A stretch of 64,000 nucleotides of DNA from Tricholoma matsutake (lineage: Eukaryota; Basidiomycota; Agaricomycetes; Agaricales; Tricholomataceae), in assembly GCA_026075535.2 (NCBI GenBank), contig AP026543.1:1426001-1490000 (forward strand). The letters are read 5' to 3'. Shown in pieces: positions 1 to 64,000 of this stretch. Positions within the stretch are counted from its first letter, which is position 1, and each line of letters starts with the position of its first letter. The translations under genes were made by a program, and so were the position numbers. The notes beneath the pieces are model-generated. The model ran no database searches. It had not been told where the DNA came from and saw only the letters and a list, made by a program, of their open reading frames with translations.

Positions 1-480
1 CAATTGCGTGCTGATATGTTTTGAGGGCTATCTTCATCTTCCACCTCCTTGACAGTGGTCTTGCGTGATTTCTTCTTTGCATGTGTCATGGATTTAGCTG
101 TTGAGGAACCTGAAGCCGGGTTCATCTGTTGTGAGCATGCTGTTGATTTGGTTCGCTTGGTACATGGTGCCATTTTCAAGGGGAGCATGTCAGCAATCTG
201 AAAAACAAGGTGAGAATAGAATAAATAAAAGGAGTGAAAAATATACCTCATCATTTGGAATCATACCATCTGATCCATTCAAGTCAGATTCTGAGCCTGA
301 TTCATCAGAGTCACCAGAGCGTGAGCTCAAAAATTCACTATCTTCATCGTCATCGTCATCCTCCCCTTGCACAACCTTCTTTGCTTGTTTGCATTTGCAT
401 TTGTGCTTACAATGTGCACTCCGGCATTTCTCAGGAAGGCCATCTTTGTCGAGCCCTTCTTCTTCAATCAATACCACCAT
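1..480 (-). CDS. hAT transposase N-terminal region (partial, runs off left edge)
   Basis: The minus strand is open from 480 and can be spliced over a 49-nt intron (246 to 198, GTATAT..TTTTTCAG), then reads off the window edge. The product begins MVVLIEEEGLDKDG, has a Cys/His/Lys-rich stretch (CRSAHCKHKCKCK), a run of acidic residues, and then a Lys/Arg-rich part ending EVEDEDSPQN. I recognise this as the low-complexity start of basidiomycete BED-type hAT transposases. The BED finger itself would lie outside the window. Position supports this: a hAT-type terminal repeat lies at 1585-1598 in the matching orientation. The catalytic part of a hAT element on the other strand at 19.9-22.0 kb may belong to the same family. 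Function is inferred from context; no catalytic residue is visible here. Confidence 0.4.
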
Positions 481-1598
481 ATTCTTACCCCAGTTTTCTC
501 ACTTTGAATCTATTGAACCATGATGTGAGGACTGTGTGAAATACGAGACTTTGTAGATGGTTAATTTACCTTGTACTTGAGTAAAAGGCAACAACATGGT
601 AGTATAGTGTGAATGTTGGTTCATTGAGTTTCCTAAAAGTTAAAACTAGTGCAAGATTTAAGGGTCCCATGTACATCAAGAGCAGCGGCCATCCCAAGAG
701 TAAAAAAAACCCCAAAAGATAGAGAACCCTCAAACATTTCATGAGATTTGAAATTAGACTTGACAACATAAAATGGCATTAAACATTGTTACATATATCT
801 GGCAACCTATAAATACACTATCTAGGAAATACAGCAATAAGCAGGCAAAAAATCTAAAATGATATGCATACCAAGTCAGAACAGGGAGACTGGTACAATG
901 GTGGCTTTGCAGTGTGAATGTTGAGCAGTGCAAGGTAGCAAGTAGCAAGGGATGTGATAGTTTGAAGTCCACAATGTCGGTGGCAAGCCCTATACATAGT
1001 AAGCATCGGCTGGAGGTGAGATGTTTCATCATTGTTGAAAAGTTAAGGCTGTTGGAATACAAACCGTGGTGTAAGCTCGGGTTAGGGTTAACCATGGGCA
1101 AATCTTACACAGCCACTGGTTACAAATGTCTCACATGTTGTTGAAACTTTTCTATTCTATTTGATTGATTTACTCCACTATGTATTTCAAAGATTGTATC
1201 CTACCTACCATATATTAGCTAAAGGCTATGCTTGTAGTTACATAGAGTACATAAAAAGTGACCTACTTCATAGTAGCACCTCAGTCTGTTCTACACTGAC
1301 TGAGGTGAGCATAACTTCCTTACTGATTATTTATATTTTACTAACTTATCGTAGTATATCTGATTCCATTACTATCGGGTATCAATAAAGTCTGTTCTAT
1401 GCTGACTGAGTATATCTGATTCCATTAAAGGCATGCTGTACATGCCGTGCATGGCCATAACTGTATGGCATCACATGGCATCAAACTGTACCATATACTG
1501 TACTGTCAGCAGACAGCACAGCTCCCTGATGGTATGGGTACCATGGCCATAATACGGCACTGTACAACCGCTGATGTATGGCATGGTGCACAGCCCTA
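1..1598 (-). mobile_element. hAT-2 element, 5' portion with terminal repeat
   Basis: The right edge on the plus strand ends GCACAGCCCTA; read on the minus strand it begins TAGGGCTGTGCACC. The same terminus ends the hAT-2 copy at 22033 (GTGCAGCCCTA). The subterminal 170 bp (1432-1598) is rich in ATGGCAT/ATGCCAT and GGTACC-like short inverted words, typical of hAT subterminal repeats. Immediately outside lies GATGCAC, which matches the TSD at 22034-22041 (GTGGCATC, reverse complement GATGCCAC) with one base deleted. Between 500 and 1430 I see no other conserved coding sequence. The tandem ACTGAGTATATCTGATTCCATT near 1350-1425 is a local duplication. Confidence 0.6.
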
Positions 1599-1681
1599 GA
1601 TGCACCCATATCCATGGACTTTAGTACATCATCCATGGATATTCACCCAGATGGACCTGGGTCCATCCACAGTAGTCCCTA
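1599..1681 (+). mobile_element. hAT-1 element, 3' terminal fragment
   Basis: These 83 bp match the 3' end of the complete hAT-1 copy (9500-9582) closely, ending TCCATCCACAGTAGTCCCTA versus TCCATCCACGGTAGTCCCTA. The fragment is bounded on the left by the hAT-2 terminus and on the right by an 8-bp TSD (GTCCATGC, 1682-1689) inside a Crinkler pseudogene. Confidence 0.75.
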
Positions 1682-2046
1682 GTCCATGCAGAGTCTGTTT
1701 TGGTTTTGCATTGATAGAATTCCCCTCTTTGGGCTGGAAAGATGGTAAGCCATATAATCTGAGATTGCAACTCTTCGATAGCATGCACCTTGAGTACTAG
1801 GCTGTGGGCATCAATGCCAGCTAATGAACCATATTTTTGTTCCTCTTGGATTTTCTTCTTCAGGTCACCCACCATAAACTTAGGATTGTGCCAGGATGGC
1901 CCTTCAATATCGATTGGAAACACCTTGGTTTCACCTTTGATAACACAAAGAAGCTGAAGATCACCATCACCATGGTTCATAGTGGCCAGGGCTTGGTCAG
2001 ATGTGGACAAGGGAAAAGGTGCTCCACTGGGTTTGCTGATGCGTTG
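1682..2046 (-). pseudogene. Crinkler (CRN) 5' half, broken by hAT-1
   Basis: The frame from about 1980 encodes a ubiquitin-like Crinkler header: MNHGDGDLQLLCVIKGE, then VGDLKKKIQEEQK and AHSLVL. It aligns along its length with the intact Crinkler at 57442-57636, and the match continues upstream into STSDQA. The tryptophan codon of the LW motif is missing (CTC-AAG against CTC-TGG-AAG). Intron 1 is recognisable but its acceptor has drifted. About 50 nt of exon 2 follow, and the gene then stops at the hAT-1 terminus; the last 8 bp (GTCCATGC) are the TSD. It is dead: about 80 codons, no effector or NTPase domain. Crinklers are known as modular effector or conflict proteins with an N-terminal header and a C-terminal toxin-like domain. 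Confidence 0.8.
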
Positions 2047-2272
2047 TGACATTTGCATGACAACATGGTAACACCACACATTCAGACTAAGACTGATGGT
2101 AATAAAGAAACTATATTCCTCCTAGGCCTGCTATGAAGTATAGGGGGTTTATATAGATACTAGGTGAGTCATTATCTCAGTATTGGAGCCTATTACTAAG
2201 ATTGCACAATCATGGGTGAACAAGTAAATCAAGTGTAATCAAGTCCAAATGTGTCTGTAATGGTCACTTTCA

Positions 2273-3170
2273 CTACATACGCCCTCCAGCAGATGTCCTG
2301 ACATCTGCTTTCCCAGTTCTTTGGCCTTTTTGTGTTTGCTTTAGCTCCAGGTTTGGATCCCTCAGCAGTTTTAGGTCCTGTCGAAGATGCAGCTGCGAGT
2401 CCCGCATGTGTAGAACTGTTTGTTCCACTCGCAGAAGAGAGAGAAGACTTGGGTGGGTCAACAGACATGGCATGATTCTGGTTAGATGGCCCTGCTGTGG
2501 GAGTCTGGGAGCATTCAATGGGTTTTGGCACAGCAGCAACTGTTTCACTCATCCAAGCATCTGAATGTCTCTTCTTATGGGTCTTTGGTTTAGGCTTGGG
2601 ATTGGGATTATGAGGAGTAGTGGGATATGGTGCTGTGCTGGTTTTTTGGTTCATTCGCTCATTTATGGCACAATCGCAGTGTATCACTTGGCTCGCAGTT
2701 TGCATCAGCAATCCCCAAGTTATGTCAGCTTCATAAGGTGAGAGAACCATACTCCCCTCACCGAGAACTGATGGAACATGATCTCCGACAGGTGTAAGTG
2801 CAGATGGAGGTTGAGGCAACAATGAGCATGAAGCTGTGGTGGATCTAGAGTGGGGCAGATCTGAAGGTGGTCCCATACACACGGTACAGTTATGCAGGGA
2901 TGCTGGGTCTACCTGGAAGAGTGTGGTGTTGGGGGCAGTACCTTGAGGGTCCACTCCAACCATGGTAGCAAACTGGATGAAGCAATTCCTGGAGTCATCA
3001 TTGAAACTTTTGGCAAATTCATGATACCTGCCAGGCTTGACATCAGGATTGCCTGAATGCAGGGATTGGTCATAGTGAATGAAGCTTTGGATCTGGTGTG
3101 AGGAATAGCAGACATGACGATCTGGAATGTTGGGATCGGCAAGGATCCAGTAATCGCAGATGATGCTCAA
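2273..3170 (-). CDS. unassigned Pro/Ser-rich ORF, probably a gene fragment
   Basis: A single open stretch of about 300 codons with no ATG at its start; it opens in frame with SIICDYWILADPNIPDRH, so the true start is probably in a lost upstream exon. The first 110 residues look globular (FIHYDQSLHSGNPDVKPGRY, FIQFATMVGVDP). The rest is Pro/Ser/Thr-rich with a basic patch (NPKPKPKTHKKRH). Near the end a neighbouring frame gives KADVRTSAGGRM followed by a stop at 2273, suggesting one frameshift near 2310. I do not recognise a domain. It lies upstream of, and on the same strand as, the Crinkler 5' fragment. A transposon-associated protein family is possible but unproven. Confidence 0.35.
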
Positions 3171-4190
3171 CCCGGAAACTCTACCAAAACCAACTATACT
3201 AGTCTTAGGAGATATAACATGAGTCAGAGTAAGGTTGCAAGGTACTACTGAGTATCACCATGCTATCCAAAGGGCAGTAAATGTACTGTGAAATGTTGCG
3301 AAGCAGTATTAGGTGGTGCAAAGTTCTGTGAAACCATATGAAGTAGCACGAAACACTACGAAGTGTTTCGAAATGAAACGAAAGAGTTTACTGAGGTTAG
3401 GTTTAACATTTGGAGGAGTTCAACACCTTCTGGATAATCTATACCCTTTCTGAGTCAGAGAAGCTTTTGAAGGCACAGAACTCCTCACTCGGATGCCATC
3501 AGGTGAGTAAGGGTTGATCCACAGCCAACATCATCACATGTTGTGTGACCTTGCTGTGACTGATTTGTCAGTTTCCAGGAACATCAATTGGTGTATCAGC
3601 GCGCCTCGTCTAGTAGCTAATCTATGTACTATGAATTACACTATGTGCTTTTAAGGTGTAAATGAACTATATACTAGAGTATTATGAGATAATAGTTGTG
3701 AATTATTTACTTAGGTGATGTTTGCTTTTTATTTTCCTTATCTGAGTCGGGGCTTAATTTCCATTTGCCAGGGTGTGCGTGATGGCCAAGATTTGTGGAG
3801 CACCAGTTCCACCTCCCCATAAACACCGCCTGTCTTTCATTTCTTTCATTGGCTTGCGACACGCTTGAGGTGCAGAGCAGCTATTTCCAAGAATTACCCA
3901 AAACAGAACATTATTGATGTATGCCTGATTACTTTCTTCTTCCACTGAAAATAAAAAATTGAGAACCTAGACCCTCTGGAGAATTATATTCTACATAGAT
4001 CTTAGGTTTTACTTTTGCGAAAAAAGTGGAATTGAATGAGTAATTAGAAATACAGTGTTTTGTCACGATTTGTCTGGGTAGGCATGTATGCAGCTTTGTA
4101 GGCTTCAATAGGACATCATACTAGCCTACCTAAGCAAGCATGTTAGTTCTGTCAAGGCATACTTAGTGATGACTGGATCCAATCAACAAC
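3171..4190. other. no gene seen; CGAA-rich patch
   Basis: I see no supported gene here. At 3290-3400 there is a cryptically repetitive patch built on GAAGY..CGAAA words (ACGAAGTGTTTCGAAATGAAAC). A short open frame at 3754-3945 (minus) has no recognisable motif and is not called. Confidence 0.5.
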
Positions 4191-4194
4191 ATGC

Positions 4195-4760
4195 ACTGTG
4201 GACCTAGCACAATATGATTTTCAGCCATTTAAATTCGGAAATGTGAATTTCCTAACATAAATGGCTGAATTCAGGGTGGATGAATTTGGGATGAATTTTC
4301 ATCCCAAATATTTCAGCCATCCAAGGGATGGAGTTCATATGTGTTACATTACAAAATATTCTTAACCTAATGGGATGAATTTTCATTTTACAAGGGGATG
4401 AAATACAGGGGATAATTTCAATCCAAGATGAGGGTATGGATTTGCAACCATCTTAATGTGTGAATTTTCATCAAACTTTTCAACAATTTATGGGATAGTG
4501 TTTCCTGCCACAAAGGTGTGAATAACAGGGTGTGTTTTCAGCCTGAAATAACATACAAATTTCATACTATTATGAGATGATTTTAGTAGGGAAATTTCTT
4601 TCATTAAATATTGAATTGATTGTTCCTTCCTCAGGTATTATTGTTATTGTTTTCAGTCAGAATGAGAGGATACTTCAGGATTACAAGTGTTAAAAGAATT
4701 TTTTTCATCCCAAAAAAGGGGATTTTTCATTTGTGTTGTAATTGTTTTACTGACAAGTCA
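4195..4760. repeat. AT-rich repeat block with GGGATGAA/TTCATCCC words
   Basis: Short direct and inverted copies of GGGATGAA, TTTTCATCCC and TTTCAGCC recur from 4215 to 4610. The same vocabulary returns at 6895-7066 and 9591-9730, on either side of the hAT-1 copy. This suggests one older element into which the modules and hAT-1 inserted. I could not find convincing terminal repeats for it and no coding sequence is present. Confidence 0.4.
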
Positions 4761-5005
4761 TTTGCAGCCCACCCTCAACACATCACATGATGAATGTTGA
4801 ACATCACGTCACATCAACATCAACCATAACCACCATGCCGCCATCTCACCTCACCACAACCACCACCATTGATGATGATGACGCTCCCCCCTCTCTCCTC
4901 TCTCTTCCCATGACCCCAATGCTGTCAATGCTGATGCCCACGACAACAAACACAACACTGGCAACACCACCTGTGGCCACAAATGAGCTACCTCACTCAC
5001 AACGC

Positions 5006-5102
5006 GGCCCAAATGACATGAATTGTCGTTTGGGCCATAGTAAGTTTTTTTCTTCTATAATTCATGTTCATTTTACCAACTAAACTATTACTTTATGTTT
5101 AG
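5006..5102 (+). repeat. GGCCCAAA hairpin followed by intron-like segment, copy 1
   Basis: Stem GGCCCAAATGACA / TGTCGTTTGGGCC with a 5-nt loop. Three bases after it comes GTAAGTTTTTTT, then a pyrimidine-rich run, CAACTAAAC as a possible branch site and TTTAG at 5102, giving a 63-nt segment (5040-5102) with all splice signals of a basidiomycete intron. Confidence 0.65.
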
Positions 5103-5854
5103 GGAAAAAATGAGGCCTACGATGCATGACAGGAATGACGGGAATGACAAACGACAAATGGGAGGGGCAGAGATGGGCGATGATGATGATGATGGTGATG
5201 GTGACAGAAGACGGGACAGCAGTGGGAGGCCCATATAGCGGGACCCACCAGGTAAGTACACCACCCCCTCGTTTACCCGCCACGTCACGCTGATGATGCC
5301 CCCACCTCCTTCCCCAGAGCTCAACAACGACATCTGAGAAACATTCACCCCATGTCCATGAGTGATTGCTCGTGGGGTGGATCATGGGTGCTCACCACCA
5401 ACGCCATCCACACCCCACACCACACCGCTGCAGACAACATGGCACCCGCCCCCATGCCTATGAGCAACTGCTCATAGGGTGGGATTGCAGGTGCAGCCTG
5501 TTTACGACAACAGGGCAGGGAGGGGACAACACTGCCAGCACCAGCACCTGCAGGATGACGATGGGACGCAGGGCAGGGGGGACGACATGATAACAGAGGG
5601 GAATGACACCCACCCCATGCCTACGAGCACCTGCTCATAGGGTGGATTGTGGGCATCTACAGTGACAGAACAACAAGGGGGATGACACGACAACAAGGGG
5701 ACTGAAAGTTTTTTTTCTTTTCTTTTTTTCTTATTCAATTGTACTAATAAACAATTCTACTTCATTTTCTAGGGAGAACCTCGACCAGCTATGCTGAAAA
5801 TGGGCACCCTGACCCCAACCGATGATATGTGATGTGTATTGTCATTTGGGGCAT

Positions 5855-5922
5855 GTAAGTTTTTCTCTTTTCTTTCTTTCTTATTCAATCATACTAACCA
5901 TTAGATTAATTGATTTTTTAAG
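5855..5922 (+). repeat. intron-like segment of a decayed hairpin module, copy 2
   Basis: Only the right arm of the hairpin remains (GTCATTTGGGGC, 5841-5852). It is followed by GTAAGTTTTTCTC, ATACTAACC as a possible branch site and TTTTTTAAG at 5922, 68 nt in all. A third, weaker intron-like segment ends at about 5773. Confidence 0.5.
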
Positions 5923-6076
5923 GAAAAAACTCGAGGAATCACCCTGAAAATGGGCACCCCATGCCCTGGGTGATGAACAAAGGAGGAAACGAGAGGGGTG
6001 GAGCAGGGAACAGATGGCGATGGGAGGGGATGGTGCTCGGAGGCCCATATAGGGCAGGTACACACCCCACCCCTCT

Positions 6077-6447
6077 TAGTGTTGCCTTGACCAACTTGGG
6101 GCATTTTTGTATTTTTAAAATAACTTGACACAATGCACTCAGCCTGCTTAGTATTGAGAGAGGACCCATCGACGTTTGGGGCTCCCTATCTATGTGAATA
6201 TTTTCAGAATTCTATACAATTTATTGGAGTTAATATTCCCTTTGACTCATTTGTGTCAAGTCAACCAGCAAAAATGAGTCAAAGGCAATATCAACTCCAA
6301 TAAATTGTATAGAATTCTGAAAATATTTACATAGATAGGGAGCCCCAAAGGTCGATGGGTCCTCTCTCAACACTAAGCAGGCTGAGTGCATTGTGTCAAG
6401 TTATTTTAAAGATACAAAAATGCCCCAAGTCGGTCAAGGCAACACTA
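6077..6447. mobile_element. foldback hAT-type MITE, copy 1
   Basis: The 371-bp element is almost wholly an inverted repeat: TAGTGTTGCCTTGACC on the left, GGTCAAGGCAACACTA on the right, with arms pairing through to a short centre near 6255-6290. It is flanked by near-identical 8-bp duplications, ACCCCTCT (6069-6076) and ACCCCTCC (6448-6455). An 8-bp TSD and the TAGTG start are hallmarks of the hAT superfamily. It encodes nothing and must depend on a transposase elsewhere. Confidence 0.85.
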
Positions 6448-7539
6448 ACCCCTCCTCTTTTACCTGCTGCCTCACGCTGATGACCCCCCACCACCTTCCC
6501 CAGGGCATGATGAACCAGCACCCACCACACATCCATGAGCAACTGCTCATGGGGTGGATTGTGGGTGCATCCTCTGATGATGGGGACAAGGGTGATGACA
6601 AGTGCAACCCGGCACCCAGCACCACCACCAAGATGACCAAACCACGGCACCAGACCCCTCCGCTATGAGCAACTTCATAGGGAGTAAGGCTGGTGTGTAG
6701 GAGGTGGAGATGACATGACAAGGGGGACAGGGACAGGGACAACGATGATGGGGATGTGATGGGACAACAGGCTGACAATGAGGCATCAGGGGTCTGGGGG
6801 ATTTTTTTGCTTCTTTTGAGTAGATTTTGTATCTTAGTGGCATGAAATTTACTCTGATACATGATGAAACTATTCTATCAATGGGATGAAAAAACATTAT
6901 TGGCAGGTTCTTTCATTCCTCTTAAACCCCTGGAAAGTTGATGAAATTCAACCCAGGTAGAGGGGTGTTATTTATGCCCATATAAAGATGAAAACCATCC
7001 CATGGGATGAATTTGGTGTGGGATGAACTGGGGACAAAATGTGGGAGGTTTTCATCCCATCAACTCATCCCTTATAGGGACTACCATGGATGGATGGATA
7101 TGGATATGGATATTTCATGGGTGATATCCATGGATGAATGGATGGTTACTATTAAATTTAAATAAATGAGTAATTCCAAGTTCTGAATTTATTGAGACAA
7201 GGTATTGTCGATTGAGCTGGCTGGATGTCTCATCTGATCTATTAGTGTGGTAATTGCTGAAGTGGCCTATTTTGATTCTCATCCATTTCAGATCTTGCGA
7301 GGTCCCTTTAGTAACCCCCCTCCCCTTTTTCGCCCATGAACATCAGTTGAAATGGAATGGCCAGAAGTGGGGCCCTGATTCTACAAAAACCAAGCCAAAG
7401 CCAGCTGGCCACTGCAATAGTGGCTGTGTATGCTCTAAGCGGGTAAAGCCCCCAGCCCCCTACAGAACTTGGAATTGCCATGCAACACAATGGCCCTCTA
7501 GCACAAGTATAGTCTTGGTAAGGAATGACAGTACTTTAC

Positions 7540-7745
7540 TGTCCCCCACGTAATCTGCACAGACTCCACATGGACTCCTAGCTGTCCGCGGACTCTGAGC
7601 AGAGTCCTAGCTGTCTGCATGGAGTCTGTGGACAGTCCTCGGACTCTGCCCAGAGTCCTAGTAAAAAGATTTTCAGAGTTGTAAAGACAAAAGTCGGATC
7701 AAAATCCGAGCAGAGTCCGAGCAAAGTCCTAGCTTGCAGGTGACT
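7540..7745. repeat. GGACTC/GAGTCC-rich imperfect inverted repeats
   Basis: Words such as GGACTCTG, CAGAGTCC, AGTCCTAGCTGTC and their complements recur in both orientations, giving several possible small stem-loops. Similar AGACTCC/GGAGTCT words occur at 15085-15360. No coding potential is supported. Confidence 0.4.
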
Positions 7746-7764
7746 TAGTGATTAAATTTAGTTC

Positions 7765-8160
7765 AGTCCCTCACATAGTGATGTTATAACTTTTTGTGCT
7801 GAAAATGACATCTGTATGATGTGACCTATATGTAGAACATAGTGATGTTATATACCATTCTGACCGGATTTTTATGCTGAGTTTGAAAATGATATCCATC
7901 TGATCATGTGACCTACCATATAGAACATAGTGATGTTATATACCATTCTGACCACAATTTTCAGCCGAGTTTGAAAATCACCCTTGCATAGTCATGTGAC
8001 CTACCATATATGGAACATAGTGATGTTATATACCATTCTGACCACAATTTTCAGCTGAGTTTGAAAATCACCCTTGCATAGTCATGTGACACTGTATATA
8101 AAACATAGTGATGGTACATACAATTTTGACCAGATTTTTTAATCTGAGTTTCACATGCTT
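7765..8160 (+). repeat. 88-bp minisatellite inside hAT-1
   Basis: About five head-to-tail units begin ACATAGTGATGTTATATACC and carry CTGAGTTTGAAAAT and CATGTGACCTA. The two central units are nearly identical and the outer ones have drifted, as expected for a slowly decaying tandem array. Confidence 0.75.
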
Positions 8161-8418
8161 TTTCTTGACATTCTTGCTCTCTTTGAATGATCAAGTAAAG
8201 CCATTAAGGCATCATCAAGATATACCTCTTGTATTTTTGTCATTCTCACACTTTTATTGAATGATCAAATCCAATTGGTGTGTGAAATATGGAATCATCA
8301 AGATATCCTGGCAGGATATTTAGTGTCATATTAGAGTATGTTGAAGGGAAACTTTTGAAAAGTGTTGTTATACACCATTCTGACCTGCTTTTCATAATGA
8401 CTGTCATGTGACCTACTA

Positions 8419-8837
8419 TCAAGGAGGTTGGAGGAATCATGAAGTACTGGCATCAAGCCATTGAGCAGCGACCTCGGTTAGCAAAGACGGGGCTTGATTT
8501 TTGCTCAGCACCAGGTAAGTGTAATAATTTTTATTTTTGCTTCTACTCAGACACTCTTTTAGCATCATCAGTGGATGTTGAACATGCATTCGCAGTTGGA
8601 AGGCTTGAGATCAATCACCTTCAGCATAACACCAGCCCACAGACCTTCAAGGCTCAAGTTGCAGTTGGATCTTGGGCCAAAACTCCACTCTATTCAGGAC
8701 TTTCAGAAACCATTAAGATTGTTCAGAAGCAAATGGGAAGTGAAGAGCAGGTGGGACCTCAGAAAGAAGTTGATGAGACTGAGTTGGAAGATGAGGTAGA
8801 AGAGACAGATGAGGAATCCAGGTTTTGGAGAACTTGA
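8419..8837 (+). pseudogene. hAT-1 transposase C-terminal (dimerisation) region
   Basis: Two exons split by an intron at about 8515-8562 read GGIMKYWHQAIEQRP, then SAP joined to ASSVDVEHAFAVGRL and NHLQHNTS, then GSWAK and an acidic tail ending in a stop. This is the hAT family C-terminal dimerisation block; basidiomycete relatives have P-A-T/S-S-V-D-A-E-R-A-F at this point. The catalytic RNase H-like core upstream is absent, so the gene is dead. The same exons are found on the minus strand at 22.7-23.3 kb with few changes. The intron may instead use an acceptor at 8550; both keep frame. Confidence 0.8.
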
Positions 8838-8978
8838 ATTGTAATTGTACAAATTCCTATGGTATTTCAGATGTATTTCAAAGTAATATTTATTGGTGTA
8901 AAACCATTTTCTGATTAAAAGAAGCAGTCTTAAGTACAAACTTTACTCAGTATAATAGATAACATCATGTGTGCCAAC

Positions 8979-9362
8979 TAGTGTTGCCATGACTTTAAGT
9001 CAGACTTTTTGATTGCTGTATATCTCTGCAAGCACATCATCGTAGGATGTAAACAAATTAACGCAGGGTACATATTTATTGCTGCTATCCACAAATCCAA
9101 AAATTACATAAATCGGATTACTACATCTTGAGTTATTGACCAACTAAAATTCTGACCTTTTGTATATAAAAAGGTCAGAATTTTAGTTGGTCAATAACTC
9201 AAGATGTAGTAATCCGATTTATGTAATTTTTGGATTGGTCAATAGCAGTGATAAATATGTACCCCACATCAATTAGTTTATGTTCTACAATGATGTACTT
9301 ACAGAGATATACAGCAATCAAAAAAGTCTGACTTGAAGACATGGGCCCTCATGGCAACACTA
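8979..9362. mobile_element. foldback hAT-type MITE, copy 2
   Basis: The 384-bp foldback element starts TAGTGTTGCCATGAC and ends GGCAACACTA, flanked by a perfect 8-bp TSD, GTGCCAAC (8971-8978 and 9363-9370). The arms meet near 9170 around a CTTTTTGTATATAAAAAG core. It is inserted in the 3' non-coding part of hAT-1, at the same place as the copy at 22179-22545. Confidence 0.9.
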
Positions 9363-9590
9363 GTGCCAACTGCCAACAAGGCACTCCAGCAGGTAATTGA
9401 CCTTGCAAAAACATTTTAATAGACCATGGTACATATATTAGAGCATTTGAGAGCATAAAAAATAGTAGTATTCATATGGATACCCATGGATGATCCATGG
9501 ATCCACCCATATCCATGGACTTCAGTACATCATCCATGGATATTCACCCGGATGGACCCGGGTCCATCCACGGTAGTCCCTAATCCCTTA

Positions 9591-11460
9591 CAGGTAGGAA
9601 AAGGCATTCTTTTTCACTCCTCTTAGTGGTAGATTTTCATGCCAACTCCTGATGAAACTTATTCCATTTTGGGGTTTATCAATACATGAAAACTATACCA
9701 TAAATATATCATTTTACACTATCTAAAGGTATGAAATGTGGGATAGTTTTCCTACCCCTTGGGCCCCATAGTGGGAAGGATGCGAGGCCCTCTAGATGTT
9801 ATCTGTCAGACCGACCATCAAATAGTCATAAAACAACTGCTTGTCAAAGCAGTTCGAAGCTAAAAGAATGTGTTTCAAGGACTTGCAATGATTTTCAAGA
9901 AGTTGCAATGATTTTCGAGGTGTTGCGATATTTTTCGAGGTTTTTTCAAAGAAGTCTCGAGGAATTTTGAGTGTGCAAATATGTTCAGATGCAAGATTGG
10001 GGGACTAGACGAGTAGTAGAAGCAAAGCAAAGGCGAATCAAGGGAAACGAGAGTGAAAATAGCATAATGCAAGGAATTTCAAGGAATTTCAAGGAAGTTT
10101 AGCATAAAACACCAAACTTCAGACTGAATAAGACTAAACTGAACTCTCAAATCACTGTGATCTGGGAGGAAGACAATGACTTTCTTGTTTTTCTTTGTAT
10201 CTAGTACATCTTTTTATATAAAATAAAGAAAGTACCTAAAAAGGCTAGAGAACATGAGGCAAACATGTGGAAAACTCAAGGCAAAAGACAATAGAAGTAT
10301 ATCAGAACAATAAAGCGAGACTAGAAAGGGTGAATATAACACATGATGAAGAAATAATAAGAAAGAATAGCTAAAAGAGGACTGTCCTTGTTATAATTGA
10401 ATAAAACATTGGAAACTGCTTCGAGCGGATTGTATGCATGCACATGCAGTCGAAATGTGTTCGATATACTCAAGATAGTGTCCCATGTGTCCAGCATGCA
10501 TCCGAAGATTGTTTGAATAGGAAATACTGTGTCCAGAGATGTTTTTCGAGGTTCGAGGTTTTTCGAAGATTTTCGAAGTTTCTTCGGACTTCATTTGTGG
10601 CCCGAAATTGGTGCGATATTGTTCGACAATGGTAGGGAATACGTCTGGCATGTGTGTGATGACCATTCAGATAGCGATATAGGGTCCGATGTCGATTTCT
10701 GATGTTCGGTGATTTTTGAAGTCAGTCGAGGAAATATCGGACTTGTTCGAAGGCCAATATCGCTGCAATATTGCTCGAAACTGGTTTGGAACCCATCGAC
10801 AATGTTCCAAGTGTATATCCTGAGCTGTACAAAGGTCGGGGAAATTGTATTATGGCGGCTGAAGGCATATGAAGAATTTCGAAGCATTGTGAAGAATTTC
10901 AAAGCATTCTCATGACTTTGTAGAGGTTTGTAGAGCTTTGGAGGGGTTCATATGGGTTTGTAGAGCTTTGACAACAATCGTAGATGTGTTTTCTGAGCTT
11001 GAACAACAAGGTGGACCTATCAGTGGATATTATCCATGTATATGCTGAACTCCTTTTTTGAGGCCTGTCAACATTGAATGGATTGACTGATATGTCTGTT
11101 CAGGCCTGATGTGGTAGGAAAGGGGCCTTTTCCACAAAACCCACAACGTTGAGACATGGACGAGAACATGGTTATGCAGAACAGTAGTATGCCTGACTAA
11201 CTTGCAGTGAAAATTTTTGCTAATGTCCAATGTCTAATACCTCTAGGTTCAATGTGGCACCCAACTGCATCTGATGATCTCCTTCAATTTCAATTTATTT
11301 TTTGTACACTGTTTGTAGGTGGGCAACGTGTGTCATGTTACCGCTGTGTCTTGTTGAATCATGCTCTTGTTGATTGTATTCAATTCAGCACCGCCACTTT
11401 GGTTTGACTATTTAATGTTCTATTTTTCCTTCAATGTTTGCCCACTGTTATTGCCTATGT
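9591..11460. other. no gene seen; TTTCGA-rich low-complexity DNA
   Basis: No supported gene. From 9840 to 10060 and from 10510 to 10925 the sequence is a cryptic repeat of TTTTCGAGG, TTTTCGAAG and GATTTTCGA words. It is far richer in CpG and TCGA than the surrounding repeats. Open frames here are low-complexity artefacts without conserved motifs. Confidence 0.5.
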
Positions 11461-11467
11461 TTACACA

Positions 11468-13600
11468 ATGGGAAAACCTCGCAAGTCTCAAAAAGCCTCA
11501 GCTCCAGCACTGGCACACCTGTACCAGCACCCATGGTAACAAGGAATGGTCATCAGTGTACTTATACCACCAAGCTATTTAAACTCTTGAGATCATGCAG
11601 CTGCTGATATTCCTCATAGTAATGACCCAGATGACCAGGGAGGATGCCACTAAAAAAAAGAAGTTTATAGCCATACTATGTGCAAACAAGAATTGGAGGA
11701 ACACATGGGCTTTGCACCAAACCCAATCCTCCACTGTACTCAAGGCAAGTTTCTATTTTTTTTCTTAGTTGGGTATTATTTAATAGGCAAGTTGTCAGAT
11801 GAAGGAGACAATGAATATGAAGAAGAAGACACATTTGTAAGTGCTCCAAGTATTTTTTCTGAGCCTGTTTTCACCTCACTGATTTTTAATTTTCAGTTTT
11901 GTGTATTACTGTTCCACCCCCTATCAAAACTGTCATCTGTGATGGGCACACATTGTTCCATTGTGTTCCAGCCAAGGAAAATGATGAGGTAGTTGGAACA
12001 CCTGTGGTATACCTTTTTTGACACCTGTTTTATTGTAATTTTGGTGATAATTTTTTTTGCTAGCTGGAATCTGGACCCCCTCATCCACGGGGAGCTCTGG
12101 TTCACCATGCTCCTGTACTTATCCAGTTCCAATTAGGATGGAGCAAGATTGTCCACCCTCACAAGTCTCAGACAAGAAAAACCATGAGCCAGTTGGAACA
12201 CCTGCAGTAAAACCTTTTTGACACCTGTTTTATTGAATTTTTGGTAATAATCTTTTTTTGCTAGCCTGAATCTGGACCCCCCCATCAATGGGGAGCTCAG
12301 GTAGCTGGAACACCTGTGGTATGATTTTTTTGACATCCATTTTATTGAACTTTTGGCAATAATCTCTTTTGCTAGCCAGCGGAATCTGGATCCCCCCATC
12401 CATGTCCACGAGCTCTGGTTTGCCATGTTCCTGGAACTCCTTGTCCAGCTCCAGTTATGATGGAGCATGAACATCTACATGGCAAGATCCAAACACCTCA
12501 AGTTCAATCATACTATGACATGACATATCTTTTCACCCTTATGATCAATGTCATGAAGAAATTGATACTGCAGGTATGTGGATTTCATTCTGCATTATAT
12601 ATATATATTACTGAGATTGTTTACTCATAGACTGTTGGATGCAATATGAAGAGCCAAGCAGCAATTTGGATTGTTCAAGTTTACTAACCTCTCTTGGTGT
12701 CTGAAAGTCACCACCTTCTAGACTGGATAGTGATACCATGGTGGTCATGAAGAGTGCACACACTGGATCCACTGGGTCACAAGGCAGGGTTTGCATTGCA
12801 GATTTTGATGTGCTCTCTAAAGGCTTTCTTGAGGATGCTATAGGCATGTATTGTGCTGATATTACCACTTGGAATCCATTCCCCAACTGCCTCAAAGATC
12901 GTGATTTAGCAAATTCACAAAGGCTTGCTTGGAGAGGAATCTAAGCATGGAGTTCAAAGAAGATCATTTAAAACTGGTTTGTTTGCATGCTAAACATCAT
13001 TATTCTCATTGCGGTGTTGACATCTCTCTTGCAGATCACATCATGGGCTCCTCAAACTCGTGGTCACATCAAAACGATTGCAAAAGCTCTGGCAGAGTCT
13101 CTGTATGGGCTCAGTGTTGAAAAGGGAAAGTACACAAATTGGAACAAAGTTGAAGATCTTCTAGAGCATTTCAGCTTTGTACATAAGGTAAGTTTGGCTT
13201 CTGCTTTTGCATACCTGCTTGCTGATCTACTGTTGTAGGATCCTATTGAACATACTGGGATCTACTGACATCCAATTGTTCAAGCTGTCATAAACAAGGC
13301 CTGGTTCCAGAGCAAAACTGATGACAGTGTGGCATACCCAGAATATTTGGACAGTGGAATCCCATTGGTTACTGTCACCATTGTTCTCACTGTGGTGCGC
13401 AAGAATGAGATTTTTTTGTCCCCTGGCCGCCTCCTGAATTGCAATTCTTTAGGTTGAATGTTGCCTCAATGAATGGGCAACAGGTGAATGTCAAGATGTC
13501 CCATTTTGAGCTACAGTCTATCACCCAAAATCTGTGCAACATCATAACTGACTCAAAGGCTTCAAAGTGAAGACCAAGAGTGGCCAAAATCATACCTCGT
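11468..13600 (+). pseudogene. DUF6532-like gene, decayed
   Basis: The 5' part begins MGKPRKSQKASAPAL and soon meets stops; an acidic stretch follows (DEGDNEYEEED). The 3' part carries the recognisable domain: APQTRGHIKTIAKALAESLY, LLEHFSFVHK, then across an intron at 13188-13238 HPIVQAVINKAWF and GIPLVTVTIVLTV, then across a second intron ending near 13453 VECCLNEWATG. I recognise this as DUF6532, a domain of unknown function expanded in Agaricomycetes and frequent near transposons. In-frame stops (one before HPIVQ) show it is not functional. The middle contains a triplicated intron unit. Which exons belong to one transcript is inferred. Confidence 0.6.
12000..12440 (+). repeat. tandem triplication of an exon-intron unit
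   Basis: Three intron-like segments of 57-58 nt (12007-12063, 12207-12264, 12319-12375) share TTTTTTGACAYC, TTTTATTG and TTTTTGCTAG. Each is preceded by GGAACACCTG and followed by GAATCTGGA.CCCCC. The first unit is about 200 bp and the second only 112 bp, because most of its exon is missing. They lie between the acidic segment and the DUF6532 part. Confidence 0.75.
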
Positions 13601-13849
13601 CTATGTGAGCATCTACTGAGTAATGCCAGGTGCATTCAGACTCTCTGTGATAGTGTTGTTCTCATCCTAGCTCTCTTGTATCTGCCGCAGAAAGCATGCC
13701 AAAGTCTCACCTAAGCCACTTGCAGGAGCTGGGGTATTAGAAGATGCTGATGTGGAGGATGCAAAGAGGGAGTGGCCAGATTTGGTGTTATCAGATGCTG
13801 ATCAGTAGATGATGTTATTTTTGAAGATGTATATATACTATATATATGT

Positions 13850-14060
13850 GTGTTTTCTTCCTATCCTGCCTATGGTCCTATGAACCTCTTCCTACTCTGC
13901 CTATGGGTACTATGAACCTCCACATCTGATTGCATATAGTGACCTATCATGACCTATCTACTGATCTCTATGCCTATGGCAACCTCCATATCCAGGACTT
14001 ACCTACATTCCTATGAAACCTCTGGAGGCTCTGTAGCCCTATGGAGGTATCAATCATTTC
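13850..14060. repeat. CCTATG/GAACCTC short repeat block
   Basis: Words CCTATGG, GAACCTC and CTGCCTATGG recur with 40-60 bp spacing. On the minus strand the block lies just downstream of the copia remnant, so it could be the remains of that element's LTR, but no second copy is present to test this. Confidence 0.3.
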
Positions 14061-14077
14061 TCTGATGTGGAATTGGA

Positions 14078-14311
14078 TTAGCATAGTTCAAGGAAATCCC
14101 AGAGATAAGTGAATTGTTTGGCATTGAGGGCCTTCCTGAACATGTCTGCAATATTTTCACAGGTGTTGAGATAAGTAAGTTGCAGTTCATGTGATTGAGC
14201 ACACTCATGGAGGAAGTGATATTTTATGTCAATGTGCTTGACACGGGAGTGGAGGAGGAGATCTTCAGATAGGGTCTTAGAGCCTGTTTGGGTGCTGTTC
14301 ATGGTTGCCAC
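14078..14311 (-). pseudogene. Ty1/copia RNase H C-terminal remnant
   Basis: The frame ends HSRVKHIDIKYHFLHE, then LTYLNTCENIADMFRKAL and KQFTYLWDFLELC before a stop. This is the signature C-terminus of copia pol, usually H-S-R-S-K-H-I-D-I-R-Y-H-F and N-x-A-D-I-F-T-K-A-L. The T of F-T-K is replaced by R. Only about 75 codons remain; RT, integrase and LTRs are not visible nearby. Confidence 0.8.
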
Positions 14312-14433
14312 GCCTATGTCAGAAACAGGTTCTCACATGTTCTTGTTCAAGTGGAATGTAAATCAGCTTGGAGAGACAACTGATTGATCAGATTACTTAA
14401 TAATCAAACTGTCTCGATTATCCTTTCATCCTC

Positions 14434-15075
14434 ATGCCTCCCATGTTCAACCAGCAAATCATTAATATTGTAATTCTTCTTGTCAGTGTCATTTTTCCAA
14501 CCATCGAGTGGATTTTCTGTGCAATGCATCACATCAGACAACCATACCATACATCAATTCTGTCTGGTAAAGGCTGGGTCCAAGAACTTCTCCAGGGTCA
14601 TCCTGAGTGCATCCATACAGAGCTAGGGATGCATGAACCTGCCTTTAGACAAATGGTCTTTGAGTTATGTCATATGAGGCATTCAGACACAAAATATGTC
14701 TCATTGAAGGAACAATTGGCTATTTTTCTGTATATGTGTGTTACTGGCTTGACAATTCAGTATGTTGGAGAGTGATTTCAATGATCAAATGAAACAATTT
14801 CCAGGTGAGTAGAATATAAATTGTGGTATTTGATAATCAGCCAATTGTTGTGTATTCAGAAAATGGCTTGCATTCTCTATTTTATTCAACATATATCCAC
14901 TCACCTTCAGATTCTCCTTCACCATATCTCCAAAATAATCCAAAATTTTGGGCTTTTTTAAAGGTGTAACTGGTGCAATTGATGGAAGTCATATTGCTCT
15001 TTTATGTCCTGCGGCAATGCATGCAGCATGTTGCAATCAAAAAGGATTCATATCACAGAATCGCCTTTTCTGCTG
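14434..15075 (+). pseudogene. PIF/Harbinger (HARBI1-like) transposase, 5' part
   Basis: Exon 1 reads HTSILSGKGWVQELLQGHPE, then ELGMHEPAFRQMVFEL, SLKEQLAIFLYMCVTG and a YVGE stop where relatives have YVGERF. After a 56-nt intron with GTGAGT..TTCAG, a second segment gives NPKFWAFLKGVTGAIDGSHI, the first DDE aspartate motif (AIDGSH), and NQKGFISQN before ending at about 15075. The remaining DDE residues and the helix-turn-helix partner are lost. Two in-frame stops and a frame change near 14935 mark it as a pseudogene. Confidence 0.75.
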
Positions 15076-15395
15076 AGGTCTTTACTGTGCCCTACATATT
15101 CTGAGCCAGTCCATGCAGAATTTGGCAGACTCCACATGGAGTAGCTCAGACTGGCTCAGACTGGCACCAAATCATTTGGCTCAAATGTCTATAGCAGTTA
15201 CTCAGACTCCTAGAGAGTTCACATGGACTTTCATGGAGTCTGTGCTATTTTTGGACTTTTACTTGGAGTGTGCATGGATTTTTTCTGAGCAATGTCAATT
15301 TACTTGGACTAGGACAGACACATGTCCATATCAGTCCACATCAGTCCACCAGAGTCTACAGAATGTAATTATAGTCTAGGCTGATCACAGAAAAA
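15076..15395. other. no gene seen; AGACTCC/CAGTCCA words
   Basis: The segment abruptly replaces the Harbinger sequence and is rich in GACTGG, AGACTCC and CAGTCCAC words resembling those at 7540-7745. No coding or terminal-repeat structure is supported. Confidence 0.4.
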
Positions 15396-15400
15396 CTTTG

Positions 15401-15480
15401 TAGCCAAAGGGAATTGAATCCCAAGCCTTGCCATCAGGTAAAAATAGCTACAATTAACCACTAAGACATAGAGCTATTGT
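15401..15480 (-). repeat. tRNA-like SINE fragment
   Basis: On the minus strand CTTAGTGGTTAATTG resembles a pol III A box and GGGATTCAATTCCC a B box embedded in a T-arm-like stem, about 30 nt apart. The cloverleaf is imperfect in the acceptor stem and there is no good tRNA 3' end, so a tRNA-derived SINE head or tRNA pseudogene fits better than a functional tRNA. Confidence 0.45.
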
Positions 15481-15648
15481 AACAACAGGCAAACAATTAC
15501 ATTATGTAACTGCATGACTGTCACCTTGTGAACATGTCATCATGCAGCCATGATCAACAATGCCAGCACATCACCTCTACCACCACCACTGGCAATGATG
15601 CTGCTTCCTCCCTCCCTACTGGCTACTCCAAAAACAACAATGGAAACA

Positions 15649-15749
15649 GGCCCAAATGACATTGTTGTCATTTGGGCCACTAGTAAGTGTTTTTTAAATG
15701 TTCTTTTTTTTGAACTAATTTTTCATGTTATGTTATAACAACACTGCAG
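15649..15749 (+). repeat. GGCCCAAA hairpin followed by intron-like segment, copy 3
   Basis: Stem GGCCCAAATGACA / TGTCATTTGGGCC (15649-15678) is perfect. GTAAGTGTTTTTT starts at 15683, and ACACTGCAG ends a 67-nt segment at 15749. Confidence 0.65.
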
Positions 15750-15870
15750 CCTCAAAACCATGACAACAGCCAATGCAGCCACCACCCCAGGGCCCAGAAC
15801 CACCACTGCAAGCAACTGCTCATGGGGTAGGAATGATTACAACTCCAAAGGCAAAGCAGACAAAAAAAAA

Positions 15871-15959
15871 GCCCAAGAGACATCAAACAATGTCTTTTGG
15901 GCTGTTAGTAAGTTTTGCTTTTCTTCTTACTTCCTTATTTTGTTACGAACTTTTTTAAG
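15871..15959 (+). repeat. GCCCAA hairpin followed by intron-like segment, copy 4
   Basis: Stem GCCCAAGAGACA / TGTCTTTTGGGC (15871-15902) differs from other copies, yet both arms changed so that pairing (one G-T) is kept. GTAAGTTTTGC starts at 15908. The acceptor is TTTTTTAAG at 15959 or ACTAG at 15969. Confidence 0.55.
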
Positions 15960-16047
15960 TATTAACTAGTACTTCTGATGATGTGCACCCAGAACCACCA
16001 CCATGAGCAACTGCTTGTGGTGTGGGAACAGGCACAACTGCAATGCA

Positions 16048-16144
16048 GGCCCAAACAATGCAAATTGCATTGTTTGGGCCCTAGGTAAGTTTTTTTTTGT
16101 TTCTTGTTTTTATTAACTGACTAATGTATTTTGTTTATTTCTAG
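16048..16144 (+). repeat. GGCCCAAA hairpin followed by intron-like segment, copy 5
   Basis: Long stem GGCCCAAACAATGCAA / TTGCATTGTTTGGGCC (16048-16080), whose distal half differs in both arms from copies 1 and 3. It is followed by GTAAGTTTTTTTTTG at 16085, a CTGACTAAT branch-like site and TATTTCTAG at 16144, 60 nt. Confidence 0.7.
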
Positions 16145-16744
16145 GAACTATGCTACTGCCAACGATGTGCATACCAACACGACCAGAGGGAATGTGATTG
16201 TCAATATACAGTATGTTTCAAGGAAATGGCAGCAGATGTAATGGTAATGAAATCAGTAGAGTTGGTGGAGTCGGTAGACAGTGACAGTGACAGTGACAGT
16301 GAGGAGGGTAGAGGGTTCACAGTATTGGATCCTCAATCTCAACGGGTAGTGGTAACATGACAACAATGAGGGGGGGATAACAACAACAAGAGGGGGGGCA
16401 GGGAACAACAAGAGGGGGCAGGGAACAATGAGAGGGGGGAATGACAATGGCGCAGGCAGGGAACAACAATGAGAGGGGGGGAAGACAACCAGAGGAAAGA
16501 TGACCAGAGGGAGAGATGGATGACAACAAAGGAACACACCACCCACCCCACCTTGTGGGGTGGATCTTGGGTGGATGACACACCTGGCCATGCATGACCC
16601 ATGCAACGACAACAGGACACCACCACCAGGGAACCCAACAGTGGGCACCAACACACCAGGATGGCAGCCCCCTCCCTCCCCCTGCATTTTGCATGAGGTG
16701 GGTTTTTTCATTTTCATTTTCTTCATTTTCTTGTATTAGCCCTC

Positions 16745-17167
16745 TGTAAGGGGACTAGGGGGGGTGCCCTGTGTGTTCTCCTATTTTTTACATTTGTTCT
16801 ATATTTTTCCTCACTTCATTTCCTTCTATTCTTCATTTTCTATGATTCTTCCGGATTTTATTACTAATTTCCCTTTCTATCATGTTTGTGCATGTTGACA
16901 GTTTTATATTTAGAGGCAGAGCACCCCTTCTGACATCTACCCCTTGGTATGATGTCATTTGGCAGCCTTGATCTGCCTATCTCCACCTTTTCTATTTTTA
17001 GGTTATTATTTGATTTTTGCTGTCTTCACATATACTGGGCATTGGCAAAGGGATCCTTAGAGTTTTCTCTTTGGATTTCCCTTTGCTGGGTGCACCCCCA
17101 ATCCCTGTAATATGTAATAATTTTAACTTTGGATTTCCCTTTGCTAGAGGCTGAGGTTTCCCTTATA
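16745..17167 (+). repeat. LTR of gypsy element A
   Basis: The 423-bp sequence starts TGTAAGGGGACTAGG and ends TTTCCCTTATA. It is nearly identical to the LTRs at 20119-20553, 23414-23848 and 54191-54625, with a short deletion in the CTAGGGGG run. The termini TGTAAGGG/CCCTTATA are imperfect inverted repeats. It is the 5' LTR of a truncated element. Confidence 0.85.
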
Positions 17168-18663
17168 GTAGAAAACTCTCTCCTGCCCAAGATAGGCAGG
17201 TACAGAGTGGACAACACTTCCCAAAGCTCCACAGACTCCCTACACACCATTCCAGACAGTCCCGCCTTCACTGCACCACCATTGTTGCCAAATGCACCCC
17301 CTAGCAACATGGACACATCAGAGCACTTTGACGCTCTTGAAAGCAATGTTTCCAGAATATGTGTGCAAATTGATTCACTTAAATCTACAATTGAAAACTT
17401 TGTCAGGACCGTCCAGACTAACCCTATGACCAATATTCCCCCCATTGTGACTCCAAGCATGCCCAACAATGATGCACTGCCAAACACGCCCAGATCGAAC
17501 TGTCTCCCCCTGCCAAATTTAATGGTGCACGTGCGCAGGGGCGTGCATTCCTTAATTCCTGTGAGTTATACATCAGTCTCCAGTCACATTAATTTGTTGA
17601 TGAGGCTGCAAAAATTTATTGGGCCTTCACATACATGAAATCTGAATGTGCCTATCTCTACATGGGCTGTATTCTGTGCCAAACTAAAGAGCTTGGTTCT
17701 CTACCTTTCTCCACTTGGGGTGACTGTTGAGCAGAGTTTGTATGCCACTTTTGTCCCCTCAACAAGCACCACCAAGCAGTGACACAGCTTGAGTCATCCT
17801 CTTACCACCAGGCACATTGATCCATGGACGATTATATTGATGAGTTTAAGGATTTGGTGGACATGGCAGGATATGGGAGTGGGCTACCAGTGGTGGTGAA
17901 TTTCCAATGGGGCCTCAATCGAGAAATTCAGGACCAGATTTCACAGATGTTGGAAGGGCACCCAGCGGATGATGATATCTATGCTTGGTATGAAGCTGCT
18001 TCACTCTGTGACAAGAACCAACTCACAAATGTGGCGTTTAACAGTGCATTCCATGCTCCAACTACCACTCATGTTCCCTACACCTTCAATCAAACCCTTC
18101 TCCACCATAACCCCATTCCTGTTTGTCAGACGCCCACACCAGCCATCAATGTCCCAGTACCAATGGATGTTGATGTGGCCTGCAGCCATGCACATAGGTT
18201 GGATCTCTGCTACCGCTGTGGGGAAACTGGGCACAGGGCTGGAGTGTGTCCCCATCATCAGGATATCTGCATACTCACCCCTGAGGGGCAAGATGAACTC
18301 CTCCAAGACTTGTTGGCGCTTGTAGATGTTGAGGAAGCGAAGGATCAGGTTGCAGAGGAGATCAAGTCAGAAGTTGTAGAGGAGCAGGATTTTTCTATTC
18401 ACAGTGAGTGAATTGTATGCCCTCACTGCCTGTCCATAACCACTTTGAAGTCTTGTCAGCTGAATCCCTGGAGAATGAATCTATTTCTGTGACTGTTCCC
18501 CTCTCTGACCCTTCAAAGTTGGCTGAAGATGTACCTGCTCTTCCCATCTCTCCTTCTGCTCCACACCCCAAAATTAAATCATGGGAGCGTAAACTACCAC
18601 ACAAATATATTGTTGCATCTACTCCCTCTACACATTCCTTGAACCTAGCAATTGAACTACACT
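17168..18663 (+). pseudogene. gypsy element A gag and start of protease region, truncated
   Basis: The gag frame follows the LTR: LPKIGRYRVDN, a Pro/Ser-rich spacer, then after frame breaks DDYIDEFKDLVDMAGYGSG and NREIQDQISQMLEG. These belong to the retrotransposon gag capsid domain. A zinc knuckle reads CYRCGETGHRAGVCP (C-x2-C-x4-H-x4-C, about 18211-18250). An acidic tail and a Pro-rich linker lead toward protease, but the sequence departs from the fuller copy (27480 region) after CTAGCAATTGAACTACA. Several stops and frame changes are present. No RT, RNase H or integrase follows. Confidence 0.8.
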
Positions 18664-19923
18664 TATAAGTAAGTAAACAGAACTAATATAATACTAATTA
18701 TAACTACTTATAATACACTCGAACATAGTGGGACAAGCCCTGGTAGAAAAGTGGTCGTTTGGTGGGTACTTATATACCCTGTGGCTGTGCACAGACCATG
18801 TGGTCATGTGCTCCTGAAAAAAAAAAAGAAAAGTGGCACCATTTGCCAGGTGACTCCCACAACAACAAACAACTCCCATGACTCCAGTCCCATTCACCAC
18901 CACCATTAATGCATAGACCCCACCTCCCCAAAGCACCGCTAACAAACAAATACAAAGCAGATGGCCCAAATGACGCTAGTCATCATTTGGGCCATCGAGT
19001 ACATTTTTTTAGTTTAATCTTTTTTCTTTTACTAACTATCTTTTTCTTAGGTTCTTATCTTTTTCTAATGACATTGCCTAGCCATGATGCTATGCACTGA
19101 GGCCCACCAAACCCCATCTATACCCTATGTCACCGCTGCAAGCCTCTGGTCACAGGGTGGCAATGGGTACCAGGTCCCAGACAGCAACGGCAGTGGCAGC
19201 CAGAGACAATGGCTGATGCAATGTCACCACACACAGGGAGGGGCCAACCAATGACAGGGAGAGGTTAACAGACAACAGGGAGGGGGGGGTGAACAACAAT
19301 GAAAACAGGGGGGCAACATCATGCAACACTGAAGACACGACAAACACCAATGTGGGGACAACAAATGATGATGTGGGGATGACAAACGACGATGTGGGGA
19401 CGACAAACGACCATGCAGGGATGACAAATGACAAATGACAAATGACAAATGACAACGACAATGCAGGGATGACTCATGACAATGCAAGGACGACTAATGA
19501 CAATGCAAACAGGGGGGGTTATGATGTACGACGAGGCCAACCACAACGAATTCTGGTGGACGATGTATGACACCCCATGACACCCCACTCTCGCATGTGG
19601 GGTGTTTTATTTCTTTCTTTTTTCTTTTGTTGCAATGAACACCTCCCTGAACCTTGCAGGTGTAGGGATTCTTTTTCTTTTTCTCTTTTTGTATTGTATT
19701 GGCAACACCCCCACGGCTGCGAGCACCTGCTCACAGGGTGGATGTAATTAGTTCTATTGAGTGTATAATAGAATTTAATTACACTAGAAAAAATCATAGT
19801 AAAACTGGTCACAACCAGTTTTTTGAGGGCAACCATTTGTGGGCAATGGTTTGGACTGGTTGCGGTCCCTGGTTGCCCCTTTGGGGGTCAAAAAACCAGA
19901 CCAAACTGGACCTTAAAACACTA
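18664..19923. repeat. hairpin-intron module cluster 3 ending in a TAGTGTTT terminus
   Basis: The block has a TATA-like ATATAAGTACCC on the minus strand near 18770, a CA-rich part, a GGCCCAAA hairpin with intron (18961-19050), tandem GATGACAAACGAC repeats (19340-19520), and a palindrome at 19717-19736. It ends with a terminus related to 36045-37969: read inward from 19923 it begins TAGTGTTTTAAGGTCCAGTT. The 8 bp beyond (GGTTCAGC) could be a TSD, but I could not find its left partner. It interrupts the hAT-2 coding region. Confidence 0.55.
18961..19050 (+). repeat. GGCCCAAA hairpin followed by intron-like segment, copy 6
   Basis: Stem ATGGCCCAAATGAC / CATCATTTGGGCCAT (one bulge, 18961-18995). 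The donor is degenerate (GTACATTTTTTT at 18999). ACTAACTATC is a good branch-like site and TTCTTAG ends the 52-nt segment at 19050. Confidence 0.6.
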
Positions 19924-19931
19924 GGTTCAGC

Positions 19932-21827
19932 TTCTTGAGGGTATAGGTGCTATGTCAAAAGTTGACAGCAAGAAAGCAAAATCTCATAGCAGGAATTATC
20001 AAGACAGTGCCATAGCACCAGTAGACTGTGAATTTGACAACAAGGCCATCCAACAAGAGGATGAGGAGGAATATGAGGATGAGAGTAATGAAACTGCCAC
20101 AGCAAGGCCTGATGGTATTGTAAGGGGACTAGGGGGACTAGGAGGGGTGCCCTGTGTGTTTCTCCTATTTTTTATGTTCATTCTATATTTTTCCTCACTT
20201 CATTTCCTTCTATTCTTCATTTTCTATGATTTTTCCAGATTTTATTACTAATTTCCCTTTCTATCATGTTTGTGCATGTTGACAGTTTTATATTTAGAGG
20301 CAGAGCACCCCTTCTGACATCTACCCCTTGGTATGATGTCATTTGGTGGCCTTGATCTGCCTATCTCCACCTTTTCTATTTTTAGGTTATTATTTGATTT
20401 TTGTTGTCTTCACATATACTGGGCATCGGCAAAGAGATCCTTAGAGTTTTCTCTTTGGATTTCCCTTTGCTAGGTGCACCCCCAATCCCTGTAATATGTA
20501 GTATAATTTTAACTTCAGATTTCCCTTTGCTAGAGGCTGAGGTTGCCCTTATAGGTATCATATTTGCTGTAACTAAAGTAATGTTTTCCTTTTGTTCTTG
20601 ATTAGAGTCTAATTGGTTTTAGTTATGAAAAATTGTTCAGAGTGTTTGTTCCAGCCCACAGTGCCACCAAAACTGGTTCAAAGAGATCTATGTAACAATG
20701 AACCAAGCAACCGCAGGGGACGATGCAGAGAGCACAGCTCTAATGCTCATTTTAGATGTCAGAACACGGTGATCATCAACACACCAAATGCTTCGTGTGT
20801 GATTTTTACTTACTTTTGGAACGTCTGCCTAAATCAGAAATTATATGAAACTCAGGCCATGCACTTGATTATCATAATGCTATTGATTCATTTGTGACTT
20901 GGAACCGAGATCTTCATCAATACGAACTATCCAAAGATGACTGGACATCAATTATGCTTGTCTCCTCTTGGCTAAGTCATTCTGCAGTGCCACAACACAG
21001 ATGACCACTACAAAGATCCCAATGCTATCTATGACACATGCTATCTTCCGTGGTCTCCAGGAAGAGATCAAGGAGATCTTACAAAATCTTCCTACTAGTG
21101 TTTCTTCCAGTATCAAGCAGGACATGCACACAAAACTCAGTGATTACTATCATAAGTATGACAAATCCCCTTTCTATACTTGGGCTGCTTGTATGTAACT
21201 TGTTTGGTTCTAATCTGGTTCTACTGACAGTTTTCCAGTAGTTGATCCTCACATCTAAGGAATGAAGCTTGATTTTGCAGGTGACCATTCACTGGCCACA
21301 TATCTTGAATCATCAAAGAGCAATCTGTATGATTACTATGAGACTCACTATGCTGATAAGCATCCAGCACTGTCTCAAATGACAAGCTCTGTGCCTGGTC
21401 AATCAGTTGATGTTTCAGCTCCTCCTCACTCCGTCAAAAAAATTTTACATCACGCTTTCAGTGGAAGGTGAAGGCAGCCATCAACAAACTGGATAAATTC
21501 TTCAAGCTTCCTCAAGAGGATTTTGACACCTGCAATCCAATTCATTGGTGGATGGGTTGCTGTGCTCAATTTCCCAACTTGTTTTGGCTTGTGCAGGACA
21601 TTCTTTGCATTCCTGGTTGCATGCTGTTATCATTCAAAGGTTTTTCAGCTGATAATGAATTATGATATAGGATCTGCTGTGGCCGCTGAGCGGATTTTCT
21701 CAGGAGGTCGCGACACAATCTCATTGCGATGGGCAAGTCTTCAGCCAGAAACTATCAAGGTACTAATGCTTGTTAAAATGACACTTCATCTTGCACATGC
21801 TAAGTCCACAGCTGCCTTGCATCGTTG
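19932..21827 (+). pseudogene. hAT-2 transposase, central and C-terminal regions
   Basis: Successive exons give LLEGIGAMSKVDSKKAKS with an acidic stretch (EDEEEYEDES); across the LTR-bearing intron KIVQSVCSSPQ, NWFKEIYVTMNQAT and LMLILDVRTR; then NRDLHQYELSKDDW; PMLSMTHAIFRGLQ; KLSDYYHKYDKSPFYTWAA; and finally the dimerisation block DFDTCNPIHWWMG, GSAVAAERIFSGGRDTISLR, LMLVKMTLHLA. These match basidiomycete hAT transposases in order. At least four stops or frame changes and several intron losses show it is dead. Its dimerisation motif (S-A-V-A-A-E-R-I-F) differs clearly from hAT-1, so the two are separate families. Confidence 0.8.
20119..20553 (+). repeat. solo LTR of the gypsy A/BC family in a hAT-2 intron
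   Basis: The 435-bp sequence, TGTAAGGGG to GCCCTTATA, is flanked by a perfect 5-bp TSD, GGTAT (20114-20118 and 20554-20558). No internal gypsy sequence is present, so it is a solo LTR, normally the product of LTR-LTR recombination. It lies in an intron whose donor is in the duplicated bases. Confidence 0.92.
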
Positions 21828-22178
21828 ACCATAGCAGTGCACTGCTGGGTCTTATATATCAATTTAATACATAGTTATATTTCCGTTGACTGTAATACAG
21901 CTGTATTAGTACCCATACCATACTGTCAGAGCCTAGGAGTGTTGAATATATGGATGGTATACAGTCTACTGTATCCGTCAAACCACCGTGGATTGTATGG
22001 CCATGGCCATAATATGGATGGTGTGCAGCCCTAGTGGCATCCATGGATCATCCATGGGTATCCATATGAATACTACTATTTTTTATGCTCTCAAATGCTC
22101 TAATATATGTATTATGGTCTATTAAAATAGTTTAGCAAGGTCAATTACCTGCTGGAGTGCCTTGTTGGCAGTTGGCAC

Positions 22179-22545
22179 TAGTGTTGCCATGACTTCAAGT
22201 CAGACTTTTTAATTGCTGTATATCTCTATAAGTACATTATCGTAGAACACAAACTAATTGGCTCTGGGTACATATTTATCGCCGACCAATCCAGAAATTA
22301 CATAAACCAGATCACTACATCTTGAGTTATTGACTGACTAAGATTCTGACCTTTTTGATGTACAAAAGTAGGAATCTTAGTCCATCAATAACTCAACATG
22401 TAGTGATCCAATTTACATACTTTTGGGATTGGTCGATAGGGGCGATAAATATGTACCCAGCGCCGATTAGTTTGCATTCTATGATGATGTACTTATAGAG
22501 ATATACAGCAATTAAAATGTCCGATTTGAAGTCATGGCAACACTA
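22179..22545. mobile_element. foldback hAT-type MITE, copy 3
   Basis: The 367-bp foldback element, TAGTGTTGCCATGAC to GGCAACACTA, is flanked by GTTGGCAC (22171-22178) and GTTGGTAC (22546-22553), an 8-bp TSD with one transition. It occupies the position of copy 2 in hAT-1, so insertion preceded duplication of hAT-1. Confidence 0.88.
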
Positions 22546-22695
22546 GTTGGTACACATGATGTTATTTATTATACTGAGTAAAATTTGTACTTAAGACTGC
22601 TTCTTTTAATCAAGAAATGGTTTTACACCAATAAATATTACTTTGAAACCTTCCAAATACATCTGAAATACCATAGGAATTTGTACAATTACAAT

Positions 22696-23402
22696 TCAAG
22701 TTCTCCATAACCTGGACTCCTCATCTGTCTCTTCTAACTCATCTTCCAACTCAGTCTCATCAACTTCTTTCTGAGGTCCCACCTGCTCTTCACTTCCCAT
22801 TTGCTTCTGAACAATCTTAATGGTTTCTGAAAGTCCTGGATAGAGTGGAGTTTTGGCCCAAGATCCAACTGCAACTTGAGCCTTGAAGGTCTGTGGGCTG
22901 GTGTTATGCTGAAGGTGATTGATCTCAAGCCTTCCAACTGAGAATGCACATTCAGCATCCACTGATGATGCTAAAAGAGTGTCTGAGTAGGAGCAAAAAT
23001 GAGAATTATTACACTTATCTGGTGCTGAGCAAAAATCAAGCCCCATCTTTGCTAACCAAGGTCGCTGATCAATAGCTTGATGCCAGTACTTCATGATTCC
23101 TCCAGCCTCCTTGATAGTTGAAAGACAGATGACTGGATCTGCCAGATAAGTTGCAATAGTATCTGGATCTTGATTTTCCTCAGGTTCTGTTGCAACAACC
23201 CACTTGGACTTGGCCTGAAAAGAAAATACAGTAAGTCTAGGATTTGGCAGCATAAATTAAAGCTCACCTTGCCCCTGCTCCTCGCAGGGGCAGGAGGTAA
23301 CGCCTCTGAGTCCTCTCCCTTGTATGTTTCATCACAATGCTCAATAACCATCTTCTTGATATCTCGTATTTGTGCTGCTGTCCAACATGGTCTTTGAACC
23401 AT
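22696..23402 (-). pseudogene. hAT-1 transposase C-terminal exons
   Basis: From the gypsy junction the frame reads AAQIRDIKKMVIEH and ETYKGEDSEALPP, crosses an intron (GTGAGC..TTTTCAG, about 23219-23271), then gives DPDTIATYLADPVICLS, GGIMKYWHQ, SAP, ASSVDAECAFSVGRL and NHLQHNTS. This is a longer version of the C-terminal block at 8419-8837. The E-R-A-F arginine is cysteine here. Without the 5' half it cannot work; with it (54.6-56.4 kb) the gene would still contain stops. Confidence 0.8.
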
Positions 23403-23413
23403 TTCAGTTTCTT

Positions 23414-23848
23414 TATAAGGGCAACCTCAGCCTCTAGCAAAGGGAAATCTGAAGTTAAAATTATACTACATATTACAGGGATTGGGGGCGCACCTAGCAA
23501 AGGGAAATCCAAAGAGAAAACTCTAAGGATCTCTTTGCCGATGCCCAGTATATGTGAAGACAACAAAAATCAAATAATAACCTAAAAATAGAAAAGGTGG
23601 AGATAGGCAGATCAAGGCCACCAAATGACATCATACCAAGGGGTAGATGTCGGAAGGGGTGCTCTGCCTCTAAATATAAAACTGTCAACATGCACAAACA
23701 TGATGGAAAGGGAAATTAGTAATAAAATCTGGAAAAATCATAGAAAATGAAGAATAGCAGGAAATGAAGTGAGGAAAAATATAGAATGAACATAAAAAAT
23801 AGGAGAAACACACAGGGCACCCCCCCTAGTCCCCCTAGTCCCCTTACA
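23414..23848 (-). repeat. 3' LTR of gypsy BC
   Basis: The 435-bp LTR begins (minus) TGTAAGGGGACTAGG and ends GCCCTTATA. It is preceded by AGAGAGGGGGTAA, a good polypurine tract, and followed by AAGAA, the TSD shared with the 5' LTR. Confidence 0.92.
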
Positions 23849-23872
23849 TTACCCCCTCTCTAAGATGCATTG

Positions 23873-25560
23873 CCCTGATGCATTCAAAATCGCATACAAC
23901 CAAAGTCAGTGACTTGAATGTAATGTGGTGCAGCAGTGTGCTGTTGGTGGAATTCCTTGACTAACCGAGGGGCATTCACATCGGACTCTTTGACCCATGA
24001 GTTCTCCTCATACCCCTAACCCTTCCAATGCACCAAATACTGGAGTTTTCCTTGACGCAACTAGCTGTCCAAGATTGACTCGACTTCATATTGGGGTTCT
24101 CCCTTGATCACTGTAGGCAGTGGTGGTGGGTATGAATGGTGTCCCAGGAATGGATCTGGGGGAGCTGGAAGGAGTTTGATGACATGGATGACTGGATGGA
24201 GTCTGGACATGGAGGCTGGGAGGCATAGACAATAGTCATGTGTTCCAACACACTTGATGATGGGGAAAGGTCCCAGGAAGCAATGAGTGAGTTTCTTGGA
24301 CAGACGCATAGTGGAGATGTCACTGGAGTCAAGATAAACTCGATCACCAACCTTGTACTGAGGGGTTGGAGAATGGTGTTGGTTGTAAAAGCATGCCATG
24401 TCGTCCTTTGCCTTTGCTAAGGCTGCCTTTGCCTCCTCCAAGCTATCCCGCATGTGTTCTGTGAACTCATTCACCATCTCAATGTGTGAGGGAGTTTGGT
24501 GAGGTTCAAATCTCATGCGTGGATGTTGTCCAGTGTCTAAGAGGAAAGGGGTCTGTTGAGTGGAAGCATGGACATGGTTGTTGTATCCAAACTTGGCCAA
24601 GGGGAGAACATCGTCCCAATTGTCCTGGCATTCATTGACAAAGATGTGGATGTACTGCTCTAGTTCCTGGTAGTCTGGTCATCAGTTTGTGGGTGATAAG
24701 CAGTCAAAGCGGATCCCCAGAAGTTGGTACAGCTTGCGAGTGAACTCTGCCATGAACTGAGGGCCATGATCAGAGAGGAAAGCACCAGGAAGTCCATGTA
24801 ATTTCCACACATGGTGGAGGTAGAGTCGGGTGGCACCCAGGGCACTGACAGTGGTGTGAGTGGGAATGAAGTGAGCATGTTTTCCCACTGAATCAACTGT
24901 GCACATCACCGCATCAAACCCATTCGACTCTGGCAACTCACTACAAAGTCGACACTGACAACATCCCAATGACTCTCTGGAACAGGAAGAGGGTGTAGCT
25001 TGCCAATGGGTTTGTGATGAGGAATCTTGGTGCATAAGTAAAGGTCACAAGTGCAACAATACTGACCAATGAGCCATGACATTTGTTGCCACCAATAATT
25101 CTGTGAGGTGAGCTCCAAGGTCTTCCAGCATCCAGGATGACCAGCAATCTGTGAGTCATGGTGTTGGGATATGATGCGCCGGCAAAGGTCTGGGTCATTG
25201 GGGATGTAGATGCAATCCCTGAAATACAACAAGTCCTCTTTTTCAGCCCACTCTGCTGCATGCAAGGAAAGGGTGGATCCCTTCCTCAGTTCTTTAACAG
25301 CTTGGGCAACAACATCCTCATGTAAACCACTACAGTTTGTGTGACAAATGTCATGCAGGATGTCCCACTCCTCACCCTGGGGTGTGATGCCTTCCAGTAC
25401 CTGAATGGTGAACAGGTCTGGCTGCAACAACACAATTTTTTGGTTGTCATCGCTGCCATCCCCATGGTCTGCATGTTGGGAGAAGGCATTGGTCTTCCCC
25501 ATGCTGCAACCCAGATGGTGGTGCAAGGAGAAGTCAAATCTGGATAGATACAGGGACCAA
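23873..25560 (-). pseudogene. gypsy BC integrase and chromodomain
   Basis: In order: an HHCC-type zinc region (HHDSQIAGHPGCWKT with CCTCDLYLCTK), the first core aspartate in VSVDFVV, the second in FLSDHGPQFMAEF, YHPQTD, and the third acidic residue in QELEQYI. Then KFGYNNHVHASTQQTPF, a GPF/Y-like segment (KKLTHCFLGPFPI) and a degenerate chromodomain (YEVESILDS stop, LQYLVHWKG stop, EENSWVKESD). The chromodomain makes it a chromovirus; in this clade it targets integration to heterochromatin. Stops and at least two frameshifts disable it. Confidence 0.88.
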
Positions 25561-27190
25561 CAAGCTTGACAATGGTTCAATTTCTTGGCCATCATAAAGT
25601 ACTCGAGATTCTTGTGATCCGTCCAAATTTCCACCTTGTGTTGGGCACCCTCAAGGAAGTGTCCACACGCCTCAAGTGCATGCATTATCGCCAACATCTC
25701 CTTGTCATGGATCTCGTAGTTTCACTCTACAGCACTAAGGCTTTTGGAGTAGAACACAACAGGATGCCACTTCTGGTCCTCCGGAGACTGCTGAGACAAC
25801 ACGGCACCTGTCACAAAGTCAGAACTGTCAGCTTCTACACAAAAAGGATGTGAATCATTAGCAAAGGTAAGAATCGGAGTGGAAGTGACCTTCTCCTTAA
25901 GCTTTTTGAATGCCTCCTGTTGTGCATTATCCCACCTCCATGCCTCCTTTCCTGTCAAGTCAAACAGTGGTTGTGCATGATGTGAGAAATCCTTGATAAA
26001 ATGCTGATAGAAATTGATGAAGCCCAGGAAAGACTGCACCTCTTTCTTGTTTGTGGGCATCAGCCAAACCGTGACCCTGTTCACCTTGATAGGATCCATC
26101 TCCACCTGACCCTCTGAGATAATCAGGCCGAGGTACTCGATCTTGGTCTTCTCAAACTTGCACTTGTCCTGATGAAGGTAGAGTTTGTACCATCAAAGCC
26201 ATTCTAGGACGAGGTGTGTGATGCGACGGTGCTCTTCAACCATGCGAGTGAAGATGAGGATGTCATCAAGATGGATGCAAACAATGCCTTCGAGGATGAG
26301 GTCGTGGAAAATGTCATTCATCATGGTCTGAAAGGTGGCAGGACTATTAGTAAGGCCAAAGAACATGACAAGCGGTTCAAAAAGACCATGGTTGGTACAA
26401 AAGGCTGCCTTCCACTCATCTCCCTCCTTTATCCTCATATTATTGTAGCCCCAATGGATGTTGAGCTTGGTGAAGTATTGGGCTCCATGGAGCTGGTTCA
26501 TGAGTTCAGAGATGAGAGGTAATAGGTAGCGATTTTTGACCATGATGTTGTTGAGCCTTCTGTAGTCTTGAACCAGTCAAAGTGAGCCATCCTTCTTCTT
26601 GACAAAGACAAAGGGAGAGGCCATGGGTGACTTTGATGGTCGAATACATCCAGAGGCCAGGTGCTCATCAATGAACTGGTCAAGCTGTCGCTGTTCTTCA
26701 GGAGAGAGAGGGTTTGATCACGTGATCCCATGGCTTGCATGCAGGGAGAGAGTCGAACAATTCCTTGGAGAACACATCCCTGAACTCATGGAGATGAGGA
26801 AGCAAAGAATTAGTAGAGGATTTAGCAGCATTGTTTTTGTGGAAAACCTTGGCGAGGCATTGGGATATGTTCAATGTAGCACAGACCTCATGCAATGGAC
26901 GAATCATAGTGTAGAATATCTGATCACCTTCCTCCACTTCCTCTGGCTCCTCATCATCATCCTCCGAGTCTGGCATCAGATCAGGAACCCCTTCTAACTC
27001 CACTTCAGGTATAGGCAGGGGTCCAGCACAACACTGCTGAGTACATTGTATCACGGCCCTCTGTCCACAATGTTCTTGCCTGGCTTCCGTGAAACAAGTA
27101 CAACAGTGGGATGGACATTGGCTCATGGTAACCTCCCCAGTATGCCAGTCGACCTCTGGGTTATGGTCTTGAAGCCATGGATAGCCCAAA
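25560..27190 (-). pseudogene. gypsy BC reverse transcriptase and RNase H
   Basis: The frame is nearly continuous. RT motifs: [64 protein letters not shown] and the active site HLDDILIF, with His where Tyr is usual. Then TKIEYLGLIISEGQ, RSFLGF-like QSFLGFINFYQHFI, and RNase H with DLTGKEAWRWDNAQQEAF, VEADSSDFVTGAVLSQ, NYEIHDKEMLAI and WTDHKNLEYF. In-frame stops follow DGSL, LEWL and AVE. The enzyme would copy element RNA in cytoplasmic particles. The H-for-Y change and stops argue that it is inactive. Confidence 0.9.
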
Positions 27191-27206
27191 ATTACCTTCT
27201 GCTTTC

Positions 27207-28054
27207 CTAATTGAGTGACAGCAAAAAGGGCATGCTCACTATGATCTTTGTAATGGAGGAGACCAGGTCTACAACCTCTTGGATGGCACCAGCTGTGTTT
27301 GGGGAACCATCCACATTATAAACAGGTATCGGACATGAGAGTGAGTGAGTATTCAGGCGATGTTGTTGTGTGAGATGGGCATCGATGAAGAGACCGGTCA
27401 CACCAGAGTCCAGGAGTGCAGAGACACCAAGTATCTGTCCAGTGTCAGTAGTCTGCAGTTTGATTGCTAGGTTCAAGGAATGTGTAGAGGGAGTGGATGC
27501 AACAATATATTTGCATGGTAGTTATGCTCCCATGATTTAATCTTGGGGTGTGGAGCAGAGGGAGAGATGGGAAGAGCAGGTACATCTTCAGCCAATGGTC
27601 AGAGAGGGGAACAGTCACAGAAATAGATTCATTCTCTGGGGATTCAACTGACAAGACTTCAAAGTTGTTATGGACAGGCAGTGAGGGTGTACAATTCACT
27701 CGCTGCAAATGGAAAAATCCTGCTCCTCTACAACTTCTGACTTGATCTCCTCTGCAACCTGATCCTTTGCTTCCTCAACATCTACAAGCACCAACAAGTC
27801 TTGGAGGAGTTCATCTTGCCCCTTGGGGGTGAGCATGTGGATATCCTGATGATGGGGACATGCTCCAGCCCTGTGCCCAGTTCCCCCACAGTGGTAGCAG
27901 AGATCCAACCTACATGCACAGCTGCAGGCCACATCAACATCCATTGGTACTGGGACATTGATGGCTGGTGTGGGAGTCTGATGAACAGGAATGGGGTTAA
28001 GGCAGGGAAGGGTTCAATTGAAGGTGTAGGGCACATGAGTGGTAGTTGGAGCAT
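27207..28054 (-). pseudogene. gypsy BC gag 3' end and protease
   Basis: The zinc knuckle is CYHCGGTGHRAGACP (about 27870-27915), followed by an acidic tail and a linker. The protease has ALLDSGVTGLFIDAHL, the retropepsin D-S-G triad where most have D-S-G-A, and VYNVDGSPN. It is collinear with gypsy A gag (17.8-18.66 kb) at about 85-90 percent by eye. The 5' end is the insertion junction. Confidence 0.85.
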
Positions 28055-28062
28055 GGAATGTG

Positions 28063-28870
28063 TAAATTTGAATATGCTTACTACAAGCCTTCAATTGTAC
28101 ATGAAGATTTTATCTGAGGCAACCCACTAGTTGTTGACTATACTGCCTTTTATTAAAGGTATTGAAGGGGTAAGTTGTAACTTGCATCTAGGGCAAAGCT
28201 AACTTATACTTACTTTTGTACAATATATTCTGCCCAATCAACTAGTTGTTAATTATGTCAGTTGTAACTTGCTTCTTAGACAAAGCCAATCTCAAACTCA
28301 CACATTGAGCATTTTGTGACCGTTGAACCCATCCACAGATTTTTTGCTGTGTACCTGCATAAGTTTTCTCTTCGCTAATTTTTTTTGCCTGTCATGAGTC
28401 ACCTTTCTTGCAAGGTATCACCTGAGAATAAGTTGTGTCATCCATTTCACAACATGTGCAAACTCTGGTCATAGTCTGGGTATTTTGTATTTTTAGACTG
28501 GAATCATGAACACCATCTGGAATCTTATAAAGATGTCAAGGATACCTTTTATAATTGGTGGTTGAGTGACAGTTGTAACTAACTTGAACTGTCCTTTTGG
28601 CAGGTGCTGTAAGACATTACTAGCCTATAGATGTCATAGACCTATTCATGTGCTAAGGCAGACAGCCATAAGCAAGGTTTCCACCATCACTTGTGCCTAG
28701 TCATGTATGATGTGTGGTAATGTTTTCACTTTTGGTTGAAACACTAGCATGAATTGAAGATTTCATGAATATCATTAGTCAAATTCAGATTTTAAGTTCT
28801 CAGTGTTCTTTTATTTAATAGCTTGTTAACCAAGAACAAACTAACAACTGGATACAAATCTTACATCAAA
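28063..28870. other. no gene seen; diverged 110-bp tandem duplication
   Basis: No coding sequence is supported. CTAGTTGTTRAYTAT..GTTGTAACTTGC..AAAGCY occurs twice (about 28128-28200 and 28240-28290), a local duplication. Confidence 0.45.
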
Positions 28871-28899
28871 TGAAAGGCAAGTGCACCTGGGTCACATTT

Positions 28900-29240
28900 G
28901 TCCTACAAATGGAAATCTGGTCACTTATTGACAAGCCCAGTGGGAATCCCCACTTCTCTTGTGGGATCCCCACCTTTTCCTTGGTATGCCCATGTGTATG
29001 TGGGTAGTCCTCATGGGAATCCCAGTCCCTTTGTGGACAAGTCCAATGGGGATCCCCACCTCCTTCATGGGACACCCAGTTCCTTTGTAGACAAGTCCAA
29101 GGGGGATCCCCACCACCTTCATGGGACACCCAGCTCCTTGTGGACAAGTCCAAAAGGGGTTCCCACCCCATACTGGGACACCCATGTATCTGTGGGTAGT
29201 CCTCATGGGAATCCCAATTTGTTTGTGCACATAGGTAAGC
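28900..29240 (+). repeat. 50-55-bp tandem repeat, left flank of satellite region
   Basis: Units carry GACAAGTCCAATGGGGATCC, CCACCTCCTTCATGGGACAC and CCAGTTCCTTTGT. About five imperfect copies are present. The same unit recurs in the same orientation at 33395-33530, on the far side of the inverted satellite. Confidence 0.75.
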
Positions 29241-29329
29241 TACATTGTATTGAAGGATATGGGTTCGATGGATGCTGTCAAACTCACTATATAAAGTCAC
29301 TATACTATATTAACCAATGACTACATTGT

Positions 29330-31560
29330 ACACTGATTACTATACCTTACAATAGACATGCATTAGGAATGTAATACAGACATTAGTAATGTTTGAAATG
29401 CAATGGGCACAGACACGGGCATGGGTGCGGCCATGGACATGGGGACGGCCTTGTATATCTGTTTTGATGTATGCTGTTGAACTATAGACATGTAATACAG
29501 ACATTAGTAACATTTGAAATACAACAGGCACAGACATGGCCACAGATACGGACACAGCCACTGACACAGTCACTGACATGGGGATGGCCTTGTATATCTG
29601 TTTTGATGTATGCCATCAAACTATAGACATGCATTATGAATGCAATACAGACATTAGTAACATTTGAAATGCAATGGGCACAGACATGGCCACGGATACA
29701 GACACAGCCATGGACACAGCCACTGACACGGCCATGGGAGCAGCCATGGACATGGGGACGGCCTTGTATATCTGTTTTGATGTATGCCATTGAGCTATAG
29801 ACATGCATTAGGAATGTAATACAGACATTAGTAACATTTGAAATGCAACAGGCACAGACATGGCCACAGATATGGACACAGCCATGGACACAGCCACTGA
29901 CATGGACATGGGAGCAGCCACAGACACAGGAGTGGCCATGGACACGGGGATGACCTTGTATATCTGTTTTGATGTATGCCATTGAGCTATAGACATGCAT
30001 TAGGAATGTAATACATACATTAGTAACATTTGAAATGCAATGGGCACAGACATGGCCATGGATATGGACACCACCACTGACACAGCCACTGACATGGCCA
30101 CAGGAATGGCCATGGACATGGGGATGGACACAGGGTTGGCCTTGTATAGCTGTTACAATGTATGCCATTGAACTAAGGCCGCTCCCATGTCTCTGGCCAA
30201 TCCCATTTCTCTGGCCAATCCCATGTCTCTGGCCACTCCTGTTTCTCTGTCCACTCCCATTTCTCTGATTATTATACCTTAGGATTGACAGGCATTAGGA
30301 GTGTATGCACACAGACATGGCCATGGATATGGACACCACCACTGACACAGCCACTGACACAGCCACGGGAATGGCCATGGACATGGGGATGGACACAGGG
30401 TTGGCCTTGTATAGCTGTTACAATGTATGCCGTTGAACTAAGGCCACTCCTGTGTCTCTGGCTGCTCCTGTGTGCATGCCACTCCTGTTTCTCTGTCTGC
30501 TCCCATTTCTCTGATTATTATACCTTACAATTGACATGCATTAGGAGTGTAACACAGACATTAGTAACATTTGAAATGCAATGCACACAGACATGGCCAT
30601 GGACACAGACATGGGGATGGACACAGGGACAGCCTTGTATATCTGTTTCGATGTATGCCATCAAACTAAGGCCACTCCCATGTCTCTGGCCACTCCCATT
30701 TCTCCATCTGCTCCTGTTTCTCTGATTATTATACCTTACAATCGACATGCATTAGGAGTGTAATACAGACATTAGTAACATTTGAAATGCAATGCACACA
30801 GACATGGCCATGGCCATGGACATGGGGATGGCCTTGTATATCTGTTTCAATGTATGCCATTGAACTAAGGCCACTGCCATATCCTGGCCACTCCCATTTC
30901 TTTTGTCCACTCCTGTTTCTCTGATTATTATACCTTACAATAGACATGCATTAGAAGTGTAATACAGACATTAGTAACATTTGACATGCAATGGGCATAG
31001 ACACAGCCATGGCCATGGACACAGACATGGCCACGGGGATGGCCAGGGCATTTCCATCAGGCACAGACATGGGAATGGGCAATATTAACCTATGCATACT
31101 ATTCTCTGTACACATTGTATATCTGTTTCAATGTATGCTGTCAAACTAAGGCCACTCCTGTTTCTCTGTCTGCTCCTGTTTCTCTGATTATTATACCTTA
31201 CAATGGACATGCATTAGGAATGTAATTCAGACATTAGTAAAGTTTGAAATGCAATCGGCACAGACACAGCCATGGCCACAGGGATGGCCAGGGCATTGCC
31301 ATCAGGCATGAACATGGGAATGGGCAATATTAACCTATGCATACTATTGACTATACATATTGTATATCTGTTTCAATGGTTGCCATCCGCCCCTATATAT
31401 CTGTACATACTCTATTAATTAACCAATGACTACTACTTTACTTGCTGTACAATACAGATAGATGTGCATTAAGCACATTGTACAGACATTAGTAATGTTT
31501 TTAATGCAATTGCAGGGGAAGGGGATGGGTACAGGTATGGGAATGGGAATGGGGAAGTGG
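29330..31560 (+). repeat. satellite arm, forward orientation
   Basis: About ten units of 120-300 bp share TAATACAGACATTAGTAACA, TTTGAAATGCAATGGGCACA and TGTATATCTGTTTTGATGTA. They are separated by hexamer-like runs (GACACRGCCATG) and, from 30177, by an 18-bp repeat (TCTCTGGCCACTCCCATT). Long open frames arise only because the period is a multiple of 3. I do not call them genes. Confidence 0.85.
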
Positions 31561-31691
31561 GACTGACATTGGGGCTTGACAGGACCACAAAAACAATGAT
31601 ATTCCTACAATGATGTACATTAAGAACAGAATACAGACAAAAGCTACATAGATGTATATATAATGAGTAAGGTATTAATTATCCTTCCACA

Positions 31692-31919
31692 TCACTGGGA
31701 ATCAGCAGGGGGATTGTCCATAGCATCTGAGTGGGATGATGGCATAATCTTTGAGAACCTCCTTTTGAATGATTTCAACTTATTTTCAACCCTTTCCTTC
31801 AAAGTGGCATATGGTCTCAATGTTATATCTTGTTGTTTGAGCTTCTCCACCTCCGCCATGTACAGACAATGACTGGCATCCTTGTATGATGTGCCAAGCT
31901 GGTCTTGAAGGGCCTTCAC
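31692..31919 (-). CDS. short unassigned exon-like ORF between satellite arms
   Basis: About 75 codons: KALQDQLGTSYKDASHCLYM, EVEKLKQQDITLRPYATLKE, NKLKSFKRRFSK. The composition is charged and probably helical or coiled-coil, unlike the flanking repeats. It is on the same strand as the ORF at 33589-33903 and the KDZ gene, so it may be a distal exon of a KDZ-associated gene. No domain is recognised. Confidence 0.3.
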   Translation of the reverse strand: MKALQDQLGTSYKDASHCLYMAEVEKLKQQDITLRPYATLKERVENKLKSFKRRFSKIMPSSHSDAMDNPPADSQ

Positions 31920-32084
31920 TTCAGCATGGCTCCCTGTCTGTCAAGTCCTGCAACAGGAAGAACTAATGTAGAAATGCAAATGAGGATGACACTTACTGGA
32001 TCGGCAGGTAGGGTGAGCTGGTTATGGACCACCAGGTAGGATGGCTGAGCTGTCATGTTGCCAGACTGCAAATTGATCATAATG

Positions 32085-33240
32085 TCAGTTGGGATAGACA
32101 AGACATGGGAGCAGACAGAGAAATGGGAGCAGACAGAGAAATGGGAGCAGACAGAGAAATGGGAGTGGAGAGAGAAATGGGAGTGGCCAGGACATGGCAG
32201 CAGCCTTAGTTTGATGGCATTCATCAAAACAGATATACAATGTGTACAGTGAATAGTATGCATAGGTTAATATTGCCCATTCCCATGTCTGTGCCCGAAG
32301 GCGATGCCCTGGCCAGCCCCATGGTCATGGCTGTGTCTGTGCCCATTGCATTTCAAATGTTACTAATGTCTGTATTACACTCCTAATGCAGGTCTATTGT
32401 AAGGTATAATAATCAGAGAAACAGGAGCAGACAGAGAAATGGGAGCGGCCACAAAAAGGGAGCATCCAGAGACACGGGAGTGGCCTTAGTTTGATGGCAT
32501 ACATCAAAACAGATATACAAGGCTGTCCCCATGTCCATCCCCATGTCCATGTCAGTGGCCATGGCCATGTCTGTGCACATTGCATTTCAAATGTTACTAA
32601 TGTCTGTATTACACTCCTAATGCATGTCGATTGTAATGTATAATAATCAGAGAAACAGGAGCAGACAGAGAAACAGGAGTGGCCAGAGACATGGGATTGG
32701 CCAGAGACATGGGAGCAGCCTTAGTTCAACGGCATACATTGAAACAGCTATACAAGGCTGACCCCCATGTCCATGGCCATTTCCATGGCCGTGTCCATGG
32801 CTGTTCCTGTGGCCATGTCAGTGGCTGTGTCAGTGGCTGTGTCCATATCCATGGCCAGGTCTGTGCCTGTTGCATTTCAAGTGTTACTAATGTCTGTATT
32901 ACATTCCTAATGCATGTCTATAGCTCAATGGCATACATCAAAACAGATATACAAGGCCATCCCCATGTCTGTGGCCACTCCCGTGCCAGTGGCTGTGTCC
33001 GTATCCATGGCCAGGTCTGTGCCCATTGCATTTCAAATGTTACTAATGTCTGTATTACATTCCTAATGCATGTCTATAGTTCAATGACATACATCAAAAC
33101 AGATATACAAGGCCATCCCCATGTCTGTGGCTGCTCCCGTGCCCATTGCATTTCAAAAATTACTAATGTCTGTATTCCATTCCTAATGCATGTCTATTGT
33201 AAGGTATAGTAATCAGTGTACAATGTAGTCGTTGGTTAAT
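32085..33240 (-). repeat. satellite arm, reverse orientation
   Basis: Five units read as the reverse complement of the 29.3-31.6 kb arm (TTACTAATGTCTGTATTA, ACATCAAAACAGATATACAA). The outermost 180 bp mirrors 29270-29420, ending at the ACTATATAAAGTCACTATAC word, so the two arms form a 4-kb inverted repeat around 31.6-31.95 kb. GAAATGGGAGCAGACAGA is tandemly repeated at 32105-32175. Confidence 0.85.
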
Positions 33241-33394
33241 ATAGTATAGTGACTTTATATAGTGAGTTCGACAGTGTCCATCGAACCCGTATCACCAGAA
33301 ATTTGTCTTTTAATTTATCATTCAATACAATGTATGCATTCAATAGGTCATATCATTCGATACAATGTAGCTTACCTATGTGCTTTGTGGACAT

Positions 33395-33530
33395 GTCCAA
33401 TGGGAATCCCCACCTCCTCCATGGGACACCCAGTTCCTTGTGGACAAGTCCAACAGGGATCCCCACCTTACACTGGGACACTCAACAAGTCCAATGGGAT
33501 CCCCATCCCCTCCATGGGACACCCTGCCAA
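33395..33530 (+). repeat. 50-bp tandem repeat, right flank of satellite region
   Basis: Two to three units (GTCCAATGGGAATCCCCACC, TCCATGGGACACCC) match the left flank in direct orientation, although the intervening arms are inverted. Confidence 0.7.
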
Positions 33531-33588
33531 GAAAAGACTTATATATGTCATCAAATTAACAAGAAGTAACAAAAATAAAATAGAATGA

Positions 33589-33903
33589 CTAGCATATAGA
33601 CAGTTGAAACACTTCACAATATGCATCTGCATGATCAATAGCATCTAAGGTTTCAAACAATTCTGTTTCCCACTCATTGTCCCCTACTGGCAAGTCATCC
33701 TCCACAATGCAATCATCATCCTCAATACCACCTTCAACAGCTGTTATGAATTTTGTTATCGTAACCCAGGATGACCAGACATATGCTGGCAAGGCCGGGT
33801 ACTTTATTTTTCCTTCACATTTGACTTGACTCATTCTGATGGGAGATGCTTTGATGCCTGACTCCCACCATTTGACATGCTGTGCCACAGCATTCCTTGA
33901 CAT
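33589..33903 (-). CDS. unassigned acidic exon-like ORF, possibly KDZ-associated
   Basis: About 100 codons: QHVKWWESGIKASP, KYPALPAYVWSSWVTITKFI, an acidic stretch (EDDDCIVEDDLP) and WETELFETLDAIDHADAY. The hydrophobic W-containing helix followed by acid resembles segments I associate with genes near basidiomycete KDZ transposases, but I cannot name a domain. It stops exactly where the second gypsy begins (33904), so its upstream part may be the KDZ sequence resuming at about 40077. Confidence 0.35.
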   Translation of the reverse strand: MSRNAVAQHVKWWESGIKASPIRMSQVKCEGKIKYPALPAYVWSSWVTITKFITAVEGGIEDDDCIVEDDLPVGDNEWETELFETLDAIDHADAYCEVFQLSIC

Positions 33904-34416
33904 CGGACCCTTGACATCGGATCCTTGACATCGGATGCCTCATGCTTGGCATGAGGCTTATTGTTCTATTGTTCTTTCTATTATTACTTGACAAGGATCT
34001 CATATTCTGATTGGACAATAGACATCTCTGAACTGTATATAAGCTACAGTAATACTGCCTGTATTCCTTAGCTTGACCTAATTCAACCAATGGTCTTAAG
34101 CTCAACCAGAACACTCGACAACTTAGAAAACCTCTAAGTTGTGATAACTCAAACTTGACAGTTGGAAAGCCTCCAACTGTGATATATGAACAGACAGTCT
34201 ACTCAGAAAGCCTCTGAGTACAGATAGCCATATCGACTTAGGAAGCACCAAGTCCCAAACAGAACCCAATACAGTAAGAAAGCCTCTTACTGCAATAACT
34301 GATACAGTTGGAAAGCCTCCAGCTGTGACATACAAAGACTAGGCTGAGTTGAGATTTATAGTCTTAACAACAGGTCAAGCTGATCTACAAAGTCCACCTA
34401 CCTAGGTGCAGACACA
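33904..34416 (+). repeat. 5' LTR/leader of gypsy element 2 with a six-hairpin array
   Basis: The segment opens with tandem TTGACATCGGAYCC words, has a TATA-like CTGTATATAAGC at 34037 and leads to the gag ATG at 34417. With only one copy present, the LTR/leader boundary cannot be fixed. A TG..CA pair from about 33905 to 34390 is possible. No clear tRNA primer site was found. Confidence 0.55.
34119..34326 (+). repeat. array of six hairpins with AAAGCCT-type loop
   Basis: Hairpins at 34119-34141, 34158-34180, 34200-34220, 34235-34254, 34272-34292 and 34304-34326. Five share a 7-nt loop (AAAACCT or AAAGCCT); the fourth is shortened (AAGCA). The stems differ: CAACTTAG, ACAGTTGG, TACTCAG, GACTTAGG, CAGTAAG and ACAGTTGG, each matched by its own complement. 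The sixth keeps pairing through a G-U (CCAGCTGT). Spacing is 32-42 nt. This is covariation among tandem copies, pointing to selection on or templated maintenance of RNA or single-strand structure. Confidence 0.85.
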
Positions 34417-35498
34417 ATGTCTTTCAGACAAAGCCCAGACAGACCTCTGACAGGAGCATCATCATCAGGAAGAACCCCATGGTATAGGTACCAGGGTCAA
34501 TTAGTACAATACTCAGAACCAGCACAGAAGGGTTCTCAAAGAGAACAAGAGATGAAGAACCACAGTATCTTGACGAAGAAGATTTCAAATCTTTGAACAA
34601 AGAAGAAACCCCAGAACAAAACCCATTCTCCTTATCCAATGACAACATGTCTACTGAACCCACCACATAACCCAAGGAAATCAGAATCCAAACCCCATCC
34701 AACTTCACAGGGGACCGAACTAGAACTGCGAAGTTCTTACAAGAAGTGAAACTCTATTTGAGAGTGAACCATGGAATCTATGACACCAATGAGAAGAAGA
34801 TCATCTTCGCATTGTCCTTCATGAATGGAGGAACTGCCACACCCTGGGCACAGACATGGGCAGAGAAGGAAGACCGAGGAACCTGGTCAACCTTTGAATT
34901 GGTGCTCAAGACAGTGTTCATGCCGATTGACAAAGCTGGCAGAGCCAGGACAGAGATGAAGACATTGAAGCAGGGACAGGACCTGGAGGACTACATCGCA
35001 CAGTTCCAAATCCTGTGAGAGAAGGTGGGAATCAATGACGACACCACCCTTATCAAACTCTTTATGGATGGGTTGAACCCCAAGCTCCTCAAAAGAGTTT
35101 TCAACATGGAAACAATCCCTACAACCTTGGAAGGAATGATCAATGCTGCCTCCAAGTATGATGGACAGTGGAGGAGAGCAAAAGCCATAGCAGGAAAAGC
35201 ACAGGAAGCTTTGGCAAAAAGGCTGCCAAGCTCTAAAACAAAAGAGAGCCCACTCAAGATCAACCAACTCTCCTACCAAGAGAGGATTGAACATATGAAG
35301 AAGGGACTATGCTTTGTGTGCCACCAGCCAGAACACAGAGCAACTGAACACAAGAAAGGGGAAACAAGGACCAAGAACCGGTCATTCCCAAAGAAGAAAA
35401 GCAAGGAAGCCTACTCAAAGATCTGGGTGATCATGAAAGAACTTGATGAAGAAGACAAAGGGATGGCCCTCACTATGATAGAGGATGCGGGTTTTTAA
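34417..35498 (+). pseudogene. gypsy element 2 gag
   Basis: From ATG 34417 (MSFRQSPDRPLTG) one frameshift leads to DEEPQYLDEEDFK, and a stop precedes EIRIQTPSNFTGD. The gag capsid domain follows: TAKFLQEVKLYLRVN, NGGTATPWAQTWAE, FELVLKTVF, ARTEMKTLKQGQDLEDYIAQF, a stop, then LFMDGLNPKLLKRVF. The knuckle reads CFVCHQPEHRATEH, C-x2-C-x4-H-x4-H rather than the usual final Cys. A basic tail (KKGETRTKNRSFPKKKSK) may bind RNA. Family usual length is about 350 codons, as here. Stops show decay. Confidence 0.85.
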
Positions 35499-35559
35499 AG
35501 AGGTGGCCTGCCTCAATGCCAGGTACCACCAAACTCTCTGTCTGCTCTCTGCTCTGTAC

Positions 35560-36044
35560 TACTGGCCACTTTGAAGAATCAATCTATGTGTTTAGATATC
35601 AAAGTGGCAGGGTCAGGCAGAGGGAAAGCCATCAAAACTGATGCCCTGCTTGACTCAGGAGCAGGAGAAATATTCATGAGCCACAAATTTGCAGAAAGCA
35701 GTGGATTTGAGCTACCCCCCCCCCCCTGGAGAAAGTAATCAAGGTCAAGAACATAGATGGAACCCTGAACAAGACAGGGGAGATCTCCCACTATGCCAGG
35801 GGACTCTTGATGATCAACGGGAGAATTTTCCCAACAATGTTCCTCATTGCAGGATTGGGGAAAGAATCAATCATCCTGGGCCTACCATGGCTCAGAAGAA
35901 TCAACCCAGTGATTGACTGGAAAATTGAAACTTTTGAGTTCAGAACAAAGGACAAAACTTATCCTGAATTCTCATATGGGAAAGGAAGAACCCTTATCAG
36001 AAGGGTGCAAATGGAGAAGCCCAACAATGAACATCTGGCATGGC
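35560..36044 (+). pseudogene. gypsy element 2 protease and linker
   Basis: DALLDSGAGEIFMSHKFAES is a retropepsin active site (D-S-G-A). A C-run at 35706-35718 marks a frameshift. The frame resumes as RIFPTMFLIAGLGKESIILG and LPWLRRINPVIDWK, the typical G-L-P-W-L end of gypsy protease. It is interrupted at 36044 by a hAT-like element; 36037-36044 is the TSD. Confidence 0.85.
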
Positions 36045-37969
36045 TAGTGTTTGAAAGTCTGGTCTGGTCCAGTTTTTTTGACCCCAAAGGGGGCAACTGC
36101 AGACCAGACCAGTTGTTCTTATTCAACACATCTACACAATCAAGAACTGGACCGGCATAAACTGGTCCATCTCGGTTGCTTACCAGTTGCTGGACCGGTT
36201 GTAACCAGTCCAACACTGGGTCAGTCCAGACCATTTTACAACTGGTCTAGACTAGGTATATACATGTATTCTAAGGTACTAAGAGCGCCTCACAGGGCAA
36301 GGTGCCTGCAAGCGAGCATGTAGATAATGAAATAAACGATAAAATGAAAGAAATTAGTCCCCTCCATCTCACATTTTAAGCAAGGGAGGGGGGCAGTTGT
36401 GGTGAGGGTCGGCATTGGCAGTTGGCATTGTGTTGTCTGTCATTGTTGGCACTGGCACTGGTGTTGGTGCTGGTGCTGGAATTGCATCATTGTCAGCATT
36501 GGTGTCCATCATTGTGGGTGCTGGGATTGGCGTTGGCATTGTCCATCGTCATGGGCCCTGGTGTTAGTGTTGTGGTGTTGGCATTGTCCATCGTCATGGG
36601 CTCTGGCATCAGCATTGTCGTTCCACCCCACGAGCAGATGCTCATGGGGCTGGGGCTGAGAGGTATGTCGTCTGTCATCATGGTTCGGTCCTGGTGCTGT
36701 TGTGGTGTGCTGTGGTTGTAGTAGAAAAGAAAAACCTACAAACACAATAGAAAAGTATGTCAGAAGTAAAATAAAGTAAAAGAACAATGAAATACTTACC
36801 TGTAATGATTTAAGAGTCCCCAGGCCCTAGGCAATGGAATTGATGCCTGAATCTGTGTGCCCCAGCCCGTTGCTTGCCCACCCCAGCCCATTGACATTGT
36901 CGTTGTATGCCATGTCACCATGGTAGTCGCATTCGTGGTGGGTGTCATTCTGGTTGAGGTGGTGACAGTGGTGGTTGCATTGGCAGTGGTGGCTGCATTG
37001 GTGGTGATGGTGGTGGTGGTGCCACATTGGTGGACCAGAAGATAGCACCAATGATCCACCCTGCGAGCAGTGGCTCATGAAGCTGGACATCAGTACTGTG
37101 TTGTTCAGCTTTGTCATCATTGTCGTCTCTGTTGTCATCAAAGATAGCATCAACAATCCACCCCACAAGCAGTGGCTCGTGAGGCTGGATGTCAGTGTTG
37201 GGTCATCATCATCTCTATTCATTGGCCAGCCCAGTCATCCATTAGTGAAGACCCACCCCATGAGCAGTGGCTCGGGAGGCTGGGGTGGTGGGGTCATTGT
37301 TATACTTAAACCTACAAAAGAGGCAAATAACAACATTAATAGAAAAGAGAATAATGAAAACAAGAAAAAAGACTTAATTATATTGTGTTGGAGCATTCTA
37401 CAACATGGGTGTTGGTTGTTGAACATGTAGAACATGCATTATGTGGCAGTTTTGCAGCCACAGTGTGCCGTTTGCAATGGTTGAAGGGGTGTGGGGCTGT
37501 TTGTGGAGTGGTGGTGGAGACAGAGTGAAATTGTGGTTGGTGTGGGAAGTCACCTGGCAATGGTGCCACTATTTTTTTTTGGGAGCACAAGCATGACCAA
37601 ATAGTCCATGCACTGCCAATAGGTATATAAGCACTCATGAAATGAGTGATTTTTGCTTGGGCTTGCCCTCTCACCCATAAATAGGAGGGGTAATATAGTA
37701 TCAATAGTATTTATTTTAATTTAAAATGTAGTATACATATAGTATTATATTTTCATACCTTGCAAGCTTCATTCAACTGAAAGTCCAGTTCCCAACCAGT
37801 TGCAGTCAGTCTTTGGGCAGTCTACTAAGATGTTTTATCATGGATGAACCATGAACCAGACTTGTGAGAATGTTGGGGCAACCGCAACTGATGGTCTGGT
37901 TGCGATCAGTCCAGTTTGGTTGGGTCCACAGTCTTTTTTTGGTCCAATAGACTGGACTTTCAAACACTA
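36045..37969. mobile_element. non-autonomous hAT-like element with module cluster 4
   Basis: The 1925-bp element starts TAGTGTTTGAAAGTCTGG and ends GGACTTTCAAACACTA, flanked by a perfect 8-bp TSD, GGCATGGC (36037-36044 and 37970-37977), within gypsy 2 coding sequence. Subterminal GGTCTGGTCC/ACCAGACC words give further inverted repeats. It contains no transposase. The interior (36400-37450) is a module cluster in reverse orientation. Confidence 0.9.
36400..37450 (-). repeat. hairpin-intron module cluster 4
   Basis: On the minus strand there are CA-rich runs, intron-like segments (GTAAGTATTTC to TTGTGTTTGTAG, about 36736-36810; and one ending TTTTGTAG near 37313), and palindromes related to CCAYGAGCA..TGCTCRTGG at 36626-36649, 37062-37080, 37153-37173 and 37254-37274. 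The GGCCCAAA hairpin is not visible in this cluster. Confidence 0.55.
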
Positions 37970-37977
37970 GGCATGGC

Positions 37978-40076
37978 ACCAGAAGATAGTCAAAGAAGAA
38001 GGGAAAGCCTTCAAAGAGATGACAAAAGAAGAGAAATGGGTGTGGGCCCAAAAGATGGTCGCCAAAGCAAAAGAAAAGATGGCCCTCAAAATGAAGGCAA
38101 AAGAAGAAGAGTAACTGACATGGCACCGGATAGCCACTAAAGAACTGGAGAAACTTGCCCTCAAAAGGAAGGAGAGCAAAGAGTGACTGGCATGGACCTG
38201 AAGGATAGTCGCCAAGGAAAAGGAAAAGCTCACCCTCAAAAAGAAACTGGCAAATGAGGAACAGCTAACGCAATGCCAAAGAATTGCCACCAAAGCAAGG
38301 CAGATGGGAGAAGCCCTCTGTGCTAAACTGGGAGGGAGCAGGATGCCCATCAAAATGAGGAGAGCAACAATTGAAGAAGTAGAAGATGAAGAGATCACAA
38401 TCACGACTCTTCAGAATGTGGAGCCCATTGGGCCACAAGACAAAGAAGACACTGGGAAGGAAAACCCAGCACCGGCAAACCACGAACAGGCAATGGAACA
38501 GGCAATGGAACAAATGGAAGGGACACCCAAACAAAGGATTGCAGATGATGAACTACTGGTTGCCTACATCTGAGGAGAACCCATCATTGGAATATTTGAA
38601 CCAGCTAAATCACCGCTGACAGAGGAGTACGATGAGCCAAATTACTTGTACTCCCAGATGACAAAGACAATCTCTCAGATCGTAAAGGCAAAAGGATCAC
38701 CGTGATATCCATATGGACAGAATATATGGATTAGGGCAAAAACATCAGCCTCACAGCACCTGACACATAAGAAGGAAGGAGACCCTGAACAGAAGACCCT
38801 GGATGAACTACTCCCTGAACAGTACAAGGAGTACTGATGGATATTCGAAAAGGAAGCATCAGAAAGATTCCCAGAAACAAGACCCTGGGATCATGCAATT
38901 GAACTGAAACTGGACTTTGTGGCAAAAGATTGCAGGGTTTACCCATTATCACCAGCAGAACAGAAGAAACTTGACAAGTTCCTTGATGAAAGCCTAGAAA
39001 AAGGATATATCCAACCATTGAAATTGCCCATGGCATCACCATTCTTCTTTGTTGCGAAGAAGGACTCAGATGCCCTGAGACCATGTCAGGACTACAGGTA
39101 CTTGAATAATGGAACAATCAAGAACACCTACCTGCTGCCGCTGGTAGGAGACCTGTTGGATAAACTAAGAGGGGTGAAATGGTTCACAAAATTGGACATC
39201 TGAGGATGGAGATCAATGGAAGGCAGCCTTCAAGACAAACAGAGGGCTGTTTGAACCAGTGGTGATGTTCTTTGTATTATGCAACTCACCAGCGACCTTC
39301 CAGGCAATGATGAACGAGATCTTCTGTAATCAGAGAAGGATGGCTCATGATTTACATGGACGACATCCTGATATTCTCCAAAGATCAGAACGAACACCAG
39401 GAAAGGACAAGAATGGTGCTGCAAAGACTAGCAGAAAACAACCTATACCTGAAGCCAGAGAAGTGCAAGTTTGATGTCCATGAGGTGGAGTTCTTGGGTC
39501 TGATCATCCAACCCAACAAAATTGCAATGGACAACATGAAACTGGCAGGTATACAAGATTGGCCCACCCCAATGAACATAAAGGCAGTCAGATCTTTCCT
39601 GGGATTTGGGAATTTCTACATGAAATTCATTGGACATTTCATGGAGACAAGCAGACCACTTAATGAACTGACAAAGAAGGACAAGACATTCAACTGGACA
39701 ACAGAATGTGAACAGGCCTTTCAAACATTGAAAAGGAAATTTTCAGAAGCACCGGTACTGCTGATGCCAGACCCAACAAAACCATTCACAATTGAATCAG
39801 ACACCTCAAAACATGCTACAGGAGGAGTGCTGAGACAAAGGGACACAAATGGGGACTGGCATCTGTGTGGATACATATTGCATGCACTAATACTGATGGA
39901 ACAGAACTATGAGATATACAACAGGGAACTGCTAGCCATTGTGTGATCGCTAGAGACCTGGAGACACTACCTACTGGGATCAGGACACCCAGTGGTAATC
40001 CTGTCAGATCACAAGAACCTGACATACTTCCAAACAGTGCAGAAACTGAACAGACAACAGGCAAGATGGAGTCAGC
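37978..40076 (+). pseudogene. gypsy element 2 RT-RNase H, truncated
   Basis: A Lys/Glu-rich spacer leads to [62 protein letters not shown] stop; then, after a frame break, the active site YMDDILIFS, QRLAENNLYLKPEKCKFDVH, VEFLGLIIQ, RSFLGFGNFYMKFI. RNase [61 protein letters not shown]. It ends abruptly at about 40076 where KDZ-type sequence begins. Integrase and 3' LTR are absent. Several stops. Confidence 0.87.
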
Positions 40077-43000
40077 CTGCACCAGTAGCCTGACATCCTT
40101 CCGTAACAATTTTCCACTCTTCTGAAAACCAGACTTGCAAGGCCCACCTCTCATATACCAAATGAGCCTCTTCCTCCAGACAACGATCAAGTTCTAAAAG
40201 CGCCTTGATTCCTCTTCTTATGTCTTCATTGCACATCCATAATGGAGGGTCCATGAGGTCTTCATCAGCCAGGCCTACATTTTGCCATATAGCATCATCA
40301 ATGTCAAGGGCAAATAGTCCAGTCATTTCAATCTTCTCCAGAACTGTCGCGCCCTGTGGTGCCTTTCTCTGAGTGATAAGCTCTTGCATCTTATCACAAA
40401 GTTTATTGTAGTTGCATGCAAGTTGTTGGATAGATGGATCATGCTTCTGTACAGAAGCCCTTCGTGATTGTGAATTTTTTTATCTGTACAAACATTAGTT
40501 AGGTAAGATTATGATAACCTACATGATGACGCACCATTTTTCTGATGTCGAAAAGACCATTCAAGTGGATCCAACTCATACTTGTGGGCACACAACCATT
40601 CTCAGAGCCTAATTTTCAGAGCCAGTGCATTCATTCAAGTAGCGATGAAGATGCTTTGAGTGAGCCTGCACAGTTCAGTCCTATCATCAACTCCCAGAAC
40701 ATTTTCCTTGGCCTTGACCTTGGTTTCTGCATGTCACAAGGCCATATGGCCATCTTCCAGGTGTCTCTCAGTGTCCACCATGGAAGCAAGATCAGTGAAA
40801 CCATCAATAATAGAGTTTTTGATATCTTCAATGCATTTCTTGAGGACATCCCATACTTTGCATAGATGCATCACTTCCTTGACAGCATTCTTGCCTTGGT
40901 TCTTTTTCCTACTAACCAACCTAGTTAGCTTTTGGAGCAGGTAATTGGAGAAACAAATGCATGTGGAAGAGGCTTAGTCTGATGCTTAACTTGCACAGCC
41001 CACTCATGGTGAAGAACATCACTATCTTGCCTGCAATCATATAATATTTCTTTGGCAGCCATTTGTTTATCTCGACAGTGCTTAGTGTGATGCCAGAGCC
41101 AGTAACCCAGCCTTTGAAGGCTTTCATGATCTGCATGGTGGACTTGCCGATTGAGAGTGTATAGCCATTGATGATGCTATGAAATGCTACTCAGTAGAAT
41201 GCTTAGCATGAAAGCAGTGTAGACATACCCCACAAACTCGCAAGTACGCAATCAGCTTGCTGATTGAATGCCAGAAATTTTCACACCCTTTGCCATCTGA
41301 CAGTCCAAAGCCTTCACACTTGCGAGGATGGTAAACAAGTTGACATGCCCATTGATGTCCAAAGGCATGGAAAACTGATATTGTGAAGATGAGGCAGTCA
41401 AGGTAGCAATTGAGAAATTCCCACTTGATGCAGGTCCAATGCAGTTGGCAGCTTATGTCATACAGAGTGCCAACTGTAAAGTTCTGGGGAAGATGTTGGA
41501 ACAGTATTTTTAGGAGAACCAACATGTAGTGTCACCAGAATGCATGTTTGCTATCCATAAAACACAATCGTGATGACAGAGTAGAGCTATTAATGCTGTG
41601 TCATCAAAGAACTGTGTGCTAGCCTTCTCTTGAGCAGCATTAGTAGCAGTGAAACTAGCTTCACACCCATCTAGCACAGATGTTGGAACACGCAAGTCGC
41701 CTTCATATCCATCTTCTTCATTCAATGTATTGACTTGGGCACGGCGTGAAGGTCATGAATTGTTAGACCGTGAACCACAAACATCCTCCCAGTGACTTTC
41801 CATGTGAACCGTATCAACCTCTGGAATGAACACCAACTTTGGGTGGGTATGCGGAGAGTCTTGTTCTCCTTTGTTCCTTTTCTGTGTAAAGCAGGCATCA
41901 AGACAAACAATGGCATCCAGACTAAGAGTATTGCATAAGCAACTGATAATCTGTAAGGTAGATGACTTTCATAATCGACTAACATCACATGCTTAGTGTG
42001 ACTGGTTCTAAAAGAGGCAACTTTTTGAGAATTTAGAGGAAAAGGCTTGTTTTGCACATAATGAGCTTTTTATGGGCAAATTGACATCCAACATTTTATT
42101 GGTAAATACTGTAGAGACGTGAATCTGTACTTACTTTGAGAAAATGTAATGATTTCATGCCAAAATAGGAAAAATGTGAGAAACCAATTATGCGAGTCAC
42201 GTCAAGCGCATTGCGCCTCAAAAAGCATTGCTGCTACCCATTTGCAATACACCAATGACATGATAAAAATACCTACAATTAATATACTAGAAAACTTGAG
42301 CAGAAATGGTGGTGATCACCCCAACAAGTGGCAGAAACTTGACCGAAAAAGCTCTGCTGCAGCCAAAAAAAACATTGATTTATCCCTACTGTGGGTCTGT
42401 TAGAATATTCCATTGTGCGAAAACTCAAAATAAAGGATGGGCAAAATTTGGCAAATCACCTTAAGCTTTTGCTGACATGCAAAGCAAATTCCTCATTTAC
42501 ATGTCGCACTGAACCCATTTCACATGGCGGTTTTGTTTCTTGGACAACTGGAAATAACAGGTGACAACCCAAAATGACATGGGATGGCCAAATATAAGTT
42601 TGTCGCATTTTTTATCTGATTGGACAGCAGTTAGTGGTCAGATATAGCTGTCAGTGTTTGCAAGTCTTATTTCTCGGTCAGCTTTTACTCAATCTTCATA
42701 AAAATTGAAACACATATATTACACAACTATAACAACAATATGTTGGTCATACATTTTGCATTTTCCTCTTTACTGTCTCAAGGGGGGTGTTCCATGGTTT
42801 CTCCACCAAAAACCTTCCTAATTTGACCAGGTTGTCACATTGAAGTAACTCCACGTGACATTAGTTGATTATGAAAGTCATCTACCTTAACAGTAGCCCT
42901 CAAAACAAACTTACCCTGTAAGTGAGATACAAGGAAATTCTCCACCAAAGCAGATGGGACAACATGAGCGTAGTTGGGAGTGAGGAGTGGGATCTGGGAA

Positions 43001-44200
43001 GGGGTTGATTGGTGTGTCAGATGGATCATCATCATTGAGATCAACCTCTGAACATTGTCTTTTTGAAGGAGAAGGAGCAGAAGGGGCGGGAGAAGTTTCA
43101 GGTGAGCAATCTTGGAGTTCCAGAGTCACTGATGGTACTCTAGAATAAAACAAGAACTCATGATCATGAATTTGATCATCTGTTGTATGTGGGTCAGGGT
43201 TGGAGATAGCTATTGGTGCCATTCGTATTGGAGTAGGAGAAGTTGGCGGTGTTGAAAAATCTGAATCTGGTGTCGCATCCTTGAGCAAGCCATAATCTAT
43301 TCCAACTGTAATTTGTTGGACATGAGTTAATATATTATCCACATGTTTATTGGTAGTGTCTTGAAGAGCATCGTACCATTGTAGCACACTGCCAAATCGT
43401 CTACGAAGAGAATCCTGCATGATATTTCAGTAATGCCATGTTGTACTCGATGAACGATGATACCTTTGTTGTCAATTTATATCCTTGACTGTCAAGAAAT
43501 TCCTCAATGGTTTTGCACCACCCTGTATTGTTTGGTGGGGTATGAACAAATAGACATGTGACAAACTCCAGTACTTGCAAGTCCACAACTAATGTTGGCA
43601 CCAGGGGAGAGCAAGGAAAAGGTCCCCACTGCATAAGCTGCCTAAAGACTGGTGCACAGGAGCATGAATGGATCGTCAAAGATTCGAGGATTGTATGACA
43701 GACATTAGCTAATGGAGTCACATAATCATGATTATCAGCTATATACCTGAAAAATGCACGATGGCAATCTGCAAAGATTGACCACCCTCTTGACACATGC
43801 AGATGGGCCGTGAAACATCTGGTTGGCTGCAAAGAGAGAGAGTTTGATGGACATATTCCATGTATGGTAGGATTAACTTGGGGATCACTTTGTTTGCCCA
43901 GTGCACAGTTTGATTTGCTCTCTTTCTGTGATGATGGCTTGCTACAGGTGTATCATAGAGATTGGGAGCCAAGTTGCCACCAAAAACATCAAAGTGCTGA
44001 GACCTTCGTCCACAACATCAGGCATTGGGGCTGCATGTAGATCTCCATCTTGTGGTTGATTGCCTGCAAAGCCAACTTGCCCGGGCAGCCGTGGAAGGTT
44101 AGAGGTTGTTGTATAAGGGTTTCTCCATGGGTAAGGTACACCAACGGTTGAATGCTGCTGGGCTTTGTAAGATGATGAGGGCAAGATGGCCTAGGTTGAG
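40077..44200 (-). pseudogene. KDZ (Kyakuja-Dileera-Zisupton) transposase, decayed
   Basis: From 44180 downward: PRLPGQVGFAGNQPQDGD; after a frameshift KRANQTVHWANKVIPKLILP; CAPVFRQLMQWGPFPCSP; VDLQVLEFVTCLFVHTPPNN; FLDSQGYKLTTK; an acidic/Pro-rich linker; the CxC-type metal site CCPICFGGEFP; KRKGTKEN; VPTSVLDGCEASFTATN; KASTQFFDDTALIALLCHHD; NFTVGTLYDISCQLH; ISVFHAFGHQWACQLVYHPR; GFGLSDGKGCENFWHSISKL; and near the 3' end FALDIDDAIWQNVGL and RRGIKALLELDRCLEEEAH. These match the KDZ family core, including C-Q-L-H and D-G-E-G-C-type residues (here DGKGC). Introns and many frame changes separate the blocks. It is the only autonomous-type DNA transposase in the 25.2-kb insertion. Confidence 0.88.
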
Positions 44201-44399
44201 GTGTGTAGATCTTCTGTGGGCTGTCTGCACTCCTGAATTTCTTTGAGAACCGGGTGTGCATATCGCAAGAGAAAGATCATCAGCAGAATGTAGGGAGTCT
44301 GTACAAATAGCAGTTGAGAATTCAGTGGCATTATCATAATGTGCCACCCAAAACGTGTTGACATTGTCAAGACAACATAGCCACTAATAGCAATTGACA

Positions 44400-45270
44400 A
44401 ACTGAAAACGGGTCATAGTCATGACATAAAATACAACACAATGTTGAGAGTAATTCAACTGCCCATCCTGCTTCATCACCCAACTGTATGGCAAACTGTC
44501 CACCACAGGCATGAAAGGAATCAGATATTAAAAGAGTTCATCGACGACCATTAAGTCTGTCTAAGTGAATATATCATTAGTTGAGAAGTCCTTGCAAGAA
44601 GTTTGGCAACTGCACCTTGTAAGTTGTCATTCATCCCCTATAAAACCCACCCTCGCTCATATGTAGAAGTTGTCCTTGCATATCTGCAAGTAATCTTGTA
44701 AGTTGTGAAACCCTTAAGCTTTGACAGAGAAGCTCACAAGCATCGAATGCAGACGAGGTTAAGTGAAGTTAGATGAGGGTGTAGACAGCAAGAGTTTGGA
44801 ACTATTATCCAAGGTTGGTGGGAGCAAGTCTTCATCATAATGAGTGGGGAGAGGGGTGCATAGACGCTCATGAGGTCTGCTTGAGTGAATACAACATTAA
44901 CTTCAAAGATCTCATGAGAGGTCGGTCTGATGCACCTTGTGAGTCATCCAGCACTATACCGATCATGTTATTAATACTCCAGCAAACGTCCACACCGTGA
45001 GTGAGATTGCGGGTAGTAAGAGATGTTGACAAAGTCTTGAATGGTCTCACAATTGCATTGAAGGATGACTATGTGCAAATGAGTTGAAAACTGACAGGAG
45101 AACTGACAAGAATTCAGGAAACAAACCAGTAAGTAGAATATTTGAAAGATGTTGATGGTAGTCAGAGTGCCCGAGAGTGACAAAGACCGAGAGATAGTAC
45201 ACACGATCTGTAAATGAGAAGTGGTCAGAGAGACACAGATAGAAGATACTATGCTGTGAAAACCAAACTC
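44400..45270. repeat. LTR-like/promoter-like segment with diverged 320-bp duplication
   Basis: GTCTGYYTRAGTGAATA..CACCTTGTRAGT occurs at about 44560-44625 and 44875-44945. A TATA-like CCTATAAAACC lies at 44637. No coding sequence. It precedes the hairpin array and may belong to the same element. Confidence 0.35.
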
Positions 45271-45278
45271 AAGAATGC

Positions 45279-45664
45279 CAGACGACATGAAGTCAGAATC
45301 TGAGTGAGTAACCGACATGAAGTCAAGTCACCTGAGAAAACGACTGATGCAAAGTCAGAAGTCGTTTGTGTCATGATCAACACAAAGTCAAGAGTCATGC
45401 ATGGGAAGCAAAGTAAAAAGAAATCAGTTATGCAATGCTTACCTTCTGGTGATTGCAGCTGATTTACCGAATTCACAATGTACTTGTAGTTGAAAAATTT
45501 GATGACAAGGTGGTATTTGCAAGAATATTCCAGACAACGAGCAGTCAGAATCTGGTAAGTGATTGATGCGAAATCAAAAATCACTGTAGAACAACAACTG
45601 ATGTGAAATCAGACATTGTTGACCCAATACTCATCCATGACCAACACAAAGCCAGAAGCCATGG
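45279..45664 (+). repeat. hairpin array 2, orientation A
   Basis: Stem-loops with variable stems and a conserved loop core (GAYNYRAARTCARA): AAACGACT/AGTCGTTT (45338-45367), AGTGATT/AATCACT (45558-45585), CAACAA/TTGTTG (45592-45621), CATGA/TCATG (45372-45399), CCATG/CATGG (45635-45664), and weaker ones at 45279-45302 and 45304-45331. Confidence 0.7.
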
Positions 45665-46025
45665 TGAGAAATGGATGGAAAAGGTGGAGGGATTAATTGA
45701 TCTTACTAATGAGTCAGTTCTCGACTCCACCCCAAGTCCACATTACCTCCTCAACATTCAACGTTCAATGTTCAACTCTCACTCAAGCCCATGCAAATTC
45801 AAGTGCTGCTACTTCTTCATAAGTTTCCTTCCTTCTGTTCAAAGTTATAATACTAATCATTTGTAGGTACTCAGGGATCTTGTTTCCAGACGTGTTCATC
45901 ACATGGAGTTTTGGTCGACTTTTGGTGGAGATAGATTGGCTGGAAGGTTGTGGGGGTAAAGGGTTTTAACAATGGAAAGTGGTGAGTACATTTTGATTCA
46001 AATTCCTTTGTCTCGTCTTCCTCCC

Positions 46026-46311
46026 TCCATGACTTCTGACTTCATGTTGGTCATGGATTAACAACTTCTGACTTCCTGTCGGTCATTTCTCCAAGTGATT
46101 TTTGACTTTGAGTCAGTCACTTAACCAGATTCTGACTTTGAGTCATCTGGTTTTATGTTCATCTTTATTTCTTATCTCACAAACTGACTCACTTTAGCCT
46201 TGCTTTGCATCATTGGTTTGTTACTTCTGACTTCCTGTCAGTTGTTTCTCCAAGTGATTTTTGACTTCGCGTTGGTCACTTAACCAGATTCTGACTTCGA
46301 GTCATTTGGTT
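46026..46311 (+). repeat. hairpin array 2, orientation B
   Basis: The loop is the complement of orientation A (TTCTGACTTCATGTTG, TCTGACTTTGAGTC). Stems: TCCATGAC/GTCATGGA (46026-46057), AAGTGA/TCACTT (46093-46122 and 46252-46281), AACCAGAT/ATCTGGTT (46123-46152) and AACCAGAT/ATTTGGTT (46282-46311, one G-U). A 155-bp direct duplication (46067 and 46222) copied three of them. Confidence 0.75.
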
Positions 46312-46489
46312 TTCTGTTTGTTTTTATTTCTTGTCTCACAAACTGACTTGTTTTAGCGTAGATCCTTGTTTCCCCGGATTATGTTATTGAGTTGTGCAGG
46401 AGATTTTGAGTGAGTAATACTGTCTTCTCCTTCCTTTATGTCTCATCCAATTGCTTTATTAGTTCTCATTGGATTCATCACTTGTAGAG

Positions 46490-48620
46490 CACAATGGCCA
46501 GCCAAAGCATTGTTCACATTACGCCCAAGTACTGAACTTGGACCACAGTTTGCTCCTCCACAAAAAAAATTATAATCAATGTATGGCAACAGAATTTATG
46601 CATTCCCACTATCTCTGACTGGGACTATCAGGTGAGAGTTTTGAACATGGTGACAGGCGAGTGGGTGCTGTGGTTGGAAATGGCAAATGGTTCGTTACCA
46701 GCCTGAACATGGAATTTGTTCCCCAGCCCCCTCTTGGTCATACCCACAACATGTGTATCTGTGCCGATTTCCAATATGGTGATGATGATCCACTTCAGTG
46801 GCCGCAGCCATAGATTGTCTCTGATTGTCATCTAGGTTCAATTCCATTGCACCCTAGGCCTGACAATGCAATGTCCATTATGTGGTGGGATCTGGAACCC
46901 AAGGACTTTGTGCCAACCACTGCAACTCCCATCAGCAGGTTAGGGTTGATAGACAGGAAACACTTCACCTATCTCTCATACATGGTGTCTTCACTGTGTT
47001 CTTGTGCAGAAGAGTTCATGTCAGCAGAAATGTCTGAGAAGAAGAATGAAGCTATACCCTTGTTCTTGACTGTACTTATGCAGGGCATGAAAAGGCTGGA
47101 AAATTTGCCCATGAGTCATCATCAGGTGTTCATGAATGTTCGGTATGTGCAGAGGTGCTATTTGGAGCTTCTTGCTGCACTAGACTACTTGGAAGTGTTC
47201 CATCCATGTATGTGTGGTCATCACCCTGTGTGGAATTGAGGATAGTCTTCACTTATGATCCTGTTGTGATCCAAGACTTTCTGTGTGCAGGCCTACCTGT
47301 TTGGCTTATCCATCCATATGATATGCTCTACACTGCAAGGATTTACTCCATCACCAATGTGTGGCTTCCTGAGGATTACCTTCATCTTGAAGATGCCAGT
47401 CCCCCCTTCAAGGCCTTCTTCTCTGATTGAGTGGACCATCCAAATTGATCCCATGCGTTCCATGCTTACCTTTGAGCTTTCTTCTCCTACCCCAATCCAT
47501 TTGATATTGTGGATGAACCCTCAGTGGACCAGCCATTGTCTTCTAGCTCTATCCAGTCTTCAACTCCAATGGCTAGTCAGACCACAAAAAACAAACCTTC
47601 TCAGGGGCAACCATGTACATACTTTCTCCACCTTCACATTCCATTACTAACTGAGTTATCAGATAATTGAAAAACTGGTCAAACTTCAAAACCTTCAATG
47701 GGGTGAAACAAATTCATAGAGGAACCAAATCCACTGATACCCCTGGTAATTCCTGCATGGTGTCATGGATTGGCACAAGTTGATACCAATCCGGTCAATC
47801 AAGCAGGATGTTTCAGTCATCCAATGGATGTGGGTTACACATTTCCTGAACCTGGCATTATCTACAGAGGTCAATCACCAGAATGACAAGCAAAATTACT
47901 CCTCAGTTGGCTTCAGCAATGGCCAGCTCTGATCTACAGGCTGACATCCTTGGAATCATCAGCATGAGTGTCATCAAATCAGAGTTGGCATACAATGCTT
48001 ACCTATGGTAATATGGCAATTTTGTATGGGAGTAAGGAGCAGACCAAGAGCAGTCGTCATCATGCAGACATGTGCCAGCTGCTTGGGAATTGTCTGGATG
48101 AAGCAGGGCTGGAATTGAAGACAGGGGGTGAGCAAGTTTTCTAGTGTGAACAAGAACTGTCGACAGGAGTGCTACCTTCCTTTGAGGTCTGTCAGGAGAT
48201 CCTTTGGGAGCTCCACAAGCTAAATTTCAGATTCGAATTGCTTGCTCTGCACCACCAAGCACAATTAGTGGTTGATGACTCACCAGAACATCAATATCAT
48301 GTGCTAGCTTGCTTTCCAGGACATGGCCCATTTCTGGTTGCTGATCTTAGCCTTGCCAATCAAGGATTAGCTGCTCCTTCAACAGCTGAGCAAGCATCTT
48401 ACCTTCTCACATTGAAGAGGCTGATGAAAGGATAGAAGGGAAACACACCATCGCAAATTGGTTCTGATGAAAAACCTGTTGAGAAATACTCTGCAGTTGA
48501 ACTGACTGCTTTAGAACAGGCGGTGGCAAAGTTCTATACACAGTTGTTCTTCAATTTTTTTGGTTGTGCAGCAATAGTCCCTCATCAGTTGCAGGTTCCT
48601 TTGTCCAGGCCCTAACATTC
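46490..48620 (+). pseudogene. orphan gene 1 in the 25.2-kb insertion
   Basis: Conserved-looking blocks alternate frames: YQVRVLNMVTGEWVLW; HPRPDNAMSIMWWDLEPKD; PISRLGLIDRKHFTYLSYMV; SAEMSEKKNEAIPLFLTVLM; PVVIQDFLCAGLPVWLI; SITNVWLPEDYLHLEDASPP; SFEVCQEILWELHKLNFRFE; and KYSAVELTALEQAVAKFYTQ near the end. It looks like a protein of about 700 residues with Trp/Leu-rich helical segments and short introns. I believe relatives are common beside transposons in mycorrhizal basidiomycetes, but I cannot name the family or function. Stops (for example after HPVWN) show decay. It lies downstream of the hairpin arrays on the plus strand. Confidence 0.5.
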
Positions 48621-48839
48621 ATCATCTACATTCCAATTCCCTGTTTTGTACATCTAAGTATTATTTTCATATTGCTGTTTTTGAACATCATGATTGTTGG
48701 GTCACTTCACATGTTATAAATAGATCTTTGGACAATGGCATTACATTGTTTGCTTTAGCCTTCAGGCCTCAATAAGTATGGTTCGAGTTGAGTTAGAGTA
48801 TTTTTGCATTTATTTTTTCATTTGACTCTTTACCAGGAC

Positions 48840-51800
48840 CTCTAGACCAACCCGTCTCAAGTTCAACTTATCACCATCCTACTGCACACTATGCCAGTTA
48901 CTCATGCTGCTGCTGCATGCAATACACCCATCAATGTTGGGGATACCCATCCTAAGCCTGTTCTGAAATGACAATGGAAGACTGCAAGAGTGAAAGCCAA
49001 AACAACAGCCACATTGCCTACTGGTTCTGGGGATGTGGCTGCTGCAAGTGCACCTCTTTCTCCCCACTCTAATAATTCCACCTGTGCTGCGCATGCTCAG
49101 AATCTTGCTCCTCCTCCTTCACATCTTCCTCGCAAGGTTTCCACCACTTATAGTGCCCATATTTTGAACCCCAGCAACATTAATTGCCCAGCGCTGTGAT
49201 TACTTGGGCATGGCAAAAGCAACCCCGATCCTGATCCCAATGCCGCATTCATTTCCACCTGCATAAGGTGGGGTCATGATGATCATGAGGCTCCCCAAAC
49301 TCCAGTCCCTGAATTGCCCTTGAATATGGATGTGTCTCCATGCCATCATGTGGCTTGTTCCCCTCCCTGGATGGAGGATGTGCAGAATAATGATAATGAG
49401 TCACAACGCAGTGAAACTCCACTGTATTTTCCTTCATCTCCCCCTGATGCCAACAATTGTGAGACCCTGCGACCAGCCCCTTCATCTCCAGCCAACTCCA
49501 GCAAATACTCATCTCCAGCCAACTCCAGTGACTCATCTCCAGCCAACTCCAGCGAACACACCCCCAAATTGCCACTCAGCTCCCTCTCTGGGTCTGATTA
49601 TTCTGAGAGGAGAAGGGATGATGACCAGATGCATCTGCAGAAAATTTGCCTTAGAGGACCTTGGGCTGTGACTCCAACACAAGAAGAACAAGATGAGGAA
49701 GATGATTGCATACTTGATCAGGAAGCACCAGTCTCACCACCACAGTTCACAGCTGCACAGAAGGGGAAAGGAAAGAGGGAAAGAAAGGCATCCACTAGTC
49801 GTCGTCCATTGAGCTATGATGGGGATGATGCAGGCAATGTCTTGGACCACAACACTAGTGAATGACAACTGTTCAGATCAGGCCCCATTCAAGCAGCCGC
49901 TAAAGCTCAAGTGATTGAGGCCCAGCAAATTTACCATGAGACAGTGGCGGCAATGTCAATCTGTTGTTCAACATTGTTGGTGAAAACACAGTGAAGCCTC
50001 GTTGCATCAACATATGGAATGCCTTCCAGTCATGGTATCCTGAGCATGGTGAAATCAAACGTGAAGATGATAGTATACATGATTTTTTTTTGTTTTTGCT
50101 CAGACTTCTAACCTTACTGTAGTGTCTAGCACAGATTACACTGGCATCATTTGCAAAGAGTACAACAAGAAGCTTGTTGAGCTTGGCAATGAGGCCGATG
50201 ACCCAGCAGCTAGATGGCTCCATTTCAAGGTACAGCTCAACTGGTATGAATCAAAAATGCAAGATTTCATCTACTTGAAGAAGAATGATGGTAACTTTGA
50301 TGCTGTGGTAGCCAATATCATAGACAAGTTTGATCATTTGGTGAGTTCTCATTCATTGTGTTAAACATGTCTTGAACAGTCTGTGACAGGGTCTGATTGC
50401 ATGGGAGCAGTACGGTGTTCATTGCTTTGGGTTTATCATTGACCCTAGCTGTGATTCAAGAGGTTGTATATCCAGCGTGATGTGGGGTAGTGGGCCACTG
50501 TACAAGGAGCTGCGGAATACATACAATTCAACAGTCATGAAACAGCTAAGTGATTATGAAGGGATGTTCAAGTAAGCTATGCTAGCTTCCATTTCATCCT
50601 TTCTTTCATGCTCAATCTACTACAGGGGCTTAGAAGCCCTGAAGGCTGGAAGAGAATATGCACAGGAGCAATATTCAGCTGACCTTCACAAGATACATGG
50701 CGAGGGAGAACATGATCATACATGTCACTTATTTGGGGAATTTCTGCATGTCGATATCTGTACGTCTTTCTTTCCCAGATGTTCGATGTGATATTAATCC
50801 TGTCATCTCTAGTACATATCATTCATGAGCAAGTTCACCCTGGTGATGCAAAGAAGATGCAGGTGGCTTGGGCATGCTGGCCTGAATTTGCCTTCCGTTA
50901 CCAAATTTGATTGGTTGGTTGGCCAGCTGAGATCGGAAATGTTCCTGGGCCTGGCTTTAACCTCAAAGTTGACCTGAAATCCAAAGTCCTGACAAAGTTG
51001 ATTTCTGCACACATTCAGGCATTGTCTCATGATGAAGGTGAGGATGGGGTTGTGGATGAGGGCCCGCTGTGTCATATTGAACCTTGGACAGATGGTATGT
51101 GGTTTATTGATTAGTTTTATGTTGTATCATGACACTTGTTGCACAGAGGAGAAAGAACTACCCGATGAAAAGCTGATGTCAGTCCCCCTCATGCTTGACA
51201 ATTGTGAACCAGCAAATACACTAATGACACTCATGGAATCCAAGAAATTCATGCAAAGGGTTGGGCAGAGCAAGAGCAGGCAGTCCGGCCAAATACCAAC
51301 CCATCTGTCAGCTTCAGAGTCATCAGATCTTGATGCAAATCCACACTCACACCCACACTGTCCTCATCTGGCACAGGCTCCACGAGGGGCTACTACAGAC
51401 ATTCTGTATATTAACAAGAACTAACACTGACATCATGTACCCCCCCACATTACACTTGGTTCATGCACTGCTGCAGAGGCTTCAGATCCAGAGGAAACTC
51501 CACGTGCATGTGCACACCCTCATCAAGCAGTCTCAGGTGCCACATGCTACCGAGAGTTTGGATGAAGATGCACATCCAACAGTTGTCAATGACAGTGTAT
51601 GTGTTTCCAATGCAACCACTCATCATCATGAATCCCTGCAATCCCTTTGCTGCCACCCGGAAACTGCGCAATATGATGAGCAAAGGTCATGCAATGTTCC
51701 TCTTGCCACCCATCACCATCAGGGATATCATGAGGAATCTTACCGAAACAAAACATATGCATCACTCCAGGCACCTGTTCAAACCCATCATCAACGCCGT

Positions 51801-52040
51801 GCCACTGATGCAGACCTCAACATTCATTCTCATGCGGGTACAGGTGTATACATGCAAAATATCAATTATCATGAGTATGACAATGGGCCTATTGGAGATG
51901 GCCATTACCTGCCATGAGAGATACCAGCAGATACATGCATTCCATCTTGTCAATCTCCTCCAGGTCCCACAGAAACTGGACAATCTAACAATGGTCGAGC
52001 ATATTGCCAACCTCTTGCACATAATAGACGTGATCTAGTC
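48840..52040 (+). pseudogene. orphan gene 2 in the 25.2-kb insertion
   Basis: The N-terminal part (48980-49865) is Ser/Pro-rich, with a three-fold SSPANSS repeat (49490-49560), an acidic patch (QDEEDDCILDQE) and a basic patch (KGKGKRERKASTSRR), suggesting a nuclear regulatory-type protein. The central part reads STDYTGIICKEYNKKLVELG, DDPAARWLHFKVQLNWYESK, KKNDGNFDAVVANIIDKFDH and VHPGDAKKMQVAWACWPEFA. A His-rich tail follows (SNATTHHHESLQ). It belongs to a family I recognise only as recurrent beside Agaricomycete transposons; no domain name. Stops and frame changes are frequent. The gene probably had four or more introns (for example GTGAGTTCTCATTC at 50341). Confidence 0.5.
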
Positions 52041-52359
52041 AAGTCTCAACCCAGCCATGTAGATCAAGCTCATCGTTTCATGGTCTCTCAACAGTGTGAA
52101 CATTCTGTTGAGCCATTGGTGAAGAAACACAAGATTCATGACACTGACAAGCACACTCCTCGCCAAGTACTTCTTATGCCAAGTTGAGCTGGCAATCAAG
52201 TAGCTGGTTCATCATGTTCAAGAATGCCACATTCTTTGGAAGCGGGACCTTCACGACACAGACAACATCAAGTGTTTGAAGATTACCTTGAGCCACTTGG
52301 TGAGGATCCCAATGGTTATGACTTGTACAATGATGCTGGTTATTATACCTGACCATTCA

Positions 52360-53264
52360 TCATGTTGAATGAGTTTTTCTTTATCTGGTGATCCTTCTGA
52401 ACCAGTTTTCCTTTACCAATACCATCCATACTTATGTCCACTCCATACTTATGTCTATCTGTACTATGATGTATGATTTATGCCCAACTTATGTCTATGC
52501 AAATTATGTATTCAATGTTGATATCTCAGTCATATTTGACACTACCGGTTCTGATGTCCTCTCTTGTTTTGTGTGTTTCTCTCTTGTGAACTGCCATTTA
52601 TTAAATAACTGGCAATAGTACTATGTTCTTGGCAGCTTAAGAAAAAGAGAGGAAAAAAGAGATGACTCCAAGATTCAACTTTTAATGGTCAGTGGCATTG
52701 GTCACAAACTTCTATACTACAAATTCTTTTTCAAATCCACTATTATAAACATAACAATAGAGTAGTTACTGGTCTCAATACTAAAATAAAACATCCATAT
52801 TGTTGTATTTATCTGAGTCATACTTGTGTCCAACTACAAAGCTAGTAGTGGAGTCTCCAGTACTTTCTCATCTAGTATTATTTCCACCAACAAACCTTGG
52901 TAGTCATTCAAAGTATATTTCAAGGCTAGGACTACATAACTTTCAAATAAGATTTGTATGGCTGGAGATACCCAGCAATGTGTGACATGACAGATAGGGA
53001 GTCCCCTATACTTGGGACTAGACCAGATCTACAGTGGGAATGCCCACAACAGTTGGACCTCCCCATGATATACTTGGTCCAGATACACTCCTATGGGCTG
53101 GACCAAGCTGACCCCTGGGCTTTCCAATTGGGACATCCAGACCTAAGCATGGGGAAGACCATAGAGCTTGGAACTAGTCCCTTGTCTTACACCTACTTAG
53201 GGTAGTCTTTCTTGGTGGGACAATCTACCCTAACTATGGGGTCAGGGGGGGGTTGCCTGAAGTG
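52360..53264. other. no gene seen; right end of the insertion
   Basis: T-rich DNA (52380-52620) is followed by a GC-richer segment with direct words GGACCTCCCC, TGGGACATCCAG and CTTGGTCCAG (52950-53220). An open frame at 52954-53205 has no recognisable motif. A G-run (53244-53251) adjoins the insertion terminus. Confidence 0.45.
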
Positions 53265-54190
53265 TGGAATGCAGCGTTAAATGCTGCATTTGTGAGTCGG
53301 TTCTCATCACAGAGTGAAGCAGCTTCATACCAAGCATAGATATCATTGTCCACTGGGTGCCCTTCCAACATCTGTGCAATCTGGTCCTGAATTTCTCTAT
53401 TGAGGCCCTGTCAGAACTTCACCACCACTGGTAGCCCACTCCCATATCCTGCCATGTCCACCAAATCCTTAAACTCATTGATATAATCGTCCACAGATCG
53501 ACATGCCTGGTGGTAAGAGGATGACTCAAGCCATGTCACTGCTCAGTGGGGCTTATTGAGGGCACAAAAGTGGCATACAAGCTCTGCTCAACAGTCACCC
53601 CAAGTGGAGAAAGGTAGAGAACCGAGCTCTTTAGTTTGGTGCAGAATATGGTCCACATAGAGATAAGCACATTCAGATTTCATGTATGTGAAGGCCCAAT
53701 AAAATTTTGCAGCCTCATCGACGAATTGATGCAACTGGAGACTGATGTATAACTCACAGGAATTAAGGAATGCATGCCCCTGCACACGTGCACCATTAAA
53801 TTTGGTGGTGGGAGACAGTTTAATCTGGGCACACTCTTTAGTGGGCATGTTTGGCAGCACATCATTGTTGGGCATGCTTGGAGTCACAATGGGGGGAATA
53901 TTGGTTGTAGGGTTAGTCTGGAGGGTTCTGACGAAGTTTTTGATCGTAGATTTAAGCGAATCAATTTGCATGTGTATTCCAGAAATGTCACTTTCAGGCG
54001 TGTTGAGGCGCTCTGATGCATCCATGTCACTAGGGGGCATGTTTGGTGAAAATGGTGGCGCAGTAAAGGTGGGACTGTCTGGAACAGTGTGTAGGGAGTC
54101 TGTGGAGCTTTGGGAAGCATTGTCCACTCCATACCTGCCTATCTTGGGCAGTGCGTTCACAATTTTGGGCCTTAGGGGAGAGTTTTCTAC
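53265..54190 (-). pseudogene. gypsy BC gag, 5' part
   Basis: After the LTR the frame reads VENSPLRPKIVNALPKIGRY, a Ser/Pro-rich spacer, ESDISGIHMQIDSLKSTIKN, then the capsid region KLSPTTKFNGARVQGHAFLN, FVDEAAKFYWAFTYMKS and, after a break, DDYINEFKDLVDMAGYGSG with ENRLTNAAFNAAF at the insertion junction. It is closely related to gypsy A gag (17.2-18.1 kb). A stop in the NREIQDQI region marks it as non-functional. Confidence 0.85.
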
Positions 54191-54625
54191 TATAAGGGCA
54201 ACCTCAGCCTCTAGCAAAGGGAAATCCGGAGTTAAAATTATACTACATATTACAGGGATTGGGGGCACACCTAGCAAAGGGAAATCTGAAGAGAAAACTC
54301 TAAGGATCCCTTTGCTGATGCCCAGTATATGTGAAGATGACAAAAATCAAATAATAACCTAAAAATAGAAAAGGCAGAGATAGGCAGATCAAGGCCACCA
54401 AATGACATCATACCAAGGGGTAGATGTCAGAAGGGGTGCTCTGCCTCTAAATATAAAACTGTCAACATGCACAAACATGATAGAAAGGGAAATTAGTTAT
54501 AAAATCTGGAAAAATTATAGAAAATGAAGAATAGAAGGAAATGAAGTGAGGAAAAATATAGAACAAACATAAAAAATAGGAGAAATACACAGGGCACCCC
54601 CCCTAGTCCCCCTAGTCCCCTTACA
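54191..54625 (-). repeat. 5' LTR of gypsy BC
   Basis: The 435-bp LTR, TGTAAGGGG to GCCCTTATA on the minus strand, differs at only scattered positions from the 3' LTR at 23414-23848. It is flanked by AAGAA (minus), the element's TSD. Confidence 0.92.
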
Positions 54626-54639
54626 TTCTTGTCAGGACA

Positions 54640-56355
54640 CATGACTGCATATTGTCAGCATACAAAATTCAAATGCATCAGAAATACTCCACTTGCCAAT
54701 TGCAATGATGTACAATTCACAGTCCTTCATGAGAGTGTAGTATTTGGTAGAACTGCTTGTGCAGCAACACAGACAACATTGGGAAGTTCTGATTCCTCAT
54801 CATCATGGACCAGGGTCATGGACTGCTCAATAGAATCCAGCATAGGTATGACTTCTGCTATAAGTGGAACCTGAGACTGTGAAAACAGCTTTGTTGGCCC
54901 ATCAAAGACCTATTATAGATGATTAATTGTCTGCATTGTCAAATATCAGAGAAGTGACCTCAAGTACTGCACTAAGTGTTTCTGTAAGATCCCATTGGTC
55001 TTCTGACAGCTGGTAAGCCTGGAGTTTGTTGATGGCTGCACCTGTGAGCTGTTCAACTGGACTTCTAAAGTAGAGGTGAGCATCTAGGCAAGTGAGATCT
55101 GAATTCCATCAGGTAGGAACCCGGTGATCAAGTGTGTCCTTGTTACCAGACAGATCCTTGTCATTTGCAACAAGTGTATCAAATTTCTCCTTTAGTGTTG
55201 AACTGTCATGAACATGCTGTGCAAGGCTGGCAACCTGGGATTTCCTGAATTAAAATTGAATGTTGTGAAATAAATATCCTTACACATGGAAAACATTGCA
55301 GTGCCATCTTTTCCTTCTGAGGATCGATTGAAATACCCTTTTTCCTCATCATTTCAATTGCCTGGCCATGAGTAGTCTTGACAATGGCAGTATCATGGGC
55401 ATCCCTACCATCATCAGGCACAGCAGCTGAATCATTCTCAATCCCTTCCTCATGAACAGCAAGTTCATCATCAGAATCATCAGAGTCAGCAATAGCAGCA
55501 ACTGTATGGGATTTTAAATACTGAAGAGTGATTTACAGATTTTAACATACCATTGGCAGCTTCTGAGTCCTTAACCTTCTTTTTAGGCTGCTGAAAAAAG
55601 AAGGATATAAATATCTGAATGCTTGTTGAGTCCAGACTCCAGAATAGTGTAAAATTTCAGTAACACATACTTTAGCCAAGAGATTAATAATGTGTGGAAA
55701 ACAGTGTCCATGAGCTGCCATCCCCCAAAAGGATGGAATAAGCACTGGAAGATATTTGGCCAATACATCATTGTTTCCTGCATTGTCCATGCAAAGTGAA
55801 AATAGCTATAATAGACTCAGATTGCATGAAACAAGAGATATGTTAGTAACAAACAAGTTTGTCAAGCCCAAATCGCTGTAGACAACTGGCAGTAACCTCA
55901 ACAAGATATTTTCCATCATGTTTTTGGGTTAATCTGAGATGGATAATGCATTGAAGCAGCAAACCCATGGATCATAACAAAAATTAGCACTAACCTTATA
56001 AATTCCAGTACAGCACAATAAATAACTCCCTCATGAAACCAGACAACAACAAGTCCAAGAAATGATGCAACTATTGGAGCTGTCCACCAATCAAGCACAA
56101 GATGGATAGTGCTATTGAGAGCCTCCAAATATTGTTGAGCAACAATAATACCATACAAATATATAAATGACAGACCATAAAATAATTTTGGACATGTTTT
56201 GACATCTCAGTATACATAGCTTTAATATCATGAGAAACCATTTGAGGAGAAGGGATAATTGTTCCAGGTTGGAGCATCTCTACCTCTGCCTGGTAGTCCT
56301 CATCCAAAACTGAATTGAAAGGATGATGGTTTTTGGTGCATCGTAGAGCAATCAA
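54640..56355 (-). pseudogene. hAT-1 transposase, N-terminal and central regions
   Basis: Exons from 56355 downward: PFNSVLDEDYQAEVEMLQPG, SHDIKAMYTEMSKHVQNYF; then ALNSTIHLVLDWWTAPIVAS with the first catalytic-type Asp (usually V-L-D-G-W-T), FLGLVVVWFHEGVIYCA; MDNAGNNDVLAKYLP (second Asp, D-N-A-x-N) and GHCFPHIINLLAKV; an acidic stretch; HGQAIEMMRKKGISIDPQKE; and a part preceding the gypsy at CPDKN. The order is that of hAT transposases. The G of D-G-W-T is W here, and several introns and stops intervene. Confidence 0.83.
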
Positions 56356-56416
56356 GTGGCATGGGTGTGGGTCTGCCTTCTTGATGCTGTCTCATGGTAG
56401 ATAACATAGATAGAAC

Positions 56417-56525
56417 CTAAACAAGACAAATAAAAACATTAGTAAGTTGAAAAGAAAAGAAAAGAACTTTTGAAAAAAACATTACATAGGGCCCAAACAA
56501 CGTCTGGTGTCATTTGGGCCCTATG
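56417..56525 (-). repeat. GGGCCCAAA hairpin followed by intron-like segment, copy 7
   Basis: Stem ATAGGGCCCAAATGAC (minus) with GTTGTTTGGGCCCTAT (56485-56525, 7-nt loop, one mismatch). The minus-strand segment GTAATGTTTTTTTC to TTGTTTAG (56485-56417, 69 nt) has ACTTACTAATG as a branch-like site. It lies inside hAT-1. Confidence 0.6.
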
Positions 56526-56902
56526 TGGTTGGTTTGAACTTTGCAGTGTTACTCAACATGGGCATGGGCATGGGAGTGGTGGTGGTGGTGGTGATGGTGG
56601 TGGCAGTTGACTGAGTAGTGGTGGTGATGGAGAGGAAGGTGGCGACGTCGATCATCGGTGGCACAGCAACAGTTATGTTGACCCACGCCAGCCCGTGACA
56701 CCCTCAGACAGTACCCATACCCATGACATTCCTTATCTATATTAGTATATTTATTATTTACTCATTTATTTAAATTTTATAGTAACCATCGGTTCATCCA
56801 TGGATACCACCCATGTGATATCCATATCCATTGCCATCCATCCATATATGGATGGTATCCACAGATGGTCATCCAGATCAGAGCCATCCATGGCAGTCCC
56901 TA

Positions 56903-57008
56903 GCACGGACATGTCGCATCTGCTAGGGAATCCGGGGAAGAATTTGAACCTACAGACAGTGTCTTGACTGTCTTCCTAGACCAACCTCCCCTCGATTGTT
57001 TACATATT
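56903..57008 (+). pseudogene. Crinkler exon 2 fragment, 3' side of hAT-1
   Basis: Matches 57728-57848 of the intact Crinkler exon 2 (SARKSGEELEPTDSVLT, DQPPLD region) with scattered transitions and small gaps. It begins in the TSD GCACGGAC (56903-56910) next to the hAT-1 5' terminus and stops at CATATT. It continues the gene where the fragment at 1682-2046 ends. Confidence 0.8.
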
Positions 57009-57441
57009 AGAGGTGCTGAACCTGGGACCAAACCTACTGAGGAGGAAGAGAACCAGAACTGGACTGAACTTCGGCATCCCTATTGGTTGTACATAATTTA
57101 CATGAGTCTGTATTGAGCAGTGAACCAAGTGGACCTCTTTCCCAGCGTGCTTCTTGACATGAATGAGACAAGAAAGTGATTACCAGGTGAGGGTCCGTGC
57201 GCCCAGTACTGGAGTGTTCACGTGATGCGGTCTTTGGCAAATTTAGGTAAGTAGCCCTAGTCCGTGGCCTGACGAACCGCTACGGCCTTCATCTAAGTCT
57301 TTCGCGCGAAGGTCGCTGGTGTCGTTGATACCGCAAAGAGTAGCTTCCTCCATCGCATCAGCAAACCCAACACAGCCTCCAGCCAAGGACGCCAACACCC
57401 TTTCCCCACACTCGTCCACATCTGACCAAGCAGAGCCCGCT

Positions 57442-60291
57442 ATGAGTCTCGGTGATGACGATCTGCTGCTTTTTTGCGTTATCGAAGGCGAAACAGAGCC
57501 GTTTCCGATTGGTGTTGAAGGGTCAACGTGGCGCAATCCTAAGTTCGTGGTGGGCGACCTGAAGGAGAAAATACAAGAGAAGCGAAAAGATGGTTCATTA
57601 GCCGGCGTTGATGCCCACAGCCTAGTACTCTGGAAGGTGCGTGCTATCGAAGAGTTGCGATCTCGGATTATATGGCTTACTTCCCTGTCCTTTTAGCCCA
57701 AAGAGGGGAATTTTATCAATGCGAAACCAAAACAGACTCTGCCCGGACGGGTCGCGTCTGCTAGGAAATCTGGGGAAGAACTAGAACCTACGGACAGCGT
57801 CTTAACCGTCTTCCCAGACCAACCTCCCCTCGATCGTTTACATATTGTTGTACGGAAACCGGATACTGGTGAGTGACGGTGATCTTCCATGGCTGAACAC
57901 TGCTGATAGTTTCCAAATCACTTACCGTTCCAATTGTCCTCACGACCGTTTTGTTTTTCCCATGGGCGATGACACCATTCCCCCTTTTGCTCCGTATCTA
58001 ATGACTTCGACTCCGCGGTGTTCTTGTTCGCCAACATTCATTATCTCGTTCACCTCGATCTGTCTTGTTACCTCCCGCCGTCTCGATGAACTCGTGCATA
58101 TCGATTCCGTCTCGTCCGTTCCTGACTTCCTCGATATCCCATTTCATTCTCCGCTGGGATTGGCATTCCGCCGTCATCGCCTTTGGTGCCGGCCATATCA
58201 TATTTTCGTGCATAACAACGACATTTATTTGTTTCGCCGCCCTGCCCCTTTCCTTGCCACTTTTTCTCTCCATCTCGCCATCGCTGTCATGGATTGTCCT
58301 ACCTTCACTGACGTTTCGTTTTCTTTGCGTTTCCTTTTTCGCCTCTCAGCCGATGGTGAGTACTAGTGCTCTTCGTGTAAATTGCTTTTCGCTGATTTTT
58401 TCGTCTGACCTGCAGATCGACCCCGTTTTAAGCGACCCCGTTTGGAGTCTCATTCCCGAGGTCGGTTGGGCGGTTTGATTTGGTCTGTACCGCTGCTGAT
58501 CAAATATTCTTCGCCAATAGAAAATTGGCTCAAATTTTCTAAAGAGCTTTGGGGGAAAGGGTTGAAAAACTTTCTGGATCAATACGTTGAACATCAACTT
58601 GACAATAGTGGTGCTTCTTTTCGAATGATGAAGACTCATCCAGCCTTTCAACTGCGTCTGAAGGGGTTATTGGTACGAGATGAGTGGGACATTACGTGGG
58701 ACTACGCGGTAAAGGCGCGCGCTGGAGGTTTTAATAATTTCATCATCGTTGGTCAGACGGGCATCGGTGTGCACCATTTCCTTCATATTTTCTTTCTGCC
58801 CTTCGCTGACATTCTGCATCAGGGAAGACTCTCTCTCTTTATTACTTTCTTGCAAGGTGTTTGGCCCTCGGTCTCACAACGTTCTTTCAAGACGCTCTTG
58901 ACTATGTATGGCTCTTCGACAAGAGTGGGGTTCACTCCCTTGACAGTAAAATGACGTGGGTGGAGATACGGGACCTTTCGGAGGACTCCACTGCTTGGGC
59001 CCTCGTCGATTCAAATAGCTTTGTCAAAGACCCTGCCCCTGTTCTATTTGGCCATGAATCACCATTTTTCATCGTGGAAGCAGCGTCTCCTCGTAAGCAT
59101 AGATGGGCTTGGGTGAAATACCACGGGTCCACTCGATACTTCTACGTGAATCCTTTCTCGCTGGAAGAAATCCTTCAGGGTGCGTACATACATTTGTTCT
59201 GTAAGATAATGTCATCTCACTCACACCGCACGAAGGGAATTTGCTTCAACCCCGATCATCCAATGAAGCTGACCTACGAGAATTCTTCATCAACTACGGT
59301 CCATCTGCCCGTGAATGTTATACCGTAACCTCTCCTGAAAACGGCCTCAAACTATATCGTCTCCGACTTGAGCAAGCCATCACACGGATGCCCTGGGATG
59401 ACATCGATCGCGTCGTCACTGCAGAAGACTTCGAAGCTAAGTTCGACGATGAAACATCCTTCCTCATCGTGCTCATTCGACCTGCTGATGACCAGAGGAT
59501 AAGTTGTCGTGCCACTATCATTACGCGCACGATTCTGCGCCTTCTCTGGAAAGCTCACCGAGTACAACTGAAACGCAAATCTAGAGAGCTCTTTCATTTG
59601 TTCTCAGGGATTCGAGAAACGAGTGTCGCTGCGGGGTGGCTATTTGAGGCAATTGTCCATGACCTGCTGGAGCAGGGCATTGACGTCCCTTTCGATCCTA
59701 TGGAAAAGAATAATCGCGCTAACGCCGTCAATGACAAGCATGTGGCTTCCGATATTGGCACAAAGACATGGCAATCGAGCGCAATGAAGTACGTGCCTTT
59801 TACTCAGAATGACTGCGCCTTGGTCATAGAGCCATTACATTACTATGTGCCCGTCGACCCATCCCATCCCACTTACGATTCGTTCACATTCGAGCTCGCC
59901 CCATGTGCATCTTATGAGGGTCCCATCTTCAATCCCAAGGACAAGGAGATCTATGATAAGGCTGTCCTCGATAAAGTGAGTTTCAGGTTTTCCTGCTGTA
60001 TGATGTACATTGACCCGTAGGGCTCGTTGCCCAACCATATAGAATTCCAAAATCGGGCTCTTCACAGTCTTTCAAGTAACAACAGCTGCTGAACACGACA
60101 TGAATGAAAAAGGTCTCAATTACATTTGTATGGTCGCTGACCAGAATAAGTTGAAGCAGATTGGGATACGATATGTCGGGATCATCCCAGCAGGAGAAGA
60201 GTGTATATTCAAATCACCTGTTGCTTGGCGAGGAAAACTTGATACATATTCACTGCCTATCGCGCTCTACGAACCTGAAGTGTCACCTTAG
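57442..60291 (+). CDS. Crinkler (CRN)-type protein with P-loop NTPase and nuclease-like C-terminus
   Basis: Six exons join without stops: 57442-57636, 57697-57868, 58416-58766, 58823-59179, 59236-59975, 60043-60291 (687 residues). Introns are GT..AG, 56-67 nt except intron 2 (547 nt). Header: LLLFCVIEGETEPFPI, VGDLKEKIQEK, LVLW, and RLHIVVRKP closing the ubiquitin-like/DWL-type region. A Walker A motif, GQTGIGKT, spans intron 3. Near the C-terminus AAGWLFEAIVHDLL, YDSF and VFQVTTAAEHDMNEKGL resemble the PD-(D/E)XK-like (E..D..QxT) domain of Crinkler toxins. Known Crinklers act as host-directed or conflict effectors, often nuclear. No signal peptide is visible. The start is at the header Met; an in-frame Met at 57319 would add 41 residues. 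CpG content is far above that of the surroundings. Function beyond family is inference. Confidence 0.85.
57869..58415 (+). other. long intron 2 of the Crinkler gene, or intron plus extra exon
   Basis: GTGAGT at 57869 and CTGCAG at 58415 give a frame-consistent splice. A second GTGAGT at 58353 also joins in frame to 58416, and the plus frame is open from 57845 to 58366. An extra exon within the segment is therefore possible. The open frame encodes Phe/Leu/Ser-rich sequence without known motif, and the minus strand is open too, so I prefer a single intron. Confidence 0.5.
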
Positions 60292-60700
60292 TCCTCCTTT
60301 ATCTGCTGTGGGTAATTAGATATTTCTCATCTGTGGTTTCAATGTTTCTGCATTGTCCTGTGCATTATATATGTTGTTTCATTATATGCATTTACATAAC
60401 TCGAAGTCAATGAAATTGGCTGTGAATAATTAAGGGTATAACACAGTGTATATACCACATGTAAATTTAGACAGACCTGTTACACTGTTACTATGTTACT
60501 ATATTGATATCTACCTATGCTACATGAGTAGCTAAGGACAAACTAATAAGTAAGCCTTGATAGACCAAGTAAAAAAGTATGAGCAAATAAGTAAAGGGCA
60601 CTAGTGGGGTAGCATCAAAACCTTGATGAGGAAAGCTTGCCACCACTGCGGTTTGAAGTACACTGTGATGCACAATGTGTAGTAGTATAACATCATTAAA
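60292..60700. other. no gene seen
   Basis: AT-rich intergenic DNA between the Crinkler stop and the LINE 3' end. It probably includes the Crinkler 3' UTR. No repeats or motifs stand out. Confidence 0.5.
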
Positions 60701-61403
60701 TCAAAAACCAGCTCCCGAGGCAGTTACACGCTGAACTTGGCCCCAAATGCGACTGGCAAGACGAATTGACTGAGTATGCCATTCCAACACGATGGAGTGT
60801 AAGTCATGAGACAGTTGAATAGAGGGGTGTAGGGAGGAATGTAGTGTATGCTGCTCGAACCCCAGGAGTTTGAAGATGTCGGGGATCTGACCTAGGTAGA
60901 AGGCAGTATGGTGTAGCGGCCATATGGCCCCATCATCAGAGAACAGGGACTTAGCTGCACTCATGAGGCATTGCGCTATTTCACTAGGCAGTAGGCACTT
61001 TTCAACCAAGTCATGGCACTTGAGTTCTGTGTATTCCAAAATGACTGAGAGGCTGAAGGACCATAGTTCTGCAAAGTAAGGGCATTCGACAAAGAGGTGG
61101 TGTTCGTCCTCCAGAGCATTGTGACAGCCAAAATGGCATTGATAGGAGTTGATTTTGTGTCAGGAGTGGAGACGCATCGCTGTGGGGAGCTGTCCAGAAC
61201 GTGCATAGAGTTCAACAAGTGCAGAATAGCAAGATAAGGAGCATAGGTAGGGATAGGCTGGGGGGGGGGGGGGTTGGGTCATAGACCGATCATACTAAGT
61301 GCAGGCCATGATTGAGCTCAAGCTCACGAGAGCTCTGATCTGAGAGCACGCGATCAGTGAAACCTCTAATGTTTGACTCGATCCAGCTGTCAATAGGGGT
61401 GAA
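60701..61403 (-). pseudogene. LINE (non-LTR) ORF2 3' end, zinc-motif region
   Basis: Resumes in frame after the hAT-like element: IDSWIESNIRGFTDRVLSDQ; a G-run (61257-61273 on plus) encodes Pro; then CHFGCHNALEDEHHLFVECP, a C-x3-C-x7/8-H-x4-C zinc motif typical of LINE C-termini, LLPSEIAQCLMSA and a stop near 60704. It has at least one stop and one frame change. The 3' tail after 60700 shows no clear poly-A. Confidence 0.75.
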
Positions 61404-62962
61404 TAGTGCTGTGCTTGGCCCAGCCTCAGGCCATGAGCCGGGCCAAGCTGGGCTGTGATGATGGCTTCATAGTGGCTTTGGCCCGGCTTGCATGGTTGAA
61501 AAGCCAAAGCCAAGCCATCAGGCCATGGCTTTTCAGTGAATTGTATTTCCACAAATACTACATTTTTGACTGGATTTTCATGGGTGTGATCTTCATCAAA
61601 CCTTAAACTTGAAGCTATACAGCAAAACACTGACATAATCAACATTGGCAATGACTCAGAGCTCCTCAAGAATGATATCAGAGACAGCAGCAAGCCCATT
61701 ACCGTCATGTCATTTGCCTGACTTTGTGACTTCGAGTCGAGCAACAGCAACATCCTCAACACACATAACAACGCCACTGAGCTTCTGTAAGTCCAATCCT
61801 GCTGCCTGAGCCATGACTAACAACAATCTTCTTCGCAGGGGCTACAACAATGAAGAACGGCTGTGGCAATGGGACTGCAATGGCAATGATGGCAACATGA
61901 CAATGGGACATAAGAGACTCTTGAGCTCTGGTCTGTTTTACTTTCTTTCACTTTCTTTTTCTTACTGACATTTTCGTTATCAATAGGCTATGACAGGGCC
62001 CACAATGCCCCTACCTACATCAACTACGTCAACGCTGGGAATGAGGGACACAGCAGCAACAGGGGCAATGGTGCTCAGGCCCAGCTTGCTTTCTTTCACA
62101 CCCATTGAGAGACTAATTTTGCTTTTCCTACAGGACAAAACTTCTGTACAGTTGGGAGATAACACGTATGCCAACGCCAGCAACAAAACCCAGTGCCACC
62201 AGATGGTGAAACAATGACATGCAAACGTCAACATAGAAGCCAATGACATGCAAACATCAACATAGAAGCCAATGACAGTGAAACGGCGAAGATCGAGGCA
62301 TGATGTGGGCAGGGAGGGACTGGGCTCAAGAGGACAATGCCTTCCGAGTCCCAGGTATCTTTTCCTTTTGCTAACTAACTAGATTCATCCTCTGACACTA
62401 ACATGCGACGGGGAGCACTAGGAACCCAACCAACCCTCCCCTGCATGACCAACGAGGTGACAGCCCACCACACCATGACACCCAGGCGAACCCGGAGGTT
62501 CCCAGGTTGGAGGCGTGTAACATTTTTTTAAAACATGGTTTATGTACACTGCTAACAACTAAATACATGCAGGGGGACAGCAACGACACAGGACAACGTC
62601 CTCATGCAGAAATGGGCAGGGACAGCCATGCTACAGCCACGGTGGGGTGACACTCTGACAATGAGGGGGAAATGGTGGATGGTGACAGTGCTAAGGATGT
62701 TAGTGTCTGCTACCTTTGTCAATGTCATGTACTATACAGTAGTAATAATTACAATGCATATGTTAATGATAAGACAGTCCTTTTGAGAGAGTACTGCTGA
62801 AAATTCATTTTTACACACAAAAGCCACGGTCTGTGCCAGGCCAAGCCTGAGCCAAGCCATGAGTGGCAGCTTTGGCCTGGCCTGGGGTTTGAGGAAGCCA
62901 AAGCCACCCCAGGCCAGGCCAAAGCCGCGGCTTCCAGGCCAAGCTGGGCCAGAACAGCACTA
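61404..62962. mobile_element. non-autonomous hAT-like element inside the LINE
   Basis: The 1559-bp element starts TAGTGCTGTGCTTGGCCC and ends GGCCAGAACAGCACTA, flanked by a perfect 8-bp TSD, GGGGTGAA (61396-61403 and 62963-62970). The subterminal 130 bp at each end is a dense array of GGCCWAGCC/GGCTTTGGC words. The interior (61820-62700) is CA-rich with intron-like T-rich segments ending ATCAATAG (61988), CCTACAG (62133) and CTAACTAG (about 62382). No transposase. Confidence 0.9.
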
Positions 62963-64000
62963 GGGGTGAAAAAGGTGAAGGGATCCATGAAGAAGGTGGG
63001 GAGAGGAGCGGAATGTAAGTGTGAGCAGATGTGTTGAGATTTAGAGGTGTAATAGTCTGTGGATGCATTGAGAATAGAAGGGGTGGAAGACTCAGCTGAG
63101 TGGCCCCTTGTGTAGTGGATGACAGTCTGTCAAGTACTAATAAGATGAAGTATCCACTTATAATAGGAGTGGCTGTTCATGTGATGAAGGCGAGCCTCAA
63201 TATTAGTGGAGGTTTTGCTATCGTTGATCAGTCTAGTTGAGTTGAGATGATCAGTATAAAGCACTGCAGAGTTATTATGAAAATCTGAGAGGATGAGACC
63301 ACCAATAATCCCAACAAGTTCACCATGGAGGATTGAGACGTTGTGGCCAAGGAGCTTCATGACAATGGTATGTGGGCCTGTGATAGCAGATGTAACTGAT
63401 TTGTTGTCCAGAGGGCCTGCAGACATGGGGATCATGGAGCCATCTGTTCCCCACAGTTGGGTGTCTTGGGATACTTCAGAGGGGGAAAAGAAATTAGCTA
63501 ACAATATAGATTGGATAAACTTCTCTGTGTTCTGCTGTCTGATTGACCATGAGAGCAGCAAGTCAGCAGGGCCAGAGTAAAATGCTCCAACTCGAGCTAG
63601 AGAGAGAAAAGTTTTGATCGTGTTCCAATTCTTCTTTTGGGCAAATGACCAGTTTCTGGGTGGAAGAGATCTGATGCTAAAACTGGTGAGGTTCTGAGAG
63701 TCTACAGTCCAGCTCCCAATGTGATTTAGCATGTGGAAGCCCATGGAGCAGAGCAACCAAATAACATGGCCAGTCGGGCATTCAGCTTGGGGGACAGACA
63801 GCTTAATTAGTGATACTGCATGTGAGATAGAACAGTGTCTCTCGAGTAGATGACTCTGATCAGTTGGTCAAAGACTGAGATTGATTTTTGACATTTGATT
63901 CTGTGCAATGATCCATGTGACTGGAATAGAACCTATGAAACAAGTGAATGACCTGTTCAATCCCTCATGATCCAAGGGGTAGACACATTTGTTGATTTGA
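62963..64000 (-). pseudogene. LINE ORF2 RNase H region (runs off right edge)
   Basis: From the edge: SLPPRNWSFAQKKNWNTIKT, AFYSGPADLLLSW, LWGTDGSMIPMSAG (first RNase H Asp), ITGPHTIVMKLLG, LHGELVGIIGGLI (Glu), LYTDHLNSTRLIND (second Asp), RLHHMNSHSYYKWIL, then a linker to the hAT-like TSD. D-E-D spacing fits the RNase H of fungal non-LTR elements. The RT domain would lie beyond 64000. The frame 63130-63756 is open; after a stop at 63127-63129 the neighbouring frame continues into the linker. Confidence 0.8.

Follow-up and report, generated by a model that had tools for sequence, protein, structure and literature searches.

Why should the long terminal repeat (LTR) of a retrotransposon carry six hairpins in a row, all with practically the same loop? 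The question is raised by a stretch of Tricholoma matsutake chromosome 6 (C6:1426001-1490000; this 64 kb stretch is the window, to which plain coordinates refer), in which an earlier note had described such an array in the leader or LTR of a gypsy element upstream of gag. We compared the region with its copies in the genome (13 contigs, 161,040,721 bases). The structure of the array and of the surrounding leader is well supported, as sequence and folding establish the inverted repeats, their place, the complementarity, the conservation and some of the paired changes.

The array and its host element

The host of the array is an abundant chromodomain Ty3/gypsy element. The earlier placement was right as to the gypsy LTR or leader upstream of gag, and it can be made more precise: the hairpins lie inside the LTR, in its R-U5 part, and hence in both LTRs, as was seen in five neighbouring LTR pairs (spacing 6.5-7.9 kb), both members of which carry the region. 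The LTR end TAGTCTTAACA is common to the copies in the alignment. The LTR, its TATA box and the hairpins of the window copy are the following:

33742..34369, + strand: 5' LTR, 628 bp, TGTTA...TAACA, U3 then R-U5 (from sequence and the five neighbouring LTR pairs)
34036..34042, + strand: TATA box, TATATAA (from sequence)
34118..34142, + strand: HP1, 10 bp, loop AAACC; two compensatory pairs between subfamilies
34158..34180, + strand: HP2, 9 bp, loop AAGCC; every pair intact in 117 or 118 of 118 copies
34200..34220, + strand: HP3, 8 bp, loop AAGCC (from sequence and copy alignment)
34235..34254, + strand: HP4, weak, 5 bp plus a bulged A plus 2 bp, loop AAGCA
34272..34292, + strand: HP5, 8 bp, loop AAGCC; two compensatory pairs between subfamilies A and B
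34303..34327, + strand: HP6, 10 bp with one G-U, loop AAGCC (from sequence and copy alignment)

Six tandem hairpins are thus present on the + strand at 34118-34327, and their centres, 33-41 nt apart, agree with the spacing of 32-42 nt given before; HP6 contains one G-U wobble. The loop is indeed constant, but it comprises 5 nt (AAGCC, apart from AAACC in HP1 and AAGCA in HP4), and the longer form AAAGCCT that had been proposed includes the closing A-U pair. The hairpin energies are about -8 to -12 kcal/mol, with HP4 at -5. In the window, all four occurrences of GAAAGCCTC on either strand fall within stems of 8-10 bp, and when both strands were scanned for AAG[CT][CA], AAACC or AAATC loops on stems of 6 bp or more, the matches were the five strong hairpins only, all on the + strand. 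Hairpin density as such is not unique, as the 210-nt array stretch has 5 perfect stems of at least 7 bp, several other stretches also have 5 and one has 6; the unusual feature is the shared loop, rather than the density. An excess over chance is nevertheless clear in R-U5, with 4.95 hairpins per copy versus 0.53 in dinucleotide shuffles, and U3 contains 2.88 short inverted repeats per copy versus 1.25 in such shuffles (40 copies, namely the first 40 among 93 whose LTR start could be recognised). No Rfam family matched window 33700-34700 at E up to 1.

Kissing interactions between the loops were put aside, because AAGCC loops are not self-complementary; the motif GAGGCTT in U3 (33953-33959) could pair with the loop and the 3' stem, yet it occupies a hairpin of its own. 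A small-RNA (Dicer) role was set aside as well, stems of 8-10 bp being short. HP4 with its bulged A resembles, in the form found in subfamily B, the layout of the MS2 coat-protein operator, which we presume to be coincidence.

Surrounding the array are other repeats. Large minisatellite fields with periods from 12 to 246 lie directly upstream of the element (29011-33522), and U3 contains at 33894-33957 the 14-bp tandem repeat TCCTTGACATCGGA, which seems to differ in length among copies and is adjoined by the palindrome GCCTCATGC-NNN-GCATGAGGC; repeat and palindrome look like promoter sites.

DNA queries with the hairpin region gave 1083-1090 first-look candidate places per genome search, 40 of which were scored each time. 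One scored copy, at C6:1349906-1350506 on the same strand and 110 kb before the window copy, is 97% identical, which could perhaps reflect a segmental duplication, and the remaining scored copies have 92% identity or less. For the alignment, 128 loci were collected; two (L039, L053) had no match, and removal of 8 duplicates from the 126 matched loci left 118 non-redundant copies. Since L039-L065 are 27 of the 29 clusters among the first listed pattern matches on C1, and the other loci are top matches of several DNA queries, copy frequencies in this sample are not genome frequencies. The array is kept with few losses across the 118 copies, and the loops hold the form AA(G)YC/A. A seventh hairpin, HP0, is found in one subfamily (34 of 118 copies), and in individual copies hairpins are missing, fused or interrupted (L048, L062, L005); an HP5/HP6 fusion and a partial duplication likewise occur singly (L048, L050).

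Conservation and covariation of the stems

The stems covary in part; where both arms vary, joint change is usual. As nulls we used all column pairs of the same alignment, random column placement, and shuffles and slides. Most stem pairs never or rarely vary in the 118 copies. Both columns vary in five pairs of HP1-HP6, and four of these are canonical in at least 99% of cases, the fifth (HP1 135/149) in 88%; the compensatory exchanges are GC/AT at two HP1 pairs, and CG/GC and GC/AT at two HP5 pairs. The covariation claimed for the stems in the earlier note holds in part, and independent mutation of the two arms in other copies, which would have spoken against it, is mostly not seen. The exceptions are one-sided breaks at two places: 71 of 116 copies have A-C at the outer end of HP6, and when HP4 is drawn on subfamily B, no more than 79.3% of it is paired, this subfamily having gained a G-C pair beside the bulge and lost the outer pair.

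How far these pairs stand out depends on the comparison. Among the other variable column pairs, 309 of 6069 are at least 95% canonical, and 199 non-stem column pairs at this level show a double change too, many of them being G/A-C/T columns. In the ranking by APC score, the four well-kept stem pairs come no higher than 92-173 of 54348, with the fifth at 50971. A subfamily of nine copies differs from its sisters in 8 columns, 4 of which make up two HP1 pairs (frequency under random placement, 0.0003). Subfamilies A and B differ in 17 columns, 4 of which make up two HP5 pairs (0.0076 for random placement over the leader); 16 of the 17 fixed differences lie in alignment columns 256-322 (HP4-HP5), a clustering that suggests exchange of leader segments between lineages, and within this segment the two HP5 matches, at 0.19, are not unusual.

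A second sample consisted of 38 junction copies, picked by the motif of the primer binding site (PBS) described below. Here, 97.1% of 2843 cells are paired, as compared to 25-39% when slid, and 43 cells are changed on both sides versus 13.4 in shuffles, none of 500 reaching this number. Counted as pairs, 5 are changed on both sides; the figure for shuffles is 4.0, and 151 of 500 shuffles get to 5. The 24 pair types are fewer than in shuffles (27.0). Among the seven paralogous hairpins, the loops differ at 16 of 105 positions, and in the inner seven pairs all 56 differing comparisons retain pairing via double change, a figure that is partly circular because the elements were chosen as hairpins, across subfamilies, and with the bulged bases of HP1 and HP4 omitted. 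Covariation is no test of HP0, HP2, HP3, HP6 or the primer duplex, because there is hardly any variation in them. In all, independent compensatory events are few.

A putative self-priming leader

Beyond what had been noted before, the array appears from its sequence context to be nested in a putative self-priming structure with these parts:

34068..34079, + strand: putative self-primer TTAGCTTGACCT, the presumed RNA 5' end, complementary to 34372-34383
34092..34107, + strand: closing helix P2, left strand (RNAalifold, 38 copies)
34342..34356, + strand: closing helix P2, right strand (RNAalifold, 38 copies)
34348..34368, + strand: HP7, an alternative LTR-end hairpin of 8 bp with a 5-nt loop, incompatible with P2
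34372..34383, + strand: putative PBS AGGTCAAGCTGA, two bases past the LTR (from sequence and folds)

In the window copy, TTAGCTTGACCT and AGGTCAAGCTGA are complementary over 12 bp with one G-U. The self-primer lies 34 nt past the TATA box, and the distance from the TATA box to AGCTTGACC is 34 nt in all 114 copies (of 118) that have both motifs exact; from this fixed distance we infer that transcription starts at the self-primer. A tRNA-type PBS (TGG...) was ruled out by reading the LTR junction. The primer:PBS duplex is part of the minimum free energy fold of 38 of 38 junction copies, with at least 9 of 10 core pairs and a mean probability of 0.98. The RNAalifold consensus of these copies contains the closing duplex, P2 and the hairpins, with HP4 down to two pairs and HP0 absent. 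P2 is paired in 98.6% of cells and has one pair that is changed on both sides in 5 copies, and HP7 is paired in 97.0% of cells without compensatory change. As P2 and HP7 are mutually exclusive and about equally well paired, they may constitute a switch.

Self-primed leaders have been described (PMC10085805, PMC4600332), and the closest likeness is to the Tf1/sushi chromoviruses (Tf1, Tf2, Tj1, Tosmo1-3). As far as the accessible portions of these papers go, they too are chromodomain Ty3/gypsy elements, a PBS lying past the 5' LTR can pair with the 5' end of their RNA, and a further helix joins LTR sequence behind the primer with PBS-adjacent sequence, all of which has at least a putative counterpart in the matsutake element (PMC10085805, PMC4600332). 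The Tf1 structure is depicted there as a pretzel, in which two side duplexes accompany a central one (PMC10085805); we found the central duplex and the U5-side helix, but not the other side duplex, candidates for which were not better than shuffles in the three copies tried. What sets the matsutake element apart from the Tf1/sushi leaders, as these are described, is that six or seven paralogous constant-loop hairpins occupy the enclosed loop. In Tf1/sushi elements, the primer is reported to be made by RNase H cleavage after base 11, and self-priming of this kind has been proposed for another basidiomycete element, Tcn1 of Cryptococcus, which we liken to ours by description only (both PMC7175516, in its available part). 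By analogy, reverse transcription of the matsutake element would start from the RNA's own 5' end, made available by a similar cleavage: the first ~12 nt of the transcript would pair with the PBS just past the LTR, P2 would form inside this duplex, and the six or seven hairpins would form a crown within the enclosed loop.

It could be argued that the hairpins are a structural spacer only, bringing the 5' end to the PBS by compaction of about 290 nt, with loops that nothing reads. Their location between primer and PBS would fit, and so would their variable number, with HP0 in only some copies and hairpins lost or fused in others. When the interior was shuffled (40 times in 3 copies), however, the primer:PBS duplex still formed equally well, with mean probabilities of 0.98-0.99, so that the model assigns the hairpins no role in this duplex, and a spacer leaves the constant loop unexplained. 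We consider such a spacer unlikely.

Possible readers of the constant loop

Our best explanation, which we give about an even chance of being right, is that the leader is self-priming and that its hairpins serve as repeated recognition sites, with the Gag protein of the element as the most likely partner. The hairpins are tandem paralogues, in which the stems have diverged with pairing kept and the loop AA(G)YC/A has stayed, a pattern that would be left by a protein with sequence-specific recognition of the loop and no demand on the stem beyond its pairing. Neither spacing nor the control of scanning requires a constant loop. The coding regions to be considered are the following:

34671..35495, + strand: part of gag, broken by a stop codon in the window copy; Ty3_capsid and Retrotrans_gag, with the zinc knuckle CFVCHQPEHRATEH
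L086:2366-3169, - strand; L031:353-946, + strand; L130:756-1349, + strand: ORF3, an extra frame between pol and the 3' LTR

One gag piece matches Ty3_capsid and Retrotrans_gag, and a second has no Pfam family match. The Gag zinc knuckle, CX2CX4HX4H (35310-35351), is also found in L001-L008 and others and has H instead of C as its last ligand. It is intact in 17 of 19 distinct loci with a filter-found site, the others having one C to R change and one stop; of the query and its 72 homologues, 37 have H, 17 have C and 3 have P as the last ligand, and in 16 no such motif was found. Lyophyllum shimeji has homologues of Gag. The pol domains come from a single stop-interrupted copy that was read piecewise (L129, L130): RVT_1, RT_RNaseH and Integrase_H2C2 are above the cut-off and rve just below it, and there is a chromodomain (PF00385, 7e-15; SH3_Tf2-1, 5e-14). 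A search of viral contigs with the reverse transcriptase gave no relative. ORF3 has 268 codons from stop to stop in L086 and ends in two zinc knuckles, CX2CX4HX4C and CX2CX6HX4C. It is present in 7 LTR loci, plus L130, which overlaps L031, and in 4 of the 7 no stop interrupts the stretch across both knuckles. Its L130 piece has no Pfam match, and a protein search that needs shared 5-residue words gave 146 candidates, none at E up to 0.001.

The most likely reader would be the element's own Gag, a candidate binder via its zinc knuckle, so that Gag binding or packaging, among the roles suggested in the earlier note, is still the one we prefer, and several Gag copies on one leader might select the RNA for packaging and help to set up the self-primed state; alternatively, the product of the two-knuckle ORF3 may read the loop.

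A function in translation would be a different matter: hairpins before gag could slow scanning and so split the RNA between translation and packaging. The strength of the hairpins would suit such a function, as would the lack of any ATG between the primer and the end of the LTR in 14 of 117 copies. The number of ATGs drops with rising CpG number (rho -0.52), and upstream ATGs therefore look like later decay. In the 118 LTR copies, CpG columns are the most variable, with 29-33% non-majority letters in spacer and upstream regions versus 7-8% in non-CpG columns of the same regions. But translation control does not need a constant loop, and we regard it as distinctly improbable.

Little likelihood remains for a purely mutational origin, in which template switching during reverse transcription recopies one arm, and inverted repeats stay perfect without selection. 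The U3 excess of short inverted repeats and the HP5/HP6 fusion and partial duplication in single copies are in line with this, but the R-U5 excess is far above that of U3, the changes are single scattered pairs, the stems follow a common paralogue pattern, and the constant loop is poorly explained.

Minus-strand folding energy was tried as a discriminator of RNA and DNA explanations and did not separate the two. Least probable of all is that a host factor binds the palindromes as DNA in the LTR, for although the U3 palindromes resemble protein sites and the minus strand folds nearly as strongly in 3 of 4 copies, stem sequence is not the conserved part, and the AAGYC hairpins are all past the presumed start site.

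Self-primed leaders and leader packaging elements are already known, and recognition of the hairpins by a protein of the element can be compared with the latter. The MMTV purine loop with the PBS (PMC8096270) and the Ty1 TIPIRT domain (PMC5454406) are likewise elements of the 5' leader, with links to Gag, to packaging and to the region of the primer; unlike the matsutake leader, for which Gag binding is a candidate function, they contain no tandem array of one repeated hairpin in what is available of these accounts. Multiple packaging signals of RNA viruses and HBV do consist of several stem-loops with a common loop motif, but, as far as they are described in the sources at hand, these are dispersed through the genome rather than arrayed in a leader, and they do not belong to LTR retrotransposons. 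The same host harbours marY1, also of gypsy type, with 6047 bp and 426-bp LTRs according to the accessible part of its description (PMC10211490), from which our element (628 bp LTR, pair spacing 6.5-7.9 kb) is set apart by sizes only. In the accessible parts of the open-licence literature, we found no LTR leader described as carrying a tandem array of hairpins with a constant loop.

As a more tentative extension, the duplicable tandem array may provide, within the self-priming loop, a multivalent platform on which the zinc-knuckle protein or proteins of the element dock, so that packaging and primer formation would be one RNA machine, with ORF3 as a possibly dedicated reader of no known family. 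For yeast Ty elements, the RNA packaging sequences are said, in the part of the account available, to lack a precise definition (PMC4974528). With its six or seven copies of one hairpin, some of which are set apart by paired changes, the matsutake leader is a natural multivalent test system, and it offers one loop, two candidate proteins and a graded copy number in a putatively self-primed element.
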